Source: Schlesneria sp. DSM 10557 (GTDB lineage Bacteria > Planctomycetota > Planctomycetia > Planctomycetales > Planctomycetaceae). From it: 64,000 nt of DNA. This document shows, piece after piece, positions 1-64,000 of the stretch. Within the stretch, counting starts at the first letter, position 1. Each line of letters opens with the position of its first letter. The stretch covers positions 3,286,001-3,350,000 of the forward strand of contig NZ_CP124747.1 in assembly GCF_041860085.1 (NCBI RefSeq). The letters are read 5' to 3'. Position numbers and translations under genes: made by a program. The notes under the pieces are model-generated. The model saw nothing but the letters and a program-made list of their open reading frames with translations, made no database searches and was not told the origin of the DNA.

Positions 1-405
1 CGTGTCTTCCTGCCGCTGTTGCCGATGTGGCACATCCGCCTGACATCGGTCCTGGTTCGCTGGACCAGTCAACTTCTGCGGAAACGCCCCTATGTGGTTC
101 TGGAGAACTGGCTGCAGCTGCTCAGAAACCGTTCTGTACTGCTCGTCGCTGGGGAACGTGACAACTATGTCCACCCGGATGTCGGGCGTCACTTATACCG
201 CCGCCTGGATTCTCCGAGGGCGAAACTGTGGCTGGTCCCCGCCGCCAAGCACAACCGCGCCCGGCATGTGGCCCCGATCGAATATGATCGACGTATCAGT
301 GATTTTTTCGATACCTCCCTCGACCCGCGCGAGACGCTGTCGAATCAACGCCCGCACCTGAAAGTTACTGGTGCAGCGATCGGCGGGGATCTGTTGCTGA
401 AATAA
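1..405 (+). CDS. Alpha/beta hydrolase, C-terminal part (5' end outside window)
   Basis: The reading frame is open from base 1, so the gene begins upstream of the window. The visible 134 residues contain a run around VLLVAGERDNYVHPD followed about 25 residues later by WLVPAAKHNRA. This matches the last two core strands of alpha/beta hydrolases, with the acid (D of GERD) and the catalytic His (AKHN) placed as usual. The nucleophile elbow would lie upstream and cannot be checked. The 3' end overlaps the convergent downstream gene by 41 bp. Substrate unknown. The fold call is fairly safe; the specific function is not. Confidence 0.7.
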   Translation, partial: RVFLPLLPMWHIRLTSVLVRWTSQLLRKRPYVVLENWLQLLRNRSVLLVAGERDNYVHPDVGRHLYRRLDSPRAKLWLVPAAKHNRARHVAPIEYDRRISDFFDTSLDPRETLSNQRPHLKVTGAAIGGDLLLK

Positions 406-1756
406 TCTCGTTGATGCCGGTTTGATTAAACCCTTTATATCCGTCATCGCGCTGCAGAATCTCGAGGTGGGACCCCAGGGCTCCCTGAGAGAGGAACTGG
501 TTGGCCTGGGCGTCAGTGATTCGACCCGCCGCACGAAGCCGCTCGACTCGTTCAGGCCTGACCTTCCACTGCTCGCCTCGCGTAAACGCCTGACGCAGAT
601 ACGAGAAGTCCGTGAACGGCGGCATCGTGTCGATCCCCGCCTCTTTCAACTGATCACGCGTCGCAGAGAAGTCGAACTGGCATTCGAGATGGTGCATCCC
701 GGCCTGCAGAAATGCTTCGCCATGCAGGGCACACCACAGCCCGACTGTCCCCAACTGGGCTCGAGCGGGAAGCGGTTCGTGTGAGAAGTCCTGGGCCAGT
801 TCCTCAGGAGAAAGATCAACGTCCGCAAAGATGGTGACACCCGTCACAGGGTGTTCGATGACCTGCGCTCCCCAGCCCGCTTCGCGGCCCGCGTAGAAGC
901 GCTCGCGACACACAAAGCCCAGCTTCTCCAGAAATGCGATCAGCAGCACAAAGGTTTCACGGCTGGAACGATAGGTGTGATGATCGTGGTTCGCCCACCC
1001 CAACCCCAGCACCGCTTGCCGGGCAAGTTGGATTCGCCCCGCTCGATTCCGCTGCTGCCAGTACTGTCGCTCAGCTTTGAAGAACAGTTCACAGGCCCGA
1101 TCACGTCCGAGGTCCTTTATTGCCGCATCAGCTAGTTGTCCCGCCGCAGCAAAGCCTTCCGCGTCCAGTTCAAAGTCACGCCGGCGAAGCAGAAATCGTT
1201 CGTAGTGCAGCGCGACGAGAGCCGCGATGCGGGGATCAGCCGCGGAGGGTTCAAACGCCAGGGTTCCATGCCGTTCAACGACGATCACATCGACACCAGC
1301 ATCGCTGGCGACGCGAGCGCGCCGCAGTGCAGACCAAGGCTCCCCATCGATCGCAACATCCGTCATCGCGTGAGCAAACAGAAAATCCGCCACGGACTCG
1401 ACCTTGATCGCCAGTTCGCGTCTTTTCCCGTCGATCACTCGAATCCGGGGAAAGAGTCCCTCAGGATGATGCCAGACAGCTTCGCCCTCATCTGACCTCG
1501 TCTCGACATATCCGACGCCGGGCAATTCGCTGAGCATGGAGTCAACGTGGGGAATCCCAAAGTGGTCGATCCAATCGAGCAGGCGAGTCCCCGTTTCGTC
1601 CAGCATCCGCTGTGACAGCGCCGCCCCGAACGGGCTCTGCTGCAGGCATTCATTCAGGAGTTGATGGACAACGCGTGCAGGCGCGGGCTGAGGCTTCCAG
1701 GAGTATTCGGTCAACTTGGCGAGAGAATCGTTTGCTGTCTGCAGGACGGTAGCCAT
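365..1756 (-). CDS. Conserved hypothetical protein, possible VOC-like C-terminal half
   Basis: A 463-residue protein. I chose the ATG at 1756 because an AGGAG ribosome-binding site lies 8-12 bases upstream; the longer frame to 1801 has no such site. No signal peptide or membrane segment is visible, so it is probably cytoplasmic. The C-terminal half has a pattern (WANHDHHTYRSSRE, then FLEKLGFVCRERFYAG and FADVDLS) that recalls vicinal-oxygen-chelate or DUF1338-type folds with metal-binding His residues, but this is only a resemblance. It sits alone, convergent with the upstream hydrolase. I do not recognise a defined family and assign no function. Confidence 0.75.
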   Translation of the reverse strand: MATVLQTANDSLAKLTEYSWKPQPAPARVVHQLLNECLQQSPFGAALSQRMLDETGTRLLDWIDHFGIPHVDSMLSELPGVGYVETRSDEGEAVWHHPEGLFPRIRVIDGKRRELAIKVESVADFLFAHAMTDVAIDGEPWSALRRARVASDAGVDVIVVERHGTLAFEPSAADPRIAALVALHYERFLLRRRDFELDAEGFAAAGQLADAAIKDLGRDRACELFFKAERQYWQQRNRAGRIQLARQAVLGLGWANHDHHTYRSSRETFVLLIAFLEKLGFVCRERFYAGREAGWGAQVIEHPVTGVTIFADVDLSPEELAQDFSHEPLPARAQLGTVGLWCALHGEAFLQAGMHHLECQFDFSATRDQLKEAGIDTMPPFTDFSYLRQAFTRGEQWKVRPERVERLRAAGRITDAQANQFLSQGALGSHLEILQRDDGYKGFNQTGINEIISATDPRRSLHQ

Positions 1757-2605
1757 GTCTGAATCTCCTGAAAGAAATGTGCGGATCCACAGACCCGACA
1801 TCCGTGCCGAGGATACTCCAACGCATTCCAGCAGTTCGGTCCTCGTCGTTGAGCTGGCGTGAGACAGCGACAGAAGTCAAAACATGCAGGATTTGACTGA
1901 CGATGGAATTGTAGGGATGTTCGTCCAGCGGCGGCGAGGGTGCCGTGACGCGAGAACCGGAAATGTCTCGCCACACCGAATGTTCGTCTTACCCCGTTTT
2001 CCAGACATCGGTCCGGCGAAAGCCGACAACTTTTGTCCGAGAGACTCGTGATAACGGCGAATCCCGCCGATTTATATTGTGCGTGAAACAGTTCACGAAA
2101 CGTCAGTTACACTTGTAAAAAGGCAACGAGCGATCCTCCTTCGACAATACCGCCCCACACCATACAAGACCTCGCGGTCGACTGTGATGTGAATTGTGTT
2201 GCGACTGGATCACCCTGAAATGCGTCCCGGCCGTGGTTCCCTTGCAATTCTGGCGGGAAGAGCAAGGCGACACTTCCACGGTCTCTCAAAAAACCGCAGT
2301 CACAGTAATGTGGCTGCGGTTTTTGTTTTTATGAATCGAATTGAGACAGTCGCTCGACCATTCCCCCCGTGCATCCTAGAATCGATCCGCTGCTCGAGAG
2401 GATCCGGATCAGGATCGGACCACGGAATTAGTGACTGCGTCTCATGACCATTGTCTCCCCCACGGAATCCGATTCTGACGATCCAGTCAAAGCGGCAGTA
2501 ACGGAGTTGACCATCTGACCGGGGTCGCGCATCCCGTAGTGAATCCCCTCGCGTAGTGAATCAGGTTACGACAGGCACCACTGCTCTCGTTCAGGAACGA
2601 CTTCG
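1757..2605. other. 849-bp intergenic region, no convincing ORF
   Basis: The short frames here have neither protein-like composition nor ribosome-binding sites. It holds a small perfect hairpin at 2082-2097 (CGTGAA, loop ACAG, TTCACG) and a strong intrinsic terminator at 2288-2331. The roughly 190 bases between them could be a small RNA gene on the plus strand, but no known RNA family motif was recognised. Confidence 0.5.
2288..2331 (+). terminator. Intrinsic terminator not attached to any visible gene
   Basis: An 11-bp stem (CCGCAGTCACA paired with TGTGGCTGCGG, one G-U pair) has a GTAA loop, is preceded by an A run and followed by TTTTTGTTTTT. The flanking A and T tracts extend the stem. Nothing coding lies upstream on the plus strand within 500 bp. 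Confidence 0.75.
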
Positions 2606-3565
2606 ATGAGTAAAGAGACGATCCAAGCCCTGATGATCATCGTAATTGGCGCTGGTGTTCTCCTTGTCGTGGTGGGTCTTGCTATCTTCGCAGCCTACTT
2701 CAGACTCTGGCTGCGAGCCTTCGTCACGCGCGCGAAGATCAGCCCGCTTGCACTCTTCTTCATGTCGCTGCGGAAGGTGAACCCGACCGCCATCGTCGAC
2801 GCCAAGATCATGGCCGTGCAGGCCGGACTGAAAGAAGTGACGACCGAGCGGCTGGAAGGGCATTATCTGGCCGACGGCAATATCAAAACGGTGGTCCGTG
2901 CACTGATCGTCGCCCATCGTGCCCGTATCAATCTGAACTGGGATACCGCCGCCGCAATCGATCTGGCAGGACGAAACGTCCTGGAAGCCGTTCAGACCAG
3001 CGTCGATCCCAAGGTGATCGATTGCCCGGACCCGAAATCATTCGGCCGGACCACGCTCGACGGTGTCGCCAAGAACGGGATCCAGTTGAAAGCACGTGCG
3101 CGAGTAACCGTTCGGACCAACCTCGCACAGCTCGTCGGTGGAGCCACCGAGGACACGATTGTCGCTCGCGTCGGCGAAGGGATCGTCTCGGCCATCGGCT
3201 CGTGTAACACGCATAACGAAGTTCTCGCCAATCCCACGCTGATCGCCAGAACGGTGCTCGCCAAGGGACTCGATTCCCAGACCGCCTACGCCATCGTTTC
3301 GATTGATATCGCGGACATCGATGTGGGTGACAACATTGGCGCCCGCCTGCAGGCGGACCAGGCGGAAGCCGACATGCGTATTGCCCGCGCGAAGGCCGAA
3401 GAACGACGGGCTCGGGCCGTCGCTGCCGAACAGGAAATGAAAGCACTCACCGTCGAGAATCAGTCGAAGGTCGTTCTGGCCGAGGCAGAAATCCCCCTCG
3501 CCATGGCGGACGCCTACCGCTCGGGTTGCCTGCGAGCCCAGGACAACCACAACGGCGCGGCGTAA
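2606..3565 (+). CDS. floA: Flotillin-like protein FloA (UPF0365)
   Basis: Flotillin-like membrane scaffold that organises functional membrane microdomains. The 319-residue length is close to the usual size of about 330. An N-terminal hydrophobic hairpin (residues 7-30, rich in I, V, L, A) precedes [25 protein letters not shown]-type sequence typical of the family. A PHB/SPFH-like middle region follows, with [20 protein letters not shown], and then an Ala/Glu-rich coiled-coil tail (residues about 245-300). The NfeD-type membrane protease partner found beside floA in many bacteria is not adjacent here; the next gene encodes a redoxin. The family assignment is strong. Confidence 0.93.
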
Positions 3566-3664
3566 GGTTTTTCCAAGATTGTGGTTCACGGCCGTCTTCT
3601 TCTTGCGGAACGTTACGACCGTCGCAGGGTGAAGACGTATTCATGGAATGAAGGAACTCTGCTG

Positions 3665-4279
3665 ATGCGTCTCACCATCCTTCTGGCGGCCATCATCACT
3701 TGCCTCGCTCACCTGACAGCCATCGCGGGTGAATTCAATGAAGTTCTGAGCATCGGGCAGGTGGCCCCTGCATGGGAAAAACTGCCTGGCTCAGACGGAA
3801 ACCCTCATTCGACCAGCGAACTCAAGGAAAAACAGGTCCTCGTCGTCTCCTTCACCTGCCTCAGTTGCCCCACAGCGATGGATTACGAAGCGAGATTCGA
3901 TGCCCTGTCGAAGCAATACGGCGGTCCCGACGGCAAGGTGGGGTTCGTTGCGATTTGTGTGAACCAGATCGCTCCCGATCGCCTCGACAAGCTGACACAA
4001 CGGGCCAAGCAACAGAAGCTGTCGTTCCCCTACCTGTATGACGAATCGCAAAAAATCGCCAGGGATTTCGGGGCCACGTTCACCCCTGAATACTTTGTAC
4101 TGGACCGGGACCGCAAGGTCGTCTACATGGGAGCACTCGACGATTCGACCGACGCGGAGAAGGTCACCAGACGGTACGTCGAGGAAGCGATCAACGCGGC
4201 CCTCAAAGGCGAAACCCCCGAGGTCAAGGAAACAATTGGTCGAGGCTGCCGGGTACGCTACGCCCGCGAACGTAAATAA
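3665..4279 (+). CDS. Exported thioredoxin-like redoxin
   Basis: A 204-residue thioredoxin-fold protein. I start it at the ATG at 3665 because AAGGA lies upstream and a clear signal peptide follows (MRLTILLAAIITCLAHLTAIAG); the longer frame to 3581 would bury that peptide. Residues about 48-70 contain a redox-type CLSC motif (FTCLSCPTAMDYEARF). The later segment FTPEYFVLDRDRKVVYMGALDD matches the strand pair with the cis-proline position (TPE) of AhpC/TSA-type redoxins. It probably acts outside the cytoplasmic membrane in thiol chemistry; the substrate is unknown. Confidence 0.85.
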   Translation: MRLTILLAAIITCLAHLTAIAGEFNEVLSIGQVAPAWEKLPGSDGNPHSTSELKEKQVLVVSFTCLSCPTAMDYEARFDALSKQYGGPDGKVGFVAICVNQIAPDRLDKLTQRAKQQKLSFPYLYDESQKIARDFGATFTPEYFVLDRDRKVVYMGALDDSTDAEKVTRRYVEEAINAALKGETPEVKETIGRGCRVRYARERK

Positions 4280-4336
4280 CCGCAGATCGCGGACGGGTCT
4301 TCGGATCCCCCCTGCTCTTCCTGAACGAACCCCGCA

Positions 4337-5269
4337 ATGTCGTCCGGCCCCCCTCCCCTCGACGTGATTCAGAGCTGGCTGCAATCCGTCATCACGGATC
4401 CGCTGGGGATCGAAGCAGGAATCGCATCCTCTCCGGCGATGGAACGATTCGCGACCAGCGTCTCCGATGTTGAGTCAGTCATTCTCCCCTCGCAGCGACT
4501 AAGCAGTGTCGATCGGCTGCGCATTTACGGCAACGCTTACTTCGGACGCCTGCTGGACTGCCTGCGTTCTCAGTTCCCTGCAGTACGGCAGGCGGCGGGT
4601 GACGACGCCTTCGATGGCCTGGCATTCGGCTATCTCGTCAGCCACCCGTCGAAGAGCTACACCCTGGCGGAACTGGGTACCTCGTTCGAGTCCTACCTCC
4701 GGTCGACCCGCCCCCCTCGCGAGAGCAATCCCGGGAGTGCTGAGTTCGATTTCGCCGACTTTCTGATCGACCTCACACGCCTGGAAGCCGTTTACAACGA
4801 CGTTTTTGACGGTCCCGGCCCGGAGCGAGTCCCGTCACTCAGCGCGGATTCTCTCGCCGGTTTATCGCCCGAAAAATTTGCGGCATCGGTGCTCCGGTTT
4901 CATGCGTCTGTGCGACTGAGGGAGTTCGGATTCCCGGTTCACGAATACGCCACCGCCGTTCGCCGCGGAACGCCACCCACTCTTCCGAACCCCCGCCCCG
5001 TGTATCTGGTGATTACGCGCCGTGATTACATCGTTCGCCGGTTCGAAGTGACTCGCTCCCAGTACCATCTCTTGTCGGCACTTTACCAGCAACAGCCCGT
5101 CGGCGTGGCTCTGGAATTACTCTGTTCCAACCCGCAGTTCGACACCCGTTCCCTCGCAACGGACTTGCAATCCTGGTTTCGTGACTGGACTGCGGCTCCG
5201 TTGTTCTCTGCGGTGAGCGTCCCTGTTCCGATCTCCGATCCCGCTGTCGATGACCCTCTGGCGGACTGA
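4337..5269 (+). CDS. DUF2063 family protein (BufC/HvfC-like)
   Basis: A 310-residue protein whose N-terminal 120 residues match the DUF2063 pattern: SVDRLRIYGNAYFGRLLDCL, then SQFPAVRQAAGDDAFDGLAF, then a YLVSHPSKSYTLAELG segment. Family members (HvfC/BufC) normally work with a DUF692 enzyme that modifies a small peptide, and the two genes are usually adjacent. No DUF692 gene or short Cys-rich precursor is visible here; the upstream neighbour is a redoxin 57 bp away. No convincing ribosome-binding site precedes the ATG. The family call is good; the cellular role without its partner is unknown. Confidence 0.82.
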   Translation: MSSGPPPLDVIQSWLQSVITDPLGIEAGIASSPAMERFATSVSDVESVILPSQRLSSVDRLRIYGNAYFGRLLDCLRSQFPAVRQAAGDDAFDGLAFGYLVSHPSKSYTLAELGTSFESYLRSTRPPRESNPGSAEFDFADFLIDLTRLEAVYNDVFDGPGPERVPSLSADSLAGLSPEKFAASVLRFHASVRLREFGFPVHEYATAVRRGTPPTLPNPRPVYLVITRRDYIVRRFEVTRSQYHLLSALYQQQPVGVALELLCSNPQFDTRSLATDLQSWFRDWTAAPLFSAVSVPVPISDPAVDDPLAD

Positions 5270-5435
5270 AGTTCACCCGATGAGCGTGACCAAGTTGGTA
5301 ACCGGATCAGCTCTAAGGAAACGACGATGCAGACGGATGCATTTGCATCTGATTATTGGATCGATCATGATGACTCATCCATCCGGCTGATCTCCTGATC
5401 GGCCTGAAGCCCTGCCGAATGTCTGGAGCCCGCCA

Positions 5436-7904
5436 ATGCTATTCCGTCTGTTGCTGGCTTTACTGGTTTCCACTCTCTTCGGAATGAAGCCGGTCTTTTC
5501 TGCGGACGCTCTGTCAGTCATCCCCAGCGAAGTTGTTCTCAAAGGCAATTTCGCTCAGACCCAGTTGCTGGTTACCCATCCGGGCGCCGAAGCCACGCGC
5601 GCAGCAGACCTGACTTCTCAAGCGGAGTTCGCCACTTCCAACGAGCAGGTAGCAATCGTGACGGCGGCGGGACGTGTCATTCCGCGGGGCGATGGCACGG
5701 CGACCATCACGGTCAAAGTGGGTGAACGGGTCCAGTCGGTCAATGTCGTCGTCACGGACGTCGTGGCAGAGCCGGTGGTTAACTATCTCGAACAGGTCCG
5801 ACCGGCACTCTACAAGGCCGGCTGCAACATGGGTGCCTGTCACGCAGCCCAGCATGGACAGGGTGGATTTAAACTGTCTGTCTTCGGCTTTGATCCTGCC
5901 GAAGATCGAACCGCAATGGTGCGGGAAGCTGTTGGACGGCGAGTCAATCTGCTCGAGCCGACAGCGAGTCTGCTGCTGCAGAAACCGACCATGCAAGTCC
6001 CCCATGGAGGAGGACGCCGGCTGGATAGGGCATCCCGCGACTACGAAATGCTCGTCGCCTGGATCCGCGGGGGGGCTCCCGGCCCCGGTACGGAGCGCAC
6101 CGTTTCACGGTTGATTGTGACCCCCGCCCAGCGAAATGGCGAACCGGGCCTGACACAGCAGTTGCGTGTGGAAGCGGTTTACTCCGACGGCCAGACACGC
6201 GACGTCACCCCCTGGGCCAAGTTCGATTCGATGGACGAAGGGCTCGTCAATGTCTCTCGCGAAGGATTCTGCACCGTCACCGGACGAGGCCAGGCCCCGG
6301 TCATGGTGCGATTTGAAGGCCAGGCCGAAATCGCGATGTTCGTGATTCCCTACGGCCCCCCCGCCCAGCTTGAAGGCTGGGTTGACCATAACGCGATCGA
6401 TACCCTTGCCGCGAATAAGTTCCGGGAACTGGGGATTGAACCCTCACCGCTTTGCGACGACACGACATTTCTGCGCCGCATCTTCCTGGACGCCACGGGC
6501 ACCTTACCGACGCGGGCCGAGATTGAAGAGTTCCTGGCCAGCGCGAACGATATGACATCCGTCCTTGAGCGACGGACGGACTGGATTGATCGTGTCCTGG
6601 GACTGGTCGATTCCCCACGCAGGGGACTCTACACCGAACGCTATGCCGCTTACTGGACACTCAAGTGGTCTGACCTGCTCCGTAACAGCAGCCGCGAACT
6701 GCAGGAAACCGGGATGTGGGCCCTGCACAACTGGATCAAGGGGGCCTTTCGGGCCAACGTCCCGTTTGACAAATTTGTCTCGGAACTGGTGCAGGGAAAG
6801 GGCTCGAGTTACTCCAATGGCCCCGCCAATTATTTCATCGTGAACAGCACCCCGCAGGTGCTGGCCGAGTCGACGTCCCAACTGTTTCTGGGAACGCGAC
6901 TGACGTGTGCGCAGTGTCATCATCACCCGTTTGAAAAATACAGCCAGGACGACTACTACAGCTTTGCCGCGTTCTTTGCGCGCACCGGCCTGAAGTCGAG
7001 CCAGGAATTCGGTCTGTTCGGACTCGAACGGGTCGTCGTGATTCGCACGGGAGGTGAGGTCCATCAGCCACGCACGGGACAGCGAATGGCTCCCAAGCCG
7101 CTCGACGCCGAACCGGTGGATCATCCGCTCGACCGGCGCATCGCTCTGGCCCAGTGGATGACCTCACCAAAGAATGCCGCGTTCTCTCGCGCGACCGTCA
7201 ATCGTTACGTCGGCTTTCTGCTGGGACGAGGACTCGTGGAACCCGTGGATGATCTGCGAGCTTCCAATCCCCCCACCAACCCGGCCCTGCTCCAGTTACT
7301 GGCCGATGATTTCGTCGCACACAACTTCGATCTCAAGTACCTGATCCGAACCATCATGGTATCCCGGCTTTATCAACTCGATTCCCAGCCTACGCCCCAA
7401 AACGTCGCAGATTCCCGCTTCTACAGTCACTTCGAAGTCAAACGTCTGGCGGCCGAGCCCCTGCTGGACGCCATCGACGACGCGGCAGGAACGCAGACCA
7501 AGTTTCAGAGTCTACCACTGGGGACCCGAGCGATCGAAATTCCCGATGCCGAGTATCCCGACTATTTCCTCAACACGTTCGCCAAACCACGCCGTGTGAG
7601 TGTTTGTGAATGCGAACGGTCGCCGGACGCCAATCTGGCTCAAGCCCTGCATACACTCAATGGGGATGTCATTGCCACCAAGATTTCCGCCAGCACCGGA
7701 CGCGTTGAAAAGTTACTGAGCGAGAAAAAGTCGCACGCGGAAATCGTGACGGACCTCTACTTCGCCACGTTGAGTCGTCCACCCTCTTCGGCGGAACTGA
7801 ATGCTGCCGAGAGCCTGCTCTCAGAATATTCGACGCCAAAAGAATGCTACGAAGACCTGTTGTGGGCTTTGATGAATTCCAAGGGATTTCTGTTCGTTCG
7901 CTAG
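5436..7904 (+). CDS. DUF1549/DUF1553 protein with Ig-like and cytochrome-type N-terminus
   Basis: An 822-residue exported protein. A signal peptide occupies residues 1-23. A bacterial Ig-like (BIG2-type) domain follows, ending near VKVGERVQSVNVVV. A planctomycete cytochrome-type region carries CNMGACH (a CxxxCH-like variant), then DUF1549 (from about residue 320) and DUF1553 (from about 550). A second site, CAQCHHHP, lies near residue 490. These proteins are very numerous in planctomycetes; the biochemical role is unproven. A GGAG lies before the ATG. The usual DUF1501 partner is found 1.7 kb downstream, after an aldo/keto reductase. Confidence 0.92.
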   Translation: MLFRLLLALLVSTLFGMKPVFSADALSVIPSEVVLKGNFAQTQLLVTHPGAEATRAADLTSQAEFATSNEQVAIVTAAGRVIPRGDGTATITVKVGERVQSVNVVVTDVVAEPVVNYLEQVRPALYKAGCNMGACHAAQHGQGGFKLSVFGFDPAEDRTAMVREAVGRRVNLLEPTASLLLQKPTMQVPHGGGRRLDRASRDYEMLVAWIRGGAPGPGTERTVSRLIVTPAQRNGEPGLTQQLRVEAVYSDGQTRDVTPWAKFDSMDEGLVNVSREGFCTVTGRGQAPVMVRFEGQAEIAMFVIPYGPPAQLEGWVDHNAIDTLAANKFRELGIEPSPLCDDTTFLRRIFLDATGTLPTRAEIEEFLASANDMTSVLERRTDWIDRVLGLVDSPRRGLYTERYAAYWTLKWSDLLRNSSRELQETGMWALHNWIKGAFRANVPFDKFVSELVQGKGSSYSNGPANYFIVNSTPQVLAESTSQLFLGTRLTCAQCHHHPFEKYSQDDYYSFAAFFARTGLKSSQEFGLFGLERVVVIRTGGEVHQPRTGQRMAPKPLDAEPVDHPLDRRIALAQWMTSPKNAAFSRATVNRYVGFLLGRGLVEPVDDLRASNPPTNPALLQLLADDFVAHNFDLKYLIRTIMVSRLYQLDSQPTPQNVADSRFYSHFEVKRLAAEPLLDAIDDAAGTQTKFQSLPLGTRAIEIPDAEYPDYFLNTFAKPRRVSVCECERSPDANLAQALHTLNGDVIATKISASTGRVEKLLSEKKSHAEIVTDLYFATLSRPPSSAELNAAESLLSEYSTPKECYEDLLWALMNSKGFLFVR

Positions 7905-8078
7905 AACTTGTCCACTCCAGCCGTGTCTGCAGGTTGTTTGGCATACGCCAACGTGAGGACTCGAATTGGGAGAACGACCGGGTACGATACGTTTCGGGAG
8001 TGTCGTGCAGCACTTGATAACAGCGTTCCTGACAGAGCATGAAAAAAGTTCTGTCACATTGCAGGGGAGATTAACCTG

Positions 8079-9110
8079 ATGGAATATCGACAACTGGGTG
8101 GCTCGGGGTTCAAGGTACCGGTACTAAGCCTGGGCACCGGAACCTTCGGGGGTGGCGGCCCGCTGTTCAAAGCCTGGGGGGCGACCGATGTCGCTGAAGC
8201 CCGGCAGCTTGTTGACATCTGCCTGGCCGCCGACCTGACCATGTTCGACACGGCCGATGTCTACTCACAAGGGATGGCAGAAGAAATCCTGGGCGAGGCG
8301 ATCAAGGGGCGACGAGACAAGGTCATCATTTCGACCAAGGGGACGTTTCGCACGGGTGTCGGTCCCAACAATCTGGGATCCTCGCGGCAATATCTGATCC
8401 GGGCCGTTGAAGCGAGCCTCAAGCGATTGGGGACCGACTACATCGACCTGTATCAGCTCCACGGCTTCGACGCGATCACCCCGATCGATGAAGTCCTGCA
8501 GACACTCGACGGGTTCGTGAAAGCCGGAAAAATCCGCTACATCGGCTGCTCGAACTTTTCCGGCTGGCATCTGATGAAGTCGCTGGCCCTCTCGGAAAAA
8601 TACGGCCTCACCCGTTATGTGGCCCATCAGGCCTATTACTCACTGGTCGGTCGCGACTACGAATGGGAACTGATGCCGCTGGCTCTCGATCAGAAGGTCG
8701 GAGCGGTCGTCTGGAGTCCCCTCGGTTGGGGACGCCTCACCGGAAAAATCCGACGAGGAAACCCGCTCCCCGCATCCAGCCGACTCACCAGCAAAGTCGC
8801 GCTCGACGCCGGACCGCAGGTGCCCGAGGAATATCTCTACACGGTCGTCGACGCACTACAGGAAGTCGCGAATGAAACGGGAAAAACAATCCCCCAGATC
8901 GCACTCAACTGGCTGCTTCAGCGTCCTACGGTCGCCACGATCATCGTCGGCGCACGAAACGAAGAACAACTGAAGGAGAATCTCGGTGCGGTCGGCTGGA
9001 ACCTGACCCGGGAACAGGTCGCGCGACTCGACGCTGCCAGCCAGACACCACTGGCTTATCCTTACTGGCATCAACGCGGTTTCGCGGAACGAAATCCACC
9101 TCCCGTGTAA
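8079..9110 (+). CDS. Aldo/keto reductase
   Basis: NAD(P)H-dependent oxidoreductase of the TIM-barrel AKR superfamily, 343 residues. It begins MEYRQLGGSGFKVPVLSLG. The catalytic Asp and Tyr are visible in FDTADVYSQGMAEEILGEA, the catalytic Lys in KVIISTKGTF, and the catalytic His in DLYQLHGFD. The cofactor-binding end IIVGARNEEQLKENLGAV is also present. An AGGGGAG ribosome-binding site precedes the ATG. Cytoplasmic; the substrate cannot be predicted. It lies between a DUF1549/1553 gene and a DUF1501 gene on the same strand. Confidence 0.93.
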   Translation: MEYRQLGGSGFKVPVLSLGTGTFGGGGPLFKAWGATDVAEARQLVDICLAADLTMFDTADVYSQGMAEEILGEAIKGRRDKVIISTKGTFRTGVGPNNLGSSRQYLIRAVEASLKRLGTDYIDLYQLHGFDAITPIDEVLQTLDGFVKAGKIRYIGCSNFSGWHLMKSLALSEKYGLTRYVAHQAYYSLVGRDYEWELMPLALDQKVGAVVWSPLGWGRLTGKIRRGNPLPASSRLTSKVALDAGPQVPEEYLYTVVDALQEVANETGKTIPQIALNWLLQRPTVATIIVGARNEEQLKENLGAVGWNLTREQVARLDAASQTPLAYPYWHQRGFAERNPPPV

Positions 9111-9589
9111 TCCCAACGGTATAATATCCCGGAAGCACTGTCTGGTTTATCACGCCCGGCAGTGCTCTGCTTCCCGCATCAAGGAGATGAAAAAGGGCGC
9201 TGAGAAAGCCCCCGCCTCGACCGCAACCGATTGACAGCTCCCGGTCGGTTCGATGACAGGTCGTGTTGACCATGAGGAGCTGTCCCGTAACCCGCCAACG
9301 TCCTGCCTGAACGATGCTCCTTTTACCTCACCAAAAACCTGAAATTTGCCCCCCCCAAAACTCTGGCCTTTCAAGGCTGAAACCGCGTCGTGAACATGAG
9401 AGCACGCAAACTCTTGTGATTTAGACGGAAATGCCCCAACCTGCCTGAACAACATACGAACCGCTGCCAGTTTCCGGATTCCGAACAACAGATCAGTGAC
9501 TCTTGATCCCCATTGTTGCCTGGAATGCCGATAAACTATGATTGTGATTGGCTTGCTTTTGTTTTGATCGACTGCGGAGAACACTACCT
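9111..9589. other. 479-bp intergenic region
   Basis: No coding frame on either strand is credible; the 195-residue minus-strand frame is a shadow. A weak hairpin (GCACTG and CAGTGC arms, near 9136-9169) follows the aldo/keto reductase and might act in termination. A TATAAT sequence lies at about 9120. Promoter elements for the downstream DUF1501 gene presumably sit here but cannot be fixed by eye. Confidence 0.4.
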
Positions 9590-10969
9590 GTGAACCATCC
9601 ACCCTATTCCGACCATCACCGCAATGTCGGGGAGTTGACTGCAACGCGCCGGGGATTTCTCGGAGCCACAGGAGGTGTCGCGGCAACAGCGCTCTGGTCA
9701 GGACTTTCTCAGGCGGCCCTCGCACAGCCGGAAGCATTCGGCAAAGCCAAGTCTGTGATCATGATTTTCAACTGCGGTGGTCCCAGTCACATCGATTTGT
9801 GGGATCCGAAGCCGAACGCGGGTGACTCGGTCCGGGGACCGTTCCAGACGATTGATACGAATGTGCCGGGCATCCACGTGACGGAAATGCTGCCACGCAT
9901 GTCCAAAATGGTCGACAAGCTCGCCATCCTGCGGACCGTCAACCACACGCAGGCGGGACACAACTCGGGAATGTACTATTCGACGGTCGGACGGCCCTAC
10001 CGGATCGACAGCACCCTGATCAACCCCAGCCCCGCCGACCACCCCAGTCTGGGAACCCTCGTCGGCTGGCTGGCGCGACGTGACGGCTACAGCAGCGGCA
10101 TTCCGCCGTATGTCATCGCGCCGTACCCTCACTGCGACAGTACCGTCTACATCACCCCCGGACAGTATGGTGGCTGCCTCGGCATGCATTACGATCCGCT
10201 GGTGCTCGACGCCGATCCGAACGACAAAGACTTCAAGGTGCGCAACCTGAAGCTTGACCCCAGCCTCACCCCCGACAAGTTCCGGGAACGATTGAGCCTG
10301 CTGAATCAGATGAACCAGAAGGGGATCGCGATCGCCTCCCCCTCGGCTACGGACATCGACCTCTATCAGTCCCAGGCCGCGAGTATCGTCTCGACCGACA
10401 AGGCGTCGGAAGCGTTTGATCTCTCGAAAGAGACCACAGAACTGCGAGACCGCTATGGTCGTCACACCTGGGGACAGTCTCACCTGCTCGCACGGCGGCT
10501 GGTGGAATCCGGCGTCCGCTTCGTCTCGGCCGTCAACGGTCGCAGCATCATCTGGGACACCCACCTGAATAACTTTGACCGGATGAAAAAGAGTCTCGTT
10601 CCCCCTATGGAACAGGCCTATGCGACGCTGCTAGAAGACCTGGAAGACCGGGGCCTGCTCGATTCCACCCTCGTCATCTGGACGGGTGACTTCGGCCGAA
10701 CCCCCATCATCAACAAAGACGCCGGACGTGACCACTGGCCGCAATGCTACACCGTCGTCTTGGCAGGGGCAGGAATTCGTGGGGGGCAAGTCGTGGGTGA
10801 ATCGGATAAGACCGGTGCCTTCCCCCACTCGCGCCCCATCTCACCTGCGGACATCAACGCCACTGTCTTCACAGCGATGGGCTACGACCCGCGTTCGATC
10901 ACGTACAGGATGCTGGACGGCCGCCCCATCCCCCTCTCGGAAGGGACGCCAATCCGGGAAGTCCTCTAA
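9590..10969 (+). CDS. DUF1501 family protein, Tat-exported
   Basis: A 459-residue DUF1501 protein (alkaline-phosphatase/sulfatase-like fold). I place the start at GTG 9590, with GGAGA about 10 bases upstream; the longer frame to 9548 lacks a site. A twin-arginine signal is present (TRRGFLGATGG, residues 19-29), followed by a hydrophobic Ala-rich stretch. The family signatures NCGGPSHIDLWDPKP, NHTQAGHNSG and WTGDFGRTP...GRDHWP are all visible. It probably acts in the cell envelope or secretory space. DUF1501 genes usually pair with DUF1549/1553 genes, as seen 5' of this one. Substrate unknown. Confidence 0.93.
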   Translation: MNHPPYSDHHRNVGELTATRRGFLGATGGVAATALWSGLSQAALAQPEAFGKAKSVIMIFNCGGPSHIDLWDPKPNAGDSVRGPFQTIDTNVPGIHVTEMLPRMSKMVDKLAILRTVNHTQAGHNSGMYYSTVGRPYRIDSTLINPSPADHPSLGTLVGWLARRDGYSSGIPPYVIAPYPHCDSTVYITPGQYGGCLGMHYDPLVLDADPNDKDFKVRNLKLDPSLTPDKFRERLSLLNQMNQKGIAIASPSATDIDLYQSQAASIVSTDKASEAFDLSKETTELRDRYGRHTWGQSHLLARRLVESGVRFVSAVNGRSIIWDTHLNNFDRMKKSLVPPMEQAYATLLEDLEDRGLLDSTLVIWTGDFGRTPIINKDAGRDHWPQCYTVVLAGAGIRGGQVVGESDKTGAFPHSRPISPADINATVFTAMGYDPRSITYRMLDGRPIPLSEGTPIREVL

Positions 10970-11358
10970 CGCTGAGTGGTGCTCGAACGCTGAGCGGATC
11001 AAGCGATCCATTGATTGCTCCGACAGCAGGCAATTGATTTGCTGATTTATGGATGCGATTCACTGGTAAGAGCCAGTTCGATAACGCCGCCGTGCGCTCT
11101 CGAACCAGAACATCCCGCGACGAATTGGGAACCGGTACTCCGACCGCTCACCAAGCGCACTTCCCCGTGATTTGCAGGGTTTTCACAACCGAAGACTCAC
11201 CCCCTAAACCCCGTTTTCAACTCGAATAATAGTGAGCATGCCACTGTATGACCGTCTTCGGTCATGCAGTGCCCTGTCTCACAGCCAGGAAAGAAGCACT
11301 GCTTCTACGAAGACTCCGAAGCAGTGGCATCAGCCCAACGATTAAACCTGGACATGCA
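10970..11358. other. Convergent intergenic region carrying repeat copy 1
   Basis: A 389-bp region between converging genes. Its distal part is occupied by a two-hairpin repeat (11236-11340); the rest shows no gene. The repeat may serve as a bidirectional terminator between the two transcripts. Confidence 0.5.
11236..11340 (-). repeat. Two-hairpin intergenic repeat, copy 1
   Basis: Read on the minus strand, a first hairpin (arms CACTGCTTC and GAAGCAGTG, about 11297-11327) is followed by a second (11240-11272, arms CACTGCATGACCG and CGGTCATACAGTG). The same two-hairpin arrangement occurs at 28560-28661 and 28703-28818. The second hairpin is nearly identical in all three copies (33 bp); the first is more variable. 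Confidence 0.85.
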
Positions 11359-12561
11359 CTAATTGGTTTTAGGCTGTCGCCACTGATCCAGTGCCACGGC
11401 AATAATGATGATGATCCCCAGCAGCATGTCCTGAATCGGATTCGTCACCCCGAGCGCTGTACAGCCACTGGTAATCGCCGACATGATCAGGGCTCCGGTC
11501 AGCGTCCCCAGGACGGAAGCGCGCGCCCCCTTCAGGCTGCCGCCGCCGATGATCACCGAGGCAATCACTTTGAGCTCCAGCCCCAGCCCCGAGGTCGGGT
11601 TGCCAACCGACAAACGGGAGAACTGGTACAGCCCCGCAATTCCCGCGAATAGCCCCCCCAGCACATAGATCGCAATCTTGTTGCGGCGAACGTCGATCCC
11701 ACACAGGCGGGCTGTCGCTTCGTTGGAACCAATCGCGAAGACATATCGACCGAAGACAGTGAAGTGCAGCACAGCCGCCAGGATCGCCGTCAGCACCAGC
11801 GTCCACCAGATCCCGACGGGCAATCCGTAGACCAGCGCCGTCGGGCGGTTGCTGAGGAGATTCTGGAGCCAGAGGGGGACCTGTGACGCGATGTCAGGCC
11901 TGACCGTGGTATTGTCCGCCACCCACTTCGCCCATCCGAGATAGATCTGCATGGTTCCCAAGGTCACGATGAACGGAACCATCTTCAGATAGCTGATCAG
12001 CAAGCCATTGATCAGTCCGCACAGACAACCCGTGCCAATGCCGATGAACAGAGACAACCAGGGGGTCCAGGGTGACCAGCGGACCGATGCCGCAGTGACT
12101 GTTTCGCGAAGTGCCGTGAGCGATTCAATCCTCGATTTCGCCTCAGCAACGACCGCGGCTTCTTTCGCTCGCTTGAGATCGTCTTCCGCCACCTTCAGCT
12201 TCTGGTTCACTCCCGCCAGATTCTCACCCACGGCCAGCCGTAAAGCCAGATCTTCCTTCAAACTCCAGGCAAGCATTGTGGCGGCGAGCGCAATTGCCGT
12301 TCCAACCGACAGATCGATTCCCCCGGCGATAATCACCACGGTCATCCCCAGTGCGGCGACAGCGACGATCGCGGTTTGAGTCGCGACGTTTCGCATATTC
12401 TGTTCGGTCGCAAACATGGCCTTGGGACCATGTGTCCATCGATCCGCAATGGTGAACAGCAGGATCACTGCGAATAGAGCAAGAAAGGGTCGCAGGAGAC
12501 TGACAATCCAGTTCCACGAACTTCCGACCACGGAACTGGAGACACTCAGTTGACTGGCCAT
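11359..12561 (-). CDS. Ribose-type ABC transporter permease with a coiled-coil insertion
   Basis: A 400-residue RbsC-type inner-membrane permease for sugar import. Recognisable parts are [19 protein letters not shown] near residue 70, [14 protein letters not shown] in the middle, [15 protein letters not shown], and [15 protein letters not shown] near the end, with about ten hydrophobic segments. Between the second and third hydrophobic blocks (residues about 110-155) is an Ala/Glu/Lys-rich stretch ([18 protein letters not shown]) that reads as a coiled coil and is not usual in RbsC. It follows a Gfo/Idh/MocA gene by 33 bp on the same strand. No ATP-binding or sugar-binding gene is adjacent. 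ATG at 12561 was preferred over TTG at 12579. Confidence 0.88.
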
Positions 12562-12594
12562 GTGACAGTAGTTTCCCAAGATGCACAGGTTGAT

Positions 12595-13710
12595 TTACTT
12601 CGAGACGGGCCGCTTCGGATCCTTCAGCAGCGGCAGCGAAACCCGTTTTCCCGTCCAGGAAGACTGATAGATCGCCAGCACAATCTCTACAGCCTTCCGC
12701 CCTTCCTCCCCGGTGATCTTCGGCTTTTGACCAAGCTGTATGGCCTTCATGAAATCCTTGATCTGTTCCATATGCCCCTGGCAGCTGATCGCCTTAGGAT
12801 CGCTCGCTCCCCCCTGGCTTTCCTGACGGTTCATCAGCTTGTCGGTAATCGCCCGATCTTTCGGCTTGGACTTTTCAAACTTCCACAGCAGGACATCATC
12901 CTGTTCAACAATCACCGATCCCGCTGTTCCATGGATTTCCGTCTTCTTCAGCAATCCGGGCCAGGCGGTCGTGCTCGCGGTGATCGTCCCGACAGCGCCA
13001 TTCTTGAACTTCAACGCGGCAACACCGACATCTTCCACTTCGATGCGGTCATGCCCCAACGTGGAAGTGACGGCGCTCACTTCACTGACCTCCCCCATCA
13101 GCCAGTACAGCAGATCGACGTTGTGGATGGCCTGATTCATGTAGGCTCCTCCGCCGTCCAGATTCCAGGTTCCCCGCCAGCCTGTCTTGACGGGAGTTTT
13201 CGCTCCCTTCAGTTGAGGGCCGTCATAGTATTCCTGTGACCGCCACCACTTGACGAACGTATCCCCCAGCACCAGCTTCCCAAATCGTCCCTCGGCAATC
13301 GCTTCTTTCAGAGCGATGTTGGCGGGACTGAAGCGGGACTGGAAGATCGGACAGAGCATCACGCCGTTCCGCCGGCAGGCTTCCAGAATGGTGTCGCATC
13401 GCTTGAGCGTAATCTCCATCGGCTTTTCGATGACGATGTGCTTTTTGGCTTGGGCCGCTTTGACAGCCGGTTCCATGTGAGCCCCGCTGGGCGTACAGAT
13501 CGAAACAATTTGAATCGCTGGATCCGCCAGCATCTCGTCCAGATCGTAGTACGCTTTTACGCCGGGATAATTGGCTGCAAAGGTATCTGCTGAAGCCGGA
13601 GTCTGACTGTAGCACCCAACGAGCCTGGTCCCCTTAATCCGCTTGATCGCTTCGGCATGGAAATTGGCAATCATTCCACAACCGATTATCCCGAATCCGA
13701 CCTGAGACAT
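12595..13710 (-). CDS. Gfo/Idh/MocA family oxidoreductase
   Basis: A 371-residue NAD(P)-dependent sugar or inositol dehydrogenase-type enzyme. The N-terminal Rossmann motif is GIIGCGMIANFHAEA, and the family EKP motif is in IVIEKPMEI. The C-terminal domain has GGGAYMNQAIHNVDLLYWL with the catalytic-type His. The start is ATG 13710, with an AAGG upstream; the longer frame to 13749 has no support. No signal peptide, so cytoplasmic. It is transcribed with the downstream sugar permease, suggesting it acts on an imported sugar or polyol; the exact substrate is not predictable. Confidence 0.92.
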   Translation of the reverse strand: MSQVGFGIIGCGMIANFHAEAIKRIKGTRLVGCYSQTPASADTFAANYPGVKAYYDLDEMLADPAIQIVSICTPSGAHMEPAVKAAQAKKHIVIEKPMEITLKRCDTILEACRRNGVMLCPIFQSRFSPANIALKEAIAEGRFGKLVLGDTFVKWWRSQEYYDGPQLKGAKTPVKTGWRGTWNLDGGGAYMNQAIHNVDLLYWLMGEVSEVSAVTSTLGHDRIEVEDVGVAALKFKNGAVGTITASTTAWPGLLKKTEIHGTAGSVIVEQDDVLLWKFEKSKPKDRAITDKLMNRQESQGGASDPKAISCQGHMEQIKDFMKAIQLGQKPKITGEEGRKAVEIVLAIYQSSWTGKRVSLPLLKDPKRPVSK

Positions 13711-14455
13711 GATGAGCCTTAATCTGGGTGCAATTTGGCCGTGCGTCATCAGCCAGTGGCAGGCTTGAGCCAGGATTGTGCAGGCATGCTCGACAGATCG
13801 GCGTCAAATCCCGAGGCACATCACAATCCCCATCGCCCAACGCCCCCCGTTCAAGGACAAGATCACGCACGGAGGTTTGGTGGAGCCCCCGATTCTACCG
13901 CCCTCGTGCTCCGAGTTCGATCGTCCCGATCATGTTTCCCAGTCAGCGTGCCATTTCCAAGCCGGAGGCGCAGCCAACTCAGTCCAACGCAACGACTGTG
14001 ATCCTCATCGGATAGCCCCGGTTGACGCGTCCTCGCGGCTACCGGGGCGGCGCCAGCCGCAAGAGGTTTTTCGTACGCGCCCCTCCACCAAATACTCACC
14101 CGCCTCGCAAGTCGTGACGTATTAGTCTCGGCCACCCCGACATTAGCAGCGTACAACATCATCTGCTCTGTTCCCCCTTGTTCTATTGAAAGCGAAACCA
14201 TGACAATCATCGGCATGTTCTGCCGTTCCATACGGATGTGGCCGACTTTTACCTGAATTCCCATTCGTCCTGCGGCAATCTTCTGAATCGCCACGATCCT
14301 GGAACGCATTGAAATTCCGGGCAAATTCTTAGTGCCTGAGTGACGCGGAACGGGATTTGAGCGTTCGAGAGTTCCGCTTGAGTCTCCAGACAAATCCAAT
14401 CTACAAACGGTCCATCCAGTCCAGGACACCGAATTCATCTGCAGGATGGGTGACC
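13711..14455. other. 745-bp divergent intergenic region
   Basis: No believable coding frame: the frames on both strands have random-looking composition. One GC-rich imperfect hairpin at about 14030-14068 (GCGGCT and AGCCGC arms) is followed by a short T run and may be a terminator. Promoters for the flanking divergent genes should lie here but none is clear by eye. Confidence 0.4.
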
Positions 14456-15157
14456 ATGTCGAGATCAATGCAGTCGGCCTATCTCCACATTGTTGCTCTG
14501 GGACTTGTTTCCGGTTGTGCAGTCTGGTCGCCCGCGACGATTGTGCTCGACGATTCCCATTCTGAGCTTCTGGTTGCTTCGTTAAGAGAATCGGACGGCA
14601 CGAATGAGATCGTTCGATTGATCCGAGAACCCGGTGATGGAGGGGAACTGAAAGTCAGCGGAGTTCCTCTGGTTGATCTTGAGTCCGCGATCTCCAGTCA
14701 AAATCGGGTCTCTACGCAATCGCTATTGCAGCAGTTTGAGTACTGCAAGCTCATCGCGGTTTCGACCGTTCCAAGCTTGAACGCGAATGCTTCGACGGGA
14801 GATGACAAGGCAACAGCGGCTCGTCAACCGCTTCCGTCTGAAAAACGGACTCTGGCTGGACGAGTCGTCTCTGTCGACGAGGATTCCATCGTGCTGGAAG
14901 AGGTCGTTCTGATTGACGAATCCGCAAGACAGACGTCAGGCGTTCCGATTGTCCAGAAAGTTCCGTACGTCAGTCGCTTGTTCAAGACGACAGGCGTGCT
15001 GGTGGAGCCAGTCGCGATCCCGGGCCAGGTCCATGTCCCCCTTCGCGATATCCAGCAGGTGGAAAGTGTCGCCGCGACAAGTTGGCCATCCGTGCAGCAG
15101 AACGGTTTTCAACGGATCGGAGTCGACTTCGACTTCACGATTCCGCCTCAGCGCTGA
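14456..15157 (+). CDS. Putative lipoprotein of unknown function
   Basis: A 233-residue protein. I chose ATG 14456 because it gives an export signal ending in the lipobox LVSGC (Cys at residue 21) and has GGATGG upstream. No catalytic motif is visible. Residues about 161-180 (GVPIVQKVPYVSRLFKTTGV) resemble the short P-x-x-x-x-x-P-x-x-x-x-L-F motif near the end of secretin-type proteins, but no secretin domain is present. It is probably attached to a membrane facing the periplasm. It lies just before the mobile island; no operon partner. Planctomycete-restricted by impression only. Confidence 0.7.
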   Translation: MSRSMQSAYLHIVALGLVSGCAVWSPATIVLDDSHSELLVASLRESDGTNEIVRLIREPGDGGELKVSGVPLVDLESAISSQNRVSTQSLLQQFEYCKLIAVSTVPSLNANASTGDDKATAARQPLPSEKRTLAGRVVSVDEDSIVLEEVVLIDESARQTSGVPIVQKVPYVSRLFKTTGVLVEPVAIPGQVHVPLRDIQQVESVAATSWPSVQQNGFQRIGVDFDFTIPPQR

Positions 15158-15200
15158 TCTTGGCGTTCCCACGGCTTCCTCGTTCCCGAGGTAGGCCTCA

Positions 15201-15243
15201 CACACTCCCAGTTCAGCCCTCCTGTCGCGGAACGACAGGGCTA
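15201..15243 (-). repeat. REP-like hairpin repeat, arm A of an inverted pair
   Basis: A 43-bp repeat containing a perfect 7-bp hairpin (CCTGTCG, loop TTCCG, CGACAGG). It matches arm B at 18575-18617 at 41 of 43 positions in the opposite orientation. Arms A and B were probably 31 bp apart before the group II intron inserted between them. Confidence 0.85.
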
Positions 15244-15319
15244 CATCGAGTCAGATCAGACCCACTCTACCAAAGATAGGGGTAGGAAGGACCGATTGAA
15301 TTCGGTCCCCCCTCCCTCC

Positions 15320-15352
15320 GAACCGTACGGGCGGTTTTCCCGCATACGGCTC
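15320..15352 (-). ncRNA. Group II intron domain V
   Basis: The 33-nt minus-strand sequence starts GAGCCGTATGCGG and ends CCGTACGGTTC with a GAAA-type loop region between. It has the invariant AGC catalytic triad and bulge typical of domain V. A short GC-rich stem (domain VI, about 15277-15319) follows, leading to the 3' splice site. Domain V begins only a few bases after the reverse transcriptase stop codon. Confidence 0.88.
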
Positions 15353-15357
15353 TCTAG

Positions 15358-16716
15358 TCAGTCGGTTCTTATGGATTGGACGAAGCGGACATGGGTTCCA
15401 TTCAGGTCTTTGTACCCGTGTTCTGCAAAGAAGCGAATTGGCCAACGGATATGAGAGGGACTGCGTTGCGGGTTCCGTCGATGCCGTTTCTTGAGAATCC
15501 GTCGGAGTCTGCGGCGAATCGTTTCGTCGTACTTTTGAAAGATGCTCCAGTGGCAATGACGGAAATAGGCAAACCATCCTTGGGCGGTCTGGTTGATCCG
15601 CTGGATGATCGTCTCCAGCGAGTCACCGGATTGGCGTGGGGTCAGATCGCGGATGCGATCCATAAACCGTTTGTGACTCTTGGCACGAGGGAAACGAAGG
15701 TTTCCTCGAAATGAGTACCCGAGAAAAGAGAAACTCTTGACGCGTGAGTCGACGATGCTTGTCTTTTCAGAATGGAGTGTGAGTCCGTTCGCCTGAACCC
15801 ATGTGCTCACCGTTGCAAGAGCTGCTTCCGCTTCCTCCTGAGATCGACACAGGATGACGAAGTCATCCGCATACCGAACCAATTGGAAACCGTTCTCGCT
15901 CAGGAGGTGGTCCAGGGGGTTGAGATAGGCGTTGGCCAGGACGGGGGACAGCACCGCGCCTTGTGGTACACCGGCAATCGGAGTCCACGGACGCAAGTCT
16001 TCGATAATCCCCTGATCAAGAAACATCTTGATCAAGCCGATCACGCTACGATCCGAGATCTGTTCCTGAACAAGCGCCAGTAAGCGATCTTTGGGAATCG
16101 TATCGAAGAAACTCTTTAAATCGGCGTCGACCACATACACGTACCCTTCTTTGAGCAAACGTTCCACGCAACACAGAGCGTGATGACAGCCGCGTCCATG
16201 CCGGAAGCCGAAGCTTCGCTCATGGAATGTCGCGTCCAGAATCGGTTCAATCACATGAACCAACGCCGTTTGCACGACGCGGTCCCGGACCGTCGGAATT
16301 CCCAGTGGTCGCTTCTCCTGACTTCCTGGCTTCGGAATCCAAGTCCGTTTGACGAAAGAAGGGACATAAGTTCCTTCCCGCAGTTGATCGCGCATCCTGC
16401 CGAGTTCCTGCCGCTCGTTCGCCTCGAAGTCGTCCACTGTTTGTCGATCCACTCCCGCCGCTCCCTTCTTGCCGACTACCTTGCGGGCAGCGCAGAAGAG
16501 ATTCATTGCGCTAAACACCTTGTCCATCAGCGTATGCCATTTTCCTCCTCTCACTTTGTGTTCCAAAAGTGTCGCCAACATGCGCTCTGTCCAAACCGCG
16601 GGGTGAGCCCACTGAGCAATGCTCGGTGTCTCTCCGGCCGGTGTAGCCGCGAACGGCACTGTGATCGGGATATAATCCCGCCTGGAGGCGGGCTTTCTTC
16701 CTTTTGGTTTAGTCAT
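15358..16716 (-). CDS. Group II intron reverse transcriptase/maturase
   Basis: A 452-residue intron-encoded protein that helps its intron RNA splice and copies it into DNA during retrohoming. The start ATG at 16716 has GAGGTG just upstream; the longer frame to 16857 is in intron RNA. Reverse transcriptase blocks are visible: RPLGIPTVRDRVVQ (about 136-149), SFGFRHGRGCHHAL (168-181), VDADLKSFFDTI (196-207), GVPQGAVLSPVLAN (249-262) and the catalytic YADD (282-285). A maturase (GIIM-type) region follows from about 365. There is no HNH endonuclease domain. The ORF looks intact although the intron 5' region is broken by an IS. Confidence 0.93.
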   Translation of the reverse strand: MTKPKGRKPASRRDYIPITVPFAATPAGETPSIAQWAHPAVWTERMLATLLEHKVRGGKWHTLMDKVFSAMNLFCAARKVVGKKGAAGVDRQTVDDFEANERQELGRMRDQLREGTYVPSFVKRTWIPKPGSQEKRPLGIPTVRDRVVQTALVHVIEPILDATFHERSFGFRHGRGCHHALCCVERLLKEGYVYVVDADLKSFFDTIPKDRLLALVQEQISDRSVIGLIKMFLDQGIIEDLRPWTPIAGVPQGAVLSPVLANAYLNPLDHLLSENGFQLVRYADDFVILCRSQEEAEAALATVSTWVQANGLTLHSEKTSIVDSRVKSFSFLGYSFRGNLRFPRAKSHKRFMDRIRDLTPRQSGDSLETIIQRINQTAQGWFAYFRHCHWSIFQKYDETIRRRLRRILKKRHRRNPQRSPSHIRWPIRFFAEHGYKDLNGTHVRFVQSIRTD

Positions 16717-17268
16717 TGCACCTCGACCTTCCTGTTCCCCTTGGCTCCACCGCGTTTTGCTGCACGGCTTCACGGCTACTATGGGAACTCTGACTTCTGT
16801 CGGACGCTTCAACCAGCTTGTTCCGGTGTCGTTGATTCGCTCCTGTCTGTGGGCCACAACACGATGCCCACCAGGCCTGGACCATTCAGCATGGAGCGAT
16901 CCCCACTCCCCGTTTCTGTCGACGCAAGCTGTCCACGACCTTTTTTTTCCGACAGATCTCTCTGCTTATCTCGTTTGACCTTCCAACCATTCCGACCTCA
17001 ACCACCGCATCGCCTTTTCACCACGATCGATTTGTCACGTTACATCACCGTCGTGGTTTGCCGTGTAGCTCGTCAGGGAAGATCCCAGGAGCAGAAGAAG
17101 GGCTCCTTCACACAGCTGAGGGTTCGCCATTGACTAGCAGGCTCCCCGACAGGCTTGGCCGAATCAGGTTCACTTTCGTTTCGGACTGGTTGTTCTCCTC
17201 AGTGGACTTGCCCATGAAATGTGGGCGCGAGGAAAAGCGAGTATGCTTTTCTTCAAGGAGTCCAGATT

Positions 17269-17565
17269 ATGTCGAAAGAACGTCGGAAGCACACGCCGGA
17301 GTTTAAGCGTGAGGCATTGAGTCTGATCAGCAGTCAACAGTTGTCCGTAGCAGAGGTGTCGCGCCGCCTGGGTGTCAGTCAAACGCTGCTCTACAAGTGG
17401 AAAGCGCAGTTCGCGGCGCAGGGCGAGCAGGCCTTTCCCGGCCAAGGCCAGCAGACGGCCCAGGAAGCCGAGCTGTCGCGATTGCGTCGCGAAGTCGAGC
17501 TCTTACGGATGGAACGTGACATTTTAAAAAAAGCGACACAGTTCTTCGCGAAGGAGTCCAAATGA
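17269..17565 (+). CDS. IS3-family OrfA (HTH protein), copy 1
   Basis: A 98-residue DNA-binding part of the transposase. A helix-turn-helix lies at residues about 10-45 (HTPEFKREALSLISSQQLSV, then SRRLGVSQTLLYKWK), followed by a leucine-zipper-like coil (LSRLRREVELLRMERDILKK). The start is ATG 17269, with AAGGAG 8 bases upstream. A seven-A run at 17526-17532 lies in the right phase (A_AAA_AAA) for a -1 shift into orfB. The orfA stop also overlaps the orfB start as ATGA. Confidence 0.94.
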   Translation: MSKERRKHTPEFKREALSLISSQQLSVAEVSRRLGVSQTLLYKWKAQFAAQGEQAFPGQGQQTAQEAELSRLRREVELLRMERDILKKATQFFAKESK

Positions 17566-18422
17566 AATATCAGTTCATTGAAGACCATCGCACTGTGTGG
17601 CCTGCCACAGTTCAATGTCGGGTATTGGACGTTTCTCGCAGCGGATACTACGCCTGGCGAAAACGCCCCGCCAGTGAATCTTCACGGCGACGCGAGGAAC
17701 TGACGCGTCGCATTCAGACCATTCATGCGATGAAGTATCATGATGTTTATGGAGCGCCACGACTTCAGGCAGAACTGAAAGCTCAAGGCCATCCCTGTAA
17801 TCGGAAGACCGTTGCTCGCTGCATGAAAGAGGCAGGAATCAAGGCCTCGACGGTGAAGAAGTTCCGCGTGAGCACGACGGATTCCAATCATTCTCATCCG
17901 GTGGCTGACAATGTCGTGGATCGTGAGTTTGCTCCGTCTCAAAAGAATCAGACATGGGCAGCAGACATCACCTACATTCCGACAGAGGAAGGATGGCTTT
18001 ATCTGGCGGCCGTCGAAGATTTGTACTCACGCAAGATCGTAGGCTGGTCGATGTCAGAGCGAATTGACAGTCGACTGGTCGTCGATGCGCTGGAGATGGC
18101 GGTCCAGCGAGAACTCCCTGCCGAGGGCCTGGTGGCGCACTCGGACCGGGGTGTGCAGTATGCCAGCGAGCACTACCAGACTCATTTGAGACGAAATCAG
18201 ATCACCTGCTCGATGAGTCGCCGAGGCAACTGCTGGGATAACGCACCGATGGAGAGCTTCTTCGCCACCTTGAAGAAGGAACTGGTACACCGCGAACGGT
18301 ATCAGACCCATTCGCAAGCGCGCCAAAGCCTCTTCGAATACATCGAAGCGTTTTACAACCGCGTACGAAGGCACTCGACGATCGGGTATCTCCCACCCGT
18401 CAAGTTCGAACAGGCCATTTAA
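17562..18422 (+). CDS. IS3-family OrfB transposase (DDE), copy 1
   Basis: A 286-residue catalytic part of the transposase with an RNase H-like DDE integrase core. The acidic residues are visible as D135 (AADITYIPT), D195 (AHSDRGVQYA) and E231 (NAPMESFFATLKKE). The spacing of 35 residues between the second D and the E is standard. An HTH_21-type segment lies at about 40-95. It can be made as an OrfAB fusion through the upstream A7 slippery run. The full-length frame suggests a potentially active element. Confidence 0.95.
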   Translation: MKYQFIEDHRTVWPATVQCRVLDVSRSGYYAWRKRPASESSRRREELTRRIQTIHAMKYHDVYGAPRLQAELKAQGHPCNRKTVARCMKEAGIKASTVKKFRVSTTDSNHSHPVADNVVDREFAPSQKNQTWAADITYIPTEEGWLYLAAVEDLYSRKIVGWSMSERIDSRLVVDALEMAVQRELPAEGLVAHSDRGVQYASEHYQTHLRRNQITCSMSRRGNCWDNAPMESFFATLKKELVHRERYQTHSQARQSLFEYIEAFYNRVRRHSTIGYLPPVKFEQAI

Positions 18423-18574
18423 TCCTAACCTCGCGCCCACATTTCATGGGCAAGTCCACAGATTGCTCCCCACCCCTTCTCACGAAGACGCAGTTACCAA
18501 TGTTGGATTCAGGCCGGTAACGTTAGCCTGAGAGGGACTCACACCCTCCTGATCAAACGCCTTCACAGACGCAC

Positions 18575-18617
18575 TAGCCCTGTCGTTCCGCGACAGGAGG
18601 GCCAAACTGGGAGTGTG
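18575..18617 (+). repeat. REP-like hairpin repeat, arm B of an inverted pair
   Basis: A 43-bp repeat with the same 7-bp perfect hairpin as arm A (15201-15243), inverted, with 2 mismatches. Its TAG end directly abuts the proposed 5' end of the group II intron, so it forms the last part of the 5' exon. Confidence 0.85.
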
Positions 18618-18792
18618 CGTCGACTTGGCTGCTTGTTGATCGTTGCGTGCACTCTCTTAGTTGTCGGTAACTTCTGTGGGTCTGTACGGTTTTTGCTCGG
18701 CAGTGTTGCGCGGTTTATTTTCGATTCGGTAATCCTGCCGAGGGACCGGCTGAGGTGCTGACGATTTCACGGACAGTTCAACACACAAGAAA

Positions 18793-19659
18793 TCATTCCT
18801 GCAGTTCGAACTGATGTGGGGTCAAGTATCCGAGGGCGGAGTGTTTTCGGTTGAGGTTGTAGTAAGCGATGTACTCACCGATCTCACGCCGGGCGATGCG
18901 GTGATGTTTGTAGTCGGTCATTTCGAGTTCTGTCTTGAGGGTGCCGAAGCAAGATTCCATGAAGGCGTTGTCGTAACAGTTGTCAGCGCGGCTCATGCTT
19001 TGTCGGGAGCCTGCCCGACGAAGGATCGCGCGATACCGGCCTCCCGCGTACTGCCCACCTCGGTCGGTATGGTGAATCATCATCGGGGCGGGCTGACGGT
19101 CACGGATTGCAGCCTGGAGAGCGGGGATCACCAGTTCTTCTGTCATCGACTGATCGACATTCCAGCCGACGATCCGCCGTGAATAGCGATCCGTGAGAAC
19201 AGCGAGATAGCAGAAACGCCCGTCCGTCAGGGGGACGTAGCTGATGTCGCCAACCCAAAGATCATTCAATGAACTCGGCTCAGGAGCCTCAAGTAACAAA
19301 TTCGGGCTGTACCCTAAACGATGTCGGCTCTGCGTTGTCTTGGGGACGAAAGACTTCGGTTGAATGGCCCGCAGCCCCTGTAAACTCAGCAGTTGAGCCA
19401 CTTTTCGCGGTGAGCAGATCTCTCCTTGATCGGCTAACTCCTCCGCAATTCGACGCGCACCATAACGGCGGCGATGGTTCCAAAAGATGGCTTGGATTTG
19501 TTGAGCCAGTCGCGTGTCACGAGATTCTCGCTCGCTGGGGGTACGCTCTCTCCAGGCGTAATACGCAGACCGACTGACTCCCAACACCTCGCACACGACA
19601 CTGGTTTGAGCACTGCTTGATTGTGCGATACCCGGCACGGCAGCGTAGATGTCTGTCAC
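18793..19659 (-). CDS. IS3-family OrfB transposase of the second IS type
   Basis: A 288-residue DDE transposase. Catalytic residues are D138 (VGDISYVPL), D199 (HHTDRGGQYA) and E235 (NAFMESCFGTLKTE). It starts at a GTG that overlaps the orfA stop (GTGA). It ends with the usual NRKHSALGYLTP box. Identity to the OrfB of the flanking copies is low outside the motifs, so it is a separate IS subgroup. Confidence 0.94.
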   Translation of the reverse strand: MTDIYAAVPGIAQSSSAQTSVVCEVLGVSRSAYYAWRERTPSERESRDTRLAQQIQAIFWNHRRRYGARRIAEELADQGEICSPRKVAQLLSLQGLRAIQPKSFVPKTTQSRHRLGYSPNLLLEAPEPSSLNDLWVGDISYVPLTDGRFCYLAVLTDRYSRRIVGWNVDQSMTEELVIPALQAAIRDRQPAPMMIHHTDRGGQYAGGRYRAILRRAGSRQSMSRADNCYDNAFMESCFGTLKTELEMTDYKHHRIARREIGEYIAYYNLNRKHSALGYLTPHQFELQE

Positions 19660-19958
19660 TCGTTGCGGCCGAAAATGGCCAACGCTTTTTTTAGGATGTC
19701 ACGCTCCCGAATCACTCGCTGAAGCTCCACTTCCAGTTCGTGGACTCGCGCTTCCAGCGTGCTTGCGATCGGGCCCGACTCCTCAAGCTGCGTCTGTTTC
19801 CATCGGTAGAGAACATTGGGGCTCGCCAGGCCCAGTCGCTCCGCAACGGAACTGGCAGAGTGTCCATCCAGCAGCAAGGCCACCGCTTCTTTCTTGAACT
19901 CCTCCGTGAAGCTCCGACGAGTTCGTTTCGCATTTCTCTTTTCGACTTTCTTAGACAT
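19656..19958 (-). CDS. IS3-family OrfA (HTH protein) of the second IS type
   Basis: 100 residues: a basic N-terminus, a helix-turn-helix (FTEEFKKEAVALLLDGHS, then AERLGLASPNVLYRWK) and a C-terminal coil (VHELEVELQRVIRERDILKK). A seven-A run (T run at 19686-19692 on the plus strand) follows CTA in the same A_AAA_AAA phase as the other IS, so a -1 frameshift fusion with orfB is likely. Confidence 0.93.
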   Translation of the reverse strand: MSKKVEKRNAKRTRRSFTEEFKKEAVALLLDGHSASSVAERLGLASPNVLYRWKQTQLEESGPIASTLEARVHELEVELQRVIRERDILKKALAIFGRNE

Positions 19959-20024
19959 CCAACGATCCTTTCTGGGCCTTCCAGTTTAAGATGTTGAACT
20001 GTCCGTGAAATCGTCAGCACCTCA

Positions 20025-20239
20025 CAACCCGAAGTAGACAAGAAATATTCGAAATCACGGAACTCCTGCCGATTTGTGAACGGTTATCATCGCGACCGCT
20101 TCGGTGGATTCTAAAACCACGAACTCTCATCGGATCGCATTTAGCTTCACCCAGCAGCTAGAATCTCTATTCACCCGACCGAACGTATCAGGCATTCTGA
20201 CTATCAACGATCACCCGCGTCGGCTGAATGCGTGCCCGT
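20025..20239. other. Short spacer between two IS elements
   Basis: 215 bp of non-coding DNA between the second IS type and IS copy 2. No gene, hairpin or repeat was seen. Confidence 0.4.
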
Positions 20240-20275
20240 TGGACTTGCCCATGAAATGTGGGCGCGAGGTTAGGA

Positions 20276-21136
20276 TTAAATGGCCTGCTCGAACTTGACG
20301 GGTGAGAGATACCCGATCGTCGAGTGCCTTCTGACGCGGTTGTAAAACGCTTCGATGTATTCAAAGAGGCTTTGGCGCGCTTGCGAATGGGTTTGATACC
20401 GTTCGCGGTGAACGAGCTCTTTCTTCAAGGTGGCGAAAAAGCTCTCCATCGGTGCATTGTCCCAGCAGTTGCCTCTGCGGCTCATCGAACAGGTGATCTG
20501 ATTTCGTCTCAAAAGAGTTTGGTAGTGCTCACTGGCATACTGCACCCCGCGATCCGAATGCGCCACCAGGCCCGCGGCAGGGAGTTCTCGCTGGACCGCC
20601 ATCTCCAGCGCATCGACGACCAGTCGACTGTCAATCCGCTCTGACATCGACCAGCCCACGATCTTCCGTGAGTACAAATCTTCGACGGCCGCCAGATAAA
20701 GCCATCCTTCATCCGTCGGAATGTAGGTGATGTCTGCTGTCCAAGTCTGATTCTTTTGAGAAGGAGCAAACTCACGATCCACGACATTGGCAGCCACCAG
20801 ATGAGAATGATTGGAATCCGTCGTGCTCACCCGGAACTTCTTCACCGTCGCGGCCTTGATTCCTGCCTCTTTCATGCATTTCGCAACGGTTTTCCGATTA
20901 CAGGGATGGCCTTGAGCTTTCAGCTCTGCCTGAAGTCGTGGTGCTCCGTAAACATCGTGATACTTCATCGCGTGAATGGTCTGAATGCGACGCGTCAGTT
21001 CCTCGCGTCGCCGTGAAGTCTCACAGACGGGACGTTTTCGCCAGGCGTAGTACCCGCTGCGGGAAACGTCCAACACCCGACATTGAACTATGGCAGGCCA
21101 CACACGGCGATGGTCTTCAATGAACTGATATTTCAT
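20276..21136 (-). CDS. IS3-family OrfB transposase (DDE), copy 2
   Basis: A 286-residue transposase, full length, with D135, D195 and E231 conserved as in copy 1. The 14 substitutions are scattered (for example T11R, P113L, H208L); none touches a catalytic residue. It overlaps orfA by 4 bp (ATGA). Confidence 0.95.
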   Translation of the reverse strand: MKYQFIEDHRRVWPAIVQCRVLDVSRSGYYAWRKRPVCETSRRREELTRRIQTIHAMKYHDVYGAPRLQAELKAQGHPCNRKTVAKCMKEAGIKAATVKKFRVSTTDSNHSHLVAANVVDREFAPSQKNQTWTADITYIPTDEGWLYLAAVEDLYSRKIVGWSMSERIDSRLVVDALEMAVQRELPAAGLVAHSDRGVQYASEHYQTLLRRNQITCSMSRRGNCWDNAPMESFFATLKKELVHRERYQTHSQARQSLFEYIEAFYNRVRRHSTIGYLSPVKFEQAI

Positions 21137-21429
21137 TTGGACTCCTTCGCGAAGAACTGTGTCGCTTTTTTTAAAATGTCACGTTCCATCCGTAGGAGCT
21201 CGACTTCGCGGCGCAATCGCGCCAGTTCGGCTTCCTGGGCCGTTTGCTGGCCTTGACCGGGAAAGGCCTGCTCGCCTTGCGCAGCGAACTGTGCTTTCCA
21301 CTTGTAGAGCAGCGTTTGACTGACACCCAGGCGGCGCGACACCTCGGCCACGGACAACTGTTGACTGCTGATCAGATTCAATGCCTCACGCTTAAACTCC
21401 GGCGTGTGCTTCCGACGTTCTCTCGACAT
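21133..21429 (-). CDS. IS3-family OrfA (HTH protein), copy 2
   Basis: A 98-residue helix-turn-helix and coil protein, nearly identical to the OrfA of copy 1. The start is ATG 21429, with GGAGTCC upstream. The A7 frameshift run is conserved (T run at 21166-21172 on the plus strand). Confidence 0.94.
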   Translation of the reverse strand: MSRERRKHTPEFKREALNLISSQQLSVAEVSRRLGVSQTLLYKWKAQFAAQGEQAFPGQGQQTAQEAELARLRREVELLRMERDILKKATQFFAKESK

Positions 21430-21530
21430 ACTCTGGACTCCTCTTGGGAAAGCATACTCGCTTTTCCTCGCGCCCACATTTCATGGGCAAGTCCACCGTA
21501 ATCGTCTTCACAGATCGATAGGACTCTAAA

Positions 21531-21866
21531 ATGGGATGCTGGCGAAGCTATCGTTGTGTATCGTGTGGATTGGGCGCAACGGTCAGTGGTGGAGATGACA
21601 TCGGTTTTAACGTAAGAACACAGACCCGGTACTGTCAGAAATGTGAAGTTCTTGTGGATGTGTGCACAGCATTGTGCTGTAAAGAGGATCTGCCGGGATT
21701 GCTTCCGAGCGACCGACTCGAAGAAGTGTCGGAAATTGAAAACAAGTATGGGCAGTGCCACCACTGTCAGAATGTCGCCCCAATCGTCTGGAGTGCTGGC
21801 GATCCATGCCCTCGATGTGGAGGCATCATTGAAGCAACCGACGAAAAGGTTGTGATGTGGGATTGA
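21531..21866 (+). CDS. Small cysteine-rich zinc-ribbon-like protein
   Basis: A 111-residue soluble protein with four CxxC-type pairs: CVSC (residues 9-12), CQKC (35-38), CHHC (76-79) and CPRC (93-96). The last two, about 13 residues apart, look like one zinc ribbon; the first pair with the second may form another. There is no signal peptide. A GGA lies about 9 bases before the ATG. It begins only 35 bp from the end of IS copy 2, so its original upstream region may have been replaced. I do not recognise the family and assign no function. Confidence 0.65.
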   Translation: MGCWRSYRCVSCGLGATVSGGDDIGFNVRTQTRYCQKCEVLVDVCTALCCKEDLPGLLPSDRLEEVSEIENKYGQCHHCQNVAPIVWSAGDPCPRCGGIIEATDEKVVMWD

Positions 21867-22316
21867 TCCGAGTGATTCTGGTGGTGCCAGTGGAAGCCGG
21901 GGATCACTTAATTAGATGCGTCCAAAGAGCTTTCGTTGCGATGAACCGCGGAGCGCGGGGTGGCCCAGACGTCCAAAGCGACATCTGGGCCACCCCGCCA
22001 CGCCGCTGACCTCGAGTCCCGCATTCGCGAGAATTGCGTACGATTGCAGTGGTCTTTACAAAAATCAGCGGTGAACCATAGACGATCGCTGATGCAGTGG
22101 GTGAAATCAAAAAGACGCAGTCAAAAACTGGATGAGAAATTACCCAGTTGTGCCTACATCTCGTTATCGTTCCACTTCGAGCAATCTCCCAAGAAACCAC
22201 CCATCGAGGAATCAATAGCCGTTTTGCAATTTTGAATCCAATTTAAGAGTAACCTCCTTATGATTTCCTTCCCTTCCCGCATCATTCCAAGCTTCCAGAA
22301 GGAATCGGAAGCCAAC
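21867..22316. other. 450-bp intergenic region with a large hairpin
   Basis: Apart from the 15-bp-stem hairpin at 21955-21998, no feature is visible. By eye this DNA is less GC-rich than its surroundings. Short frames on both strands lack ribosome-binding sites. Confidence 0.4.
21955..21998. repeat. Long perfect hairpin (15-bp stem, 14-nt loop)
   Basis: GCGGGGTGGCCCAGA pairs perfectly with TCTGGGCCACCCCGC around a 14-base loop. No T run follows on either side, so it is not a typical intrinsic terminator. It is more likely a palindromic intergenic repeat; only one copy was seen in this window. Confidence 0.75.
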
Positions 22317-22721
22317 ATGACTTTTGCAGAGGTATTTGGCAAATTCTCGCTCACGAATTTATTGGACAAAGCGCTCGAAAAGATTAGAGCAGGTCAATTC
22401 AGCGTGCGTCCCGAAGCGGCCAAAGAGTTGGGTATCAGCACCACGGGGACATTCGCCCAAGCGGAACTAGCGGCTTTCATTTTCATCCTCGAATGCTCCA
22501 TTAAGAACGAGAATTGCCGGTCATGGATGAAAGACCAGATCCCTGAACTCGCCGCAATATTTGGCGACGAATGGACTGACCTTTCAAGTACCACACTCAA
22601 TGGGTTATGGCAAAAGTTTGCTGCACTTTCACCAGAATCACCTGCGCCTCAGAAGAAAAACTTGCATGGTTCTCCCGGTCGCAAGAGGGGCTCACACCGT
22701 GACGGGACTGGACATCGATAG
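22317..22721 (+). CDS. Hypothetical protein
   Basis: A 134-residue frame. I prefer the ATG at 22317 with GGAAG about 9 bases upstream; an earlier ATG at 22260 has no such site. The sequence is protein-like up to about residue 105 (helical, with KFSLTNLLDKALEKIRAGQF and AQAELAAFIFILECSI). The last 25 residues are basic and low-complexity, so the true 3' end might have been altered. No family recognised. It may belong with the preceding zinc-ribbon gene, 450 bp away, as part of an acquired stretch. Confidence 0.5.
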   Translation: MTFAEVFGKFSLTNLLDKALEKIRAGQFSVRPEAAKELGISTTGTFAQAELAAFIFILECSIKNENCRSWMKDQIPELAAIFGDEWTDLSSTTLNGLWQKFAALSPESPAPQKKNLHGSPGRKRGSHRDGTGHR

Positions 22722-22934
22722 GGCTATTGAATTCTGGGGACCTCTTGACAAGCAGGAACCCTATAGGCGGAGTTGCAGCCGCATCTTCGCAGCGATCTGT
22801 GCAACCCAGGTCATCGGGGTCCGCGCATCGTGTGGCTGCGCCGTTCGCGGTATGATGCCAGTCTGGCCCATTGGGTGTGCCTTGCTTCAGAACGTGTGAT
22901 TTCCCCTGGAAAACGTCCAAAGGACAGGAAGCTG

Positions 22935-24035
22935 ATGACTGTTATTTTTCGATTTGCATTGATCCTCTCTGTCATGTTGGCCGCACTGCCCACCCCTGCC
23001 TTCGCGCAGGAGGTAAAGTGGCATGATGCTGCGTCGTTTGAGATCGAAGGGCGAGGTTGGACTCAGACGGAAGGGATATATGACCGCCTTCCTGATTCCG
23101 CCAAAAGCAAGGTTTCGCAGCAGGTCTGGGGTTTGAGCAAGAACAACGCGGGGGTCTGCATTCGGTTTGTCACCGACGCGGCAGTCGTTAATGCCCGGTG
23201 GTCGGTCACCAGCGATACGCTCGGAATGCCCCACATGCCCGCGACCGGTGTCAGTGGCATCGACCTGTATGCCCGAGCGGACGATGGCAAATGGCTGTTT
23301 GTCGGTAACGGCAGGCCTCATCATCAGGATAACAATCACGCTGCGTTCCAGTTCCGCGGGGGTGCAAAAGCAGGACGCGAGTGCCTGCTGTATCTACCAG
23401 CGTATAACGGCATCAAGTCACTGGAGATCGCTGTGGCGCCGGGAGCTCACCTGGAGAAGCCACAGCCCCGTCCGGAAGCGTTACGCAAGCCGGTGGTCGT
23501 GTACGGCACCTCGATCGCTCAGGGAGGCTGTGCTTCGCGACCGGGCATGGTCTGGACCTCAATCCTGGGACGGATGCTCGACCGACCCGTCATCAACCTG
23601 GGCTTTTCAGGCTCGGGAACGATGGAACACCCCGTTGGAGAGGTGCTTGCCGAGATCGATGCGGCCGCGTTCGTCATCGACTGCATCTGGAACATGAGCG
23701 ATGATCCTGCCATCTATCAAGAGCGAGTACGAAAGCTGGTGCACGCCATTCGCCAGCGGCACCCCGACGTGCCAATCCTGTTCGTCGGCCAGTCGGAAAT
23801 TCACCCCGAGTCGCATCCGACAAAATCCACTCAAGGCCAGGAGGCGGCGGTGCACGCCTTACAGGCAGAAGGGATCAAAGGGCTCAGCACCTTCCCCGGC
23901 ACGGACCTCGTCGGCGACGACGGCGAAGGGACCGTCGATGGTGTTCACCTCACCGACCTGGGCATGCTCCGGCAAGCACAGGCATTGTTCCCCGTCGTCA
24001 AAGAAACGGTCCAGGGGAAGGTTCAGGGAAAGTAG
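22935..24035 (+). CDS. Exported SGNH/GDSL-type hydrolase
   Basis: A 366-residue secreted esterase-type hydrolase. The start is ATG 22935, with AGGAA upstream and a clear signal peptide ending near PTPAFAQE; the longer frame is not supported. An N-terminal beta-sandwich (residues about 25-170) precedes the catalytic domain. The SGNH blocks are visible: nucleophile Ser in VYGTSIAQGG (about 190), Gly in NLGFSGSG and the Asp-x-x-His pair in VDGVHLTD near the C-terminus. It probably removes acyl groups from carbohydrates outside the cytoplasm; the substrate is not known. Confidence 0.9.
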   Translation: MTVIFRFALILSVMLAALPTPAFAQEVKWHDAASFEIEGRGWTQTEGIYDRLPDSAKSKVSQQVWGLSKNNAGVCIRFVTDAAVVNARWSVTSDTLGMPHMPATGVSGIDLYARADDGKWLFVGNGRPHHQDNNHAAFQFRGGAKAGRECLLYLPAYNGIKSLEIAVAPGAHLEKPQPRPEALRKPVVVYGTSIAQGGCASRPGMVWTSILGRMLDRPVINLGFSGSGTMEHPVGEVLAEIDAAAFVIDCIWNMSDDPAIYQERVRKLVHAIRQRHPDVPILFVGQSEIHPESHPTKSTQGQEAAVHALQAEGIKGLSTFPGTDLVGDDGEGTVDGVHLTDLGMLRQAQALFPVVKETVQGKVQGK

Positions 24036-24666
24036 TACGAAAGCCAGCGAACGAGTCCCCGTTTGCAACCCGTTCATCTTGCTGGCCTGAAAGGCCGACA
24101 CAGATCAGCCCGGGGCAAAGCGCCGCGGCGAACGCCGCAAAGCGACGCCCCGGGTTGGCAAAGCAGGTGATCGACGCCCTGTAAGGGCACTACAAACCCG
24201 AAAACGCCGCAAAGCCCGCAGTCGAATTCCATAAACGGCACGCTCCGGGCTCAACGCGTCGATCCCGTGTTACCCCAGATCCAGATAACCCAACCACGTC
24301 GCAATCGGTTGTGTCGCCCTTACAGGGCTGGAAAACATCGATCCAACCAACCCGGGGCGACGCTTTGCGGTTGGCACCGCGTCGCTCTGCCCCGGGCTGG
24401 TTTGTTGATGCCTTTCAGGCATTCGAGAAAACCCCACTGCACAATGGGCCGGGGAGACCATGCACATTGGGGTGGGGTCACCAGACGTCGGTGACATCGC
24501 ATGTCCGGCTGAATCCCTGCCGGCCCGACAGACCTGCTGGCAACAAGATAAAAGCCCATTCAGTTGCAGGAAACGGCTGCGTGGTTCAGACTGTGCCTTG
24601 ATCGTGCCGCGCTGTCATGTGAAGGCACTCGGACCTGGAATTTTCCACACGGAAGGACGTTTTAAT
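24036..24666. other. 631-bp intergenic region dominated by a nested palindromic repeat
   Basis: Between the hydrolase and the next lipoprotein. The palindromic element at 24082-24430 fills most of it. The short frames through it on both strands are artefacts of the repeat. Confidence 0.5.
24082..24430. repeat. Nested palindromic intergenic element, about 350 bp
   Basis: Two 54-bp inverted arms (24105-24158 and 24347-24400) begin and end with CCCGGG-type blocks, are about 80% similar by eye and are themselves palindromic. Inside lie matching small palindromes GCCCTGTAAGGGC (24176-24188) and GCCCTTACAGGGC (24316-24328). Outside lie GCCTGAAAGGC-type palindromes. The element therefore has three concentric levels of symmetry. 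No transposase or ORF inside. Confidence 0.8.
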
Positions 24667-25230
24667 ATGGCTCGATTCAAGCTGCTCGCCTGCCTGGCGA
24701 TTGTGTTGTCCTGTGCAGGATTGGGATGTAACCCGCAATCCGACTACAAGTCGGTCGATGAAGCCAAGAAGGCTCCTCCCCTTCCCGATCATGACCACGG
24801 TCATGGGGCCAAGGGTCCTCACGGTGGGGGGCTGGTCGAACTGGGTGCGGAAGAATATCACGCCGAAATCCTGGTCGATCATGACACGGAATCGGTCGTC
24901 GTCTATGTACTCGGCAAAGACGCGAAGACCGATGAGTTTGTTGCTGCTCAGGACGTGACCATCGCCCTGGAAGGGAAAGAGCCCCTGACGCTGAAGGCCG
25001 CACCAAAGCCTGATTCCCCCGAAGGCAAGACCTCAAAATTCGCCCTCGAAGACCACGACCTGGTCCATGCGTTGATGGATGCCGGGTTCCTGCATGGCGA
25101 CCTGCGGATCACCATTGGCGACAAGCCCTACATCGGTCACATCGACTACCATCTCGACGGCTCGTCCCACGACGAACATGGCCATGATGAACATGGTCAC
25201 GACGAGAAAAAGCCGGAAGAAACGAAATAA
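24667..25230 (+). CDS. Histidine-rich lipoprotein
   Basis: A 187-residue lipoprotein. The start is ATG 24667 with AAGGA upstream. The signal peptide ends in the lipobox LGC (AGLGCNP, Cys at 21). Histidine-rich stretches lie near the N-terminus (HDHGHG, GPHGGG) and at the C-terminus (two repeats of DEHGHDEHGH type), which suggests binding of divalent metal such as zinc, copper or nickel. The middle is a beta-rich region with no motif I recognise. It is probably anchored in a membrane facing the periplasm. A strong terminator follows the stop. It stands alone between the palindromic repeat and the aldehyde dehydrogenase operon. Confidence 0.8.
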   Translation: MARFKLLACLAIVLSCAGLGCNPQSDYKSVDEAKKAPPLPDHDHGHGAKGPHGGGLVELGAEEYHAEILVDHDTESVVVYVLGKDAKTDEFVAAQDVTIALEGKEPLTLKAAPKPDSPEGKTSKFALEDHDLVHALMDAGFLHGDLRITIGDKPYIGHIDYHLDGSSHDEHGHDEHGHDEKKPEETK

Positions 25231-25246
25231 CTTCCTGCATCCGAAT

Positions 25247-25291
25247 GAAAAGCACTGTCTGACCGACCTCGATCAGACAGTGCTTTTTCTT
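25247..25291 (+). terminator. Intrinsic terminator after the His-rich lipoprotein gene
   Basis: AAAAGCACTGTCTGA pairs with TCAGACAGTGCTTTTT around a 10-base loop, followed by CTT. It starts about 17 bp after the stop codon. Confidence 0.9.
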
Positions 25292-25491
25292 GCCCCTCGA
25301 CGGACGTCGAAACAAGAATGAAACGATGACTTCAATCAGGACGCCACGCGGGATACCGTCGTCGTCAGAACTTTGATGCATCGGTCGGTTCGCCCGCCCC
25401 AGTTGCCCAGACCTGCAGTTGTTCTCGTCCAGTAACCCCGCCCTTTCCCCGCGACGATGGGGGTCAGGGCCTGATCAGATTGGCTTTGAAC

Positions 25492-26964
25492 ATGCCGACT
25501 TGGCCCAATCAACTTTACATTGACGGAACCTGGGTCGATGGTGCTGAGGGTCGCACCTGGACTGTCGTAAACCCGGCAAACGGCTCGACACTCGCCGAAG
25601 TCGCTCTGGCGAGTCCCGCAGATGTCGACCGAGCTGTCCGGGCCGCTCGCCAGGCCTTTGACGAAGGCCCCTGGCCCCGACTCGATCCGCTCGAGCGTGG
25701 GCGGATGCTGTTCCGCCTGTCGGAAAAAATCCGGGCGAAGATCGACGAGTTGGCGCTGACCGACACCTTGAACGTGGGGAAGCCGATCCGCGATACGACC
25801 GGCTTTGATATCCCTTGTGCCGCAGACCTGTTCGAAAGCTACGCGGGGCTGCCCGACAAGATCGCCGGGAAGTGCTATGGCACCCTGCCCGACAACGTCA
25901 CCATGCAGTTCCGCGAGCCGATGGGGGTGATCGCGGCGATTGTCCCCTGGAACTTTCCGCTCACCAATGCGGCCATCAAACTGGCCCCGATTCTGGCGTG
26001 CGGCAACACCGTCGTCCTGAAACCGTCAGAGGTATCCCCCCTGTCGGCACTCATGCTGGCCGAACTGGCTCACGAAGTCGGCATCCCGGCCGGTGTCCTG
26101 AATGTCATCCATGGCACCGGTGCGGAAGCGGGTTCAGCCCTTGTCAGTCATCCGTCGATCGACAAGATCACCTTCACCGGTCGGCACCAGACCGGGGTGC
26201 AGATGCTGGAAGCGGCCAAGATCGGCATGAAGGGAGTGATGCTGGAACTGGGAGGGAAAACTCCGAGTCTCGTGTTCCCCGACGCACCGATCGACCATGT
26301 CGTCAACGGAGTCATCACGGGGATTTTCTACAACCTGGGCCAGGTCTGTGTGGCGGGTTCTCGCCTGCTGGTCCATGAAGACCTGCATGATGATCTGCTG
26401 GAACGGATCGTCGCCAAGGTGCAGAACCTGCGGCAGGGTGACCCCACGGATCCGAGCAACCACCTCGGCTGTCTCGCCACGCCACAACATCTGGCGACCG
26501 TCGATCAGTTCGTCGAAGGTGCGAAACACGAAGGAGCCCGCTGCGTGCAGACGGGCAAACGCTCGTCCGACCCCAGGAACTGCTTCTACCCTCCGACGAT
26601 CTTCGATCGCGTGACGTCACAGATGAAGATTGCCCGGGAAGAAGTCTTCGGCCCGGTCCTCAGCGTGCTCACCTTCCGCAACGAAGAAGAAGCCGTACGA
26701 CTGGCCAACGATTGTGATTTCGGCCTGATGGCCAATCTTTGGACAGCGGACGGAACACGAGCACTCCGGATTGCACGTCACCTGAAGGCAGGTCGTGTTG
26801 CCATCAACGGCGGCGGGGCCTTGCGTCCCAATGTCCCCGTCTTCGGCTACAAGCTGAGCGGAATCGGGGCGGAACTGGGTTACGAAGAAGCTGCACACGA
26901 ATACATGAATTCGAAGGCCGTCATTTACTCTCTCGGAACGGAAAAATCTCCATGGCCGGAATAG
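25492..26964 (+). CDS. Aldehyde dehydrogenase, betaine/retinal-type
   Basis: A 490-residue NAD(P)-dependent aldehyde dehydrogenase that oxidises an aldehyde to its acid. Cofactor region: PWNFPLTNAAIKLAPILACG. Catalytic Glu: LELGGKTPSLVF. Catalytic Cys: NLGQVCVAGSR. EEVFGPVLSV is also present. The usual FTGSTxxG turn reads FTGRHQTG, a small variation. The start is set at ATG 25492 because alignment with the family begins there; the ribosome-binding site is weak. Its end overlaps the next gene by 13 bp, so the two are translated together. Substrate unknown. Confidence 0.93.
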   Translation: MPTWPNQLYIDGTWVDGAEGRTWTVVNPANGSTLAEVALASPADVDRAVRAARQAFDEGPWPRLDPLERGRMLFRLSEKIRAKIDELALTDTLNVGKPIRDTTGFDIPCAADLFESYAGLPDKIAGKCYGTLPDNVTMQFREPMGVIAAIVPWNFPLTNAAIKLAPILACGNTVVLKPSEVSPLSALMLAELAHEVGIPAGVLNVIHGTGAEAGSALVSHPSIDKITFTGRHQTGVQMLEAAKIGMKGVMLELGGKTPSLVFPDAPIDHVVNGVITGIFYNLGQVCVAGSRLLVHEDLHDDLLERIVAKVQNLRQGDPTDPSNHLGCLATPQHLATVDQFVEGAKHEGARCVQTGKRSSDPRNCFYPPTIFDRVTSQMKIAREEVFGPVLSVLTFRNEEEAVRLANDCDFGLMANLWTADGTRALRIARHLKAGRVAINGGGALRPNVPVFGYKLSGIGAELGYEEAAHEYMNSKAVIYSLGTEKSPWPE

Positions 26965-28064
26965 GCGCTGGTTCAGGACAGGACGCACGGATTGGACTGC
27001 CGGTCACGGAACTCGACACACCGACTCTGCTACTGGATCGGGCCGCCTCTGATCGGAACCTGGCGACGATGGCCACCTACTTCCGGGATCGGCCTGCGAA
27101 GCTGCGCCCACACTTCAAGAATCACAAGTGCGTGACACTCGCCAAACGCCAGATCGCCTCCGGGGCGATCGGGATGACCTGCGCCAAGCTGGCCGAAGCC
27201 GAGATCCTGGTGGAGCACGGGATCGAGAATGTTTTGATCGCCAACCAGATCGTGGGGACTGCCAAGACCAATCGCCTGGCCCAACTGGCAAAAAAGGCTC
27301 ACGTCGCCGCCGCCGTCGATGACTTCGAGCAGGCCGTCGCAATTTCCCAAGCTGCGACCGCCGCCGGCTCTGTCGTCAATCTGCTGATTGAAGTCGACAT
27401 CGGGATGGGTCGCTGTGGAGTCGCTCCCGGTGAACCGGCACTGGAACTGGCACGACGCCTGACGGACCTGCCCGGCATTCGTTTCGCTGGAATTCAGGCT
27501 TATGAAGGGCATCTGGTCAATGTATTGGATCGGGCCGAGCGAACCACGCGCGCTCGTGCGGCGATGCAGCAGGCGGTCGATACGCGCCGTCTGATAGAAG
27601 GGGCGGGAATCCCCGTCGGCTGCATCAGCGGTTGCTCCAGTGCCACCTACAATTCCACCGGAGCACTGGAGGGTGTGGATGAAGTCCAGGCGGGAACCTA
27701 TGCCACGATGGACGCCCAGTACCACCGGCTCGCACCCGAATTCGACATTGCCATGTCCCTGCTGGTCCGGGTCATCAGTCGGCCAGCCCCCGGCAAGGCG
27801 GTGCTGGATATCGGCGTGAAGGGGGCAGGCTGTGAGTTTGGCGTTCCGAAGATCCGGGATTACCCGGACGTCGAAATCCCGTTCTTTCTGGCCGAAGAGC
27901 ACACCGTTGTGAACAACGCTCCCGACTGGAAGATCGGTGAGGTCATCCAGTTGATTCCGACCCACGCCTGCACGACGTGCAACCTGCATCGTGAGATTGT
28001 TGTCCACGAGAACAACATCGTCGTCGACATCTGGCCGATCGAAGCTTCGGGTGAACTTCGCTGA
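26952..28064 (+). CDS. D-threonine aldolase / D-serine dehydratase-like PLP enzyme
   Basis: A 370-residue fold-type III PLP enzyme (alanine-racemase-like barrel plus a C-terminal beta domain). The PLP lysine region is RPHFKNHKC, and GMTCAKLAEAEILVEHGI is typical of the family. Metal-binding His and Cys appear in PTHACTTCNLH near the C-terminus. The reaction is likely cleavage or dehydration of a D-3-hydroxy amino acid. The start ATG 26952 overlaps the aldehyde dehydrogenase stop. An aldolase plus aldehyde dehydrogenase would allow cleavage to glycine and an aldehyde, then oxidation of the aldehyde; this link is inference. Confidence 0.9.
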   Translation: MAGIGAGSGQDARIGLPVTELDTPTLLLDRAASDRNLATMATYFRDRPAKLRPHFKNHKCVTLAKRQIASGAIGMTCAKLAEAEILVEHGIENVLIANQIVGTAKTNRLAQLAKKAHVAAAVDDFEQAVAISQAATAAGSVVNLLIEVDIGMGRCGVAPGEPALELARRLTDLPGIRFAGIQAYEGHLVNVLDRAERTTRARAAMQQAVDTRRLIEGAGIPVGCISGCSSATYNSTGALEGVDEVQAGTYATMDAQYHRLAPEFDIAMSLLVRVISRPAPGKAVLDIGVKGAGCEFGVPKIRDYPDVEIPFFLAEEHTVVNNAPDWKIGEVIQLIPTHACTTCNLHREIVVHENNIVVDIWPIEASGELR

Positions 28065-28255
28065 GGAGGTGACGGTAACGCCCGGGTGACGCCCTATGGA
28101 GGGGTCGCGGCCCCTGCGGAGCTCCGCTGACACCGCGACAACACACTCACAAATTGCGATATTGACTTTAATCGTCTTTATGAGTAACATCAAGAGTTGT
28201 CGTGAGTCCCCCTGCGCCGAGATCGTTGATGAACGGGGATCAGGTTCAGTCGAAG

Positions 28256-28353
28256 TTGTTCAACCTGCTCAATTTGAGCAACTTCAAACCCCTCGTTGCT
28301 CCCTGAAAACAGGGATGTTGCTCAACTTGTTCAACTTGCTCAAGAGTTTTTTT
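28256..28353 (+). terminator. Structured region ending in a T run, possible terminator
   Basis: TTGAGCAAC (28274-28282) pairs with GTTGCTCAA (28317-28325), and within the loop TCCCTG-AAAA-CAGGGA (28300-28315) forms a second perfect hairpin. 9-bp words of the type TTG(C/T)TCAAC recur several times. A seven-T run at 28347-28353 ends the region. It lies about 190 bp after the D-threonine aldolase-like gene. Confidence 0.45.
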
Positions 28354-28559
28354 CCGGCCGAGAATGATCGTGCGGGGGCGGCAGGGCGAGTACAAGCGTC
28401 CTGACGCCTGCAGTCCGGGGGACGGTCCGTGATGGCGCAGCCTCGCACGTTGGCCGCATGTTCAAAGTACGGCGCGACACCGAGCCGATCCTGTTCTTTG
28501 ACAATCAACAGACCCATCATCTGAAGAAGACCGGTGTCTCGTCACGATGTCATCTTCGT

Positions 28560-28661
28560 CTTGATGCCACGGCTTCGCGGTTTTCGAAGATGCCGTGGCT
28601 GACCATCCCTGAAACAAGTCGAGCACTGCATGACCGAGGACGGTCATACAGTGGCATTTGA
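28560..28661 (+). repeat. Two-hairpin intergenic repeat, copy 2
   Basis: The first hairpin has GCCACGGC and GCCGTGGC arms; the second (28623-28655) has CACTGCATGACCG and CGGTCATACAGTG arms. It has the same order and orientation of parts as copy 3, 43 bp downstream. Confidence 0.85.
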
Positions 28662-28702
28662 GATCTCTCGACCGTACAGGAGAGCGTTATCTCGATCGCA
28701 CC

Positions 28703-28818
28703 TTCAGGCCACTGCTTCGCAGTCTTCATATCAAGCAGGTCTACCCTGCTTCTGATACAAACCAGTCTGATGCGAACCAGAGCACTGCATGACCGGGGAC
28801 GGTCATACAGTGGCATAG
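28703..28818 (+). repeat. Two-hairpin intergenic repeat, copy 3
   Basis: A degenerate first hairpin region (GGCCACTGCTTCGCAGTCTT onward) is followed by the conserved second hairpin at 28782-28814, which differs from copy 2 at only one base (GACCGGGGAC versus GACCGAGGAC). Confidence 0.85.
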
Positions 28819-28838
28819 GCGGCGGACAATGCTGAACC

Positions 28839-29402
28839 TTATGGGGTTGTCTGGCCATCGGTTGCCTGATGACCTGTCATACTCTCAATCACAACGCGAT
28901 AAAAAATCGGTGTCAGGTGCGACTTGTCGACCTGCCCATGGCGTGACTTCCAGACACTGCACCCCGGTTCCCACCATTCGGGGTGTGCCTGAAGGATCTG
29001 CCATGCGCGTTGACGTTCATCCGACGTATTGACGGGGTGTGAATCTTGCTTGCGGATTTGCACCCCGGCACCAGAGACAGAACGCTCTGGCCGCCGCTGG
29101 GATGCATCATTCGGTTCAGGAATTTCTCCGAGTTCCTCAAACCGCCCCGTGATGATGACACTCGTCCAATCATAGACCCCGTTGATCTCATCGGCTTCGA
29201 CGCAAACACGAGGATTGCTCCGCATCCATTCGATTTTTTGCCCCAGAGTCGTGAATCCATAAAGCGAACGAGTGGATTCATGCAGCCCAAGATAGACCGG
29301 AACGAGATAGGGTTGATTCTCATGAGCGCAGGCCAGCCGTACGAGGCGATTGCGGCGGAGCACTCGAAAGCATTCCTCCTGAGACAATTCGCGAATCAGC
29401 AT
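28839..29402 (-). CDS. Pyridoxamine 5'-phosphate oxidase-like flavoprotein
   Basis: A 187-residue protein with an FMN-binding split-barrel fold. The start is ATG 29402, with AAGGGG upstream. The N-terminus (MLIRELSQEECFRVLRRNRL, then VRLACAHENQPYLVPVYL) matches the PNPOx-like/nitroimidazole-resistance (NimA-type) family. GFTTLGQKIEWMRSNPRVCV and SVIITGRFEEL continue the barrel. The family reduces or binds varied substrates; no specific one can be named. It stands between repeats and a methyltransferase gene on the same strand. Confidence 0.85.
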   Translation of the reverse strand: MLIRELSQEECFRVLRRNRLVRLACAHENQPYLVPVYLGLHESTRSLYGFTTLGQKIEWMRSNPRVCVEADEINGVYDWTSVIITGRFEELGEIPEPNDASQRRPERSVSGAGVQIRKQDSHPVNTSDERQRAWQILQAHPEWWEPGCSVWKSRHGQVDKSHLTPIFYRVVIESMTGHQATDGQTTP

Positions 29403-29746
29403 TACCAATCCCCTTTCCACTTCCGGTCAGCGTGAAGGTGAAATTCGGTCCCGATCGATCTGGCGAGGCATCTCAGCAGTACGTCGCCTCCCACAAATGG
29501 GGGTCCTACTCGACGGATCTCTGTTTCGTCGATCAGCAAACCAGAGAACCGTGACCAGAGCGGGGCAACGAACCTGTAGAGGAGAAGCCATTTCGCATCA
29601 TACGACTCCGCAGCCCGACATGGGTAGCCTCTTTCCCCACTCGAAGCGAAGAGATCGGCGAGGAAAGCCACGTGACATCTGGACGAGATACTGTGGAGTC
29701 AACTGCGGAGGCCAGTCTCACGTCTCATATTCCGCAGGGGACGCCG
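29403..29746. other. 344-bp intergenic region
   Basis: Separates two minus-strand genes. Frames on both strands were inspected and none is credible. No hairpin or repeat seen. Confidence 0.4.
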
Positions 29747-30763
29747 TTATGAGCCTGAGTTTTGTTTGATTCCCGTCACGTTGACGCCGCTGCCGATCAG
29801 CAGATTCTGGTTGTAGACCCAGCGATAGATCGCCCCTGTTTTTTCGGGGGGCAGCAATCGCAAGTCCGTAAAGCCAGCGGCCTCAAACCATGACAGGAGT
29901 TCCGCTTCGGTGTGGTGGTACTGGTACTGGGGAGCAAACCAGTCGAAGGTATCGCAGACACGGTTTTCCCGGTTGGGATGAGCACTGAAATTCACGACCT
30001 TGTTCAGGACTTTATTGACCACTGGAATTCCTCCCAGCCAGCCTCCCCATTCGCACCACCGTTCCAGTTTTTCCGGTGCCATTTGCGTGGTATGACGACG
30101 AAGACTTGTATTGAGCCGCTCCTGCCACCACTGATTGCGGCGGTAGAGCCAGACGGAATAGCGTCCTCCCGGTTTCACGAGTTTCGCGACCGCGTCAAAC
30201 ACCGACCGTGTGTCGGCATCATGATGCATGACCCCAATCGAAAACACAAAGTCGAACGAAGCAGGCTCAAGCGGCAGTTGCTTGAGATCCGCCTGCAGAA
30301 ACGAAACGTTCGGCAGATGAGCGCAAAGTTGTTTTGCCTTGGAGACGGCCCGACTGTGATCGGCGCCGATCACGGTCGCACCGGCTTCTCCGCAGACTTT
30401 GCTGTAGCGTCCTCCGCCACAACCGGCATCGAGCACTTTCAGCCCATGAAGGTCCTCCAGGCGAACGCCTGTCTTCGCCTGAAATGTGGCACGGTCCTCA
30501 TCGTCATGGGCAACTTCGTATTTCGTCCACTGCCGACCGAAACTGGCCAGATGCTGATCCTGAGTGAAGCGAGGAATCCCCTCCTCAAGCGGGACACACA
30601 TCCCGCAGCCGCTGCACTGAAGGGAGTCGCTGCCCGCTTGAAATGCCGCTCCACAACCGGCGCAGCGCAGAAGTTCCACAAGGCCGGGCGAAATCTCGCC
30701 ACGGGTCGATCGATGAGCCGATTCCAAAGGAGTGTCCTGACTGCAACAAATAGATGACGGCAA
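29747..30763 (-). CDS. SAM-dependent methyltransferase with N-terminal zinc ribbon
   Basis: A 338-residue class I methyltransferase. Two CxxC pairs near the N-terminus (CAGC and CSGC, residues about 34-53) and the segment VPLEEGIPRF resemble a Trm112-like zinc ribbon. The SAM-binding motif is VLDAGCGGGRYSKV (about 110), followed by GADHSRAVSKA and the FDFVFSIGVMHH strand. Methyl acceptor unknown. The only in-frame start is a TTG at 30763 with a poor ribosome-binding site, so the true start is uncertain. It is divergent from the ligase/reductase pair. Confidence 0.85.
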   Translation of the reverse strand: MPSSICCSQDTPLESAHRSTRGEISPGLVELLRCAGCGAAFQAGSDSLQCSGCGMCVPLEEGIPRFTQDQHLASFGRQWTKYEVAHDDEDRATFQAKTGVRLEDLHGLKVLDAGCGGGRYSKVCGEAGATVIGADHSRAVSKAKQLCAHLPNVSFLQADLKQLPLEPASFDFVFSIGVMHHDADTRSVFDAVAKLVKPGGRYSVWLYRRNQWWQERLNTSLRRHTTQMAPEKLERWCEWGGWLGGIPVVNKVLNKVVNFSAHPNRENRVCDTFDWFAPQYQYHHTEAELLSWFEAAGFTDLRLLPPEKTGAIYRWVYNQNLLIGSGVNVTGIKQNSGS

Positions 30764-31091
30764 CCTGTTCGCCAGCCGAAAGTGTCATCCACTTATGTCG
30801 CAGGAGCAACATCACCGCAAATTTTTCCCTCACCCTGCGCGACAGAAAGTCCCGGTGGCACAACGATCTGCAGTCGCACAGAGCGACGTTCGCGCCAGAG
30901 CGACGATGACGCAATCCGGCGGCACTCACCACGGCCCGACAGCGCTCAAATGTCGAGCAGGTCAGTAACAGGCGACGCCTGCGAATTCCGGTTCACGGGG
31001 GTCTGCCACCGCCACCGGTTTGAAATCGCTATCTGGAAGACTATCATTCGGAAACGTTTGCTTTCCTCCCACCGCAAAGGAAATCCCGCCC
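30764..31091. other. 328-bp divergent intergenic region
   Basis: Lies between divergent genes and should hold two promoters. I could not assign -10/-35 boxes with confidence. No repeat seen. Confidence 0.35.
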
Positions 31092-32186
31092 GTGAGTTCA
31101 CTTGCCATCCTCGCTTCGAACGCCAAGTCACAGCTCGATGCCCACACCTACGAAACGGTGCAATGGCATTTCCACGAATCAACCGGGAGCCCGTTCTGGC
31201 TCGAAAAAGCAAAGACCTACAATTTCAACCCGCTCAAAGAGGTCAACTGCTTCGACGATCTGAAGAAGTTTCCTCTGTTTGAAGATGAGTGGCTGCGCGG
31301 TGGGCCCATCAGCCGCTGGATTCCGAAAGGCCTGGCCGGAAAACCTGCCTATGTCTTCGAGACCGGTGGAACGACCGGCATTCCCAAGAGCCGCATGGTC
31401 ATCGAAGACCACTGGATCGATTACGAGAACTTCAGTCACACGCTGCCCGACGAATATTTCCCGAAAGGGGCGAACTGGCTGATGCTGGGCCCTTCCGGCC
31501 CACGTCGTCTCCGTCTGGCCGTTGAACACCTCGCTCAATACCGTGGCGGTATCTGCTTCTGTGTCGACCTTGATCCTCGCTGGGTCGTCAAGCTGCTGAA
31601 GAAGGGAAAGATCAAGGAAGCCGAAGACTACAAAGAGCACGTCATCGATCAGGCCCTGACCATCCTTTCGGCAAACCACAACATCCAGTGCGCCTTCATG
31701 ACGCCGAAGCTGCTGGAAGCACTGGCCATGCGGCTGATTGATGAAGGGTCGAGCATTGCCGAGAAAGGGATCAAGGGGATCTTTGCGGGTGGTACCGAGT
31801 TCACCCCACAGTGGTACCGAACCTGTCGCGAAGAGTTGCTTGGTCCCGATGTCTACATCACCCCGACCTACGGGAACACGTTGATGGGTCTGGCCTGCGG
31901 CAAGCCCTTCGATCCTGCGGACAACTACAAGATTACCTATTACGCTCCGCAGCCTCGCGCGGTCATCGAAACGGTCGACTTCAAAGACTACAACCAGCTT
32001 GTCGGCTATGGAGAGACCGGACGCGTGAAGCTCTACACGATGACGAAAGAGCTGTTCATTCCTGGCTTCATGGAACGGGATGAAGGGGAACGCGAGATGC
32101 CCCACGAGAAATATCCCTGGGACGGCATCAGCGGCACCCGCCCCTTCCACGAGTACGCGAAGACCACCACCGTCGGTGTCTATTAA
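31092..32186 (+). CDS. Adenylate-forming ligase, PaaK/LuxE-like
   Basis: A 364-residue member of the ANL superfamily, which activates carboxylic acids as acyl-adenylates. The start is GTG 31092 with AAGGA 10 bases upstream; the longer frame is unsupported. The nucleotide-binding loop is ETGGTTGIPKSRMV (near residue 95). ITPTYGNTLMG and the late YGETGRVKLYT are also recognisable. It is shorter than phenylacetate-CoA ligase (about 430), closer to LuxE-type acyl-protein synthetases. An aldehyde-dehydrogenase-like gene follows by 105 bp, which suggests the activated acid is reduced there. Confidence 0.82.
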   Translation: MSSLAILASNAKSQLDAHTYETVQWHFHESTGSPFWLEKAKTYNFNPLKEVNCFDDLKKFPLFEDEWLRGGPISRWIPKGLAGKPAYVFETGGTTGIPKSRMVIEDHWIDYENFSHTLPDEYFPKGANWLMLGPSGPRRLRLAVEHLAQYRGGICFCVDLDPRWVVKLLKKGKIKEAEDYKEHVIDQALTILSANHNIQCAFMTPKLLEALAMRLIDEGSSIAEKGIKGIFAGGTEFTPQWYRTCREELLGPDVYITPTYGNTLMGLACGKPFDPADNYKITYYAPQPRAVIETVDFKDYNQLVGYGETGRVKLYTMTKELFIPGFMERDEGEREMPHEKYPWDGISGTRPFHEYAKTTTVGVY

Positions 32187-32291
32187 TCGCGTCAGGCATC
32201 GAGAAAACCAGAGTCCGCGGGCCGATCATGCTGTATGAAGGCCCGCGACTTCGTGCATTCACTGGCGGCATCTTTCTGTGAGGGCTGAGTC

Positions 32292-33728
32292 ATGTTTGAT
32301 ATTCCCATTCTTCGCTTCGGTCAGACCTACGAGTCAATGGAAAAACAACCGGTCGTGCACTTCGACACGGGGGAACCAGTGGCGCAGCTCCATCAGGCCA
32401 CCGGAGCCATGGTCAAACTGGACCTGAAGAAATCACAGAAAGCCCGCGAGGCCCTGCGATCACTGTCGATCGCGCAACTGATCGGCATTTGCAAGTCCGC
32501 AGCAAAGCTCTATCTGGAAGAAACCCTTCCGTGCGGCAATGGGTCGCTCTCACCCGAAGAATTCTGTCGAATGCAGTCCGCCACCACGGGACTTCCCGAG
32601 CACATGTGCGCGACGAACATGCGCAAGAACGCATTCGTCCTCGGACACATGGACGAAGTTCTCGACGCACTGACACGCGGCCTTCCCTACGAGATTCTTG
32701 AAAAGGGATACGGAAAAGAATCACGGGGTGTCATGGTTTCCTTCCAGGCGACCACTCCCGTTTTCGGTATGGTGCTGCCGAATAACTCACCCGGCGTTCA
32801 CACGCTGTGGCTGCCTGCGATTCCGATGCAGATCGGGCTGTGCATCAAGCCCGGCTCACAAGAATTCTGGACCCCTTATCGAATCACGGAAGCCTTCTTC
32901 AAAGCGGGACTGCCGCGCGAAGCCATTTCGGTCTATCCCGGTGGCCACGATGTCGGGGGGGCGGTCATGACCGACTGCCAGCGAGCCATGATTTTCGGTG
33001 GCCAGAACACCGTCGATCAGCACGCGGGAAATCCTCGCATTTCCGTCCACGGCCCCGGCTTTTCCAAGATCATTCTCGGCGACGACGTCGTAGACCGTTG
33101 GGAAGAGTACATCGATCTGATGGTCGACAGCGTCATCGCCAACAGCGGTCGAGGCTGTATCAATGCCAGCGGAATCTGGGCTTCGCGCCATACCCGTGAG
33201 ATTGCCGACGCGGTCGCACAGCGTCTGGGCCCCATCGCACCACTCCCTCCGAACGACCCGAAATCGGCTCTTGCCGCATTCACCACCCCTGGTGTGGCTG
33301 ACGCGATGAATGCTCAGATTGATGAAGGTTGCCAGGCCGAGGGTGTCACGGAAGTCACTGCCAAGTATCGTCAGGGAAGCCGACTCGAAAAGCGAGAACG
33401 GTGCGACTACCTCCGTCCTACCGTTGTGCATTGCACCGGCCCCGATGTCCCCCTGGCGAATACCGAGTATATGTTCCCGTTCGTCTCGGTTGTCGAATGC
33501 CCGCAGAACAAGATGCTCAGCCAGATCAAACAGACTCTGGTCTGTACCGCCCTGACCGAAGATCCCAAGTTCAAGCAGCAGTTGCTCGACGCGACCAACA
33601 TTGACCGCTTGAACATTGGCAAGGTGAAGACCATGCAACTGAACTGGCTTCAGCCGCATGAAGGGAACATCGTCGATTTCCTCTTCCGGAATCGCGCGTT
33701 CCAGGATACTCCACCCGCTGCACACTGA
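32292..33728 (+). CDS. Aldehyde dehydrogenase-superfamily protein, possible acyl reductase
   Basis: A 478-residue protein of the aldehyde dehydrogenase fold. PNNSPGVHTLWLPAIPMQIG replaces the usual cofactor-side motif, SGRGCINASGIW carries the putative catalytic Cys, and NTEYMFPFVSVVEC stands where EEIFGPV usually lies. It is distant from ordinary aldehyde dehydrogenases and may work in reverse as an acyl reductase of the LuxC type. It follows an adenylate-forming ligase gene on the same strand. A downstream PQQ-type propeller gene starts 49 bp later. The fold is fairly sure; the direction and substrate are inference. Confidence 0.82.
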   Translation: MFDIPILRFGQTYESMEKQPVVHFDTGEPVAQLHQATGAMVKLDLKKSQKAREALRSLSIAQLIGICKSAAKLYLEETLPCGNGSLSPEEFCRMQSATTGLPEHMCATNMRKNAFVLGHMDEVLDALTRGLPYEILEKGYGKESRGVMVSFQATTPVFGMVLPNNSPGVHTLWLPAIPMQIGLCIKPGSQEFWTPYRITEAFFKAGLPREAISVYPGGHDVGGAVMTDCQRAMIFGGQNTVDQHAGNPRISVHGPGFSKIILGDDVVDRWEEYIDLMVDSVIANSGRGCINASGIWASRHTREIADAVAQRLGPIAPLPPNDPKSALAAFTTPGVADAMNAQIDEGCQAEGVTEVTAKYRQGSRLEKRERCDYLRPTVVHCTGPDVPLANTEYMFPFVSVVECPQNKMLSQIKQTLVCTALTEDPKFKQQLLDATNIDRLNIGKVKTMQLNWLQPHEGNIVDFLFRNRAFQDTPPAAH

Positions 33729-33777
33729 GGCGGGCGAAGTCAGTCGTGTAACGTCACTGTCTCATAACAGGATTCCC

Positions 33778-35088
33778 GTGAGAACCACAGAATTTTGTCG
33801 CGTCTGCTGGTGTGCCCTGTTCTGTTGTCTGAGCATGGCGCTGGCGTCGATGGCCAGCGCCGGGGAAAAAGGGATTGCCGACTTTCCCCGGCTCTCGGCA
33901 GAGAATGACTGGCCCTGGTGGCGAGGTCCACAGCGGAACGGGATCGCCCGTAGCGCACCGGTTCCGACAACATTCAGTGAAACGCAGAACCTGACCTGGA
34001 AAGTCCCCGTACCCGGCCGGGGACATGCATCGCCCACAGTCGTCGGGACCCGCATTTTTCTCGCCACGGCCGACGACAAACAGCAAGTGCACTCGATCCT
34101 GGGGTTTGATCGGAGAACAGGGAAGCAGCTCTGGAAGACAGACGTCAACCAGGGCGGTTTCCCCGAGAAAAATCACGAGAAGAACACCGAAGCGACACCC
34201 ACCATCGCCAGTGATGGCGAGCGGGTGTTCGCGACGTTCTACCATCATGACAAGATCGAGTTACTGGCTCTCGATTTCGACGGTCAGTTGATCTGGAAGA
34301 AGGATGTCGGCCCGTTCTATCCGAAGATGTACGAATACGGATACGCCCCTTCACCGATCCTTTATCAGGACTCGGTGATCGTCGCAGCCGAATATGATGG
34401 TGATGCTTCGTTCCTCACGGCCTTCGACCGGAAGACCGGCGAACAACGCTGGCGAGCCGCTCGACCACGAATGGTGTCGTATTCGTCCCCGGTCATTGGC
34501 AATGTCGCGGGCAAGGATCAACTGCTGATCAGCGGAGCGCTCAAAGTCAGTTCCTACGATCCCGTCGATGGCAAGGCCCTGTGGTCAATCGAAGGGACGA
34601 CCGCCGCAACGTGCGGAACAATGGTCTGGGAGGGAGACACCGTGTTCGCCAGTGGCGGATACCCGAAATCCGAGACCATCGCCGTGAAAGCGGACGGCAG
34701 CGGCAAGGTCGTCTGGAAGAACAACCAGAAGTGCTACGAGCAATCGATGCTCGCCCACAAAGGGTATCTCTACGCTCTGACCGACAACGGCATTCTATAT
34801 TGCTGGCGGGCGTCTGACGGCAAGGAGATGTGGAAAGAGCGGCTGAAAGGTCCGATCAGCGCTTCTCCCGTGCTGGCGGGGGATCACATCTATTGGGCGA
34901 ACGAACTCGGCACGATGTACGTCTTCCGTGCAAACCCCGACAAGTTTGAACTGGTCGCTGAAAATCAGATCGGCACAGACTCGTTCCCCAGCCCGGCAAT
35001 CTGTGGCGGCCAGATCTTCCTGCGAGTCGCCACCGGGACGGGGACGGAGCGTCAGGAATGGCTCTATTGCTTTGCCAGACAGGACTGA
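33778..35088 (+). CDS. Exported PQQ-like beta-propeller protein
   Basis: A 436-residue protein with an N-terminal export signal (CWCALFCCLSMALASMASAG). The start is GTG 33778 with AGGA upstream. Repeated propeller blades carry W-type motifs: GFDRRTGKQLWKTDV, ALDFDGQLIWKKDVG, AFDRKTGEQRWRAARP, SYDPVDGKALWSIEG and RASDGKEMWKERLKG. DWPWWRGPQRNGIA near the start is common in planctomycete propellers. There is no dehydrogenase PQQ-site pattern; it is probably a structural or binding propeller outside the cytoplasm. It may be transcribed with the ligase and reductase genes. Confidence 0.9.
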   Translation: MRTTEFCRVCWCALFCCLSMALASMASAGEKGIADFPRLSAENDWPWWRGPQRNGIARSAPVPTTFSETQNLTWKVPVPGRGHASPTVVGTRIFLATADDKQQVHSILGFDRRTGKQLWKTDVNQGGFPEKNHEKNTEATPTIASDGERVFATFYHHDKIELLALDFDGQLIWKKDVGPFYPKMYEYGYAPSPILYQDSVIVAAEYDGDASFLTAFDRKTGEQRWRAARPRMVSYSSPVIGNVAGKDQLLISGALKVSSYDPVDGKALWSIEGTTAATCGTMVWEGDTVFASGGYPKSETIAVKADGSGKVVWKNNQKCYEQSMLAHKGYLYALTDNGILYCWRASDGKEMWKERLKGPISASPVLAGDHIYWANELGTMYVFRANPDKFELVAENQIGTDSFPSPAICGGQIFLRVATGTGTERQEWLYCFARQD

Positions 35089-35144
35089 ACACCCGCAGGG
35101 CCATTTCCAGTCGGTCGCTGTCAGCAGGCCCCCAATGTGATTTC

Positions 35145-35201
35145 CTCGCCACAGTGAAACTCACTCGCCACAGTGAAACTCACTCGCCACAGTGAAACTC
35201 A
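35145..35201 (+). repeat. Perfect tandem repeat, 3 x 19 bp
   Basis: Three identical copies of CTCGCCACAGTGAAACTCA stand head to tail between the convergent propeller and RND genes. Confidence 0.95.
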
Positions 35202-35272
35202 GGAGTCCAGCGACGTTCAGCAGGTAGCATCACGGACAGCATCAGGTGCGGGAGTAACACTTCTGTCGTGGA

Positions 35273-38254
35273 TCAGGCCACACGGGCCGCCTGATTCAGT
35301 CGGTTTATTGCAGAGCTTTCGACTGAGACGGGGGCCGCATCCCGATCGAACTCCGTGTCGACCACACCTTCTCCACGAGACCCCTTCGTCGACAAGCCTC
35401 GATGACGTGAGAACAGGCACAGAATCGAAGGGAGCATAATCAGCGAGACAAACATGCACGATCCGACCCCGATCGTCAGAACGGCTCCCAGACTGTACAG
35501 ACCGCGGTGGGCCGAGATCATCATGCTTCCAAAACCGACCATCGTCGTGGTGGACGTCATCACGATGGCGTTAATCGTACTCGGCGACGGACAGTACACT
35601 TCATTCGGCTTCGAATGAAAGTCATGCATGATGTGCACCCCATTATCCACGCCGATTCCGAGAATGAGGGGCAGGATGATGAGGTTCGCCGGATTGAGGG
35701 GAATGTTGAGGATCACCAGCACACCACAACTGATTCCCAACCCCACCATCGGTGGAATCATCGCCAGTAACGTATCCATGACGGCCGTCCGCCCCAGGAA
35801 GAGCGAGAGGACCAGGGTCATCACAGTAAAGACCGCCAGAAGGAGGCCGGGGTTGTACTGCAACTGCCCCGTCACCATCAGAATTCCCGCGATGAGGGCC
35901 ATCACCGCAGGGGGGAAGAATGTCCAGAACAATTGATTTCGGGTAGAAAAGTCCATGACCAGCGTGACGAGAATCACACCGAGTGCATACAACGCACAGA
36001 TCTCATAGCTTCGCTTGATCTGACGAGCTGCTTCGTAATTCTGCAGTGGCGTTCCTGTCGCGTCGGCATCCACTGTCCGAACTTCGTGCACGAATCGCTG
36101 CAGCGGTTCCATATCCCAAATTTGATCCTTGGGAAAAATCTGCAACAGCCATTTTCCCTGCGGACTGACAAATCGCGACCTCAGTTCGATCGGCAGATCG
36201 TCTGCCGTCACGGGCTCGGGATTCGAAGCCGAAGCGATGGCCTGAAACTGTGCCAGAAGGGCGTAGGCCATGCGATACTGGAATTCGCCCAGGAACTCCA
36301 TTTGTCGCTGTAGCGACTCTTCATCCAGTGCATTCAAGATCGAGTCGATCGAACTGGCAATCCGTTGCGATTCCGGGTCACGACGCGACTTGAGCAGATC
36401 ATAGAGTTTTTCCAGGGCTCGACCATTCGCGGCGGGCATGGCCGCCTGGGGCTCAGGAGGTGCCGCAGGAAGTTGAGACAACTGTGCATGGTAGCCCTGA
36501 ATGAGCAGCCGTTTGGCCTCGGGCAGGGATTCCGGGATGCGTGTCGCAAGTTCCTGTACTTCGCGAACAGTCGGCAGCTGTTCAAACTTCTTTTTGAGTT
36601 CTCTCGCTTCCTCCGGAGAGTCAGCAATGGAAAGGGCATACAGCAGCGAATGCTTGGAAGACTCGAAAATGTGGTTCTGTGCTTCGACCGATTCCAGTCC
36701 TTCAGCCTGAAGGTGCAGGAGATTATGATCATAAACGACGAGTGGCTTCGGTACTGGCCCTGACCAGTCGAAGCTCCGATAACCGATGAAACCCAGGAAG
36801 ACTGCGGACGCCGTGAGGATGACCCAGGGATAATTCAAAATGGCGGCACGCAGAGTTCGTGCTTCGAACGGCTTGGGCAGTTCCAGCAGTTCTGTCCGAC
36901 GATCCGCCACGGCGATGGCGGCGGGAAGAACGGTGAACGCCGCCAGTGCACACAGCAGAATGCCTCCCCCGGCGATCACTCCCAGTTCCGCAACCCCCAG
37001 GAAGTCGGTCATCGTGGCGCAGAAAAACGCCAGCGATGTGGTCACGGCCCCCGTCACAACACCGACGCCGACACCCTCGGTCGTCGCCACAATCGCCTCG
37101 ATCAGACCCATTCCCTGATGCCGTAGCTCCAGATAGCGGGACAGGATATGCACGGCGAAGTCGATTCCAAGCCCCATCAACATCGCGGCGAACGACACTG
37201 ACAGGATGTTCAGGTGGCCAATCATCAGCGTCGTGTAGCCGAATGACCAGGCCATCCCGACCGCAAGCATAAACAGTCCGAGGAATGGATGTAGAAATCC
37301 ACGGAAGCCGAGAAACAGCAGAATGGCGACACCCACGAAGGAAATGACCGAGGCGGTGGTCGAGTCAGCCATCGACCGCCGCATTTCGTCATTCTCGAGA
37401 ACCGAGATCCCGGTCAGCAGGAACTTCACATCCGGGAACTTCTGCTGGGCGTCAGCCAGCAATTTCCGGACAGCGTCGATGGCAAGAGTGGGTCCCTCAA
37501 AGGACCCCTTGTCCTGCACGGCCGAAGCCATGACGAACCCCATCGTCCCTGTCTCATTCAACATATAATCAGACTGCTTCCCCTGCTCTTCCATCTCGTC
37601 CGGCACGGACAGAATTTCAGGCCAGGGATTCGTAAAGCGGTCACCGTCCTGCATCGTGTTCTGCAAACTTGTGATGAGCAGGTCCGTATGATGCAGGAGT
37701 TGTTTTTCCATTTCCGGATCGTTTTTGACCCGAGACAATTGGCTTTGAAGACGTGTGACAACACCATCAAGCGTAATCAGACCCCAGTTGCCGTTGAGAA
37801 TGGGTCGGAACGACTCCAGTCGTTCCAGACCGTTGGCGAGGGTATTCGCGGGGAGGTACTGCAGCCCCTTCTCTGGAAGTTTCCCCGGATCAATCCGATA
37901 GAGTACGTTACTGAACAACTTCGGTTGACCGGCCAGACGGGAACCGACATCGTCGATGGCTTCCTTCAGCGCCTCGCTGCGATTGCTTTCGATGACAACG
38001 ATGATGTCGTCGAATTGACCGAAGTCCTTGGTGTAATTAATCCAGCGCTGATAGAATCCCGCCTCGGGATTGATCAGATCGGACCGGTCTGTCTTGAAAT
38101 TCAGTCGCTGCGTCGTGAGATAGACGCAAAACACGGCCGACAGGACGACGATCCCGATTGTCCACCAGGCGTGACGAGCACACAAACCGGTCAAGGAACC
38201 AAGTGATTCCGTGAGAACGGATTTTGAACGGGGTTCTTTGACTTCTTCCGACAT
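35273..38254 (-). CDS. RND/MMPL-family transporter, HpnN-like
   Basis: A 993-residue inner-membrane protein. The first membrane segment is at about residues 30-48. Two groups of about five membrane segments follow (around 305-480 and 745-960), each after a large soluble domain. This is the two-times-six arrangement of RND/MMPL transporters. The closest type I recognise is the hopanoid-associated HpnN family (FGQFDDIIVVIE early, SFAAMLMGLGIDFAVHILSRY and PLILGIGVDNGVHIMHDF in the membrane halves). It probably moves a lipid between membranes. No hopanoid genes are nearby, so the substrate is open. It is convergent with the upstream propeller gene. Confidence 0.9.
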   Translation of the reverse strand: MSEEVKEPRSKSVLTESLGSLTGLCARHAWWTIGIVVLSAVFCVYLTTQRLNFKTDRSDLINPEAGFYQRWINYTKDFGQFDDIIVVIESNRSEALKEAIDDVGSRLAGQPKLFSNVLYRIDPGKLPEKGLQYLPANTLANGLERLESFRPILNGNWGLITLDGVVTRLQSQLSRVKNDPEMEKQLLHHTDLLITSLQNTMQDGDRFTNPWPEILSVPDEMEEQGKQSDYMLNETGTMGFVMASAVQDKGSFEGPTLAIDAVRKLLADAQQKFPDVKFLLTGISVLENDEMRRSMADSTTASVISFVGVAILLFLGFRGFLHPFLGLFMLAVGMAWSFGYTTLMIGHLNILSVSFAAMLMGLGIDFAVHILSRYLELRHQGMGLIEAIVATTEGVGVGVVTGAVTTSLAFFCATMTDFLGVAELGVIAGGGILLCALAAFTVLPAAIAVADRRTELLELPKPFEARTLRAAILNYPWVILTASAVFLGFIGYRSFDWSGPVPKPLVVYDHNLLHLQAEGLESVEAQNHIFESSKHSLLYALSIADSPEEARELKKKFEQLPTVREVQELATRIPESLPEAKRLLIQGYHAQLSQLPAAPPEPQAAMPAANGRALEKLYDLLKSRRDPESQRIASSIDSILNALDEESLQRQMEFLGEFQYRMAYALLAQFQAIASASNPEPVTADDLPIELRSRFVSPQGKWLLQIFPKDQIWDMEPLQRFVHEVRTVDADATGTPLQNYEAARQIKRSYEICALYALGVILVTLVMDFSTRNQLFWTFFPPAVMALIAGILMVTGQLQYNPGLLLAVFTVMTLVLSLFLGRTAVMDTLLAMIPPMVGLGISCGVLVILNIPLNPANLIILPLILGIGVDNGVHIMHDFHSKPNEVYCPSPSTINAIVMTSTTTMVGFGSMMISAHRGLYSLGAVLTIGVGSCMFVSLIMLPSILCLFSRHRGLSTKGSRGEGVVDTEFDRDAAPVSVESSAINRLNQAARVA

Positions 38255-39220
38255 TCAAACGTCTCGGCAATCTGGTTCAATTGTGGCGACAGGAATGATA
38301 TCGGTAATTTTCCGATCATCGCAAGCGGTCTCATCACCAGATAGGTAAACCAGATAACCTGGAACACCAGTTTCAAATCGCGAAAGTGGGAAACCGGCAA
38401 TTTTCTGCGAGAGAGGCTCCCCCCATTGGGGCCAGTGACCGCCCCCGCAACCTCGTCCACGGCCAGCAATCTCGCTGAGAAATTTCTCCTGGCCCGATGC
38501 ATCAGCAGAGGGATTTCTCAGAAAAGCAACTACTCCGTACCGAGCGAGGTGCATGAAGAATTCTCGGGGCGACCTCAATAGACTACCCAGTCACCCTGAT
38601 AAAACCACATGGTTTACGAAGCACAGCCCCTATCACAGGTAACTTGCCTGAACGGGTGGATTCGTTCGGGATGCCGCCCGATAACTCCTCAGCCCGGGAA
38701 CGATGCGAAAGCTGAGTCGCCGGGAGAAATCGATTCGGCGGTCCGCGTGGATCTGCTCAATGGGAGACGAGGTTCCCGGCAGACCAGCCTGCCCCGCGCA
38801 GCACCCGAGACTTTCCACCATGACCATCATGTGGGGAGACGGCTGGCAATCCTTGCAGAAAAGCTACACAACTACTGACGTATTCAAACAGACTGCAAGG
38901 TTTCCCTGGACTGCTGGATCGAATTCTCACTCGCCGTCGTTGAACCACCCTCGGTTCGACGACGGCGATTTTTTTATACTGCTGCAAGACTCTGCAGGTA
39001 TGCGGCAACATCGCCCAAGGTTAGTGAAGCTCTGCCCGCGATCAGCGCATTATCCCACCGCCACCCACTTCGGCTTCCCGCAGAGAACATTTTCTACCGC
39101 TGATTCTGCCTAGACATTACGTTGCGAAACGGGATTCGTGAGACGACAGGTTCAGCGGCATGCCGATTGCTACCCTCGGTTCTGTGATGTCAAAAAACAC
39201 TGACTTACAGAATAAATCTC
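38255..39220. other. 966-bp intergenic region with a terminator, possible small RNA
   Basis: The longest gene-free stretch in the window. Frames here look random. A strong plus-strand terminator at 38932-38975 has no visible gene upstream, so a non-coding transcript of up to about 670 nt could start within 38255-38930. No known RNA motif (SRP, tmRNA, RNase P, 6S) was recognised. Confidence 0.45.
38932..38975 (+). terminator. Intrinsic terminator without a recognised upstream gene
   Basis: CGCCGTCGTTGAACC pairs with GGTTCGACGACGGCG (one G-U pair) around a 6-base loop, followed by ATTTTTTT. Confidence 0.85.
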
Positions 39221-39601
39221 ATGATCGCAGCTTCCCCCCAATACGAATTCACGCACGTGGAGCACCGCGAGCTTGAGTATCTCTTGCTGGGGGATCTCAG
39301 GCAGATCCTGGAAGAGCCTGAAGGGCCACATACCGCCTGCTGGCTGTTGGCCATTCTCGACATGATTCTCGTGGGACGTCCTCGGCTTCGCCGGGCGGTC
39401 TACCTTCCAGTGCGAGTTCCGGAAGATCCCTACCAGCCACGCACTATGGAAACGAGATCACTGATCGAAAAGCTGAGACGCCTACGCGATCGGGTGGCTC
39501 ATCGTGCAGGGCACGCGGCACTGGCCAATGAAATCCGCGATGAACTTCGAGAAGTCATGCTCGACCGCATGAGCTCCGCCGGCTGTTTGTTTGACGCCTG
39601 A
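39221..39601 (+). CDS. Small hypothetical protein
   Basis: A 126-residue soluble, mostly helical protein (HRELEYLLLGDLRQILEEPE, then LIEKLRRLRDRVAHRAGH). There is no signal peptide or known motif. The ATG at 39221 lacks a clear ribosome-binding site, so the start is not certain. The composition is protein-like and the frame runs without interruption. It lies downstream of the plus-strand terminator and convergent with the trans-sulfuration gene. No function can be assigned. Confidence 0.6.
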   Translation: MIAASPQYEFTHVEHRELEYLLLGDLRQILEEPEGPHTACWLLAILDMILVGRPRLRRAVYLPVRVPEDPYQPRTMETRSLIEKLRRLRDRVAHRAGHAALANEIRDELREVMLDRMSSAGCLFDA

Positions 39602-39798
39602 GACGGCCCAGCGAACATCCCGTCGGTCCGCCCCCGGGGGTTCTTTCGCCAGACTGCCGCATTCGCTCGGGATTCTTCTCAGCCCACAAAGCGCCGGCCG
39701 GCCACACCTCCCTGCACATCTCTCCAAAGAACAGACCGACGCAGCGAAGGTAACTCAGAAGCCCCCTCACTGCGTCGTGAAATGCCCGTTCAGTAAGC

Positions 39799-40938
39799 TC
39801 AGTCTGCCAGAGCGTTTGTGAAATCGGCAATCAGATCGTCAGGATGTTCGATCCCCACGGAAACACGCAGCGTCGAATCGGTGATTCCCGCTTCCCGGCG
39901 TGCGGCTTCTGACATGGAAGCATGGCTCATCGAGTCTGGGTATTCGATGAGTGACTCCACACCGCCCAGGGATTCAGCCAGCTGGAATAATTTCAGACGT
40001 TCAACGACCCGCTCAACGGCAGGACGTCCGCCGTCGATTTCGAAACTCAGCATCGCGCCGAAACCTGACTGCTGACGCTTGGCCAGTTCGTGCTGTGGAT
40101 GATCCTCGAGACCGGGATAGTAGACGTGCTTGATCCGGGCGTGTCCGTCGAGGAACCTCGCCAGGGCCATTGCACCTCGCTGGTGAGCTTCCATACGGGG
40201 ACCCAGGGTTTTCACGCCGCGGAGCACCAGCCAGGCATCGAAGGGGGAACAACCGAGGCCCAACGCATTGACGACATAGCTGATTTTTTCAGCATGCTCT
40301 TTGGACTTCGTAACGACGCAGCCACCTACCACGTCCGAATGACCATTCAGGTATTTCGTCGTCGAATGCACGACGATATCAACGCCGTGGTCGAAGGGGC
40401 GCTGGAAATAGGGAGAAAGGAACGTGTTATCGGCGATCGTGATCGCCCCGGCTTCCCTGGCGACTTTCGCGATCGCGGACATATCGACAATGTTCAGCAG
40501 GGGATTGCTGGGGGTTTCGATCCAGACACATTTGGTTTTCGGAGTGATCGCCTTGCGAACTTCCTCGGGATCGCCCATCCGGACGAAGACGAAATCGATT
40601 CCCATGCTGCGGAAAACCGCGTCGAACAGACGGTACGTACCGCCGTAAATATCGTGACCGGCGATAATCTGATCACCGGGCTTGAAAAGGTGCATCGTCG
40701 CCGTGATCGCCGACATCCCGGTACAGGTGGCTCGGCAGTCGATTCCACCTTCCAGGGCGATAATGTTTTCTTCGAGAGCACGTCGCGTCGGATTGCCACT
40801 GCGCGTGTAGTCAAATCCGCGATGCGTTTTCAGATCGTCCCAGCGAAACGTTGAGGACGGATAGATCGGAGTGGTGGCACTATTGAAAGTTGAGTCTTTA
40901 TCCACACCTACGTGGACACACCGGGTCTCAAACTGCAT
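39799..40938 (-). CDS. Cys/Met metabolism PLP enzyme (cystathionine gamma-synthase/lyase type)
   Basis: A 379-residue fold-type I PLP enzyme. It begins RCVHVGVDKDSTFNSATTPI. The YTRSGNPTRRALE block binds PLP phosphate from the neighbouring subunit. IETPSNPLLNIVD is present, as is IADNTFLSPYFQRPF with the Asp that holds the PLP nitrogen. The PLP lysine lies in VHSTTKYLNGHSDVVGG. The reaction is either synthesis of cystathionine from an activated homoserine or its breakdown; sequence by eye cannot separate MetB, MetC and CTH. AAGGA lies upstream of the ATG. Cytoplasmic. Confidence 0.93.
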   Translation of the reverse strand: MQFETRCVHVGVDKDSTFNSATTPIYPSSTFRWDDLKTHRGFDYTRSGNPTRRALEENIIALEGGIDCRATCTGMSAITATMHLFKPGDQIIAGHDIYGGTYRLFDAVFRSMGIDFVFVRMGDPEEVRKAITPKTKCVWIETPSNPLLNIVDMSAIAKVAREAGAITIADNTFLSPYFQRPFDHGVDIVVHSTTKYLNGHSDVVGGCVVTKSKEHAEKISYVVNALGLGCSPFDAWLVLRGVKTLGPRMEAHQRGAMALARFLDGHARIKHVYYPGLEDHPQHELAKRQQSGFGAMLSFEIDGGRPAVERVVERLKLFQLAESLGGVESLIEYPDSMSHASMSEAARREAGITDSTLRVSVGIEHPDDLIADFTNALAD

Positions 40939-41203
40939 GTATACAATCCTTCAACGGTTCGACGGCACAATTTGGCCGATATGGTAAGGCCGAACTTCGG
41001 GAACAACAATCCCGGGGCTGACAATCATCGACACACAGGCATTCGAGATGGTTCATCGCGTCCGATTGCGCGTTCAATGCCTGATCAACCTGGAAAATCG
41101 GCTCGGGTGACTCAAAACATCGTGTGACAGTCGCCTCTGATCCGCCGCCACGCTAATCTAGGCACACGAATACTACTCTTTTGACTGATTCTGGAATCTG
41201 CTT

Positions 41204-42412
41204 GTGACAACGCCGACTGCATCGCTTCCGCCGTCATCTGAAATGCAATCACGCCTCGAGTTTGGAATCCGCGTCGCACGCGAGGCCAGCGAACTTATCC
41301 TGCGGTACTACCAAGCCACCGATCTGGCCGTGGAGCGTAAGGGGGATTCTAGTCCCGTCACAGAAGCCGACAAGGGAGCCGAACTGCTAATTCGTAAGGA
41401 ATTGGAGCTCGCCTTTCCGAACGACGCGATCCTTGGCGAAGAGTTTCCCGACAAGGTCGGCACGAGCGGATTTCGCTGGATTCTGGACCCCATCGATGGA
41501 ACCAAATCCTTCATCCACGGTGTTCCGCTGTTCGGAACCCTCATTGGGGTCGAGTACGACTCGCGCTGCGTCATCGGCGTCGTTCGCTTCCCTGCCCTGA
41601 ACGAAGTCGTCTATGCCGCGAAAGGGTCAGGCGCCTGGTGGCAGATCGGCGATCGGGAACCCCGACAGGTGCGCGCCTCTGACGTCAACACCTTTGACGA
41701 AGCGACGTTCTGTACGACGAACATTACCCGCTGGCAGAAAATCGGCCGTGCCGACACCCTGCAGACGCTGCTGGATTCGGTCAAGCTCGCCCGGGGATGG
41801 GGTGACTGCTTCGGTCATATGCTGGTGGCAACTGGCCGTGCCGAACTGATGATCGACCCCTCGATGAATCCCTGGGATGCCGCGGCGCTGCTGCCGATCG
41901 TGGAAGAAGCGGGGGCGTGCTTCGTCGACTGGAAGGGCGATTCGACGATTTATGGCGGAAACGGCCTCTCCGTGGTGAACGGCCTCAAGGATCAGGTCCT
42001 GGGCCTGCTGAGAAAAACGTACGAGATCGACGGTGAGAACTTCAATACCCTGGAAGAATTCTACGACGAGATCGAGCGGGTCCTGATTCCGGGGGTGACA
42101 TGGGGTCGTAATCTCGACGCCTTCAACGATCTCCTGCGAGGGGGCATGGGAACTCCTCCCGGCGGGTTTATCCTTCGCTGGAAGAATGCCGCCAAATCCA
42201 AGGTTCGACTTGGCTTTGTCGAGACGATCCGTCAGTTGGAAGCGCGACTGAAGAATTGTCACCCCGCCAATCGCTCGTTCGTACAGCAGGACCTGAAACT
42301 TGCCCGTTCCGGGCACGGAGCCACCGTCTTCGACTGGTTGGTCGAAGCCATCCGGGATCATGGAGCTGACGGAAAAGAACCTGACGATGGCGTGGAACTC
42401 ATTCTTGAGTAA
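41204..42412 (+). CDS. Inositol monophosphatase family protein fused to a barstar-like domain
   Basis: A 402-residue two-domain protein. Residues about 15-268 are an inositol-monophosphatase/histidinol-phosphatase (HisN) domain: the metal site ILGEEFP (about 77-82), LDPIDGTKSFIHG (94-106) and PWDAAALLPIVEEAG (223-237). Residues about 275-402 match barstar, the ribonuclease-inhibitor fold: TLEEFYDEIERVLIPG, then WGRNLDAFNDLLRGG (300-314), then FILRWKNA. I found no barnase-type ribonuclease gene nearby. The start is GTG 41204; ATG 41243 is possible. The two-domain reading is clear; why they are joined is unknown. Confidence 0.88.
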   Translation: MTTPTASLPPSSEMQSRLEFGIRVAREASELILRYYQATDLAVERKGDSSPVTEADKGAELLIRKELELAFPNDAILGEEFPDKVGTSGFRWILDPIDGTKSFIHGVPLFGTLIGVEYDSRCVIGVVRFPALNEVVYAAKGSGAWWQIGDREPRQVRASDVNTFDEATFCTTNITRWQKIGRADTLQTLLDSVKLARGWGDCFGHMLVATGRAELMIDPSMNPWDAAALLPIVEEAGACFVDWKGDSTIYGGNGLSVVNGLKDQVLGLLRKTYEIDGENFNTLEEFYDEIERVLIPGVTWGRNLDAFNDLLRGGMGTPPGGFILRWKNAAKSKVRLGFVETIRQLEARLKNCHPANRSFVQQDLKLARSGHGATVFDWLVEAIRDHGADGKEPDDGVELILE

Positions 42413-42444
42413 ATGAACCGAAATTGTCCGACAGGAGTCCGAGC

Positions 42445-43968
42445 ATGGCAGGATGCCAGCGACGCAAATTGGCCACGCTCATTCTGGTGACATTAATTTG
42501 TCGCCTGGCATGGGCGGCCAGCCTTGAAACGGGACAGGACGAGGCCTACCACTACCTCTACACGGTTTACCCTGACTGGAGCTACTTCGATCACCCTCCC
42601 ATGCTGATGGTGGTCGCTCGACTGGGAATTGCTGCTTGCGGAGGATGGCTGCATCCCCTCTCGATTCGCCTCGGCTTTATTCTGCTGTTTGCAGGCTCAA
42701 CCTGGGTCATGTACCAGTGGACCAGGCGCTTCTATGGCGAACGCGCGGGGTTCTACGCCGCGCTCGCCCTTAACCTGAGCGCATACTACACGGCCGCAGC
42801 AGGAGCGTTCGTACTCCCAGACGGACCGCTCCTGTTCTTCGCATTACTGACGATGTGGGCTGTCAGCGAAGCTCTGATCACCTCTCCGGGGAAACTACTT
42901 CCCTGGGTCTGGGTGGGGCTCGCCTGTGCGGGAGCCATGCTCAGCAAGTACCACTCGGTCTTTCTTCCCCTCGGAACACTGGCTTACGTCCTGGCAACCC
43001 CTTCAGCACGCGGGAGCCTCCGAACTCCTGGCCCCTACCTTGCCGCAGCGATTGGTTTTCTCGGACTTGTTCCGGTACTGATCTGGAACTCGCAACATGA
43101 CTGGGCGTCGTTCGCATTCCAGAGCTCACGTGCTGTGGGACTTCAGTTCCGGCCCGAGGGCCTGGCTCTGATGCTGTTCGGTCCGATGGGATTTCTGTTC
43201 CCCTGGATCTGGTACTCATTCGCGCTGATACTGGTGACACGGATCCCCCGACTGAGAACCGCAATGGGAATCGACCGACTTTTACTGTTCATGGCTCTGC
43301 TTCCTCTCGTTCTGTTTACGGCGGTCGCCTGTATCCGACCGATCCTCCCACACTGGCCCCTGTTCGGTTTTCTGCCACTGTACCCCCTGGTCGGTGCGGC
43401 CTGGGCCGAAAAATCCCTGAGCCAACCGGTCGTGGTTCGTCGCTGGATCATCTTCATGTCGACCGCATTGATCCTCATCGCTGGAACCTTCCTGACACAA
43501 GCCCGCTTCGGACTCGTCCAGTTCCCGTTTCGCGATCCCTGCATCGAAATCAGCGGCTGGGAATCCGTGGGTGAGGAACTGCGAACCCGAGGAATCGTCG
43601 ATCGCCCCGACACATTCCTGTTTACTGATCGGTGGTACGAGAGTGGCGAGCTGGCATTCGCCGTCCGCAATCGAATTCCCGTCACCTGCTATAAAAAGGG
43701 AGACGCACGCGGCTTTGCTTTCTGGAGTCGTCCCGAAGACTGGCTGCACAAGGATGGAATCCTGATTGATTCAGATCGGCGTCCTGACCTGATCGAGGAA
43801 TACCGCCCCTACTTCCGCGAAGTTGAAGCCCTGCCCTCCATTGAAATGAAACGAGGCGGCCGACTTTTCCGTGTCCTCAATGCCTATCTGTGCCGCGATC
43901 AGATCCGGCCCTATCCGTACACCTATGTCCGCAAATCTCCAGAGAACTTTGAGCAACGCTTGCCGTAG
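42445..43968 (+). CDS. GT39-type membrane glycosyltransferase (ArnT/PMT-like)
   Basis: A 507-residue polytopic membrane protein. The start is ATG 42445, with AGGAG 8 bases before it. The first loop carries the GT-C acidic motif (GQDEAYHYLYTVYPDWSYFD). About ten hydrophobic segments follow, including LRTPGPYLAAAIGFLGLVPVL and the PLVLFTAVACIRPILPHWPL region, then a soluble C-terminal domain. The family moves a sugar from a polyprenyl-phosphate donor to a lipid or protein on the outer face. It follows the phosphatase-barstar gene by 32 bp, so the two may share a transcript. Confidence 0.88.
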   Translation: MAGCQRRKLATLILVTLICRLAWAASLETGQDEAYHYLYTVYPDWSYFDHPPMLMVVARLGIAACGGWLHPLSIRLGFILLFAGSTWVMYQWTRRFYGERAGFYAALALNLSAYYTAAAGAFVLPDGPLLFFALLTMWAVSEALITSPGKLLPWVWVGLACAGAMLSKYHSVFLPLGTLAYVLATPSARGSLRTPGPYLAAAIGFLGLVPVLIWNSQHDWASFAFQSSRAVGLQFRPEGLALMLFGPMGFLFPWIWYSFALILVTRIPRLRTAMGIDRLLLFMALLPLVLFTAVACIRPILPHWPLFGFLPLYPLVGAAWAEKSLSQPVVVRRWIIFMSTALILIAGTFLTQARFGLVQFPFRDPCIEISGWESVGEELRTRGIVDRPDTFLFTDRWYESGELAFAVRNRIPVTCYKKGDARGFAFWSRPEDWLHKDGILIDSDRRPDLIEEYRPYFREVEALPSIEMKRGGRLFRVLNAYLCRDQIRPYPYTYVRKSPENFEQRLP

Positions 43969-44202
43969 ACTCCACCTCTCCTGTTAGAATTCAATGGCTC
44001 TGTGTGCGAGCACTCTCGATTATCGGGTGTTGTAAACATCCCTCTTTGGAAGTGACTCAACAACATCGGCGATTCCTGGCCCTCTTTCAGCAGAAGAGCA
44101 CCACGAGTCCCTGATGAGTTCGAGTAGCAATCGATCACGGACGCCCATCAATCAAGTCTTAGTCATTCGCAGGTTTCAAGAGAGACTGTCTGGAGTTTGC
44201 TC

Positions 44203-45369
44203 ATGAGTGGTCACGAAGAAGCAACGAGTTCAAAAGCGGGCGCCGGGATTCGTCTGGGCACGAAGCGAGAAGACCTGCCTGTGAACAAACTGTTTCGGGC
44301 GCTAATCGAATTTAAAGGTTCCGACTTGCACCTTCAGGTCGGTAAGCCGGCCATTCTTCGCGTCAAAGGGACCCTTCAGGCACTCGATATGCCGCCCATC
44401 GACGAAGAGAAAATGCGCGAGCTCTGCTGGCCCCTGATGGACGAACGAAACCAGGAAATTTTCAACAACACAGGGGGTGCCGACTTTGCTCACGTCGTCG
44501 AGCACAAAGGCGAATCCTGGCGATTCCGCGTGAACCTGTTCATTCAGATGAGCAAAATGGGAATGGTGACTCGTAAGGTCGAGCGCAGCATTCCGAACTT
44601 CGAAGGTCTGTTCCTTCCCCCCGTTCTTGAACAACTCTGTGTCTACGACCAGGGGATGGTTCTGCTGGCCGGGGTGACGGGTTCCGGTAAATCGACCACC
44701 ATCGCGTCGATGCTCGACTGGGTGAATCGCAACCACCGCAAGCACATTCTGACCATCGAAGACCCTGTCGAATTCGTCTACCAGGCCGACAAGTGTCTGA
44801 TCAATCAGCGAGAGCTCGGCCAAGACGTTTCAGACTTCCATACGGCAATGAAACACGCGGTGCGAGAAGACCCCGATATCATGCTGGTGGGGGAAATGCG
44901 AGACCGTGAAACCTTCGAAACGGCAATGCACGCCGCCGAAACCGGACACCTTGTGTTCGGTACGATTCACGCGTCGTCCGCACCTTCCACCATCGGCCGT
45001 ATCCTGGACTTGTTCCCCCAGGCCATGCACCGCGCGCTGCGATCGTCCATGGGCTTCAACATGAAGGCGATCGTTGCTCAGAAGCTGCTGCCAACGATCA
45101 TGGAAAAGCCAACCCGTGTTCCGATCATCGAGATCATGATCTTCAACGGCACGATCCGCAAATTGATCCTGGAAGAACAGGACGAAAAACTTCCCGCCGC
45201 CATTCGAATCGGTAAGGACGAAGGGATGCAGCAGTTTAACGACAGCTTGTATCACTTCGTGACGAAAGAGTTTGTCAGCCGCGCGGCCGCCTTCGAAATC
45301 AGCCCCAACGTGGAAGAATTGAAGATGATGCTCAAGGGGATCAACGTCAAATCGGCCGGTATTCTCTAG
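44203..45369 (+). CDS. PilT/PilU-type retraction ATPase
   Basis: A 388-residue type IV pilus hexameric ATPase. The start is ATG 44203, with GGAG upstream. An N-terminal PAS-like domain precedes the ATPase core. Walker A is GVTGSGKST (157-165). The Asp box is around TIEDPVEF (184-191). Walker B is DIMLVGEMRD (225-234). The His box is TGHLVFGTIHASSA (247-260). No other pilus genes are adjacent. PilU-like paralogues exist, so PilT versus PilU is left open. A terminator follows 21 bp after the stop. Confidence 0.93.
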   Translation: MSGHEEATSSKAGAGIRLGTKREDLPVNKLFRALIEFKGSDLHLQVGKPAILRVKGTLQALDMPPIDEEKMRELCWPLMDERNQEIFNNTGGADFAHVVEHKGESWRFRVNLFIQMSKMGMVTRKVERSIPNFEGLFLPPVLEQLCVYDQGMVLLAGVTGSGKSTTIASMLDWVNRNHRKHILTIEDPVEFVYQADKCLINQRELGQDVSDFHTAMKHAVREDPDIMLVGEMRDRETFETAMHAAETGHLVFGTIHASSAPSTIGRILDLFPQAMHRALRSSMGFNMKAIVAQKLLPTIMEKPTRVPIIEIMIFNGTIRKLILEEQDEKLPAAIRIGKDEGMQQFNDSLYHFVTKEFVSRAAAFEISPNVEELKMMLKGINVKSAGIL

Positions 45370-45390
45370 ACCGTTGCTGATTGCCATCTG

Positions 45391-45426
45391 GACCTCGTCA
45401 CTCTCATCGTGACGAGGTCTTTTTTT
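45391..45426 (+). terminator. Intrinsic terminator after the PilT-type gene
   Basis: A perfect 11-bp stem (GACCTCGTCAC and GTGACGAGGTC), a 7-base loop and a seven-T run. Confidence 0.95.
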
Positions 45427-45496
45427 GACTGGATCAGAACGGAATCAGATCGCGCATCAGCCACCTGCCCCGCTCGAACCCTCACGCATCCGGGTC

Positions 45497-46585
45497 CTAG
45501 AAAGAGTGGTCCCACTGGTCGCCGGTCCCTTTGATCCGGATGGGCGAAAACTGAAATTGAACCCGTCCCAGCACCTCAGCAGGCCTGTCAAAGTATTCCT
45601 GCAAAAGCTTTTCGAGCGTAGGATTGACTTCACCTTCTGAACGTGGCTGAAAGTGAGACAGGATCAGTAACTGGTAGGCTCCCGCCTCAACCTCCACGCG
45701 AAATTCCCCCCGCTCGTCCGTGGTCGCCGCGGTTCCTCCCAGCGCCTTGATCGCAGCATTCGCAACCCCTTGATCGGCCGGACTGTCGGCGGGCCGAAAC
45801 CCGACGGAAGAGAGTTTGACGGTCCCCACCCGTTCAGCCGGAAAGAGAATCAGCCGCGCTCCCCGATCCGGCTGACTGCCTCCTTCGGCGGTCTTATACA
45901 GAATGCGTCCGGTCAACTCGCTCTCAGGAAGCGGGTCCGTCTGCGATGTCACAACTCCCCTTGAAGTTGGCCAGCCCACTTCAAGGATTCTCACGAACCG
46001 CTCCGTCAACATTCCCGCCACGAATAGCGCGGCACAGATCAGCACCGACCTTAGCGGTGCTGCATTCGGCCGCGACGTGAGTGGCAATGTCCGGTGTTCG
46101 TCCGAAGACAGGCCGGGCTGTCCCGTAGAGGCACCAGCCTGAGCTGACAGGACCGCCAGTTCTTCCAGTAGCCCTCGTTCACTGGCGACGTCCACTGCCG
46201 AGCCGGGCGAAAGTGAAGCATTGACGGGGGGAACAATCACAACCGGCGTCGGAGGGAGTGGAACTTCGATGGGAATCGGTTCGGGCAGCGGCTGAGGAAT
46301 CTGATGCTCAGCAGAGCCATCATCCAGTGGATCCGCTGAGGCCGAGCGTACCGGAACAACCTGCTCGGCAGGAAGGTCTACCAGTCTCGCCAACTCGTCG
46401 AGTGCCCTTGCCAGATGAGCATCTGCCTGATCGAGGGCAGGCGCCTCGACCGGGGCAACGGTCCCCTCCGCCACGGGAACGCGGATGGACTGGCCGCACG
46501 TCGGACAGTCGACGAGCCCCCCTGCCTGGGCTCGAGAGATTCCCAGAAACTGATGACAGTAGTTACAGCGGAATTTGATCGGCAC
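45497..46585 (-). CDS. Zinc-ribbon membrane protein with a carboxypeptidase-regulatory-like domain
   Basis: A 362-residue planctomycete-type protein. It starts with a zinc ribbon (CNYC at 7-10 and CPTC at 27-30). A Pro/Ala-rich linker (about 40-180) follows, then a single membrane segment (SVLICAALFVAGMLTERFV, about 180-198). The exported C-terminal domain, from about 225, begins LTGRILYKT and includes TTDERGEFRVEVEAGAYQL, typical of carboxypeptidase-regulatory-like domains. The start codon is GTG. The soluble ribbon would face the cytoplasm and the beta domain the outside. Function unknown. Confidence 0.83.
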   Translation of the reverse strand: MPIKFRCNYCHQFLGISRAQAGGLVDCPTCGQSIRVPVAEGTVAPVEAPALDQADAHLARALDELARLVDLPAEQVVPVRSASADPLDDGSAEHQIPQPLPEPIPIEVPLPPTPVVIVPPVNASLSPGSAVDVASERGLLEELAVLSAQAGASTGQPGLSSDEHRTLPLTSRPNAAPLRSVLICAALFVAGMLTERFVRILEVGWPTSRGVVTSQTDPLPESELTGRILYKTAEGGSQPDRGARLILFPAERVGTVKLSSVGFRPADSPADQGVANAAIKALGGTAATTDERGEFRVEVEAGAYQLLILSHFQPRSEGEVNPTLEKLLQEYFDRPAEVLGRVQFQFSPIRIKGTGDQWDHSF

Positions 46586-47015
46586 GGTGACTCACTATCG
46601 CAAGAGGCCCGCGTGCCTCCTCACGGGTCGCCCACGGACTTCAATCACAATTGGCGGCCGTCTTACAAGACCGCTGGCAGATCATCAGAACTCGAGAGAA
46701 CCACAAGCCGTCTTCGGTGATCTCACGATTTATGAGGCAGAGAAACACGGTACTCTGATCTCTGACCGTCTTCAATCCGCACAGGAAGCAGCCGCTTGGG
46801 AACAAGTGGTCTTCCGGCACATCGTGCAGCGCCGCCTCCCTTTGTTCACCGTTTCTACGAAGACTGACTGATGACCACAGACTTACTTCCTGCATCTCAC
46901 CTGCGGGACAGGCAAATCCATCTGCCCCCCGCCTTCCCGAGGGCGAGCCAGACCGCAGACACCAGGGCGTGTCGACGCAACAGGATCAGCCAGTGGTACA
47001 GAGCTCGGCAAATCG
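46586..47015. other. 430-bp intergenic region
   Basis: Lies between two minus-strand genes. Short frames are not protein-like. No strong hairpin or repeat was seen. Confidence 0.4.
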
Positions 47016-48278
47016 TCACGTCCCTGCGATCAGCCGCTCAATCGGTCGTCCCGAGCAAAGCTTCATGGGACGCCCAATGGGAGTAATGACTTCCTTTTCA
47101 TAATCGACACCCAGACGTCCAAGAATCGTCGCGTAAAGGTCTGCAACTTCAATCGGGTCTACTGGACGCGTTTCATCGCCATGGGGGTCAGTTGCTCCGA
47201 TCAGCCCTCCCTTGCGGAGTCCTCCCCCGCCGACCAGACACGAAAATCCACTCGGCCAGTGGTCTCGTCCGCCCAGCGGGTTGATCGTCGGAGTTCGACC
47301 AAACTCGCCGGTCACGAGTACAATCGTCGACTGGAGCAGATCCCGCTCGACAAGGTCCTTCAGCAAAGTCGCAAGTGCGGGATCGAGAGTCCGGGACCGA
47401 GCCGCCTGCACCTCGTGGTTATTCGCATGAGAATCGAACCCTGACAGTGAAACTTCGATCGACCGAACACCGACTTCCAGCAGTCGACGTGCAACCAGAC
47501 AGCCACGTCCGAACGGGGAATCGCCGTAGGCAGCGCGCAGTTCCGCCGGTTCAGACTCGATGGAAAAGGCTTTGAGCTGTTCTGAGGTCATCATGCGCAG
47601 CGCCGCATCAACGGTGTGCTGGTGCAGCGTCTGCTCGGCCTTCGCCCCGCGCCCTCGCTCGAAGGATTTTGAAATCAGTTCGAGATTGGCCATTCGCCGC
47701 CCCTGACGCTCCTGACTGACGAGCGGCTTGATATTCTGGCCCGTTTCGCCCGGGTTGAAGACACGGTAAGCGTCGAACCTGTCTCCGAGGAAACCACCGC
47801 GCGGAGGAAATTCGGCCGCACCGAGGGCCACGAACTGCGGAATCTCAACCCCATCACTGGGCCGTTCATGGATGGCGATCGAGCCGATACTCGGATGGAC
47901 GAGCGTCGGTTCCGGTCGATATCCCGTGTGAAGCATGTACGACGCCCGCTCGTGGTCACCTTCTTTGGAGACGAGCGACCGGATCAACGAGACGTGGTGC
48001 AGTTGTTCCGCCACCTGAGGATACAGATTCGCGATTTCGACACCCGGAATGGTCGTCGGTATGGCGGTGACATCCCCGCCGATTCGCGTCCCCGGGTGAG
48101 GATCCCATGTCTCCAGTTGACTTGGCCCACCCCCCAGCCAGATCGTGAGAAAGGATTTCGCCCGCTCATCCCCCCGCTGGTCCGCCGCACGCAAATCCAA
48201 TCCCGGCACGGCGAACGACAGCCCGCAGGCGGATGCCATCAGCCGCAAAAAGTGCCGTCGAGAAGGTTGGTCAGACAT
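47016..48278 (-). CDS. DUF1501 family protein, Tat-exported
   Basis: A 420-residue protein. I place the start at ATG 48278, with AAGGA upstream; the longer frame is not supported. A Tat signal is visible (PSRRHFLRLMASACGLSFA). Family motifs are WLGGGPSQLETWDPHPG, SKEGDHERASYMLHTG, LVTGEFGRTPTINP and GGRDHWPSGFS. It resembles the DUF1501 protein at 9590 in layout but is shorter. It lies 135 bp downstream of a DUF1549/1553 gene on the same strand, the usual planctomycete pairing, so the two are probably co-transcribed. Confidence 0.93.
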   Translation of the reverse strand: MSDQPSRRHFLRLMASACGLSFAVPGLDLRAADQRGDERAKSFLTIWLGGGPSQLETWDPHPGTRIGGDVTAIPTTIPGVEIANLYPQVAEQLHHVSLIRSLVSKEGDHERASYMLHTGYRPEPTLVHPSIGSIAIHERPSDGVEIPQFVALGAAEFPPRGGFLGDRFDAYRVFNPGETGQNIKPLVSQERQGRRMANLELISKSFERGRGAKAEQTLHQHTVDAALRMMTSEQLKAFSIESEPAELRAAYGDSPFGRGCLVARRLLEVGVRSIEVSLSGFDSHANNHEVQAARSRTLDPALATLLKDLVERDLLQSTIVLVTGEFGRTPTINPLGGRDHWPSGFSCLVGGGGLRKGGLIGATDPHGDETRPVDPIEVADLYATILGRLGVDYEKEVITPIGRPMKLCSGRPIERLIAGT

Positions 48279-48413
48279 TCGAAATGATCCTGTTCCTTCC
48301 CTCGTGTCAGAGGTCCGGATGTGGGTAAAGGGATTCGCCGTGAAAGCAGACAGTTCGGACGAACAAAGCCTCCATTCCGACCGCTCGATTCGCCGAAGCC
48401 ACACAGACCTGCC

Positions 48414-50063
48414 TCAGTGCCCCCAGCAGAACTCAGGCGAATTGAACAGTGTCCAGAAGAGATCCTCTACGACATAGGCGCGGTCGTCACCTTTGGTTCC
48501 TTCCAGTTGCGGGATCAATGTGGCCCGTTCTTCGGCCGTGGGATGACGCGTTAAGCAAATCAGAAAACAGTTATCCAAACAGGATTCGTCATTGGGGGCC
48601 ATGCCCGCAATCCGACCTGCGGCACTAAAGATCGTGCTCTTGGACCACTCAGCCGCAAACTCACTATTCATGCGCAGCAGCGCCTGAGGAATCGTTCCCG
48701 CTCGCTCGGTCAGTTCTTCATCACCAAGATCACCATACTCTTTAACGAAATCGAGTTCTTTGAAGAACCGAATGGCACGCATCGTCCAGTGTGAGTTGTG
48801 GTCCAGCGTCTTGATGGACGAGGCCTGCAGCATCGCGCCAATCACCTGTTCAGGACGTAACCGGCTGATCGGAAACGCTCCCCAGACCTGCTCGATGAGT
48901 TCGACATTTTCCCCTGTTTCAAACGAAGGGTGTTGCGAGGAAAGTCGAAACGGACGCGATGCAGCGATGACAGTAATCAGACGTTTCAAGTCGCAGCCGT
49001 GGACGCGGAAGTCGGCCCCGAGCACGTCGAGCAAGTCCGTCGGGACAGGATGCTCATCACCGGGATCAGGCAGATCATCGACTGGCTGAATCCACGGCTT
49101 GCCAAACATCAGCCCCCAGACGCGGTTCACAATGGCGCGGTCGAATCGACGATTCGCTGGATGAGTCACCCAGGCGGCGAGCCGTGCTCGCGTCGTCCCC
49201 TCTGATGGCATCCACTCTTCGTGATAGGGGACAGCGGGTACCACGTCCCTGTCGTTTAATGTGACTCGATCCTGCAAGCGATAGGGTGCCACCGTCTTGT
49301 CGACCTGATTATCCTCGACGCCAACAGGCGAGATATTCAGCTCACCATAGCACGCTGCGAGACCTTCAAACTGCGACTGCTTCCAGTTGGCAAACGGATG
49401 GTTGTGACACTCAGCACAGTCGATTCGCTGCCCCAGGAAAGCACGCGCCGTTCGTCCAGCCAGTTTGTTGTGGTCGACGACACCTTCATTCACGACCGCC
49501 GCCACGAAGTTGACTTCCGGCTTGTCCGTCCAGAGACCTCGTTCCGAGATCATGGCCCGCACAATCTCGTCGTAGGGGCGATTCGCATGCAGTTGATCGC
49601 TCATCCATGCCCAGAAGCGGTCTCGACGAAAGACAAGCACCTGCCCCTCTTCCGCCCCCACCAGAAACCGCGAGAACCTTCGCGTGAAATAGTTTGCGAA
49701 GCGTCGGTCGGCCAGCATTTCCGCCGTCCATCGCGCAATCCGGTCACTCCCATAATCGGTCTCAAATCGCCGGATTTCCTCGAGTGACGGGGCCGTTCCG
49801 TGCAGCACCAGCGACAGTCGTCGAAAGAGAGCCAACTCGTCCGCCGGCAGCGCGGGTTCAATCTTCGCTTCACGCCATTGATCCGCGAAGAGCTGGTCGA
49901 CTTGCGCCACGATGGAACTGATATCCGACGTCACCGCCGCAGGCATCGTGGGCCGTGCCGGAATACTCGAACTTCTGGCAGCCGAGACAACAAGCACAAC
50001 AAGGCCGGCGACCACCATCAGCGGCGCCAGCGTCGGTCCCCAGTTTGAGCGAACGTTCGTCAC
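48414..50063 (-). CDS. DUF1549/DUF1553 protein
   Basis: A 549-residue exported protein with an N-terminal membrane anchor or signal (PLMVVAGLVVLVVSAARSSS). DUF1549 (about 50-260) contains RRLSLVLHGTAPSLEEIRRF and the haem-type motif CAECHNHP. DUF1553 follows from about 290 (LAAWVTHPANRRFDRAIVNR, then NRVWGLMFGKPWIQPVDDL). Unlike the protein at 5436 it lacks the Ig-like and first cytochrome region. The start is GTG 50063 with a weak ribosome-binding site. The DUF1501 gene follows in the same transcript. Confidence 0.92.
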   Translation of the reverse strand: MTNVRSNWGPTLAPLMVVAGLVVLVVSAARSSSIPARPTMPAAVTSDISSIVAQVDQLFADQWREAKIEPALPADELALFRRLSLVLHGTAPSLEEIRRFETDYGSDRIARWTAEMLADRRFANYFTRRFSRFLVGAEEGQVLVFRRDRFWAWMSDQLHANRPYDEIVRAMISERGLWTDKPEVNFVAAVVNEGVVDHNKLAGRTARAFLGQRIDCAECHNHPFANWKQSQFEGLAACYGELNISPVGVEDNQVDKTVAPYRLQDRVTLNDRDVVPAVPYHEEWMPSEGTTRARLAAWVTHPANRRFDRAIVNRVWGLMFGKPWIQPVDDLPDPGDEHPVPTDLLDVLGADFRVHGCDLKRLITVIAASRPFRLSSQHPSFETGENVELIEQVWGAFPISRLRPEQVIGAMLQASSIKTLDHNSHWTMRAIRFFKELDFVKEYGDLGDEELTERAGTIPQALLRMNSEFAAEWSKSTIFSAAGRIAGMAPNDESCLDNCFLICLTRHPTAEERATLIPQLEGTKGDDRAYVVEDLFWTLFNSPEFCWGH

Positions 50064-50323
50064 GATATTCGTCTCACGTTAGGCGTCTGTGTCTGGCTTT
50101 AGCCGGTCATCTCGATCAGTCGAACTCGTCGCGCAACGAGATCCCATCATCACCAGTTCAACAACATGAGTTCCTGACAGACGCTTTGTGGTTGGTCCCA
50201 GACCTCGTCGTCCTTTCTGAAATACCTTTGGCCCCATCGGAAAGTTTCACGCCCCCCATGCAACCGTTCCCATTCTAACAGGGTAGAATCTGTCGCCCGC
50301 AGAAAAACCTTGAGGATGTCGTT

Positions 50324-51580
50324 GTGCATGAATCAGCGCCCCACGTACTGGAACAGGTCGGTGCTCCACTCGAGGAGTTCACGAGCGACACCGCTGAGCA
50401 CACGACCGTACCGAGCGAATTGGCTCCGGCACCCGCTGATCCATCCCCTGACTTTCAGCATTTGCGGCCCTTCCCTCATCCCCTGAGACACCCGCTGAAA
50501 GCGGCGTATTGGGTCTGGGAACTCGGATTCGGCCTGGTCAGCCTCGTTCTGTTCCTGGCCGCTCTGGCGGCGATTCCGATCGTGAATTTTCTGGCGCTGG
50601 GATATCTGCTCGACGCCGAAGGGCGTGTCGCGAGAACGGGTAAGCTAAGGAACGCGTTCCCCTTGCTCCCCTTAGCGCCGAAACTCGGCTCCATCGCCGC
50701 GGGCCTCGGGTTCTGGTGGTGGGCGGTTCGCTTCGTCGGGGATGCCGCAAGTGATGCCAGGCTGATCGCCCCCGCTTCACCGGTCGCTGCCGCCTGGCAG
50801 ATCGGTCTGGTCGCCTTCTCTGCGTTTGTGTCAGTTCATCTGACACTGGCAATCGCTCGTGGTGGGCGTTTGTCGCTCTTCTTCTGGCCTACCCCCCTGA
50901 ACGGACTGTGGCTCTGGAAACGGTGGCGGCAGGGTGATTATCTTCGCCTGGCCGGAAATACGGTGTACGAATTCATCGCAGCTCTGGGGCTACGGTATCA
51001 CTTCTGGCTGGGGGCAAGAGGATTTGCTCTGGCATTCGCATGGCTGGCCGTTCCCACAGCACTCTTTGCATCGCTGCGTGACACATCCAAGCCCGGACAA
51101 GTCATCCTCATGCTGTTGGGAGGTCTCATCCTGCTCGTCGTGCTGAGCTGGGTACCGTTTCTGCAAGCGCGCTTTGCCGCTGAAAACCGCTCACGTGCCA
51201 TGTTCGAACTGCGTGCAATTCGCGAACTTTACCGCCATGCACCACTCGTCATGTTTCTCTCCATCGTGATGCTGTACGCTCTTTCCCTGCCGCTGTATCT
51301 CTTCAAGATCGCCGCACTTCCCCAGGACGTTTACTGGTTGCTGACGCCCATCTTCATCGCGACAATTTACCCGGCCAAGATCCTGGTCGGCTGGGCCTAC
51401 GCTCGAGCGACACAAGTCCAGCACCGCGCCTGGCTCCTTCTGCGATGGAGCCTCTCACTGTTGCTCATCCCTCTGCTGGGATTTTACGTCTTCGTTCTCT
51501 TCTTTACTCCGGCCATCGGAGCCGCGGGCCGAGCCGTACTCTTCCAACATCACGGCATCCTTCTCCCCTGGCCCTTCTAG
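50324..51580 (+). CDS. Polytopic membrane protein, DUF4013-like
   Basis: A 418-residue inner-membrane protein. It has a long Pro-rich cytoplasmic-looking N-terminus (1-65), then about eight hydrophobic segments: for example FGLVSLVLFLAALAAIPIVN, LGYLLDAEGRVARTGK (a family-like loop), VILMLLGGLILLVVLSWVPF and SLSLLLIPLLGFYVFVLFF. The start is GTG 50324 with GAGG upstream. It is divergent from the DUF1549/1553 gene. No catalytic motif; no function assigned. Confidence 0.8.
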   Translation: MHESAPHVLEQVGAPLEEFTSDTAEHTTVPSELAPAPADPSPDFQHLRPFPHPLRHPLKAAYWVWELGFGLVSLVLFLAALAAIPIVNFLALGYLLDAEGRVARTGKLRNAFPLLPLAPKLGSIAAGLGFWWWAVRFVGDAASDARLIAPASPVAAAWQIGLVAFSAFVSVHLTLAIARGGRLSLFFWPTPLNGLWLWKRWRQGDYLRLAGNTVYEFIAALGLRYHFWLGARGFALAFAWLAVPTALFASLRDTSKPGQVILMLLGGLILLVVLSWVPFLQARFAAENRSRAMFELRAIRELYRHAPLVMFLSIVMLYALSLPLYLFKIAALPQDVYWLLTPIFIATIYPAKILVGWAYARATQVQHRAWLLLRWSLSLLLIPLLGFYVFVLFFTPAIGAAGRAVLFQHHGILLPWPF

Positions 51581-51924
51581 CCGTATCCATCTCACTCACC
51601 GGCGAGTTCCCCCATCTCGTCTGACCACCACATCGACACTTGCGGACATTCGTGTGCAATATCCGCGATTGCTCTGCAACGCTTGTCCTGCGTTACAGAC
51701 CACGGGACGAGCAGGTGGCCAAATCTAAAATTGTGAAGAGAAGAATGGTTCGAGACGATTAGGGATGAGACCCCGGCCCCCTTGAGTGTCATGCTCCAGT
51801 TCACGCAGGCGGCGGTGGTTGAAGCAAAGCTGACCATGGTCCGGCCTGTCGGCAGGCCGCTTCTCCCTCTGTCCAGCCACGTCGGGGTCAAGTGATATGA
51901 TCGGCCAGTTGCCGTTCCCGGTTC
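51581..51924. other. 344-bp intergenic region, possible gene remnant
   Basis: A 99-codon minus-strand frame (51592-51891, TTG start) has a rather protein-like C-terminal end (RAIADIAHECPQVSMWWSDE) but no ribosome-binding site. It may be a remnant; I do not call it a gene. Confidence 0.35.
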
Positions 51925-52329
51925 TCATTCCGGGGGAGCGAACTCCAGAAACGGTGATTCATCAAACGGTGTTTCGATCTTCATCTGTGACAGCATGAGG
52001 GCGGCATCGGGGTCGGGGAAGTCCGTGGTGATCCGAAACTGAATCCTTCCCGCCTTTTCGTTCGATGCCACCTTCGCTCGAAGTGCCGCCACCGCCTGCA
52101 CGATCATCGAATAGACCACCAGCATATCGGTGAATGGCAGATCGGTCAGGTTCGTCCCGAATCCGACCGCAAAGTACTGATGACGCAGTTCCGACAGCGG
52201 GAGACCTGCGATCGGTTCCGTCGCCCGGATCGTGCAATCCAGGACAGTTGTCTCCTGCCAGTTCGACAAAATTTCCTGCTGAATACGAATGCATCGATTC
52301 ATTCGTGACTGACTAAATGACTCGCGCAT
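51925..52329 (-). CDS. Small hypothetical protein
   Basis: A 134-residue soluble protein. The start ATG 52329 has a good AGAGGAAGG ribosome-binding site. Segments such as LDCTIRATEPIAGLPLSELR, then FGTNLTDLPFTDMLVVYSMI, are protein-like, and the end is acidic. No family recognised. It stands alone before the sugar operon, on the opposite strand. Confidence 0.65.
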   Translation of the reverse strand: MRESFSQSRMNRCIRIQQEILSNWQETTVLDCTIRATEPIAGLPLSELRHQYFAVGFGTNLTDLPFTDMLVVYSMIVQAVAALRAKVASNEKAGRIQFRITTDFPDPDAALMLSQMKIETPFDESPFLEFAPPE

Positions 52330-52664
52330 CGTCCGCCTTCCTCTGGCCAGGTTGAAAGCCCCCTACGTGGGAATAACACGCTGCGGGAATTTATTCAATC
52401 CCCGTGCAAACCGGCAAATTGTGCCGCTTCCATCACCTTCCACGACGCCGATTTGTCGGAAATTCAGCACTCGCGGACCTCAATCACGCGTTCAATCGAG
52501 GAGTTTTTCAACTTTGGATGATCTTGACACTGTGGGAGGCCACTCTTACATTCCGCAGCCGACTTGTCTCGGGGAAATTGTCAAAACGACAATCGTGAGA
52601 CATCCTGGTCCAGATTCATCGATGAATCTGATCCGCTCCCAAATGGATTTGTACGGGGCAAATA
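52330..52664. other. 335-bp divergent region before the sugar operon
   Basis: Probably holds the promoter of the plus-strand sugar operon. No hairpin, repeat or clear promoter boxes were identified by eye. Confidence 0.4.
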
Positions 52665-53480
52665 ATGCGAGTCGTGATTCTCGCCGGAGGTATGGGGACT
52701 CGTCTTCAAGAGGAAACGACGACCCGTCCAAAACCGATGGTCGAAATTGGTGGTAAACCAATTCTCTGGCACATCATGAAGCACTACGCCCACTTTGGGT
52801 GCAATGACTTCTATCTTGCCCTGGGTTATATGGGCGACTTCATCAAGAACTACTTTCTTGATCGCTATAATCTCGCGGGAAACCTCTCGATCGACTTCAT
52901 GAAAAGTTCCGTCAAACGGTCCGAAGTCGAAGTTGACCGCTGGTGCGTGAATCTGATCGATACCGGCATCCAGACAATGACCGGCGGACGACTTCTTCGT
53001 TTACGTCGCTGGCTAGCGGACGACACCTTCATGATGACTTACGGCGACGGGGTCTGTAACGTCGACATCAACGAACTTCTCGCCTTTCATCGCCGCATGG
53101 GAAAAATCGCCACTGTGACCGCGGTTCGCCCCCCCGCTCGGTTTGGCGGACTGACCATCGAAGATGGTGTCGTCAACTGCTTCACCGAGAAATCGGTCAA
53201 AGGGGAAGGCTGGATCAACGGTGGCTTTCTGGTATTTGAACCGGCCATTTTCGACTACCTGGCGAACGACGCAGAAAGCCTGGAAATCGACGCGCTCAAT
53301 CGCGTAGCGGCGGACGGGCAACTGGCGGCGTTCGAGCACGAAGGTTTCTGGCAGTGCATGGATACGTTGCGAGACAAGCACTACCTCGAGCAACTCTGGC
53401 AAAGCGGTAATCCGCCGTGGAATACCTGGGATCAGGCAGCCCCGCCTCCCGTGATCAAACTACACCCGAAAGCGGCGTGA
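52665..53480 (+). CDS. rfbF: Glucose-1-phosphate cytidylyltransferase
   Basis: A 271-residue enzyme making CDP-glucose from CTP and glucose 1-phosphate, the first step of CDP-deoxysugar synthesis. The nucleotide-binding signature MRVVILAGGMGTRLQEETTT, then RPKPMVEIGGKPILWHIMK, is typical of RfbF rather than of thymidylyltransferases. TYGDGVCNVDI carries the metal-binding Asp, and INGGFLVFEP is the sugar-side motif. It is the first gene of a tightly packed operon; the dehydratase follows after 12 bp. Confidence 0.95.
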   Translation: MRVVILAGGMGTRLQEETTTRPKPMVEIGGKPILWHIMKHYAHFGCNDFYLALGYMGDFIKNYFLDRYNLAGNLSIDFMKSSVKRSEVEVDRWCVNLIDTGIQTMTGGRLLRLRRWLADDTFMMTYGDGVCNVDINELLAFHRRMGKIATVTAVRPPARFGGLTIEDGVVNCFTEKSVKGEGWINGGFLVFEPAIFDYLANDAESLEIDALNRVAADGQLAAFEHEGFWQCMDTLRDKHYLEQLWQSGNPPWNTWDQAAPPPVIKLHPKAA

Positions 53481-53492
53481 TCGGACAATCTC

Positions 53493-54545
53493 ATGATTCA
53501 TAGCGTCAACCGTTTTGACAAATCATTCTGGCGAGATCGACGCGTCTTCGTGACGGGTGCGACAGGACTCGTCGGCGGCTGGCTGATTCGGCGGTTGCTG
53601 GAAGCCGAGGCGGATGTCGTCTGTCTGGTCCGTGACTGGACTCCGCATTCCGAGCTCTATCAAAGTCGCATGATCGATCGCGTGACCGTCGTCAGCGGCG
53701 ATCTGTGCGACCAGTCGCTGATCGAACGGGCTCTCGGAGAATTTGAAATCAGCACGGTGATCCATCTGGCTGCCCAGACGATCGTCGGAATCGCGAACCG
53801 CAATCCCGTCTCGACATTCGAGGCCAACATTGGTGGGACCTGGAAGCTGCTGGAAGCCTGCCGCCGCTCACCCCGGGTGAACCAGATTATCGTCGCCTCT
53901 TCAGACAAGGCCTACGGTGAAGCCAGGACACTTCCCTATACGGAAGAGACCCCGCTTGAAGGACGCCACCCCTACGATGTCAGCAAGTCCTGCAGCGATC
54001 TGATCGCTCAGTCGTATGCTGTCACCTACGGGCTGCCGGTGATCATCACGCGCTGTGGCAATTTCTATGGCGGCGGCGACCTGAACTGGAATCGCATTAT
54101 CCCCGGAACGATCCGGTCGGTCTTCCGCAATCAACGTCCCGTCATCCGCTCCGACGGTTCGTTCGTTCGCGACTATTTCTATGTCGAAGACGGTGCTGCC
54201 GCATACATGTTTCTCGCCGAGCAACTCGCACGTCGCCCGGAACTGGCGGGATCGGCATTCAACCTGTCGACCGAGATTCAACTGTCGGTGCTGGAAATTG
54301 TTCAGATGGTCCTGCAGCAGATGGGATCCGACCTGGAACCTGAGGTGCTGGGCGAAGCCTGTCACGAGATTCCTCATCAATACCTGAGTGCCCGCAAAGC
54401 GCGAGAACTCTTGAATTGGCAACCTTTGTTCACATTGGAGGAAGGCCTCCGCAGGACAATCGAATGGTACACGAATTATCTGCAGCCAACGGCAAAGCCC
54501 ACCACACCGACGCGGAGTGTCGAATCTGTGGCCAGATCGGCCTGA
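53493..54545 (+). CDS. rfbG: CDP-glucose 4,6-dehydratase-type SDR
   Basis: A 350-residue extended short-chain dehydrogenase. The NAD-binding motif is [18 protein letters not shown], and SSDKAYG carries the active-site Ser/Asp. The catalytic Tyr and Lys are in [29 protein letters not shown] is characteristic of RfbG-type 4,6-dehydratases. It converts CDP-glucose to CDP-4-keto-6-deoxyglucose. Its 3' end overlaps the next gene by 82 bp. Confidence 0.92.
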
Positions 54546-55729
54546 ACTCGATCCTCTCCCTCGGTCACACGCCGCTGGCCAACGCACTGCTGCGGGAAGA
54601 CCAACTGAATCAGGCCGAGTCCTGCTGGCCACTCGAACTGGCCTGGTGCCCCGATTGCTCTCTCGCGCAAATCACCGAGACCGTTCCGCCGGAAATTCTG
54701 TTTCGGGAATATGCTTACTTCTCGTCGTTCTCCGACACCATGGTCGCGCACGCGCGGACCATTGCTGACCGGATTCGAACAGAGCGAAAGCTCGGTCCCC
54801 AGAGTCTGGCCGTCGAAATCGCCAGCAACGACGGGTATCTCCTGCAGTGGTATCACAAAGCGGGAGTCCCGGTCCTGGGCATTGAACCCGCACAGAACAT
54901 CGCCAGGGTCGCCCAGGCCGAGCGTGGGGTCCGGACCATCAGCGAATTCTTCGGGCGCCAGATCGCCGAAGACCTTGTCCGATCCGGGCACAGGGCCGAT
55001 GTCATTCATGCGAACAACGTGCTGGCTCACGTCGCCGATCTGAACGGTGTCGTCGCCGGGTTTGCCACCCTGCTGAAACCGGACGGCGTCGTTGTCGTTG
55101 AAGCTCCGTATCTGAAAGATCTGATCGACCACGTCGAATTCGACACGATCTATCATGAACATCTCTGTTACTTCTCGCTCACAGCGTTAGCGCGGCTGTT
55201 CCAGCAGCATGGCCTGACGATCGTGAATGTCGAACGTCTGGCCATTCACGGCGGGTCGTTGCGAATCTTCGCCGCTCACTCTGCCTCCGCGCAGGTACAG
55301 CCGTCCGTGACCAAACTGCTCCAGGAAGAAGCGGCCTGGGTCCGAAACAACGACATCTACGGTCAATTCGGGGCTCGCGTCGAGTCTCTGCGTCAGAGCC
55401 TGACGGGGCTGCTGACAGATCTGAAGTCGCAGGGGAAAAGCATCGCCGTATATGGGGCATCGGCAAAGGGAAGCACCCTGCTGAATTACTTTGGAATCGG
55501 CGCGGATGTCCTCGATTACGTGGTGGACAGAAGCACGATCAAACAGGGACTTTACACCCCCGGGACGCGACTGAAGATCTGTGACCCCGCGCGGCTTGTC
55601 GAAGATCAACCAGACTATTGCCTGCTGCTGACGTGGAACTTCGCAGACGAAATCCTGAAGCAGCAATCAGCCTATCGTCAGCAGGGGGGTAAGTTCATCA
55701 TCCCGATTCCTGAGGTACGGGTCGCTTGA
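54464..55729 (+). CDS. Sugar C-methyltransferase-like protein (zinc-finger, SAM-dependent) 1
   Basis: A 421-residue three-part protein typical of NDP-4-ketosugar C-methyltransferases (TylCIII/NovU-like). The N-terminal zinc-binding region has CRIC and CPDC. The SAM domain has [20 protein letters not shown], then [18 protein letters not shown] and [20 protein letters not shown]. The C-terminal Rossmann-like domain has [20 protein letters not shown]. The start is ATG 54464 (AGGA 8 bases upstream), inside rfbG; the first Cys pair lies within the overlap, so a later start would remove the zinc site. It probably adds a methyl group to a ring carbon of the CDP-ketosugar. Confidence 0.9.
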
Positions 55730-55879
55730 AGTGCGTGTCACGCTTGAGCCAGGTGGCACCCCGGGAAGGTCGGACAGTGCCCCGCCCCCTTCCCTCTGCT
55801 CTAAAACAGGAAAGCCACAAGAACAGCCCCAGAACGTCCGTCAGTTTTGATTCGTACCGCGGGATTGCTCAAAGAGATT

Positions 55880-56422
55880 ATGAAATTCCAGGAAACATTG
55901 ATCCAGGGTGCCTACGTGATCGAGCCTGAACGGCTCGAGGACGAACGGGGATTCTTCGCCCGTACCTGGTGTCAGCAGGAACTGGAACAGCAGGGTCTGG
56001 AGACCGGCATCTCGCAGTGCAACCTGTCGTTTAACCATCGCAGCGGCACACTCAGAGGAATGCACTATCAGGCCGCCCCGCATGGTGAAACGAAGATCGT
56101 CCGCTGTACGAGGGGGGCCATCTTCGATGTGATCGTCGATCTGCGTCCCGATTCCCCCAGCTACCTCCGCTGGTTCGGCATCGAGTTGACCGCCGAGAAT
56201 CGACTCATGCTATATATTCCGCCGTCCATCGCTCACGGATTTCTGACGCGCGCCGATTCCACAGAAGTCTTCTATCAGATGTCGGTTCCATTTCATCCGG
56301 CGAGCGCTCGTGGCGTTCGCTGGGATGATCCCGCGCTCGGGATCGAGTGGCCGCAATTGCCCGCCGTGATCTCCGAACGAGATCGTTTGTACCCCGATTT
56401 TGATGTGCCATCCGTTTCGTAG
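55880..56422 (+). CDS. RmlC-type sugar 3,5-epimerase-like protein
   Basis: A 180-residue cupin. It starts at ATG 55880 with AAAGAG just upstream. ERLEDERGFFARTW, then SFNHRSGTLRGMHYQ with the catalytic His, IFDVIVDLRPDSPSY with the paired Asp, and PPSIAHGFLTRADSTEVFYQ are all standard RmlC features. In this context the substrate is more likely a CDP-ketosugar than the dTDP one, so it may be a 3- or 5-epimerase. It follows a 150-bp gap in the operon. Confidence 0.9.
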   Translation: MKFQETLIQGAYVIEPERLEDERGFFARTWCQQELEQQGLETGISQCNLSFNHRSGTLRGMHYQAAPHGETKIVRCTRGAIFDVIVDLRPDSPSYLRWFGIELTAENRLMLYIPPSIAHGFLTRADSTEVFYQMSVPFHPASARGVRWDDPALGIEWPQLPAVISERDRLYPDFDVPSVS

Positions 56423-56444
56423 CTTCTTTTGAGGTCGATCCGCA

Positions 56445-57356
56445 ATGAAACGGGTTCTGGTTACCGCTGGCAGTGGCTTCGTAGGTCGCCACTGTCTTCC
56501 AGCTTTGAGTCAGCGAGGCTACGAGATTCACGTCATCTCGTCCCGGCCTGCGTCAGGCTCCCTGGGAGATTGGCATCAGGTTGATCTCATGGACCCGGTG
56601 AGTGTCAAGGGCCTGATTCGCGAGGTACAACCAACGCACCTGTTGCATCTCGCCTGGATCACAGAACCCAGACGCTATCTGACGGCCCACGAGAACTTCG
56701 ATTGGCTGATCGCCAGCCAGTCGCTGCTGCGGGCGTTTCATGACCACGGCGGCCAGCGAGTCGTCATGTCCGGCAGTTGCGCCGAGTATGACTGGAAGGA
56801 CGGAGTCTGTCGGGAAGAGACGACGCCGCTCACCCCTGCTTCGTTCTACGGTCAATGCAAACATCTGCTGCAGATGTCGCTGGCGAGTTACGCGCGACAG
56901 ACAGGTCTGAGCTGGGGTTGGGGACGACTGTTCTTCCTGTATGGCCCTTACGGTCACACATCCCGCATCCCCGGTGTGGTGATTGACGCGCTGCTGCGAA
57001 ATCAGCCCGCCCGCTGCTCCCACGGACTGCAGCAGCGTGACTTCCTTCATATCGCCGACGCCGCAGACGCACTCGTCACACTGCTGGAGAGTGACGTACA
57101 GGGTCCAATCAACATCGGCTCGGGCGAGCCCGTTGCGATTCGCGAGATCGTGCTCCAGCTTGCCGACCGGATGGGCCGCCGGGATTTGATTCAACTGGGT
57201 GCGATCGAGTCGGCGCCGGGCGACCCTCCGCTGGTCGTCGCTGACGTGAACCGTCTTTGCAATACCCTTGGCTGGAAACCCGCCCACAGTCTGGCAACAG
57301 GACTGGACGCGACACTGGAATGGTACAGAGGAGAATCCCATGACATTGCCTGCTGA
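56445..57356 (+). CDS. NDP-sugar dehydrogenase/reductase-like SDR
   Basis: A 303-residue extended SDR. The N-terminal nucleotide motif is VLVTAGSGFVGRHCLPAL (TAGSGFVG, a slight variant of TGGxGFxG). The active-site triad is SGSCAEYDW with YGQCKH (Tyr-x-x-x-Lys). DFLHIADAADAL matches the usual C-terminal motif. It probably reduces the 4-keto group to finish the deoxysugar. It overlaps the next gene by 17 bp. Confidence 0.9.
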   Translation: MKRVLVTAGSGFVGRHCLPALSQRGYEIHVISSRPASGSLGDWHQVDLMDPVSVKGLIREVQPTHLLHLAWITEPRRYLTAHENFDWLIASQSLLRAFHDHGGQRVVMSGSCAEYDWKDGVCREETTPLTPASFYGQCKHLLQMSLASYARQTGLSWGWGRLFFLYGPYGHTSRIPGVVIDALLRNQPARCSHGLQQRDFLHIADAADALVTLLESDVQGPINIGSGEPVAIREIVLQLADRMGRRDLIQLGAIESAPGDPPLVVADVNRLCNTLGWKPAHSLATGLDATLEWYRGESHDIAC

Positions 57357-58560
57357 GAATTGTCCGGTCTGTGATTCCCCGTCGACCAGTTTATTTCTGG
57401 ATCGTCCCTCGGTCCCGGTCCACCAGAACCTGCTGATGGCCAGCCCCGAAGAGGCTTCACAGATCAAACGTGGCCGCCTCGCTATGCATGTCTGCTCCAC
57501 ATGCGGTTTCGTTTTCAACCGTGCCTTCGACGACCGGTTGATGAGCTACAACCAGAACTACGAAAACACACAAGTCCATTCCCCCGCATTCAATGAATAC
57601 GTCGATCAGCTTGTGGGCACAGTCCTGCGTGATTCCGGCATGCGCGGTGCCACGATTGTCGAGGTGGGCTGCGGAAAAGGGGATTTCATCAAGCGTCTGT
57701 TGCGAACGGATCCCCGTGCCCGCGGGTACGGTTTCGATCCCAGCTATCTGGGCCCCGATGTCGTTCTTGACGGACGATTGAAGTTCGAGAAGCGGTTCTA
57801 CGATGCCAGCAGCGCTGACCTCAAAGCCGATATCGTCATCTGTCGACACGTGATCGAACACATTACCCGACCGAATGAAATCGTTCGCGCGGTGCGCAGT
57901 GCCGTCGAGTCCAACCCCGAAGCGCATGTGTTTTTCGAAACTCCCTCCGTCGACTGGATTCTGGAGAACGAAGTGACATGGGATTTCTTCTATGAACATT
58001 GCTCTCTCTTCACCGCGGCATCGCTTTCGACTCTGTTCACACGAAATCGCTTTCACGTGGAATCGGTGCGTCACGTCTTTGGTGAGCAGTACCTGTGGCT
58101 GCACGCGCGGCCCGCGGCAGTCACCCCACAAGTGACGCTGCAGCCGGGAACGACTCCGGAAAACGCCCGCAGGTTCAAGGACGTCGAAGCAAGACGCAAC
58201 CGAGTCTGGCGGGAACTCATTCAGGCCGAGTCCGCAAGAGGCCCGCTGGTCGTCTGGGGGGCGGGCGCTAAAGCCGTCACGTTCGCGAATCTGGTGGACC
58301 CCGACCATCGCTGGATCGAGGCGATCGTCGATGTGAACCCCAGCAAGCAGGGGAAGTACCTCGCGGGGAGTCAGCACCCGATTATCGCCCCGGACAGCCT
58401 GTCGGAACTGCAACCCGCCTGTGTGCTCGTCCTGAACCCCAATTATCGAGACGAAATCTCGCAACGTCTGTCGAGCCTGGGCCTGTCGACGGAAATCATC
58501 GACTTGATGCACGATGGCGTTCTGTCCGAGTCGGGCCAGCTCGAGGCTCCGACAATCTGA
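57340..58560 (+). CDS. Sugar C-methyltransferase-like protein 2
   Basis: A 406-residue protein. The start is ATG 57340 (GAGGAGA upstream). Zinc-finger pairs CPVC and CSTC lie near the N-terminus, followed by SAM-binding VEVGCGKGDFIKRLLRTDP, CRHVIEHITRPNEIVRAV and the C-terminal VVWGAGAKAVTFANLV. It has the same three-part layout as the protein at 54464 but the sequences differ widely, so it may act on another position or substrate. It overlaps the preceding reductase gene. Confidence 0.87.
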   Translation: MTLPAENCPVCDSPSTSLFLDRPSVPVHQNLLMASPEEASQIKRGRLAMHVCSTCGFVFNRAFDDRLMSYNQNYENTQVHSPAFNEYVDQLVGTVLRDSGMRGATIVEVGCGKGDFIKRLLRTDPRARGYGFDPSYLGPDVVLDGRLKFEKRFYDASSADLKADIVICRHVIEHITRPNEIVRAVRSAVESNPEAHVFFETPSVDWILENEVTWDFFYEHCSLFTAASLSTLFTRNRFHVESVRHVFGEQYLWLHARPAAVTPQVTLQPGTTPENARRFKDVEARRNRVWRELIQAESARGPLVVWGAGAKAVTFANLVDPDHRWIEAIVDVNPSKQGKYLAGSQHPIIAPDSLSELQPACVLVLNPNYRDEISQRLSSLGLSTEIIDLMHDGVLSESGQLEAPTI

Positions 58561-58625
58561 GCCGCGCTGCAAGTGCACTCTCGCACCGCTGTGTCCCGCC
58601 GGGGACGAGCATTAAGGACCCATTG

Positions 58626-59639
58626 ATGTCGAATCCACTGATCTCGATCGGAATGCCCGTCTACAACGGAGGCGAATTCCTTCCTCGCGCCCTTGATGCC
58701 CTCCTTGCTCAGACGCATACCAATTTTGAGCTGATCATCTCGGACAACGCGTCCACGGATGAAGCGACCAGACGTGTGACTGAAGAATACGCCTGTAGCG
58801 ATTCCCGCATTCGACTGACACGGCAGCCGGTCAACATCGGCGCTGTCGCCAACTTTATCTGGGTTACGCAGCAGGCCCGAGGAGCCTACTTCATGTGGGC
58901 GGCTCACGACGACTGCTGGTCCCCCATTTACCTGGAAGTCCTCGCTCGCAAGCTCGACGAATGCCCCGCGGCCGTGCTGGCAACGCCCCTCTGCCAGGTC
59001 GAAACGACGCTGCGGGATGGTAGTACGCAGCAGGAGCGAATCCCCGCTGCTCCAAATCAGAATCCAGACAAGACACTTCAGGTCTATACAGAACACTTCA
59101 AAGCCTGTCTGTGGCTCTACGGTCTTTACCGCACGAACTGGATCCAGCAAACGGCACCCGAGTGGAAGCAGTATCCCATGCTCTCAGGAGATGTGATCTG
59201 GCTATGGGGCGTCCTGCTGACCAATCGGGTTGTGGGTGACGAAGCGGCGATCTTCTATTACACGTCAGACCACCGTGCACGTCGCCGGCTGACCTATCGA
59301 CAGACCATGCAGATGTGGGGCATCGATGCCTGCCACATGACGCGACTCAGTTGGCAACGACTTCCTCCCGGCCAGCGCGTGGCTGGTGTCTTGAAAGCCT
59401 GGAAGTACGTCTATCTCCATCATCTTCGCCGCAAGAACATTGTTCAGACCGCAATTCGGATTGCCAAAATTTCGCTCCTGTGGTGCTGGATCGGACTCGA
59501 AACGGGAATCCGCCAGGTCCTGGGAATGGGTGCCCAGACGATTCGCTGCCGAGCCCTGACCGAGCCCTCGAAAGAGACCGTCCCCATGAATACTTCACGC
59601 GACAACGAAGTGAAGCAGGAGTCACTGAATGCCGCCTGA
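58626..59639 (+). CDS. GT2 family glycosyltransferase 1
   Basis: A 337-residue glycosyltransferase. The start is ATG 58626 with AAGGA upstream. A GT-A fold N-terminus is clear: SIGMPVYNGGEFLPRALDAL, LIISDNASTDEATRRV and AHDDCW with the metal-binding Asp-Asp. The C-terminal third is helical and may touch the membrane. Donor unknown, probably the CDP-deoxysugar or a common sugar. It overlaps the next gene by 11 bp. Confidence 0.92.
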   Translation: MSNPLISIGMPVYNGGEFLPRALDALLAQTHTNFELIISDNASTDEATRRVTEEYACSDSRIRLTRQPVNIGAVANFIWVTQQARGAYFMWAAHDDCWSPIYLEVLARKLDECPAAVLATPLCQVETTLRDGSTQQERIPAAPNQNPDKTLQVYTEHFKACLWLYGLYRTNWIQQTAPEWKQYPMLSGDVIWLWGVLLTNRVVGDEAAIFYYTSDHRARRRLTYRQTMQMWGIDACHMTRLSWQRLPPGQRVAGVLKAWKYVYLHHLRRKNIVQTAIRIAKISLLWCWIGLETGIRQVLGMGAQTIRCRALTEPSKETVPMNTSRDNEVKQESLNAA

Positions 59640-60651
59640 AGCCCTACGCGACACGCCCCACCCCGTCCGGGGACAGTCGGGGACCATTTCAATCGCCCTG
59701 TGTACGTACAACGGCGAACGATATCTGCCCTCCCAACTGAACAGCTACCTCTCCCAGTCACGCCTTCCCGACGAACTGGTTGTCGGTGATGATGGATCGA
59801 CCGACTCAACAGCCCGACTGATCGAGGACTTCGCACGCGTCGCGCCGTTCCCCGTTCGGTTCTTCCAGAATCCACAGCGACTGGGTGTCGGAACAAACTT
59901 TGACCAGACCCTGCAGCGCTGTTCGGGTGAATTCATTGCGCTATCCGATCAGGACGATGAATGGAGACCAGACAAACTGGCGCGCCTAGCGGCATTGCTG
60001 GGGCAGCACCCGCAGGCAGGCTACGCGTGCTCCGATGCAGAGATGATCGGCAATGATGGCCAGCCGCAGCATCATCGGCTTTGGGAACAGTACCGCTGCA
60101 CGCCGCACGAGTTTCTGCAGCAGGGCGACTCCAGCGCCCGCCACCTGCTGCTCCAATCCGACCGGATTCTCGGTGCGACGATGCTCTTGAGGGCCAACTG
60201 CATCCGCGCGCTGTCACCCATTCCTCAATCCTGGGTCCATGACCACTGGCTGTCCGTCATGTGTGAACTGATGGGCTATCATGGCGTTGCTTCACCAGAA
60301 CTGTTGACCCGCTATCGTCTGCATCCCGGCCAGACATGCGGAGTGCGTCGGCCGGTCGGACGCTATCGCCAGAAGCGGCTCGGCTTTTCACGTCGGTGCG
60401 AACAGCGACTTCGACGGCGCGAACGCCTGTCGGACCTCCGCCTGTTTCTGGAAGAGCGGCTGATACCCGTTCATCCGGAACTGACGCGCTGGCAGCCCGT
60501 CATCGCCCAGGCCGAAGAACTTGCCGATCAAGCCATCTGGCGAGACAGTCTTCCCTGGTGGCGCCGAAAGCTCATCCGACTCCAGCAATGGTGGCAAGTC
60601 AAACCCACACCCTCACGCGTCCGATCGCATCACGGAACCGACCCAGCATGA
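59629..60651 (+). CDS. GT2 family glycosyltransferase 2, rhamnosyltransferase-like
   Basis: A 340-residue protein. SIALCTYNGERYLPSQLNSY, then ELVVGDDGSTDSTARL, and the ALSDQDDEWRPDKL box are typical of rhamnosyltransferase-like GT2 enzymes. The C-terminus is basic and amphipathic. The stop overlaps the start of the next gene (ATGA), so translation is coupled. Confidence 0.92.
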   Translation: MPPEALRDTPHPVRGQSGTISIALCTYNGERYLPSQLNSYLSQSRLPDELVVGDDGSTDSTARLIEDFARVAPFPVRFFQNPQRLGVGTNFDQTLQRCSGEFIALSDQDDEWRPDKLARLAALLGQHPQAGYACSDAEMIGNDGQPQHHRLWEQYRCTPHEFLQQGDSSARHLLLQSDRILGATMLLRANCIRALSPIPQSWVHDHWLSVMCELMGYHGVASPELLTRYRLHPGQTCGVRRPVGRYRQKRLGFSRRCEQRLRRRERLSDLRLFLEERLIPVHPELTRWQPVIAQAEELADQAIWRDSLPWWRRKLIRLQQWWQVKPTPSRVRSHHGTDPA

Positions 60652-61481
60652 AGCCGTTTGTCTCCATCATTGTCCCGCACTACCAGACGCCCGAACTGGC
60701 CAAGCTCTGCCTGCGCAGTATCAGAAAGTTTACCCACGACTACGACTATGAGGTGATCGTGGTGGACAACGCATCGAAGGGAGACGCCTCGCTCGACTAC
60801 TTGCGCAGTGTCGAATGGATCCGACTGATTGAACGGACGGGAGAGATTGCGACCGGAAGCCTGGCCCATCGCGAGGCTGTCGCCATCGGATTTCAGGAAG
60901 CGCGCGCGCCGTTTGTGCTGACCGTTCATACGGACACCATCCCCATTCGGGAAGACTGGTTGAAGTTCCATCTCGACCCGATGCTGGCCGACGATTCAAT
61001 TGCCGCCATTGGAACCGACAAGCTGGTGCTCCGTTCCCCCCTTCAGGAATCGCTGAGACAAGTCGAAGACGTGCTCACATGGTGGAAGCGGTTTCGGCCC
61101 GTGCGAAAGAACAATCGACAGCCCTACATCCGCAGCCATTGTGCGCTCTACCGTCGCCGCATCATGGATCAGCACGGGTTGACGTACACCGATCACGCTA
61201 CCCTGACCGCCGGTCAGGGGTTGCACCACGACCTCGTCAGACTCGGTTATGAATGTCGCCTGCTCGACCCACGCGACGTCTCGCAACGGGTCGTTCATCT
61301 GAACCATGCGACTGAACTGCTGTTACCGGAACTGCAATCCGAAAGCCGGCTGCTGCACCTGTGGCGGGGAAAGTCACGTCTGCGTCGGTTCTTCCAGCAA
61401 GCAGCAATCCAGCAACTTCTCGAAGATGCCTCATTGGATAAAAATACGAACACACGGAAGTCACTGAAGGTCGCCAGTTGA
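60648..61481 (+). CDS. GT2 family glycosyltransferase 3
   Basis: A 277-residue protein starting at ATG 60648, within the ATGA overlap. SIIVPHYQTPELAKLCLRSI, then YEVIVVDNASKGDASLDYL, are GT2 motifs; the metal site is VLTVHTDTIPI, a variant of the usual DxD. It is shorter than the other two. It is the last gene of the operon; a 246-bp gap follows before the acyltransferase. Confidence 0.9.
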   Translation: MKPFVSIIVPHYQTPELAKLCLRSIRKFTHDYDYEVIVVDNASKGDASLDYLRSVEWIRLIERTGEIATGSLAHREAVAIGFQEARAPFVLTVHTDTIPIREDWLKFHLDPMLADDSIAAIGTDKLVLRSPLQESLRQVEDVLTWWKRFRPVRKNNRQPYIRSHCALYRRRIMDQHGLTYTDHATLTAGQGLHHDLVRLGYECRLLDPRDVSQRVVHLNHATELLLPELQSESRLLHLWRGKSRLRRFFQQAAIQQLLEDASLDKNTNTRKSLKVAS

Positions 61482-61727
61482 CACGGGCCACAGGGCCGGA
61501 CTCGGCTGGGGACAAGGAAACATCGTTCGATTTTGGGAGCAGACCCGGCAGACGAAGTTCGCGGACCTGTGGCCTTTTCGCGGCACAATCCGCTATTGTA
61601 ATCGTGCCTCACCTGATGAGGATGTTTCATGGAATGAAATGAGCCAGGTCAGGTCACCACGTTCCTGCAGAACCCGCTGCTGGACGCCCCGTGATGGATC
61701 TGACCACCACAAGGAAGTGCTCGCGTT

Positions 61728-62687
61728 ATGCTTTCGCTGCGTCATCGACTTGAATATCTCGTCTTTCAGACATTCGTTTGTGTGATTGACTCCCTTTCAC
61801 CTGCGGCGACCGCCTGGGTGGCAAGGGGCCTGGCGACAGTGATCCATTACGGGCTGCCCCGGAAATGGACGAGATACAAGGTCGCCTCTGAAAATCTCGT
61901 GCGCGCCTTCGGTGACCGCTATTCCGAGAAAGAGATCGAGAACCTCGTTTACGAGATGTGGGTTCATCTGTTCCGCACGATTGCCGAGACCGTACAGTGC
62001 CCCCGCAAGCTGCATCTGCACTCGTACCGGAAGATCGTCGACTTCGCCGACTTTACTCGCACCAATGAAGCGATCTGCTCGGGCCGGCGTGTGCTGATGC
62101 TCGGCGGCCACTTCGGAAACTGGGAGATTGGAACGGCCCTGTTCGGTCTATGGGGGTTCCCTATGGGAATCGTCGCGCGCGAGATGGATAACCCCTACCT
62201 GCATGACTGGTTCCGTCGCCAGCGGGAAAATACCGGTCACCGGATGCTGCTGAAATCGGGCGATTTCGATGAAATGGTGGCCCTCTTGTCCAAGGGAGGA
62301 AACCTGGGTCTGCTGTGCGATCAGGATGCCGGCCCGAGAGGCGTCTTCGTGGATTTCTTCGGCACGCCCGCTTCCACCTTCAAATCGATCGCACTGCTGG
62401 CGTTGGAGTACGACGCTCTGGTGATGGTCGGCTATTCGATTCGGCTGAAGGACGAACCGGGCAGTCAGCCCTGGTCCCGCTTTGAAGTCGGTTGCGAAGC
62501 CGTTATCGACCCGCGTGAACTGAACACCGATGACCCTGTGGGTGAAATTACGCAGCAATTCACCTCCGCACTGGAACGGGCAATCCGGCGAGCCCCCGAA
62601 CAATATTTCTGGATCCATCGCCGCTGGAAAAGCGAACCTCGCTCGAATAAGCGAGCGAAACCCATGCAACAGCGTCTGGCTGGCTGA
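61728..62687 (+). CDS. LpxL/HtrB-like lipid acyltransferase
   Basis: A 319-residue protein of the lysophospholipid/lipid A acyltransferase family. The catalytic motif is in LMLGGHFGNWEIG (HxxxxE). An N-terminal hydrophobic segment lies at about 8-35. LCDQDAGPRGVFVDFFG and IVAREMDNPYLHDWF are typical of LpxL-type enzymes. It probably adds an acyl chain to a glycolipid at the inner membrane. Its position just after the sugar operon suggests a role in the same lipopolysaccharide or glycolipid. Confidence 0.9.
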   Translation: MLSLRHRLEYLVFQTFVCVIDSLSPAATAWVARGLATVIHYGLPRKWTRYKVASENLVRAFGDRYSEKEIENLVYEMWVHLFRTIAETVQCPRKLHLHSYRKIVDFADFTRTNEAICSGRRVLMLGGHFGNWEIGTALFGLWGFPMGIVAREMDNPYLHDWFRRQRENTGHRMLLKSGDFDEMVALLSKGGNLGLLCDQDAGPRGVFVDFFGTPASTFKSIALLALEYDALVMVGYSIRLKDEPGSQPWSRFEVGCEAVIDPRELNTDDPVGEITQQFTSALERAIRRAPEQYFWIHRRWKSEPRSNKRAKPMQQRLAG

Positions 62688-62977
62688 GTCCTGCCGGAAT
62701 CATTCGACTTATCCAAGAGGTCATCTCACCTGTCGAGCACTGCGGGCGAGACCATTACGAAAGAAAGTTAGGAACAGACCGAATTCAGGTTGAGATACCG
62801 GCAGAACCTGCCGAGAGCCGTACCGATTCGGGAAAGCCGCCTGTTCCTGTTTCGTCGTTAAAATTATTATTCTCCCACGACTGACAGGTTGGCACCACGA
62901 TTGAAGTTTGCGTCTGTATTGGTCGAAGTTGAAAAAACGCGTTCGCGAAACGATTCGACAATTTATGGGAGCCAGCC

Positions 62978-63652
62978 ATGGATCGGCGGCAGTTCTTTCA
63001 CCAATTCAGTATCTCGCTTGCGAGTCTCGTCGCAGTGACCTCGATCGGTTGCAAGGGGACTCAATACGCTCATGTGCTCAGCCCCACCGACACCAACATG
63101 GTCGGAAGCCATACTGCGGGTGCAGAGACATGGGAGCCACTGATTCAGCAATCCGTCGGTCAACTGCTTGCTCGTGAGCAAAGCTCTGTCACACTGACCT
63201 CACACACCGGCGAGCCCTGCAAGAAGCGCATCTGTTTCATGCACGTGGATAATCGCAGCTCGGAAGAGATCGGTGACTTTGGTGATCAGATCTATCAAAA
63301 AATCGACACGATTATTAACGGATCAGAAACGTTTGAACTGGTCAATATCCGTGCGGTGAAAGCAGCCCTTCAGCAGGCAAATCTGCGTCCTGATGACCTC
63401 TATACTCCCAGTGCGCGACGGAAACTGGCCGGGGTGATGGAGCAGGAACGCGAGCCGATCGACTACTTTCTGTACGCGACGATTACCTCGGGCACGACGC
63501 GCAGCAATGGCAAGGACTACCAGCGCGACTACCTGTTGACGCTGGAACTGGTCAACTTCGAAACCGGTCATACAGAAAAAGAATCGGCCGAATTGCGCAA
63601 GGGATACCATAAGTCCAAACTTGGTAAACTTCGGAACTATGGACAGGGTTGA
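62978..63652 (+). CDS. LpoB-like lipoprotein (penicillin-binding protein activator type)
   Basis: A 224-residue lipoprotein with export signal and lipobox (SLVAVTSIGCKGT, Cys at about 25). The core (ICFMHVDNRSSEEIGDFGDQ, then IINGSETFELVNIRAVKAAL and PIDYFLYATITSGTTR) matches the LpoB family, which in enterobacteria activates penicillin-binding protein 1B. The same fold also occurs in other envelope lipoproteins, so the target here is not certain. It is followed within 200 bp by another lipoprotein gene. Confidence 0.83.
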   Translation: MDRRQFFHQFSISLASLVAVTSIGCKGTQYAHVLSPTDTNMVGSHTAGAETWEPLIQQSVGQLLAREQSSVTLTSHTGEPCKKRICFMHVDNRSSEEIGDFGDQIYQKIDTIINGSETFELVNIRAVKAALQQANLRPDDLYTPSARRKLAGVMEQEREPIDYFLYATITSGTTRSNGKDYQRDYLLTLELVNFETGHTEKESAELRKGYHKSKLGKLRNYGQG

Positions 63653-63822
63653 GACGAGCATTGGTAACCCCGTCCAACCCCGAGTCCATTCGTCTGAAAT
63701 TGGACGAGAGACTTCATTCCGGATCCGATGACGTTGACGAAGTGACACAGAGGGGGAGCAGTAGACTCTCCCCCACGTCTCACCGTGAACGAAGGCCGGG
63801 AGTCGAATCTGCCGAGGTCGAC

Positions 63823-64000
63823 ATGAACATTCCATCGCCTGAATGTCGCAGCGCTGTTGCAAGCGGTTCGAAGCGACGGGCGTTTTCCTGCTGCTCGCGG
63901 ATTGCCGTGCTGCTGCTGCTGTTCAACTGCGGTTGCAGTACGCATTTTGACCGACTTCAACCGATCCGGACCGCTTTCTTCGACGGCAATCTGCCGATGG
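63823..64000 (+). CDS. Lipoprotein, N-terminal part (cut by window end)
   Basis: 59 visible codons from ATG 63823. A hydrophobic stretch (SRIAVLLLLFNCGCS) ends in a lipobox with Cys at about 37-39. The rest lies beyond the window. Next to an LpoB-like gene the usual neighbour is a COG3014-type lipoprotein, and the start (HFDRLQPIRTAFFDGNLP) is compatible with that; this is inference from a short sequence. Confidence 0.6.
   Translation, partial: MNIPSPECRSAVASGSKRRAFSCCSRIAVLLLLFNCGCSTHFDRLQPIRTAFFDGNLPM

Follow-up and report, generated by a model that had tools for sequence, protein, structure and literature searches.

The window analysed here, a stretch of 64,000 nucleotides from Schlesneria sp. 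DSM 10557 (contig NZ_CP124747.1, positions 3,286,001 to 3,350,000), contains two REP-like repeats held apart by a group II intron, which is in turn split by an insertion sequence. This raises the question whether the intron landed between the repeats incidentally or took a REP as its target. Three types of target, namely homing sites, terminators and attC sites, are distinguished for bacterial introns in the accessible part of a 2015 review (PMC4424553). The one earlier hint of a tie between introns and REPs that we found concerns Pseudomonas putida KT2440, in which 2 of 9 intron copies are associated with REPs, the available text of PMC1525189 describing an association only. We put at roughly 85% the probability that the window holds a mobile group II intron which reverse-spliced into a REP hairpin and which represents a kind of REP-homing introns.

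Methods

Relatives of the intron were collected by alignment search of genome contigs, yielding 80 loci; searching the contigs with a single protein gave 0 relatives because the patterns used were exact. The sample comprised 62 insertions of relatives in 47 groups, and hairpins were readable at 60 sites (45 groups), L160 and L169 (less than 24 nt of exon) being omitted from the hairpin counts. Left out were G458 (1 nt of exon), G114, G255, G124, G482, G516b, G400 and G537 (5' end not located) and 11 of 48 loci (L163, L167, L168, L171, L175, L182, L186, L187, L189, L201 and L206). For L158, L178 and L212 the 5' end was placed by eye.

Results

The features of the locus are collected in Table 1. 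The hallmarks of a mobile group II intron, namely domains V and VI, the 5' end and an RT/maturase ORF (TIGR04416 at 362 bits, PF00078 and PF08388), are present, in agreement with the minus-strand intron that the original prediction had placed between the two repeats. An Rfam search at a loose threshold returned no D1-D4 model for the window intron. The 5' RNA is conserved, with changes on both sides at 23 of 34 predicted pairs across 21 introns.

Table 1. Features of the interrupted REP pair (positions within the window)
Feature	Position	Strand	Remarks
Arm A, GTAG-tagged REP	15201..15244	-	GTAG tag reads 15244 to 15241 on the minus strand
Spacer of tail-to-tail REP dimer	15244..15275	.	32 bp
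Group II intron, 3' part	15276..17202	-	1927 nt; rest of 5' RNA, ORF, domains V-VI
Domains V and VI	15276..15354	-	Rfam RF00029, 58.2 bits (cut-off 40); AGC in domain V; intron terminus ..CCCCTAT
Intron-encoded RT/maturase	15358..16716	-	452 aa from ATG; 499 aa from upstream GTG at 16857
EBS1 = TAGTC	17132..17136	-	Partner of IBS1
CAG, left target duplication	17200..17202	.	Comparison with second copy
IS3-family insertion sequence	17203..18458	+	1256 bp, two ORFs, within intron 5' RNA; NCBIfam
CAG, right target duplication	18459..18461	.	Comparison with second copy
Group II intron, 5' part	18462..18574	-	113 nt; begins GTGCG at 18574
IBS1 = GGCTA	18575..18579	-	REP hairpin base and most of tag complement
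Arm B, GTAG-tagged REP	18575..18617	+	Intron separates its G from TAG

An uninterrupted intron of the same type, proposed earlier as a check, was found in the same genome. This second copy, from G000:C1:4629972, lacks the IS, is identical to the window copy over 1927 + 113 = 2040 nt and sets both intron ends and the empty site of the IS. It fixes the intron start directly at arm B and not at 17113, and it has a single CAG where the window copy is interrupted, as predicted, by an element with the two ORFs, inverted ends and 3-bp duplication of the IS3 family. With the IS removed, 113 + 486 nt lie ahead of the ATG by their coordinates, close to the 600 nt that had been expected. Two identical copies imply a probably recent mobility. 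On the 3' side merely 3 bases beyond 15276 are common to both copies, and the insertion site reads hairpin-GCTA^C in the second copy as in the window. Its hairpin stem has one mismatch, so that a scan for perfect stems counts 4 bp only, and no second arm was seen next to its 3' end; a single hairpin therefore seems to suffice as target.

The two arms are inverted and 41 of 43 bases are identical (15201-15243 compared with 18575-18617). The spacer and the joined element had been given as 31 and 117 bp and measure 32 and 118 bp; the earlier description of the window is thus correct to within one base. For arm A together with the spacer there are two homologues without an intron, at G000:C1:5484146 and 5483840, each ending at base 15275 and each following another hairpin and CTA, with CTAC across the junction. 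Other copies of the joined element had been suggested as a test, and it is only this half that is repeated, the other hairpin being different. A 24-base pattern of GTAG and hairpin, with at most 3 mismatches, had 13 matches in 7.07 Mb, 11 of them with GTAG, a count favoured by the inclusion of the tag in the pattern; the reversed pattern had 0 matches in the same 7.07 Mb. On each side of a 187-aa RAYT-like ORF lies a pair of such REPs, arranged head-to-head. The ORF is above the cut-off for PF01797, and its best NCBIfam match, NF047646 (REP-associated tyrosine transposase), reaches 57.8 bits, below the cut-off of 80. A dimer with its tags inside is tail-to-tail by the definitions in the available part of PMC3733652. 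Because the window pair is tail-to-tail whereas the pairs at the RAYT-like gene are head-to-head, the name REPIN given to it is uncertain, and the proposed order of repeat pair, intron and IS holds.

EBS1 was expected to pair with the end of arm B, and does so through four Watson-Crick pairs and one G-U. Among 46 distinct items, EBS1 and the last five exon bases are Watson-Crick paired at 209 of 230 positions (30 of 46 perfectly), compared with a mean of 80.6 and a maximum of 115 in 10,000 permutations, a test that overstates independence since EBS1 and IBS1 are common to related introns. Six rows without an EBS1 anchor were omitted from this count; when included as automatically located, they bring it to 226 of 260. 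Pairing is poor at L159 (2 of 5, EBS1 probably mislocated), G515, L156 (mislocated) and L180.

A hairpin at a constant distance recurs among the relatives. Perfect stems of at least 5 bp were found at 52 of 60 readable sites, and at 48 of these 60 (37 of 45 groups) such a stem is combined with a cut 9-12 nt from the loop, compared with 4.4% of 17,991 random sites; perfect stems of at least 6 bp occur at 38 of 60 sites, compared with 3.7% of 17,389 random sites, all controls being taken from whole loci, introns included. At each of the 38 sites in this longer-stem set, 8-12 nt separate loop and cut. The combined rule is missed by 12 of 60 sites, including the second copy with its mismatched stem and L159, L165 and L173, at which the hairpin scan found no stem. 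A target that always reads CTA^C was ruled out, a CTA end being present in 26 of 62 insertions (17 of 47 groups). Since the rule is common to most readable relatives, the insertion in the window is unlikely to be incidental, and the fixed hairpin distance looks like a choice of target by introns that has not been described.

In the few hosts where this could be tested well, the target hairpins proved, by sequence matching, to be repeated REPs. In one genome (G389) each of 9 copies directly follows ..CCTA^, the hairpins in front being different, and a GTAG pattern from the site of one copy has 10 matches there: the occupied site itself and 9 others, which carry GTAG. In Pirellulaceae bacterium PLA12, three of four copies lie within a REP with 114 matches in that genome. 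A CGTC-type hairpin pattern built on L183 has 145 matches in its genome and 152 in that of L177, and 0, 1 and 7 matches for L190, L173 and L199.

Among solved structures, the IIC proteins 6ar1 and 7uim are the closest to the RT; about 60 aa at its N terminus have no match in GsI-IIC. In an unrooted tree, 18 IIC-like RTs fall on one side of a branch (support 99/95), apart from the RTs of the window intron's group. When the tree is drawn midpoint-rooted, the IIC-like rows fall inside and CTA targets require 9 changes; a single clade of REP-targeting RTs is not supported in that drawing.

CGC in domain V is a mark of group IIC. The window intron and 11 of 11 relatives shown have AGC, and of 6 introns outside the group 3 have CGC and 3 AGC, which rules out this triplet as a divider. 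The distance from stem base to cut was likewise ruled out, as terminator stems extend into the tails. The distance from loop to cut does separate the window intron's group from the IIC-like family of the same genome, whose stems are 10-16 bp and whose cuts lie 17-22 nt from the loop in 6 of 8 readable copies.

Discussion

We propose that a REP in single-stranded form adopts its hairpin fold and that the intron RNP would then measure the distance of about 11 nt between loop and cut, a spacing that the comparison of relatives shows. EBS1 of the intron RNA pairs with the five bases that precede the cut, as the covariation shows; the reaction itself would follow from this pairing, and the reverse transcriptase, to judge from its family, would copy the intron in. 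In GTAG-type REPs these five bases are two of the hairpin base and CTA, usually followed by C. In the window, one REP of the tail-to-tail dimer would have been entered and its tag divided into CTA^C, or G^TAG when the opposite strand is read, and the IS3 element with its 3-bp duplication would have broken the intron's 5' RNA later. As EBS1 of related introns is matched to other hairpins, the group may follow whichever REP the host carries. With less confidence, we favour seeing here a fourth type of bacterial intron target, in which a broad group, from at least 10 phyla as named in the records, parasitises REPs by means of a short hairpin, a ruler of about 11 nt and an EBS1 tuned to the REP end, for instance to CTA of the GTAG tag, to AAGAAG or to GAATC; five base changes could then switch the REP family.

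The most serious competitor, which we nevertheless consider unlikely, is ordinary group IIC targeting, with REPs taken as terminator-like structures through resemblance. Stem-loop DNA is a known substrate of IIC introns (PMC10190682 and PMC4424553, in the parts available), and the solved relatives of the RT point the same way. Against this, the IIC-like family of the same genome differs in stem and spacing, the window group keeping to 8-12 nt at each of the 38 sites whose stem has 6 bp or more; the short hairpins examined have no T tract before the cut, the IIC-like RTs keep to one side of their branch, and the arms are members of a repeat family that adjoins a RAYT-like gene. That the REP dimer and not the single hairpin is recognised seems improbable: the window copy and three of the four PLA12 copies do lie in tail-to-tail dimers, but no further arm was seen beside the 3' end of the second copy or in the 3' flanks displayed for the G389 copies. 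Chance or host bias would have harmless landings often adjoin a REP, as REPs fill intergenic spaces, and both intron copies indeed lie outside obvious genes, where REPs also reside; this has very little credibility left in view of the base-exact position, the EBS1 match and the fixed loop distance in most of the 47 groups, compared with 4.4% of random sites from the same loci, and is refuted in the main by the EBS1/IBS1 covariation.

If REP homing is correct, it adds a fourth to the three target types of the 2015 review as available to us, and it ties together two selfish systems, with introns living on RAYT-made repeats. It would also provide an intron whose target is short and programmable, being defined by loop, ruler and five bases, and make the evolution of stem-loop recognition in group II introns a testable comparison.

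Comparison with known systems

Group IIC introns (GsI-IIC, the E. rectale intron) resemble the window group in having an RT/maturase without an endonuclease match and, according to the available part of PMC10190682, in combining a DNA stem-loop with short EBS1/IBS1 and EBS3/IBS3 contacts. They differ in their target: the long terminator or attC stem with about 8 nt from stem to cut, a IIC trait, is not what is found here, where a short REP hairpin is cut 9-12 nt from its loop and IBS1 follows the stem almost directly. Domain V of the window intron has AGC where the terminator family in its own genome has CGC, but AGC also occurs in three of the six other IIC-like introns. The En-less classes D, E, F and g1-g4 (PMC3552965) likewise have an RT/maturase without a recognised endonuclease domain, possibly with a IIB-like domain V, and no target of the REP-hairpin kind is described for them in the paper's main text. 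ISPpu9, ISPpu10, ISPsy8 and ISPa11 (PMC1525189, as available) also land in REPs, but are transposase elements. The GTAG-tagged REPs with RAYT of PMC3733652, in whose accessible text introns are not mentioned, are like the window arms in tag, stem length, dimers 20-100 bp apart and a RAYT neighbour, and here such a REP is probably the target of an intron.

Anatomy of the intron locus

The window covers positions 3286001-3350000 of C1, the single contig of the 7.07-Mb genome of Schlesneria sp. DSM 10557. This genome carries a second, IS-free copy of the intron, identical to the window intron over the full 2040 nt. Because of this copy the intron ends could be fixed at GTGCG (18574) and at CCCCTAT (15276). 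The two 43-bp arms stand inverted and are 41/43 identical, and the IS inside the intron lies between two CAGs. Since the second copy sets the ends and carries a single CAG, the anatomy of the original prediction and its order of events, REP, then intron, then IS, hold, except that the spacer measures 32 bp instead of 31 and the joined element 118 bp instead of 117. The ORF is open, and splicing of the window copy is doubtful because the IS splits it 113 nt from its 5' end. The surroundings contain further mobile and repeated sequences (Table).

Table. Coordinates of features at the window locus and elsewhere in the Schlesneria genome
Feature	Position	Strand	Remark
Arm A	15201-15243
Intron	18574-15276	minus
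RT N-terminal stretch	16537-16716	minus	about 60 aa
IS in intron	17203-18458
Arm B	18575-18617
Repeated module	18690-18750		longer module beside arm B (and L002, about 1130-1195); by eye, also before unoccupied REP dimers at 5.48 Mb, differently arranged
Another IS3-family element	18793-19958		two ORFs; immediately past arm B
Further copy of the intron's IS	20240-21495	reverse orientation	94% identical
Second intron copy	C1:4629972		IS-free
Second hairpin type, GGGTGCCGGAGGCACAAGATG	C1:2387334, 2389272, 3769371, 4071846		within 1.5 kb of Y1_Tnp matches

The REP at the insertion site in the Schlesneria genome

Read on the minus strand, the window intron has a hairpin plus GCTA as its 5' exon, and C is the first base of its 3' exon; with the intron removed, the junction reads CTAC, i.e. 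GTAG on the opposite strand, the tag of GTAG REPs (PMC3733652). A GTAG-plus-hairpin pattern had 13 matches in this genome (at most 3 mismatches) and its reversal none. The search pattern itself contained the tag; GTAG was found in 11, and the other two are the occupied site, with CTAG, and a site with GTCG. A pair of these REPs lies on either side, four in all, of a 187-aa ORF that matches Pfam Y1_Tnp (28 bits, cut-off 23) and has REP-associated tyrosine transposase (RAYT) as best NCBIfam match, at 57.8 bits below the cut-off of 80. The arms had been called a REPIN-like pair; their inversion stands, but by the definitions in PMC3733652 they form a tail-to-tail dimer, the two pairs next to the 187-aa ORF being head-to-head.

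Arm A plus spacer has two homologues at 5.48 Mb (87-89%) that both stop at the intron boundary, each following another hairpin that carries TCTA or ACTA; judged by sequence, these are natural unoccupied sites. The second intron copy directly follows CCTGCCGCGGAGCGTCAGGGCTA, which resembles a REP hairpin but has a single mismatch in its stem; the junction is once more CTA^C (^, insertion point), and no second arm was found on the 3' side of this copy.

Related introns and their target hairpins

At E<=1e-90, searches with the RT retrieved members in 13/170 genomes of the same family and in 5/33 of another family; at E<=1e-60, a threshold that takes in IIC-like proteins, 29/392 genomes of the phylum gave matches. 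Relatives, whether from the own family (f1) or identified by name, are Pirellulaceae-like planctomycetes; alignment against the named genomes, mostly metagenome-assembled, gave 80 loci. With some rows excluded, 62 insertions in 47 groups were located.

Whether target hairpins are repeated was checked in part of the hosts, namely Schlesneria, G389 (a genome with nine intron copies), Pirellulaceae bacterium PLA12, five CGTC-pattern genomes and seven Pirellulaceae genomes. A pattern from one occupied site of G389 had 10 matches there, 9 with GTAG and the remaining one being the occupied site. PLA12 holds 114 matches of the REP that hosts 3/4 of its introns, and three of its introns (L153, L154, L155) lie in tail-to-tail REP dimers without spacer, at CTA^CGTAG or variants. 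The CGTC-type hairpin, its pattern derived from locus L183, has 152 matches in the L177 genome, 145 in that of L183, 7 for L199, 1 for L173 and 0 for L190. The AAGAAG-type hairpin is present in 6/7 Pirellulaceae genomes tested, with 1-10 matches each (reversed control, 1 match, in G418), and in Schlesneria 4/5 matches have a Y1_Tnp match no more than 1.5 kb away. Insertions of related introns after hairpins of the GGGTGCCGGAGGCACAAGATG type were also seen.

EBS1:IBS1 pairing and the loop-to-cut distance

The EBS1 loop was located via a conserved anchor, blind to exon sequence. Across 46 distinct items, EBS1 and IBS1 form Watson-Crick pairs at 209/230 positions and G-U at 10 further, 30 items pairing perfectly, whereas 10,000 permutations averaged 80.6 Watson-Crick positions and peaked at 115; six rows without detectable anchor were excluded, and including them with automatic location gives 226/260. 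The pairs include TAGGG:CCCTA (G389, G195), TAGCC:GGCTA (G508, L161), TAGCG:CGCTA (G543), CTTCT:AGAAG (G418), ATTCT:AGAAT (G429) and GATTC:GAATC (L183, L199).

Exon sequence of 24 nt or more was at hand for 60 insertions. Near the cut, 38 of them show a perfect stem of at least 6 bp, compared to 3.7% of 17,389 random sites, and 52 show one of at least 5 bp. Among these 52, the loop edge lies 9-12 nt from the cut in 48 (48/60 overall), most commonly 11 nt (24 sites), a range into which 25.6% of random hairpins fall; a stem of at least 5 bp and this range occur jointly at 4.4% of 17,991 random sites. Counted by group, 37/45 follow this rule; the 12 exceptional sites include the second Schlesneria copy, 2/9 G389 sites and three at which no stem was found, L159, L165 and L173. 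Of 21 bases read 3' of the cut, nine of them from G389 copies, 18 are C and 3 are T. Sequence comparison shows the exact position, the EBS1/IBS1 matching, the loop-to-cut spacing, recent copying and the later IS.

Comparison with known systems

The best solved relatives of the RT are the IIC proteins 6ar1 and 7uim. Its N-terminal stretch (Table), partially conserved among relatives, is unmatched in GsI-IIC. In a tree of 73 RTs, 18 IIC-like rows, of which targets were checked for the Schlesneria terminator family only, fall on one side of a branch (support 99/95); the remaining RTs would be a clade only with the root on the other side, and midpoint drawing puts the IIC-like rows inside. That terminator family (L117-L124, L070; 9 copies, 97.7-100% identical) mostly follows long terminator-like stems. 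In 6/8 readable copies the stem measures 10-16 bp and the cut lies 17-22 nt from the loop, a good perfect stem being absent from the other 2, whereas the group of the window intron mostly has 9-12 nt. The 5' RNA is conserved, with changes on both sides in 23/34 predicted pairs. Domain V has AGC in the Schlesneria intron and 11/11 relatives shown, and CGC in the terminator family, L213 and L220; this triplet is no clean divider, because L203, L205 and L207 carry AGC.

Searches of openly accessible papers turned up no account of group II introns that home to REPs. A REP might fold into a hairpin in single-stranded DNA, the RNP could recognise its loop or stem, and reverse splicing and cDNA synthesis would then proceed, on the model of the E. 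rectale IIC structure (PMC10190682). PMC4424553 gives three target types for bacterial group II introns, and the nearest precedent is a table row of PMC1525189, in which 2/9 intron copies of P. putida KT2440 are associated with REPs.

Follow-up and report, generated by a model that had tools for sequence, protein, structure and literature searches.

Why do three identical copies of a 19-bp sequence lie head-to-tail between two converging genes of Schlesneria sp. DSM 10557, and do they have a function there? A preliminary description of the 64-kb stretch of DNA analysed here (the window) had reported a perfect 3 x 19-bp tandem repeat between converging genes and had attributed it to recent slippage or to a protein-binding array.

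The array and its neighbouring genes

The coordinates and the identity of the copies were borne out. Positions 35145-35201 hold exactly 3.0 units of CTCGCCACAGTGAAACTCA on the forward strand with a 100% match, and both the sequence itself and a tandem-repeat scan place copy 1 at 35145-35163, copy 2 at 35164-35182 and copy 3 at 35183-35201; no partial fourth copy was found at either edge. The three-copy array is far above chance expectation: with up to three mismatches allowed, the unit matched the 64-kb window three times, each time at an array copy, while 100 dinucleotide shuffles of the window gave a mean of 0.02 matches and none of them reached three. The array also has the top score (114; next 57) among the 15 tandem-repeat rows of the window.

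Its setting agrees with the preliminary description as well. The array lies in a gap of 184 bp, delimited by ORF ends at 35089-35272, across which an ORF on the plus strand (33658-35088) faces an ORF on the minus strand (35273-38254). The left neighbour encodes a PQQ_2/BamB-like beta-propeller protein (PF13360, E 1.5e-35), and its start codon is uncertain, as the mechanical call overlaps the preceding ORF at 32292-33728. The right neighbour encodes an MMPL-family (RND-type) transporter (PF03176, E 1.7e-20). Two mechanical ORFs touch the array, 34856-35164 on the minus strand and 35173-35439 on the plus strand; the array was rejected as coding sequence, as both lack a Pfam match and 19 bp is not a whole number of codons. 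In addition, a consensus scan for sigma-70-type promoters found no promoter-like site in 34900-35500.

The unit in the genome, in the family and at related loci

The host genome is a single contig of 7.07 Mb that is 99.78% complete, and at up to two mismatches it holds the unit nowhere else. At three mismatches there were four further matches compared to one for the unit read backwards as a control, and all four lie within long open frames (stop to stop, 461-674 codons). We then turned to 150 genomes of the family, which took in the host genome and 11 of the 14 other genomes of the genus. At up to two mismatches, the unit occurs at 15 places in 14 other genomes, none of them in tandem. As a negative control, the backwards unit gave 11 matches in the same 150 genomes plus 21 in a single outlier, G117. 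Since the two counts are similar, single matches of the unit outside its own genome are at about chance level. Taken together, the searches of the host genome, the family genomes and the open frames give no support for a dispersed repeat or a family of binding sites. The 21 matches in G117 suggest a dispersed repeat in that genome that resembles the control by coincidence.

The surroundings of the array were compared with related loci. An 801-bp stretch around it matched in some part all 15 genus genomes (the host included). Matches outside the host genome number 23; all of them miss the array (query positions 446-502), and they either lie in coding parts or end within one base of the stop codon. 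The two neighbours occur together in no fetched locus outside the host genome, with fetched loci extending 1.5 to 5 kb per side and some ending at contig ends, and in the genus genomes G003, G006 and G011 the PQQ and transporter genes were matched on different contigs. The first 400 bp downstream of related genes were collected as 52 flanks (50 distinct) from 13 PQQ loci of the genus, 2 paralogues that are more distant, 33 loci on named contigs and 4 transporter loci. The 33 named contigs with relatives of the PQQ gene are labelled as planctomycete groups or genera in 31 cases, two of them Schlesneria, and only as 'bacterium' in two. Neither an array of the unit nor any other three-copy array was present in these 52 flanks downstream of PQQ or transporter genes, four of which hold 8-9-bp repeats in 2.1 to 2.7 copies. 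The single unit was absent from all 52 as well, the best match having 5 mismatches, and thus no conserved element was found at either neighbour gene in this set. An exact copy of two consecutive units is present in just four of 212 fetched loci, which are those covering the place of this array. As the full-length identity of the PQQ protein among its relatives is about 73% at most, the flank comparison speaks to distant species only and not to conservation over short times.

Tandem duplications across the genome

In a first sample of 2.06 Mb from the host genome, made up of the window and 100 further stretches and equal to 29% of the genome, TRF returned 86 rows, 81 of which have a period of at least 10. 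Among the TRF matches listed, which have 1.9 or more copies, a match of at least 85% and a period of up to 60, the array at 35145-35201 scores highest outside mechanical ORFs and sixth overall. Exact tandem duplications with a period of 12-60 gave 19 rows (13 coding, 5 in convergent gaps and 1 in a divergent gap) at 15 distinct places, since a single array accounts for four rows in L101 and another for two in L071. As a negative control, one shuffle of the 2.06 Mb within 100-base blocks contained none. Since 15 places contrast with none in the shuffle, exact tandem duplications are a normal product of this genome. A further 0.8 Mb yielded six more (4 coding, 1 convergent, 1 divergent), and no other perfect array of at least three copies was found outside called ORFs in either sample. 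At L071:10999-11101 the host genome also has 5.4 tandem copies of a 19-bp unit (97% match), inside a mechanical ORF; as 19 bp is not a whole number of codons, that ORF call may be wrong.

The distribution of the exact duplications offers a weak hint that, in this genome, those outside coding sequence gather between converging genes. Of the 372,717 gap bases in both samples together (2.86 Mb), 81,101 (22%) belong to convergent gaps, and 6 of the 8 non-coding exact duplications fall within such gaps (binomial 0.002 with the array at 35145-35201 and 0.007 without it), although the numbers are small, the gap classes rest on mechanical ORFs and it was the first sample that had prompted the idea. 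Besides the array in the window, the convergent cases in the host genome (G000) are L099:5630-5663, L100:14439-14470, L133:18553-18590, L153:1985-2012 and L208:12487-12527. The bias was predicted beforehand for the second sample of 0.8 Mb, where one of the two non-coding duplications was convergent compared to a convergent share of 25% of gap bases; this sample by itself shows no bias. In 33 loci from relatives, neither of the two classed non-coding duplications was convergent (share 18%), and a third lies at a contig edge and is unclassed. In the looser TRF list, 8 of the 18 classed non-coding rows were convergent, with 3 more at stretch edges unclassed. That new short tandem duplications favour convergent gaps, with the array at 35145-35201 as the furthest-grown case seen, is improbable. 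Head-on transcription, with breaks and end joining by two Ku-like proteins, could bring about such a preference. Two Ku matches (PF02735) exceed the cut-off in the host genome, in L171 and L172 (G000:C1:1028719-1029216 and 4730738-4731289), which suggests that non-homologous end joining may operate there; nothing links it to the array at 35145-35201. In L038, from a contig labelled Schlesneria sp., a 16-bp unit is repeated perfectly in 3.1 copies at 8425-8474, in a gap between same-strand ORFs, and thus such arrays arise outside convergent gaps too.

Origin of the array and other readings

The array is very probably a young, lineage-specific minisatellite that lacks a dedicated function and arose by duplication and slippage. 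Recent slippage, the first of the two readings in the preliminary description, fits because the copies are identical, the genome holds no further match at up to two mismatches and the 52 flanks compared lack the unit. As for the order of events and the mechanism, we infer that a 19-bp stretch of the convergent gap would have been duplicated once, and that a third copy would then have come from unequal exchange between the identical copies or from slippage during replication. The array would have been tolerated, and would persist, because the gap is non-coding and, as far as seen, contains no promoter. With exactly 3.0 units, no microhomology is visible at the array edges; by hand calculation, a homology-free event with random flanks gives clean edges in 9/16 of cases, so that the clean edges are compatible with such an event and do not prove it. 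Duplication followed by slippage in DNA that would be under no constraint is sufficient to explain the array.

Minisatellites have units of roughly 10-100 bp in head-to-tail order with highly alike copies, and the array, with 3.0 copies of 19 bp at 100% identity, has these features. Like bacterial minisatellites or VNTR loci, it consists of short, identical tandem copies in non-coding DNA, and the known kind of locus to which it most likely belongs is an ordinary intergenic minisatellite. CRISPR arrays and dispersed repeat families share with it a repeated short unit, but the array has no spacers and its unit no other close copies in the genome. No literature on this locus was among the matches listed. 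In the excerpt of PMC6749651 used here, satellites in prokaryotes are defined as at least four repeats of 10-200 nucleotides, a number of copies that the array does not reach; the same excerpt mentions intergenic satellites in several prokaryote species, and its table lists Rhodopirellula baltica with the value 29, which we take as the number of satellites.

The second reading in the preliminary description, a protein-binding array, found no support and is very unlikely. In such an array the three units would be bound by a regulator, a nucleoid protein or, as in iterons, an initiator, perhaps via the inverted repeat AGTGA-AAC-TCACT (5-bp arms, 3-base loop) that each unit-unit junction holds. 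The identity of the three units would suit such a role, and a binding site retains a small chance because of the junction repeat, which 174 of 5000 shuffled units equalled or bettered, the four genome matches at three mismatches against one for the control, and the rarity of the array. However, those four matches all lie in long open frames, closer copies of the unit (up to two mismatches) are absent from the genome, the 52 flanks of related genes lack it and the sigma-70 consensus scan saw no promoter-like site in 34900-35500. Moreover, a helical turn of DNA is about 10.5 bp, and thus 19 bp is a non-integer number of turns. The iterons of plasmid or phage origins, which measure about 19-22 bp, are likewise direct repeats in a row and similar in size, but they adjoin a replication initiator gene, and Pfam scans of eight ORFs near the array found neither an initiator nor a regulator. 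The array also differs from them in being chromosomal: the 184-bp gap matched none of 50,697 phage records, its only match in 72,556 plasmid records covers 22 bases outside the array (E 0.5), and viral contigs held no exact match of the two-unit string. These searches give no support for a mobile or viral origin.

An element acting at the RNA level, either a bidirectional terminator or a 3'-end stabiliser for both converging genes, would be in keeping with the position of the array between two gene ends and with a short hairpin at the unit junctions. The RNA of the gap folds no better than shuffled sequences (z +1.44; 187 of 200 shuffles reached an equal or better fold), no intrinsic terminator (a GC-rich stem with a T run after it) was found within the gap, and a comparison of the gap with Rfam gave nothing at E values up to 1. 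The sole terminator-like site in 34900-35500, where 0.5 are expected by chance, is 35476-35458, inside the transporter ORF. On the folding, the terminator scan and Rfam, a terminator or structured RNA was rejected, and an RNA-level role is very unlikely. An assembly or sequencing artefact in the copy number is equally hard to credit: although the three copies rest on one assembly of the species, that genome is nearly complete on its single contig, and the 57-bp array is shorter than single reads, which on any common platform can span it.

A young minisatellite at 35145-35201 could serve in strain typing if its copy number varies. By itself the array matters little, and its sole wider point is the weak hint concerning convergent gaps in this genome.
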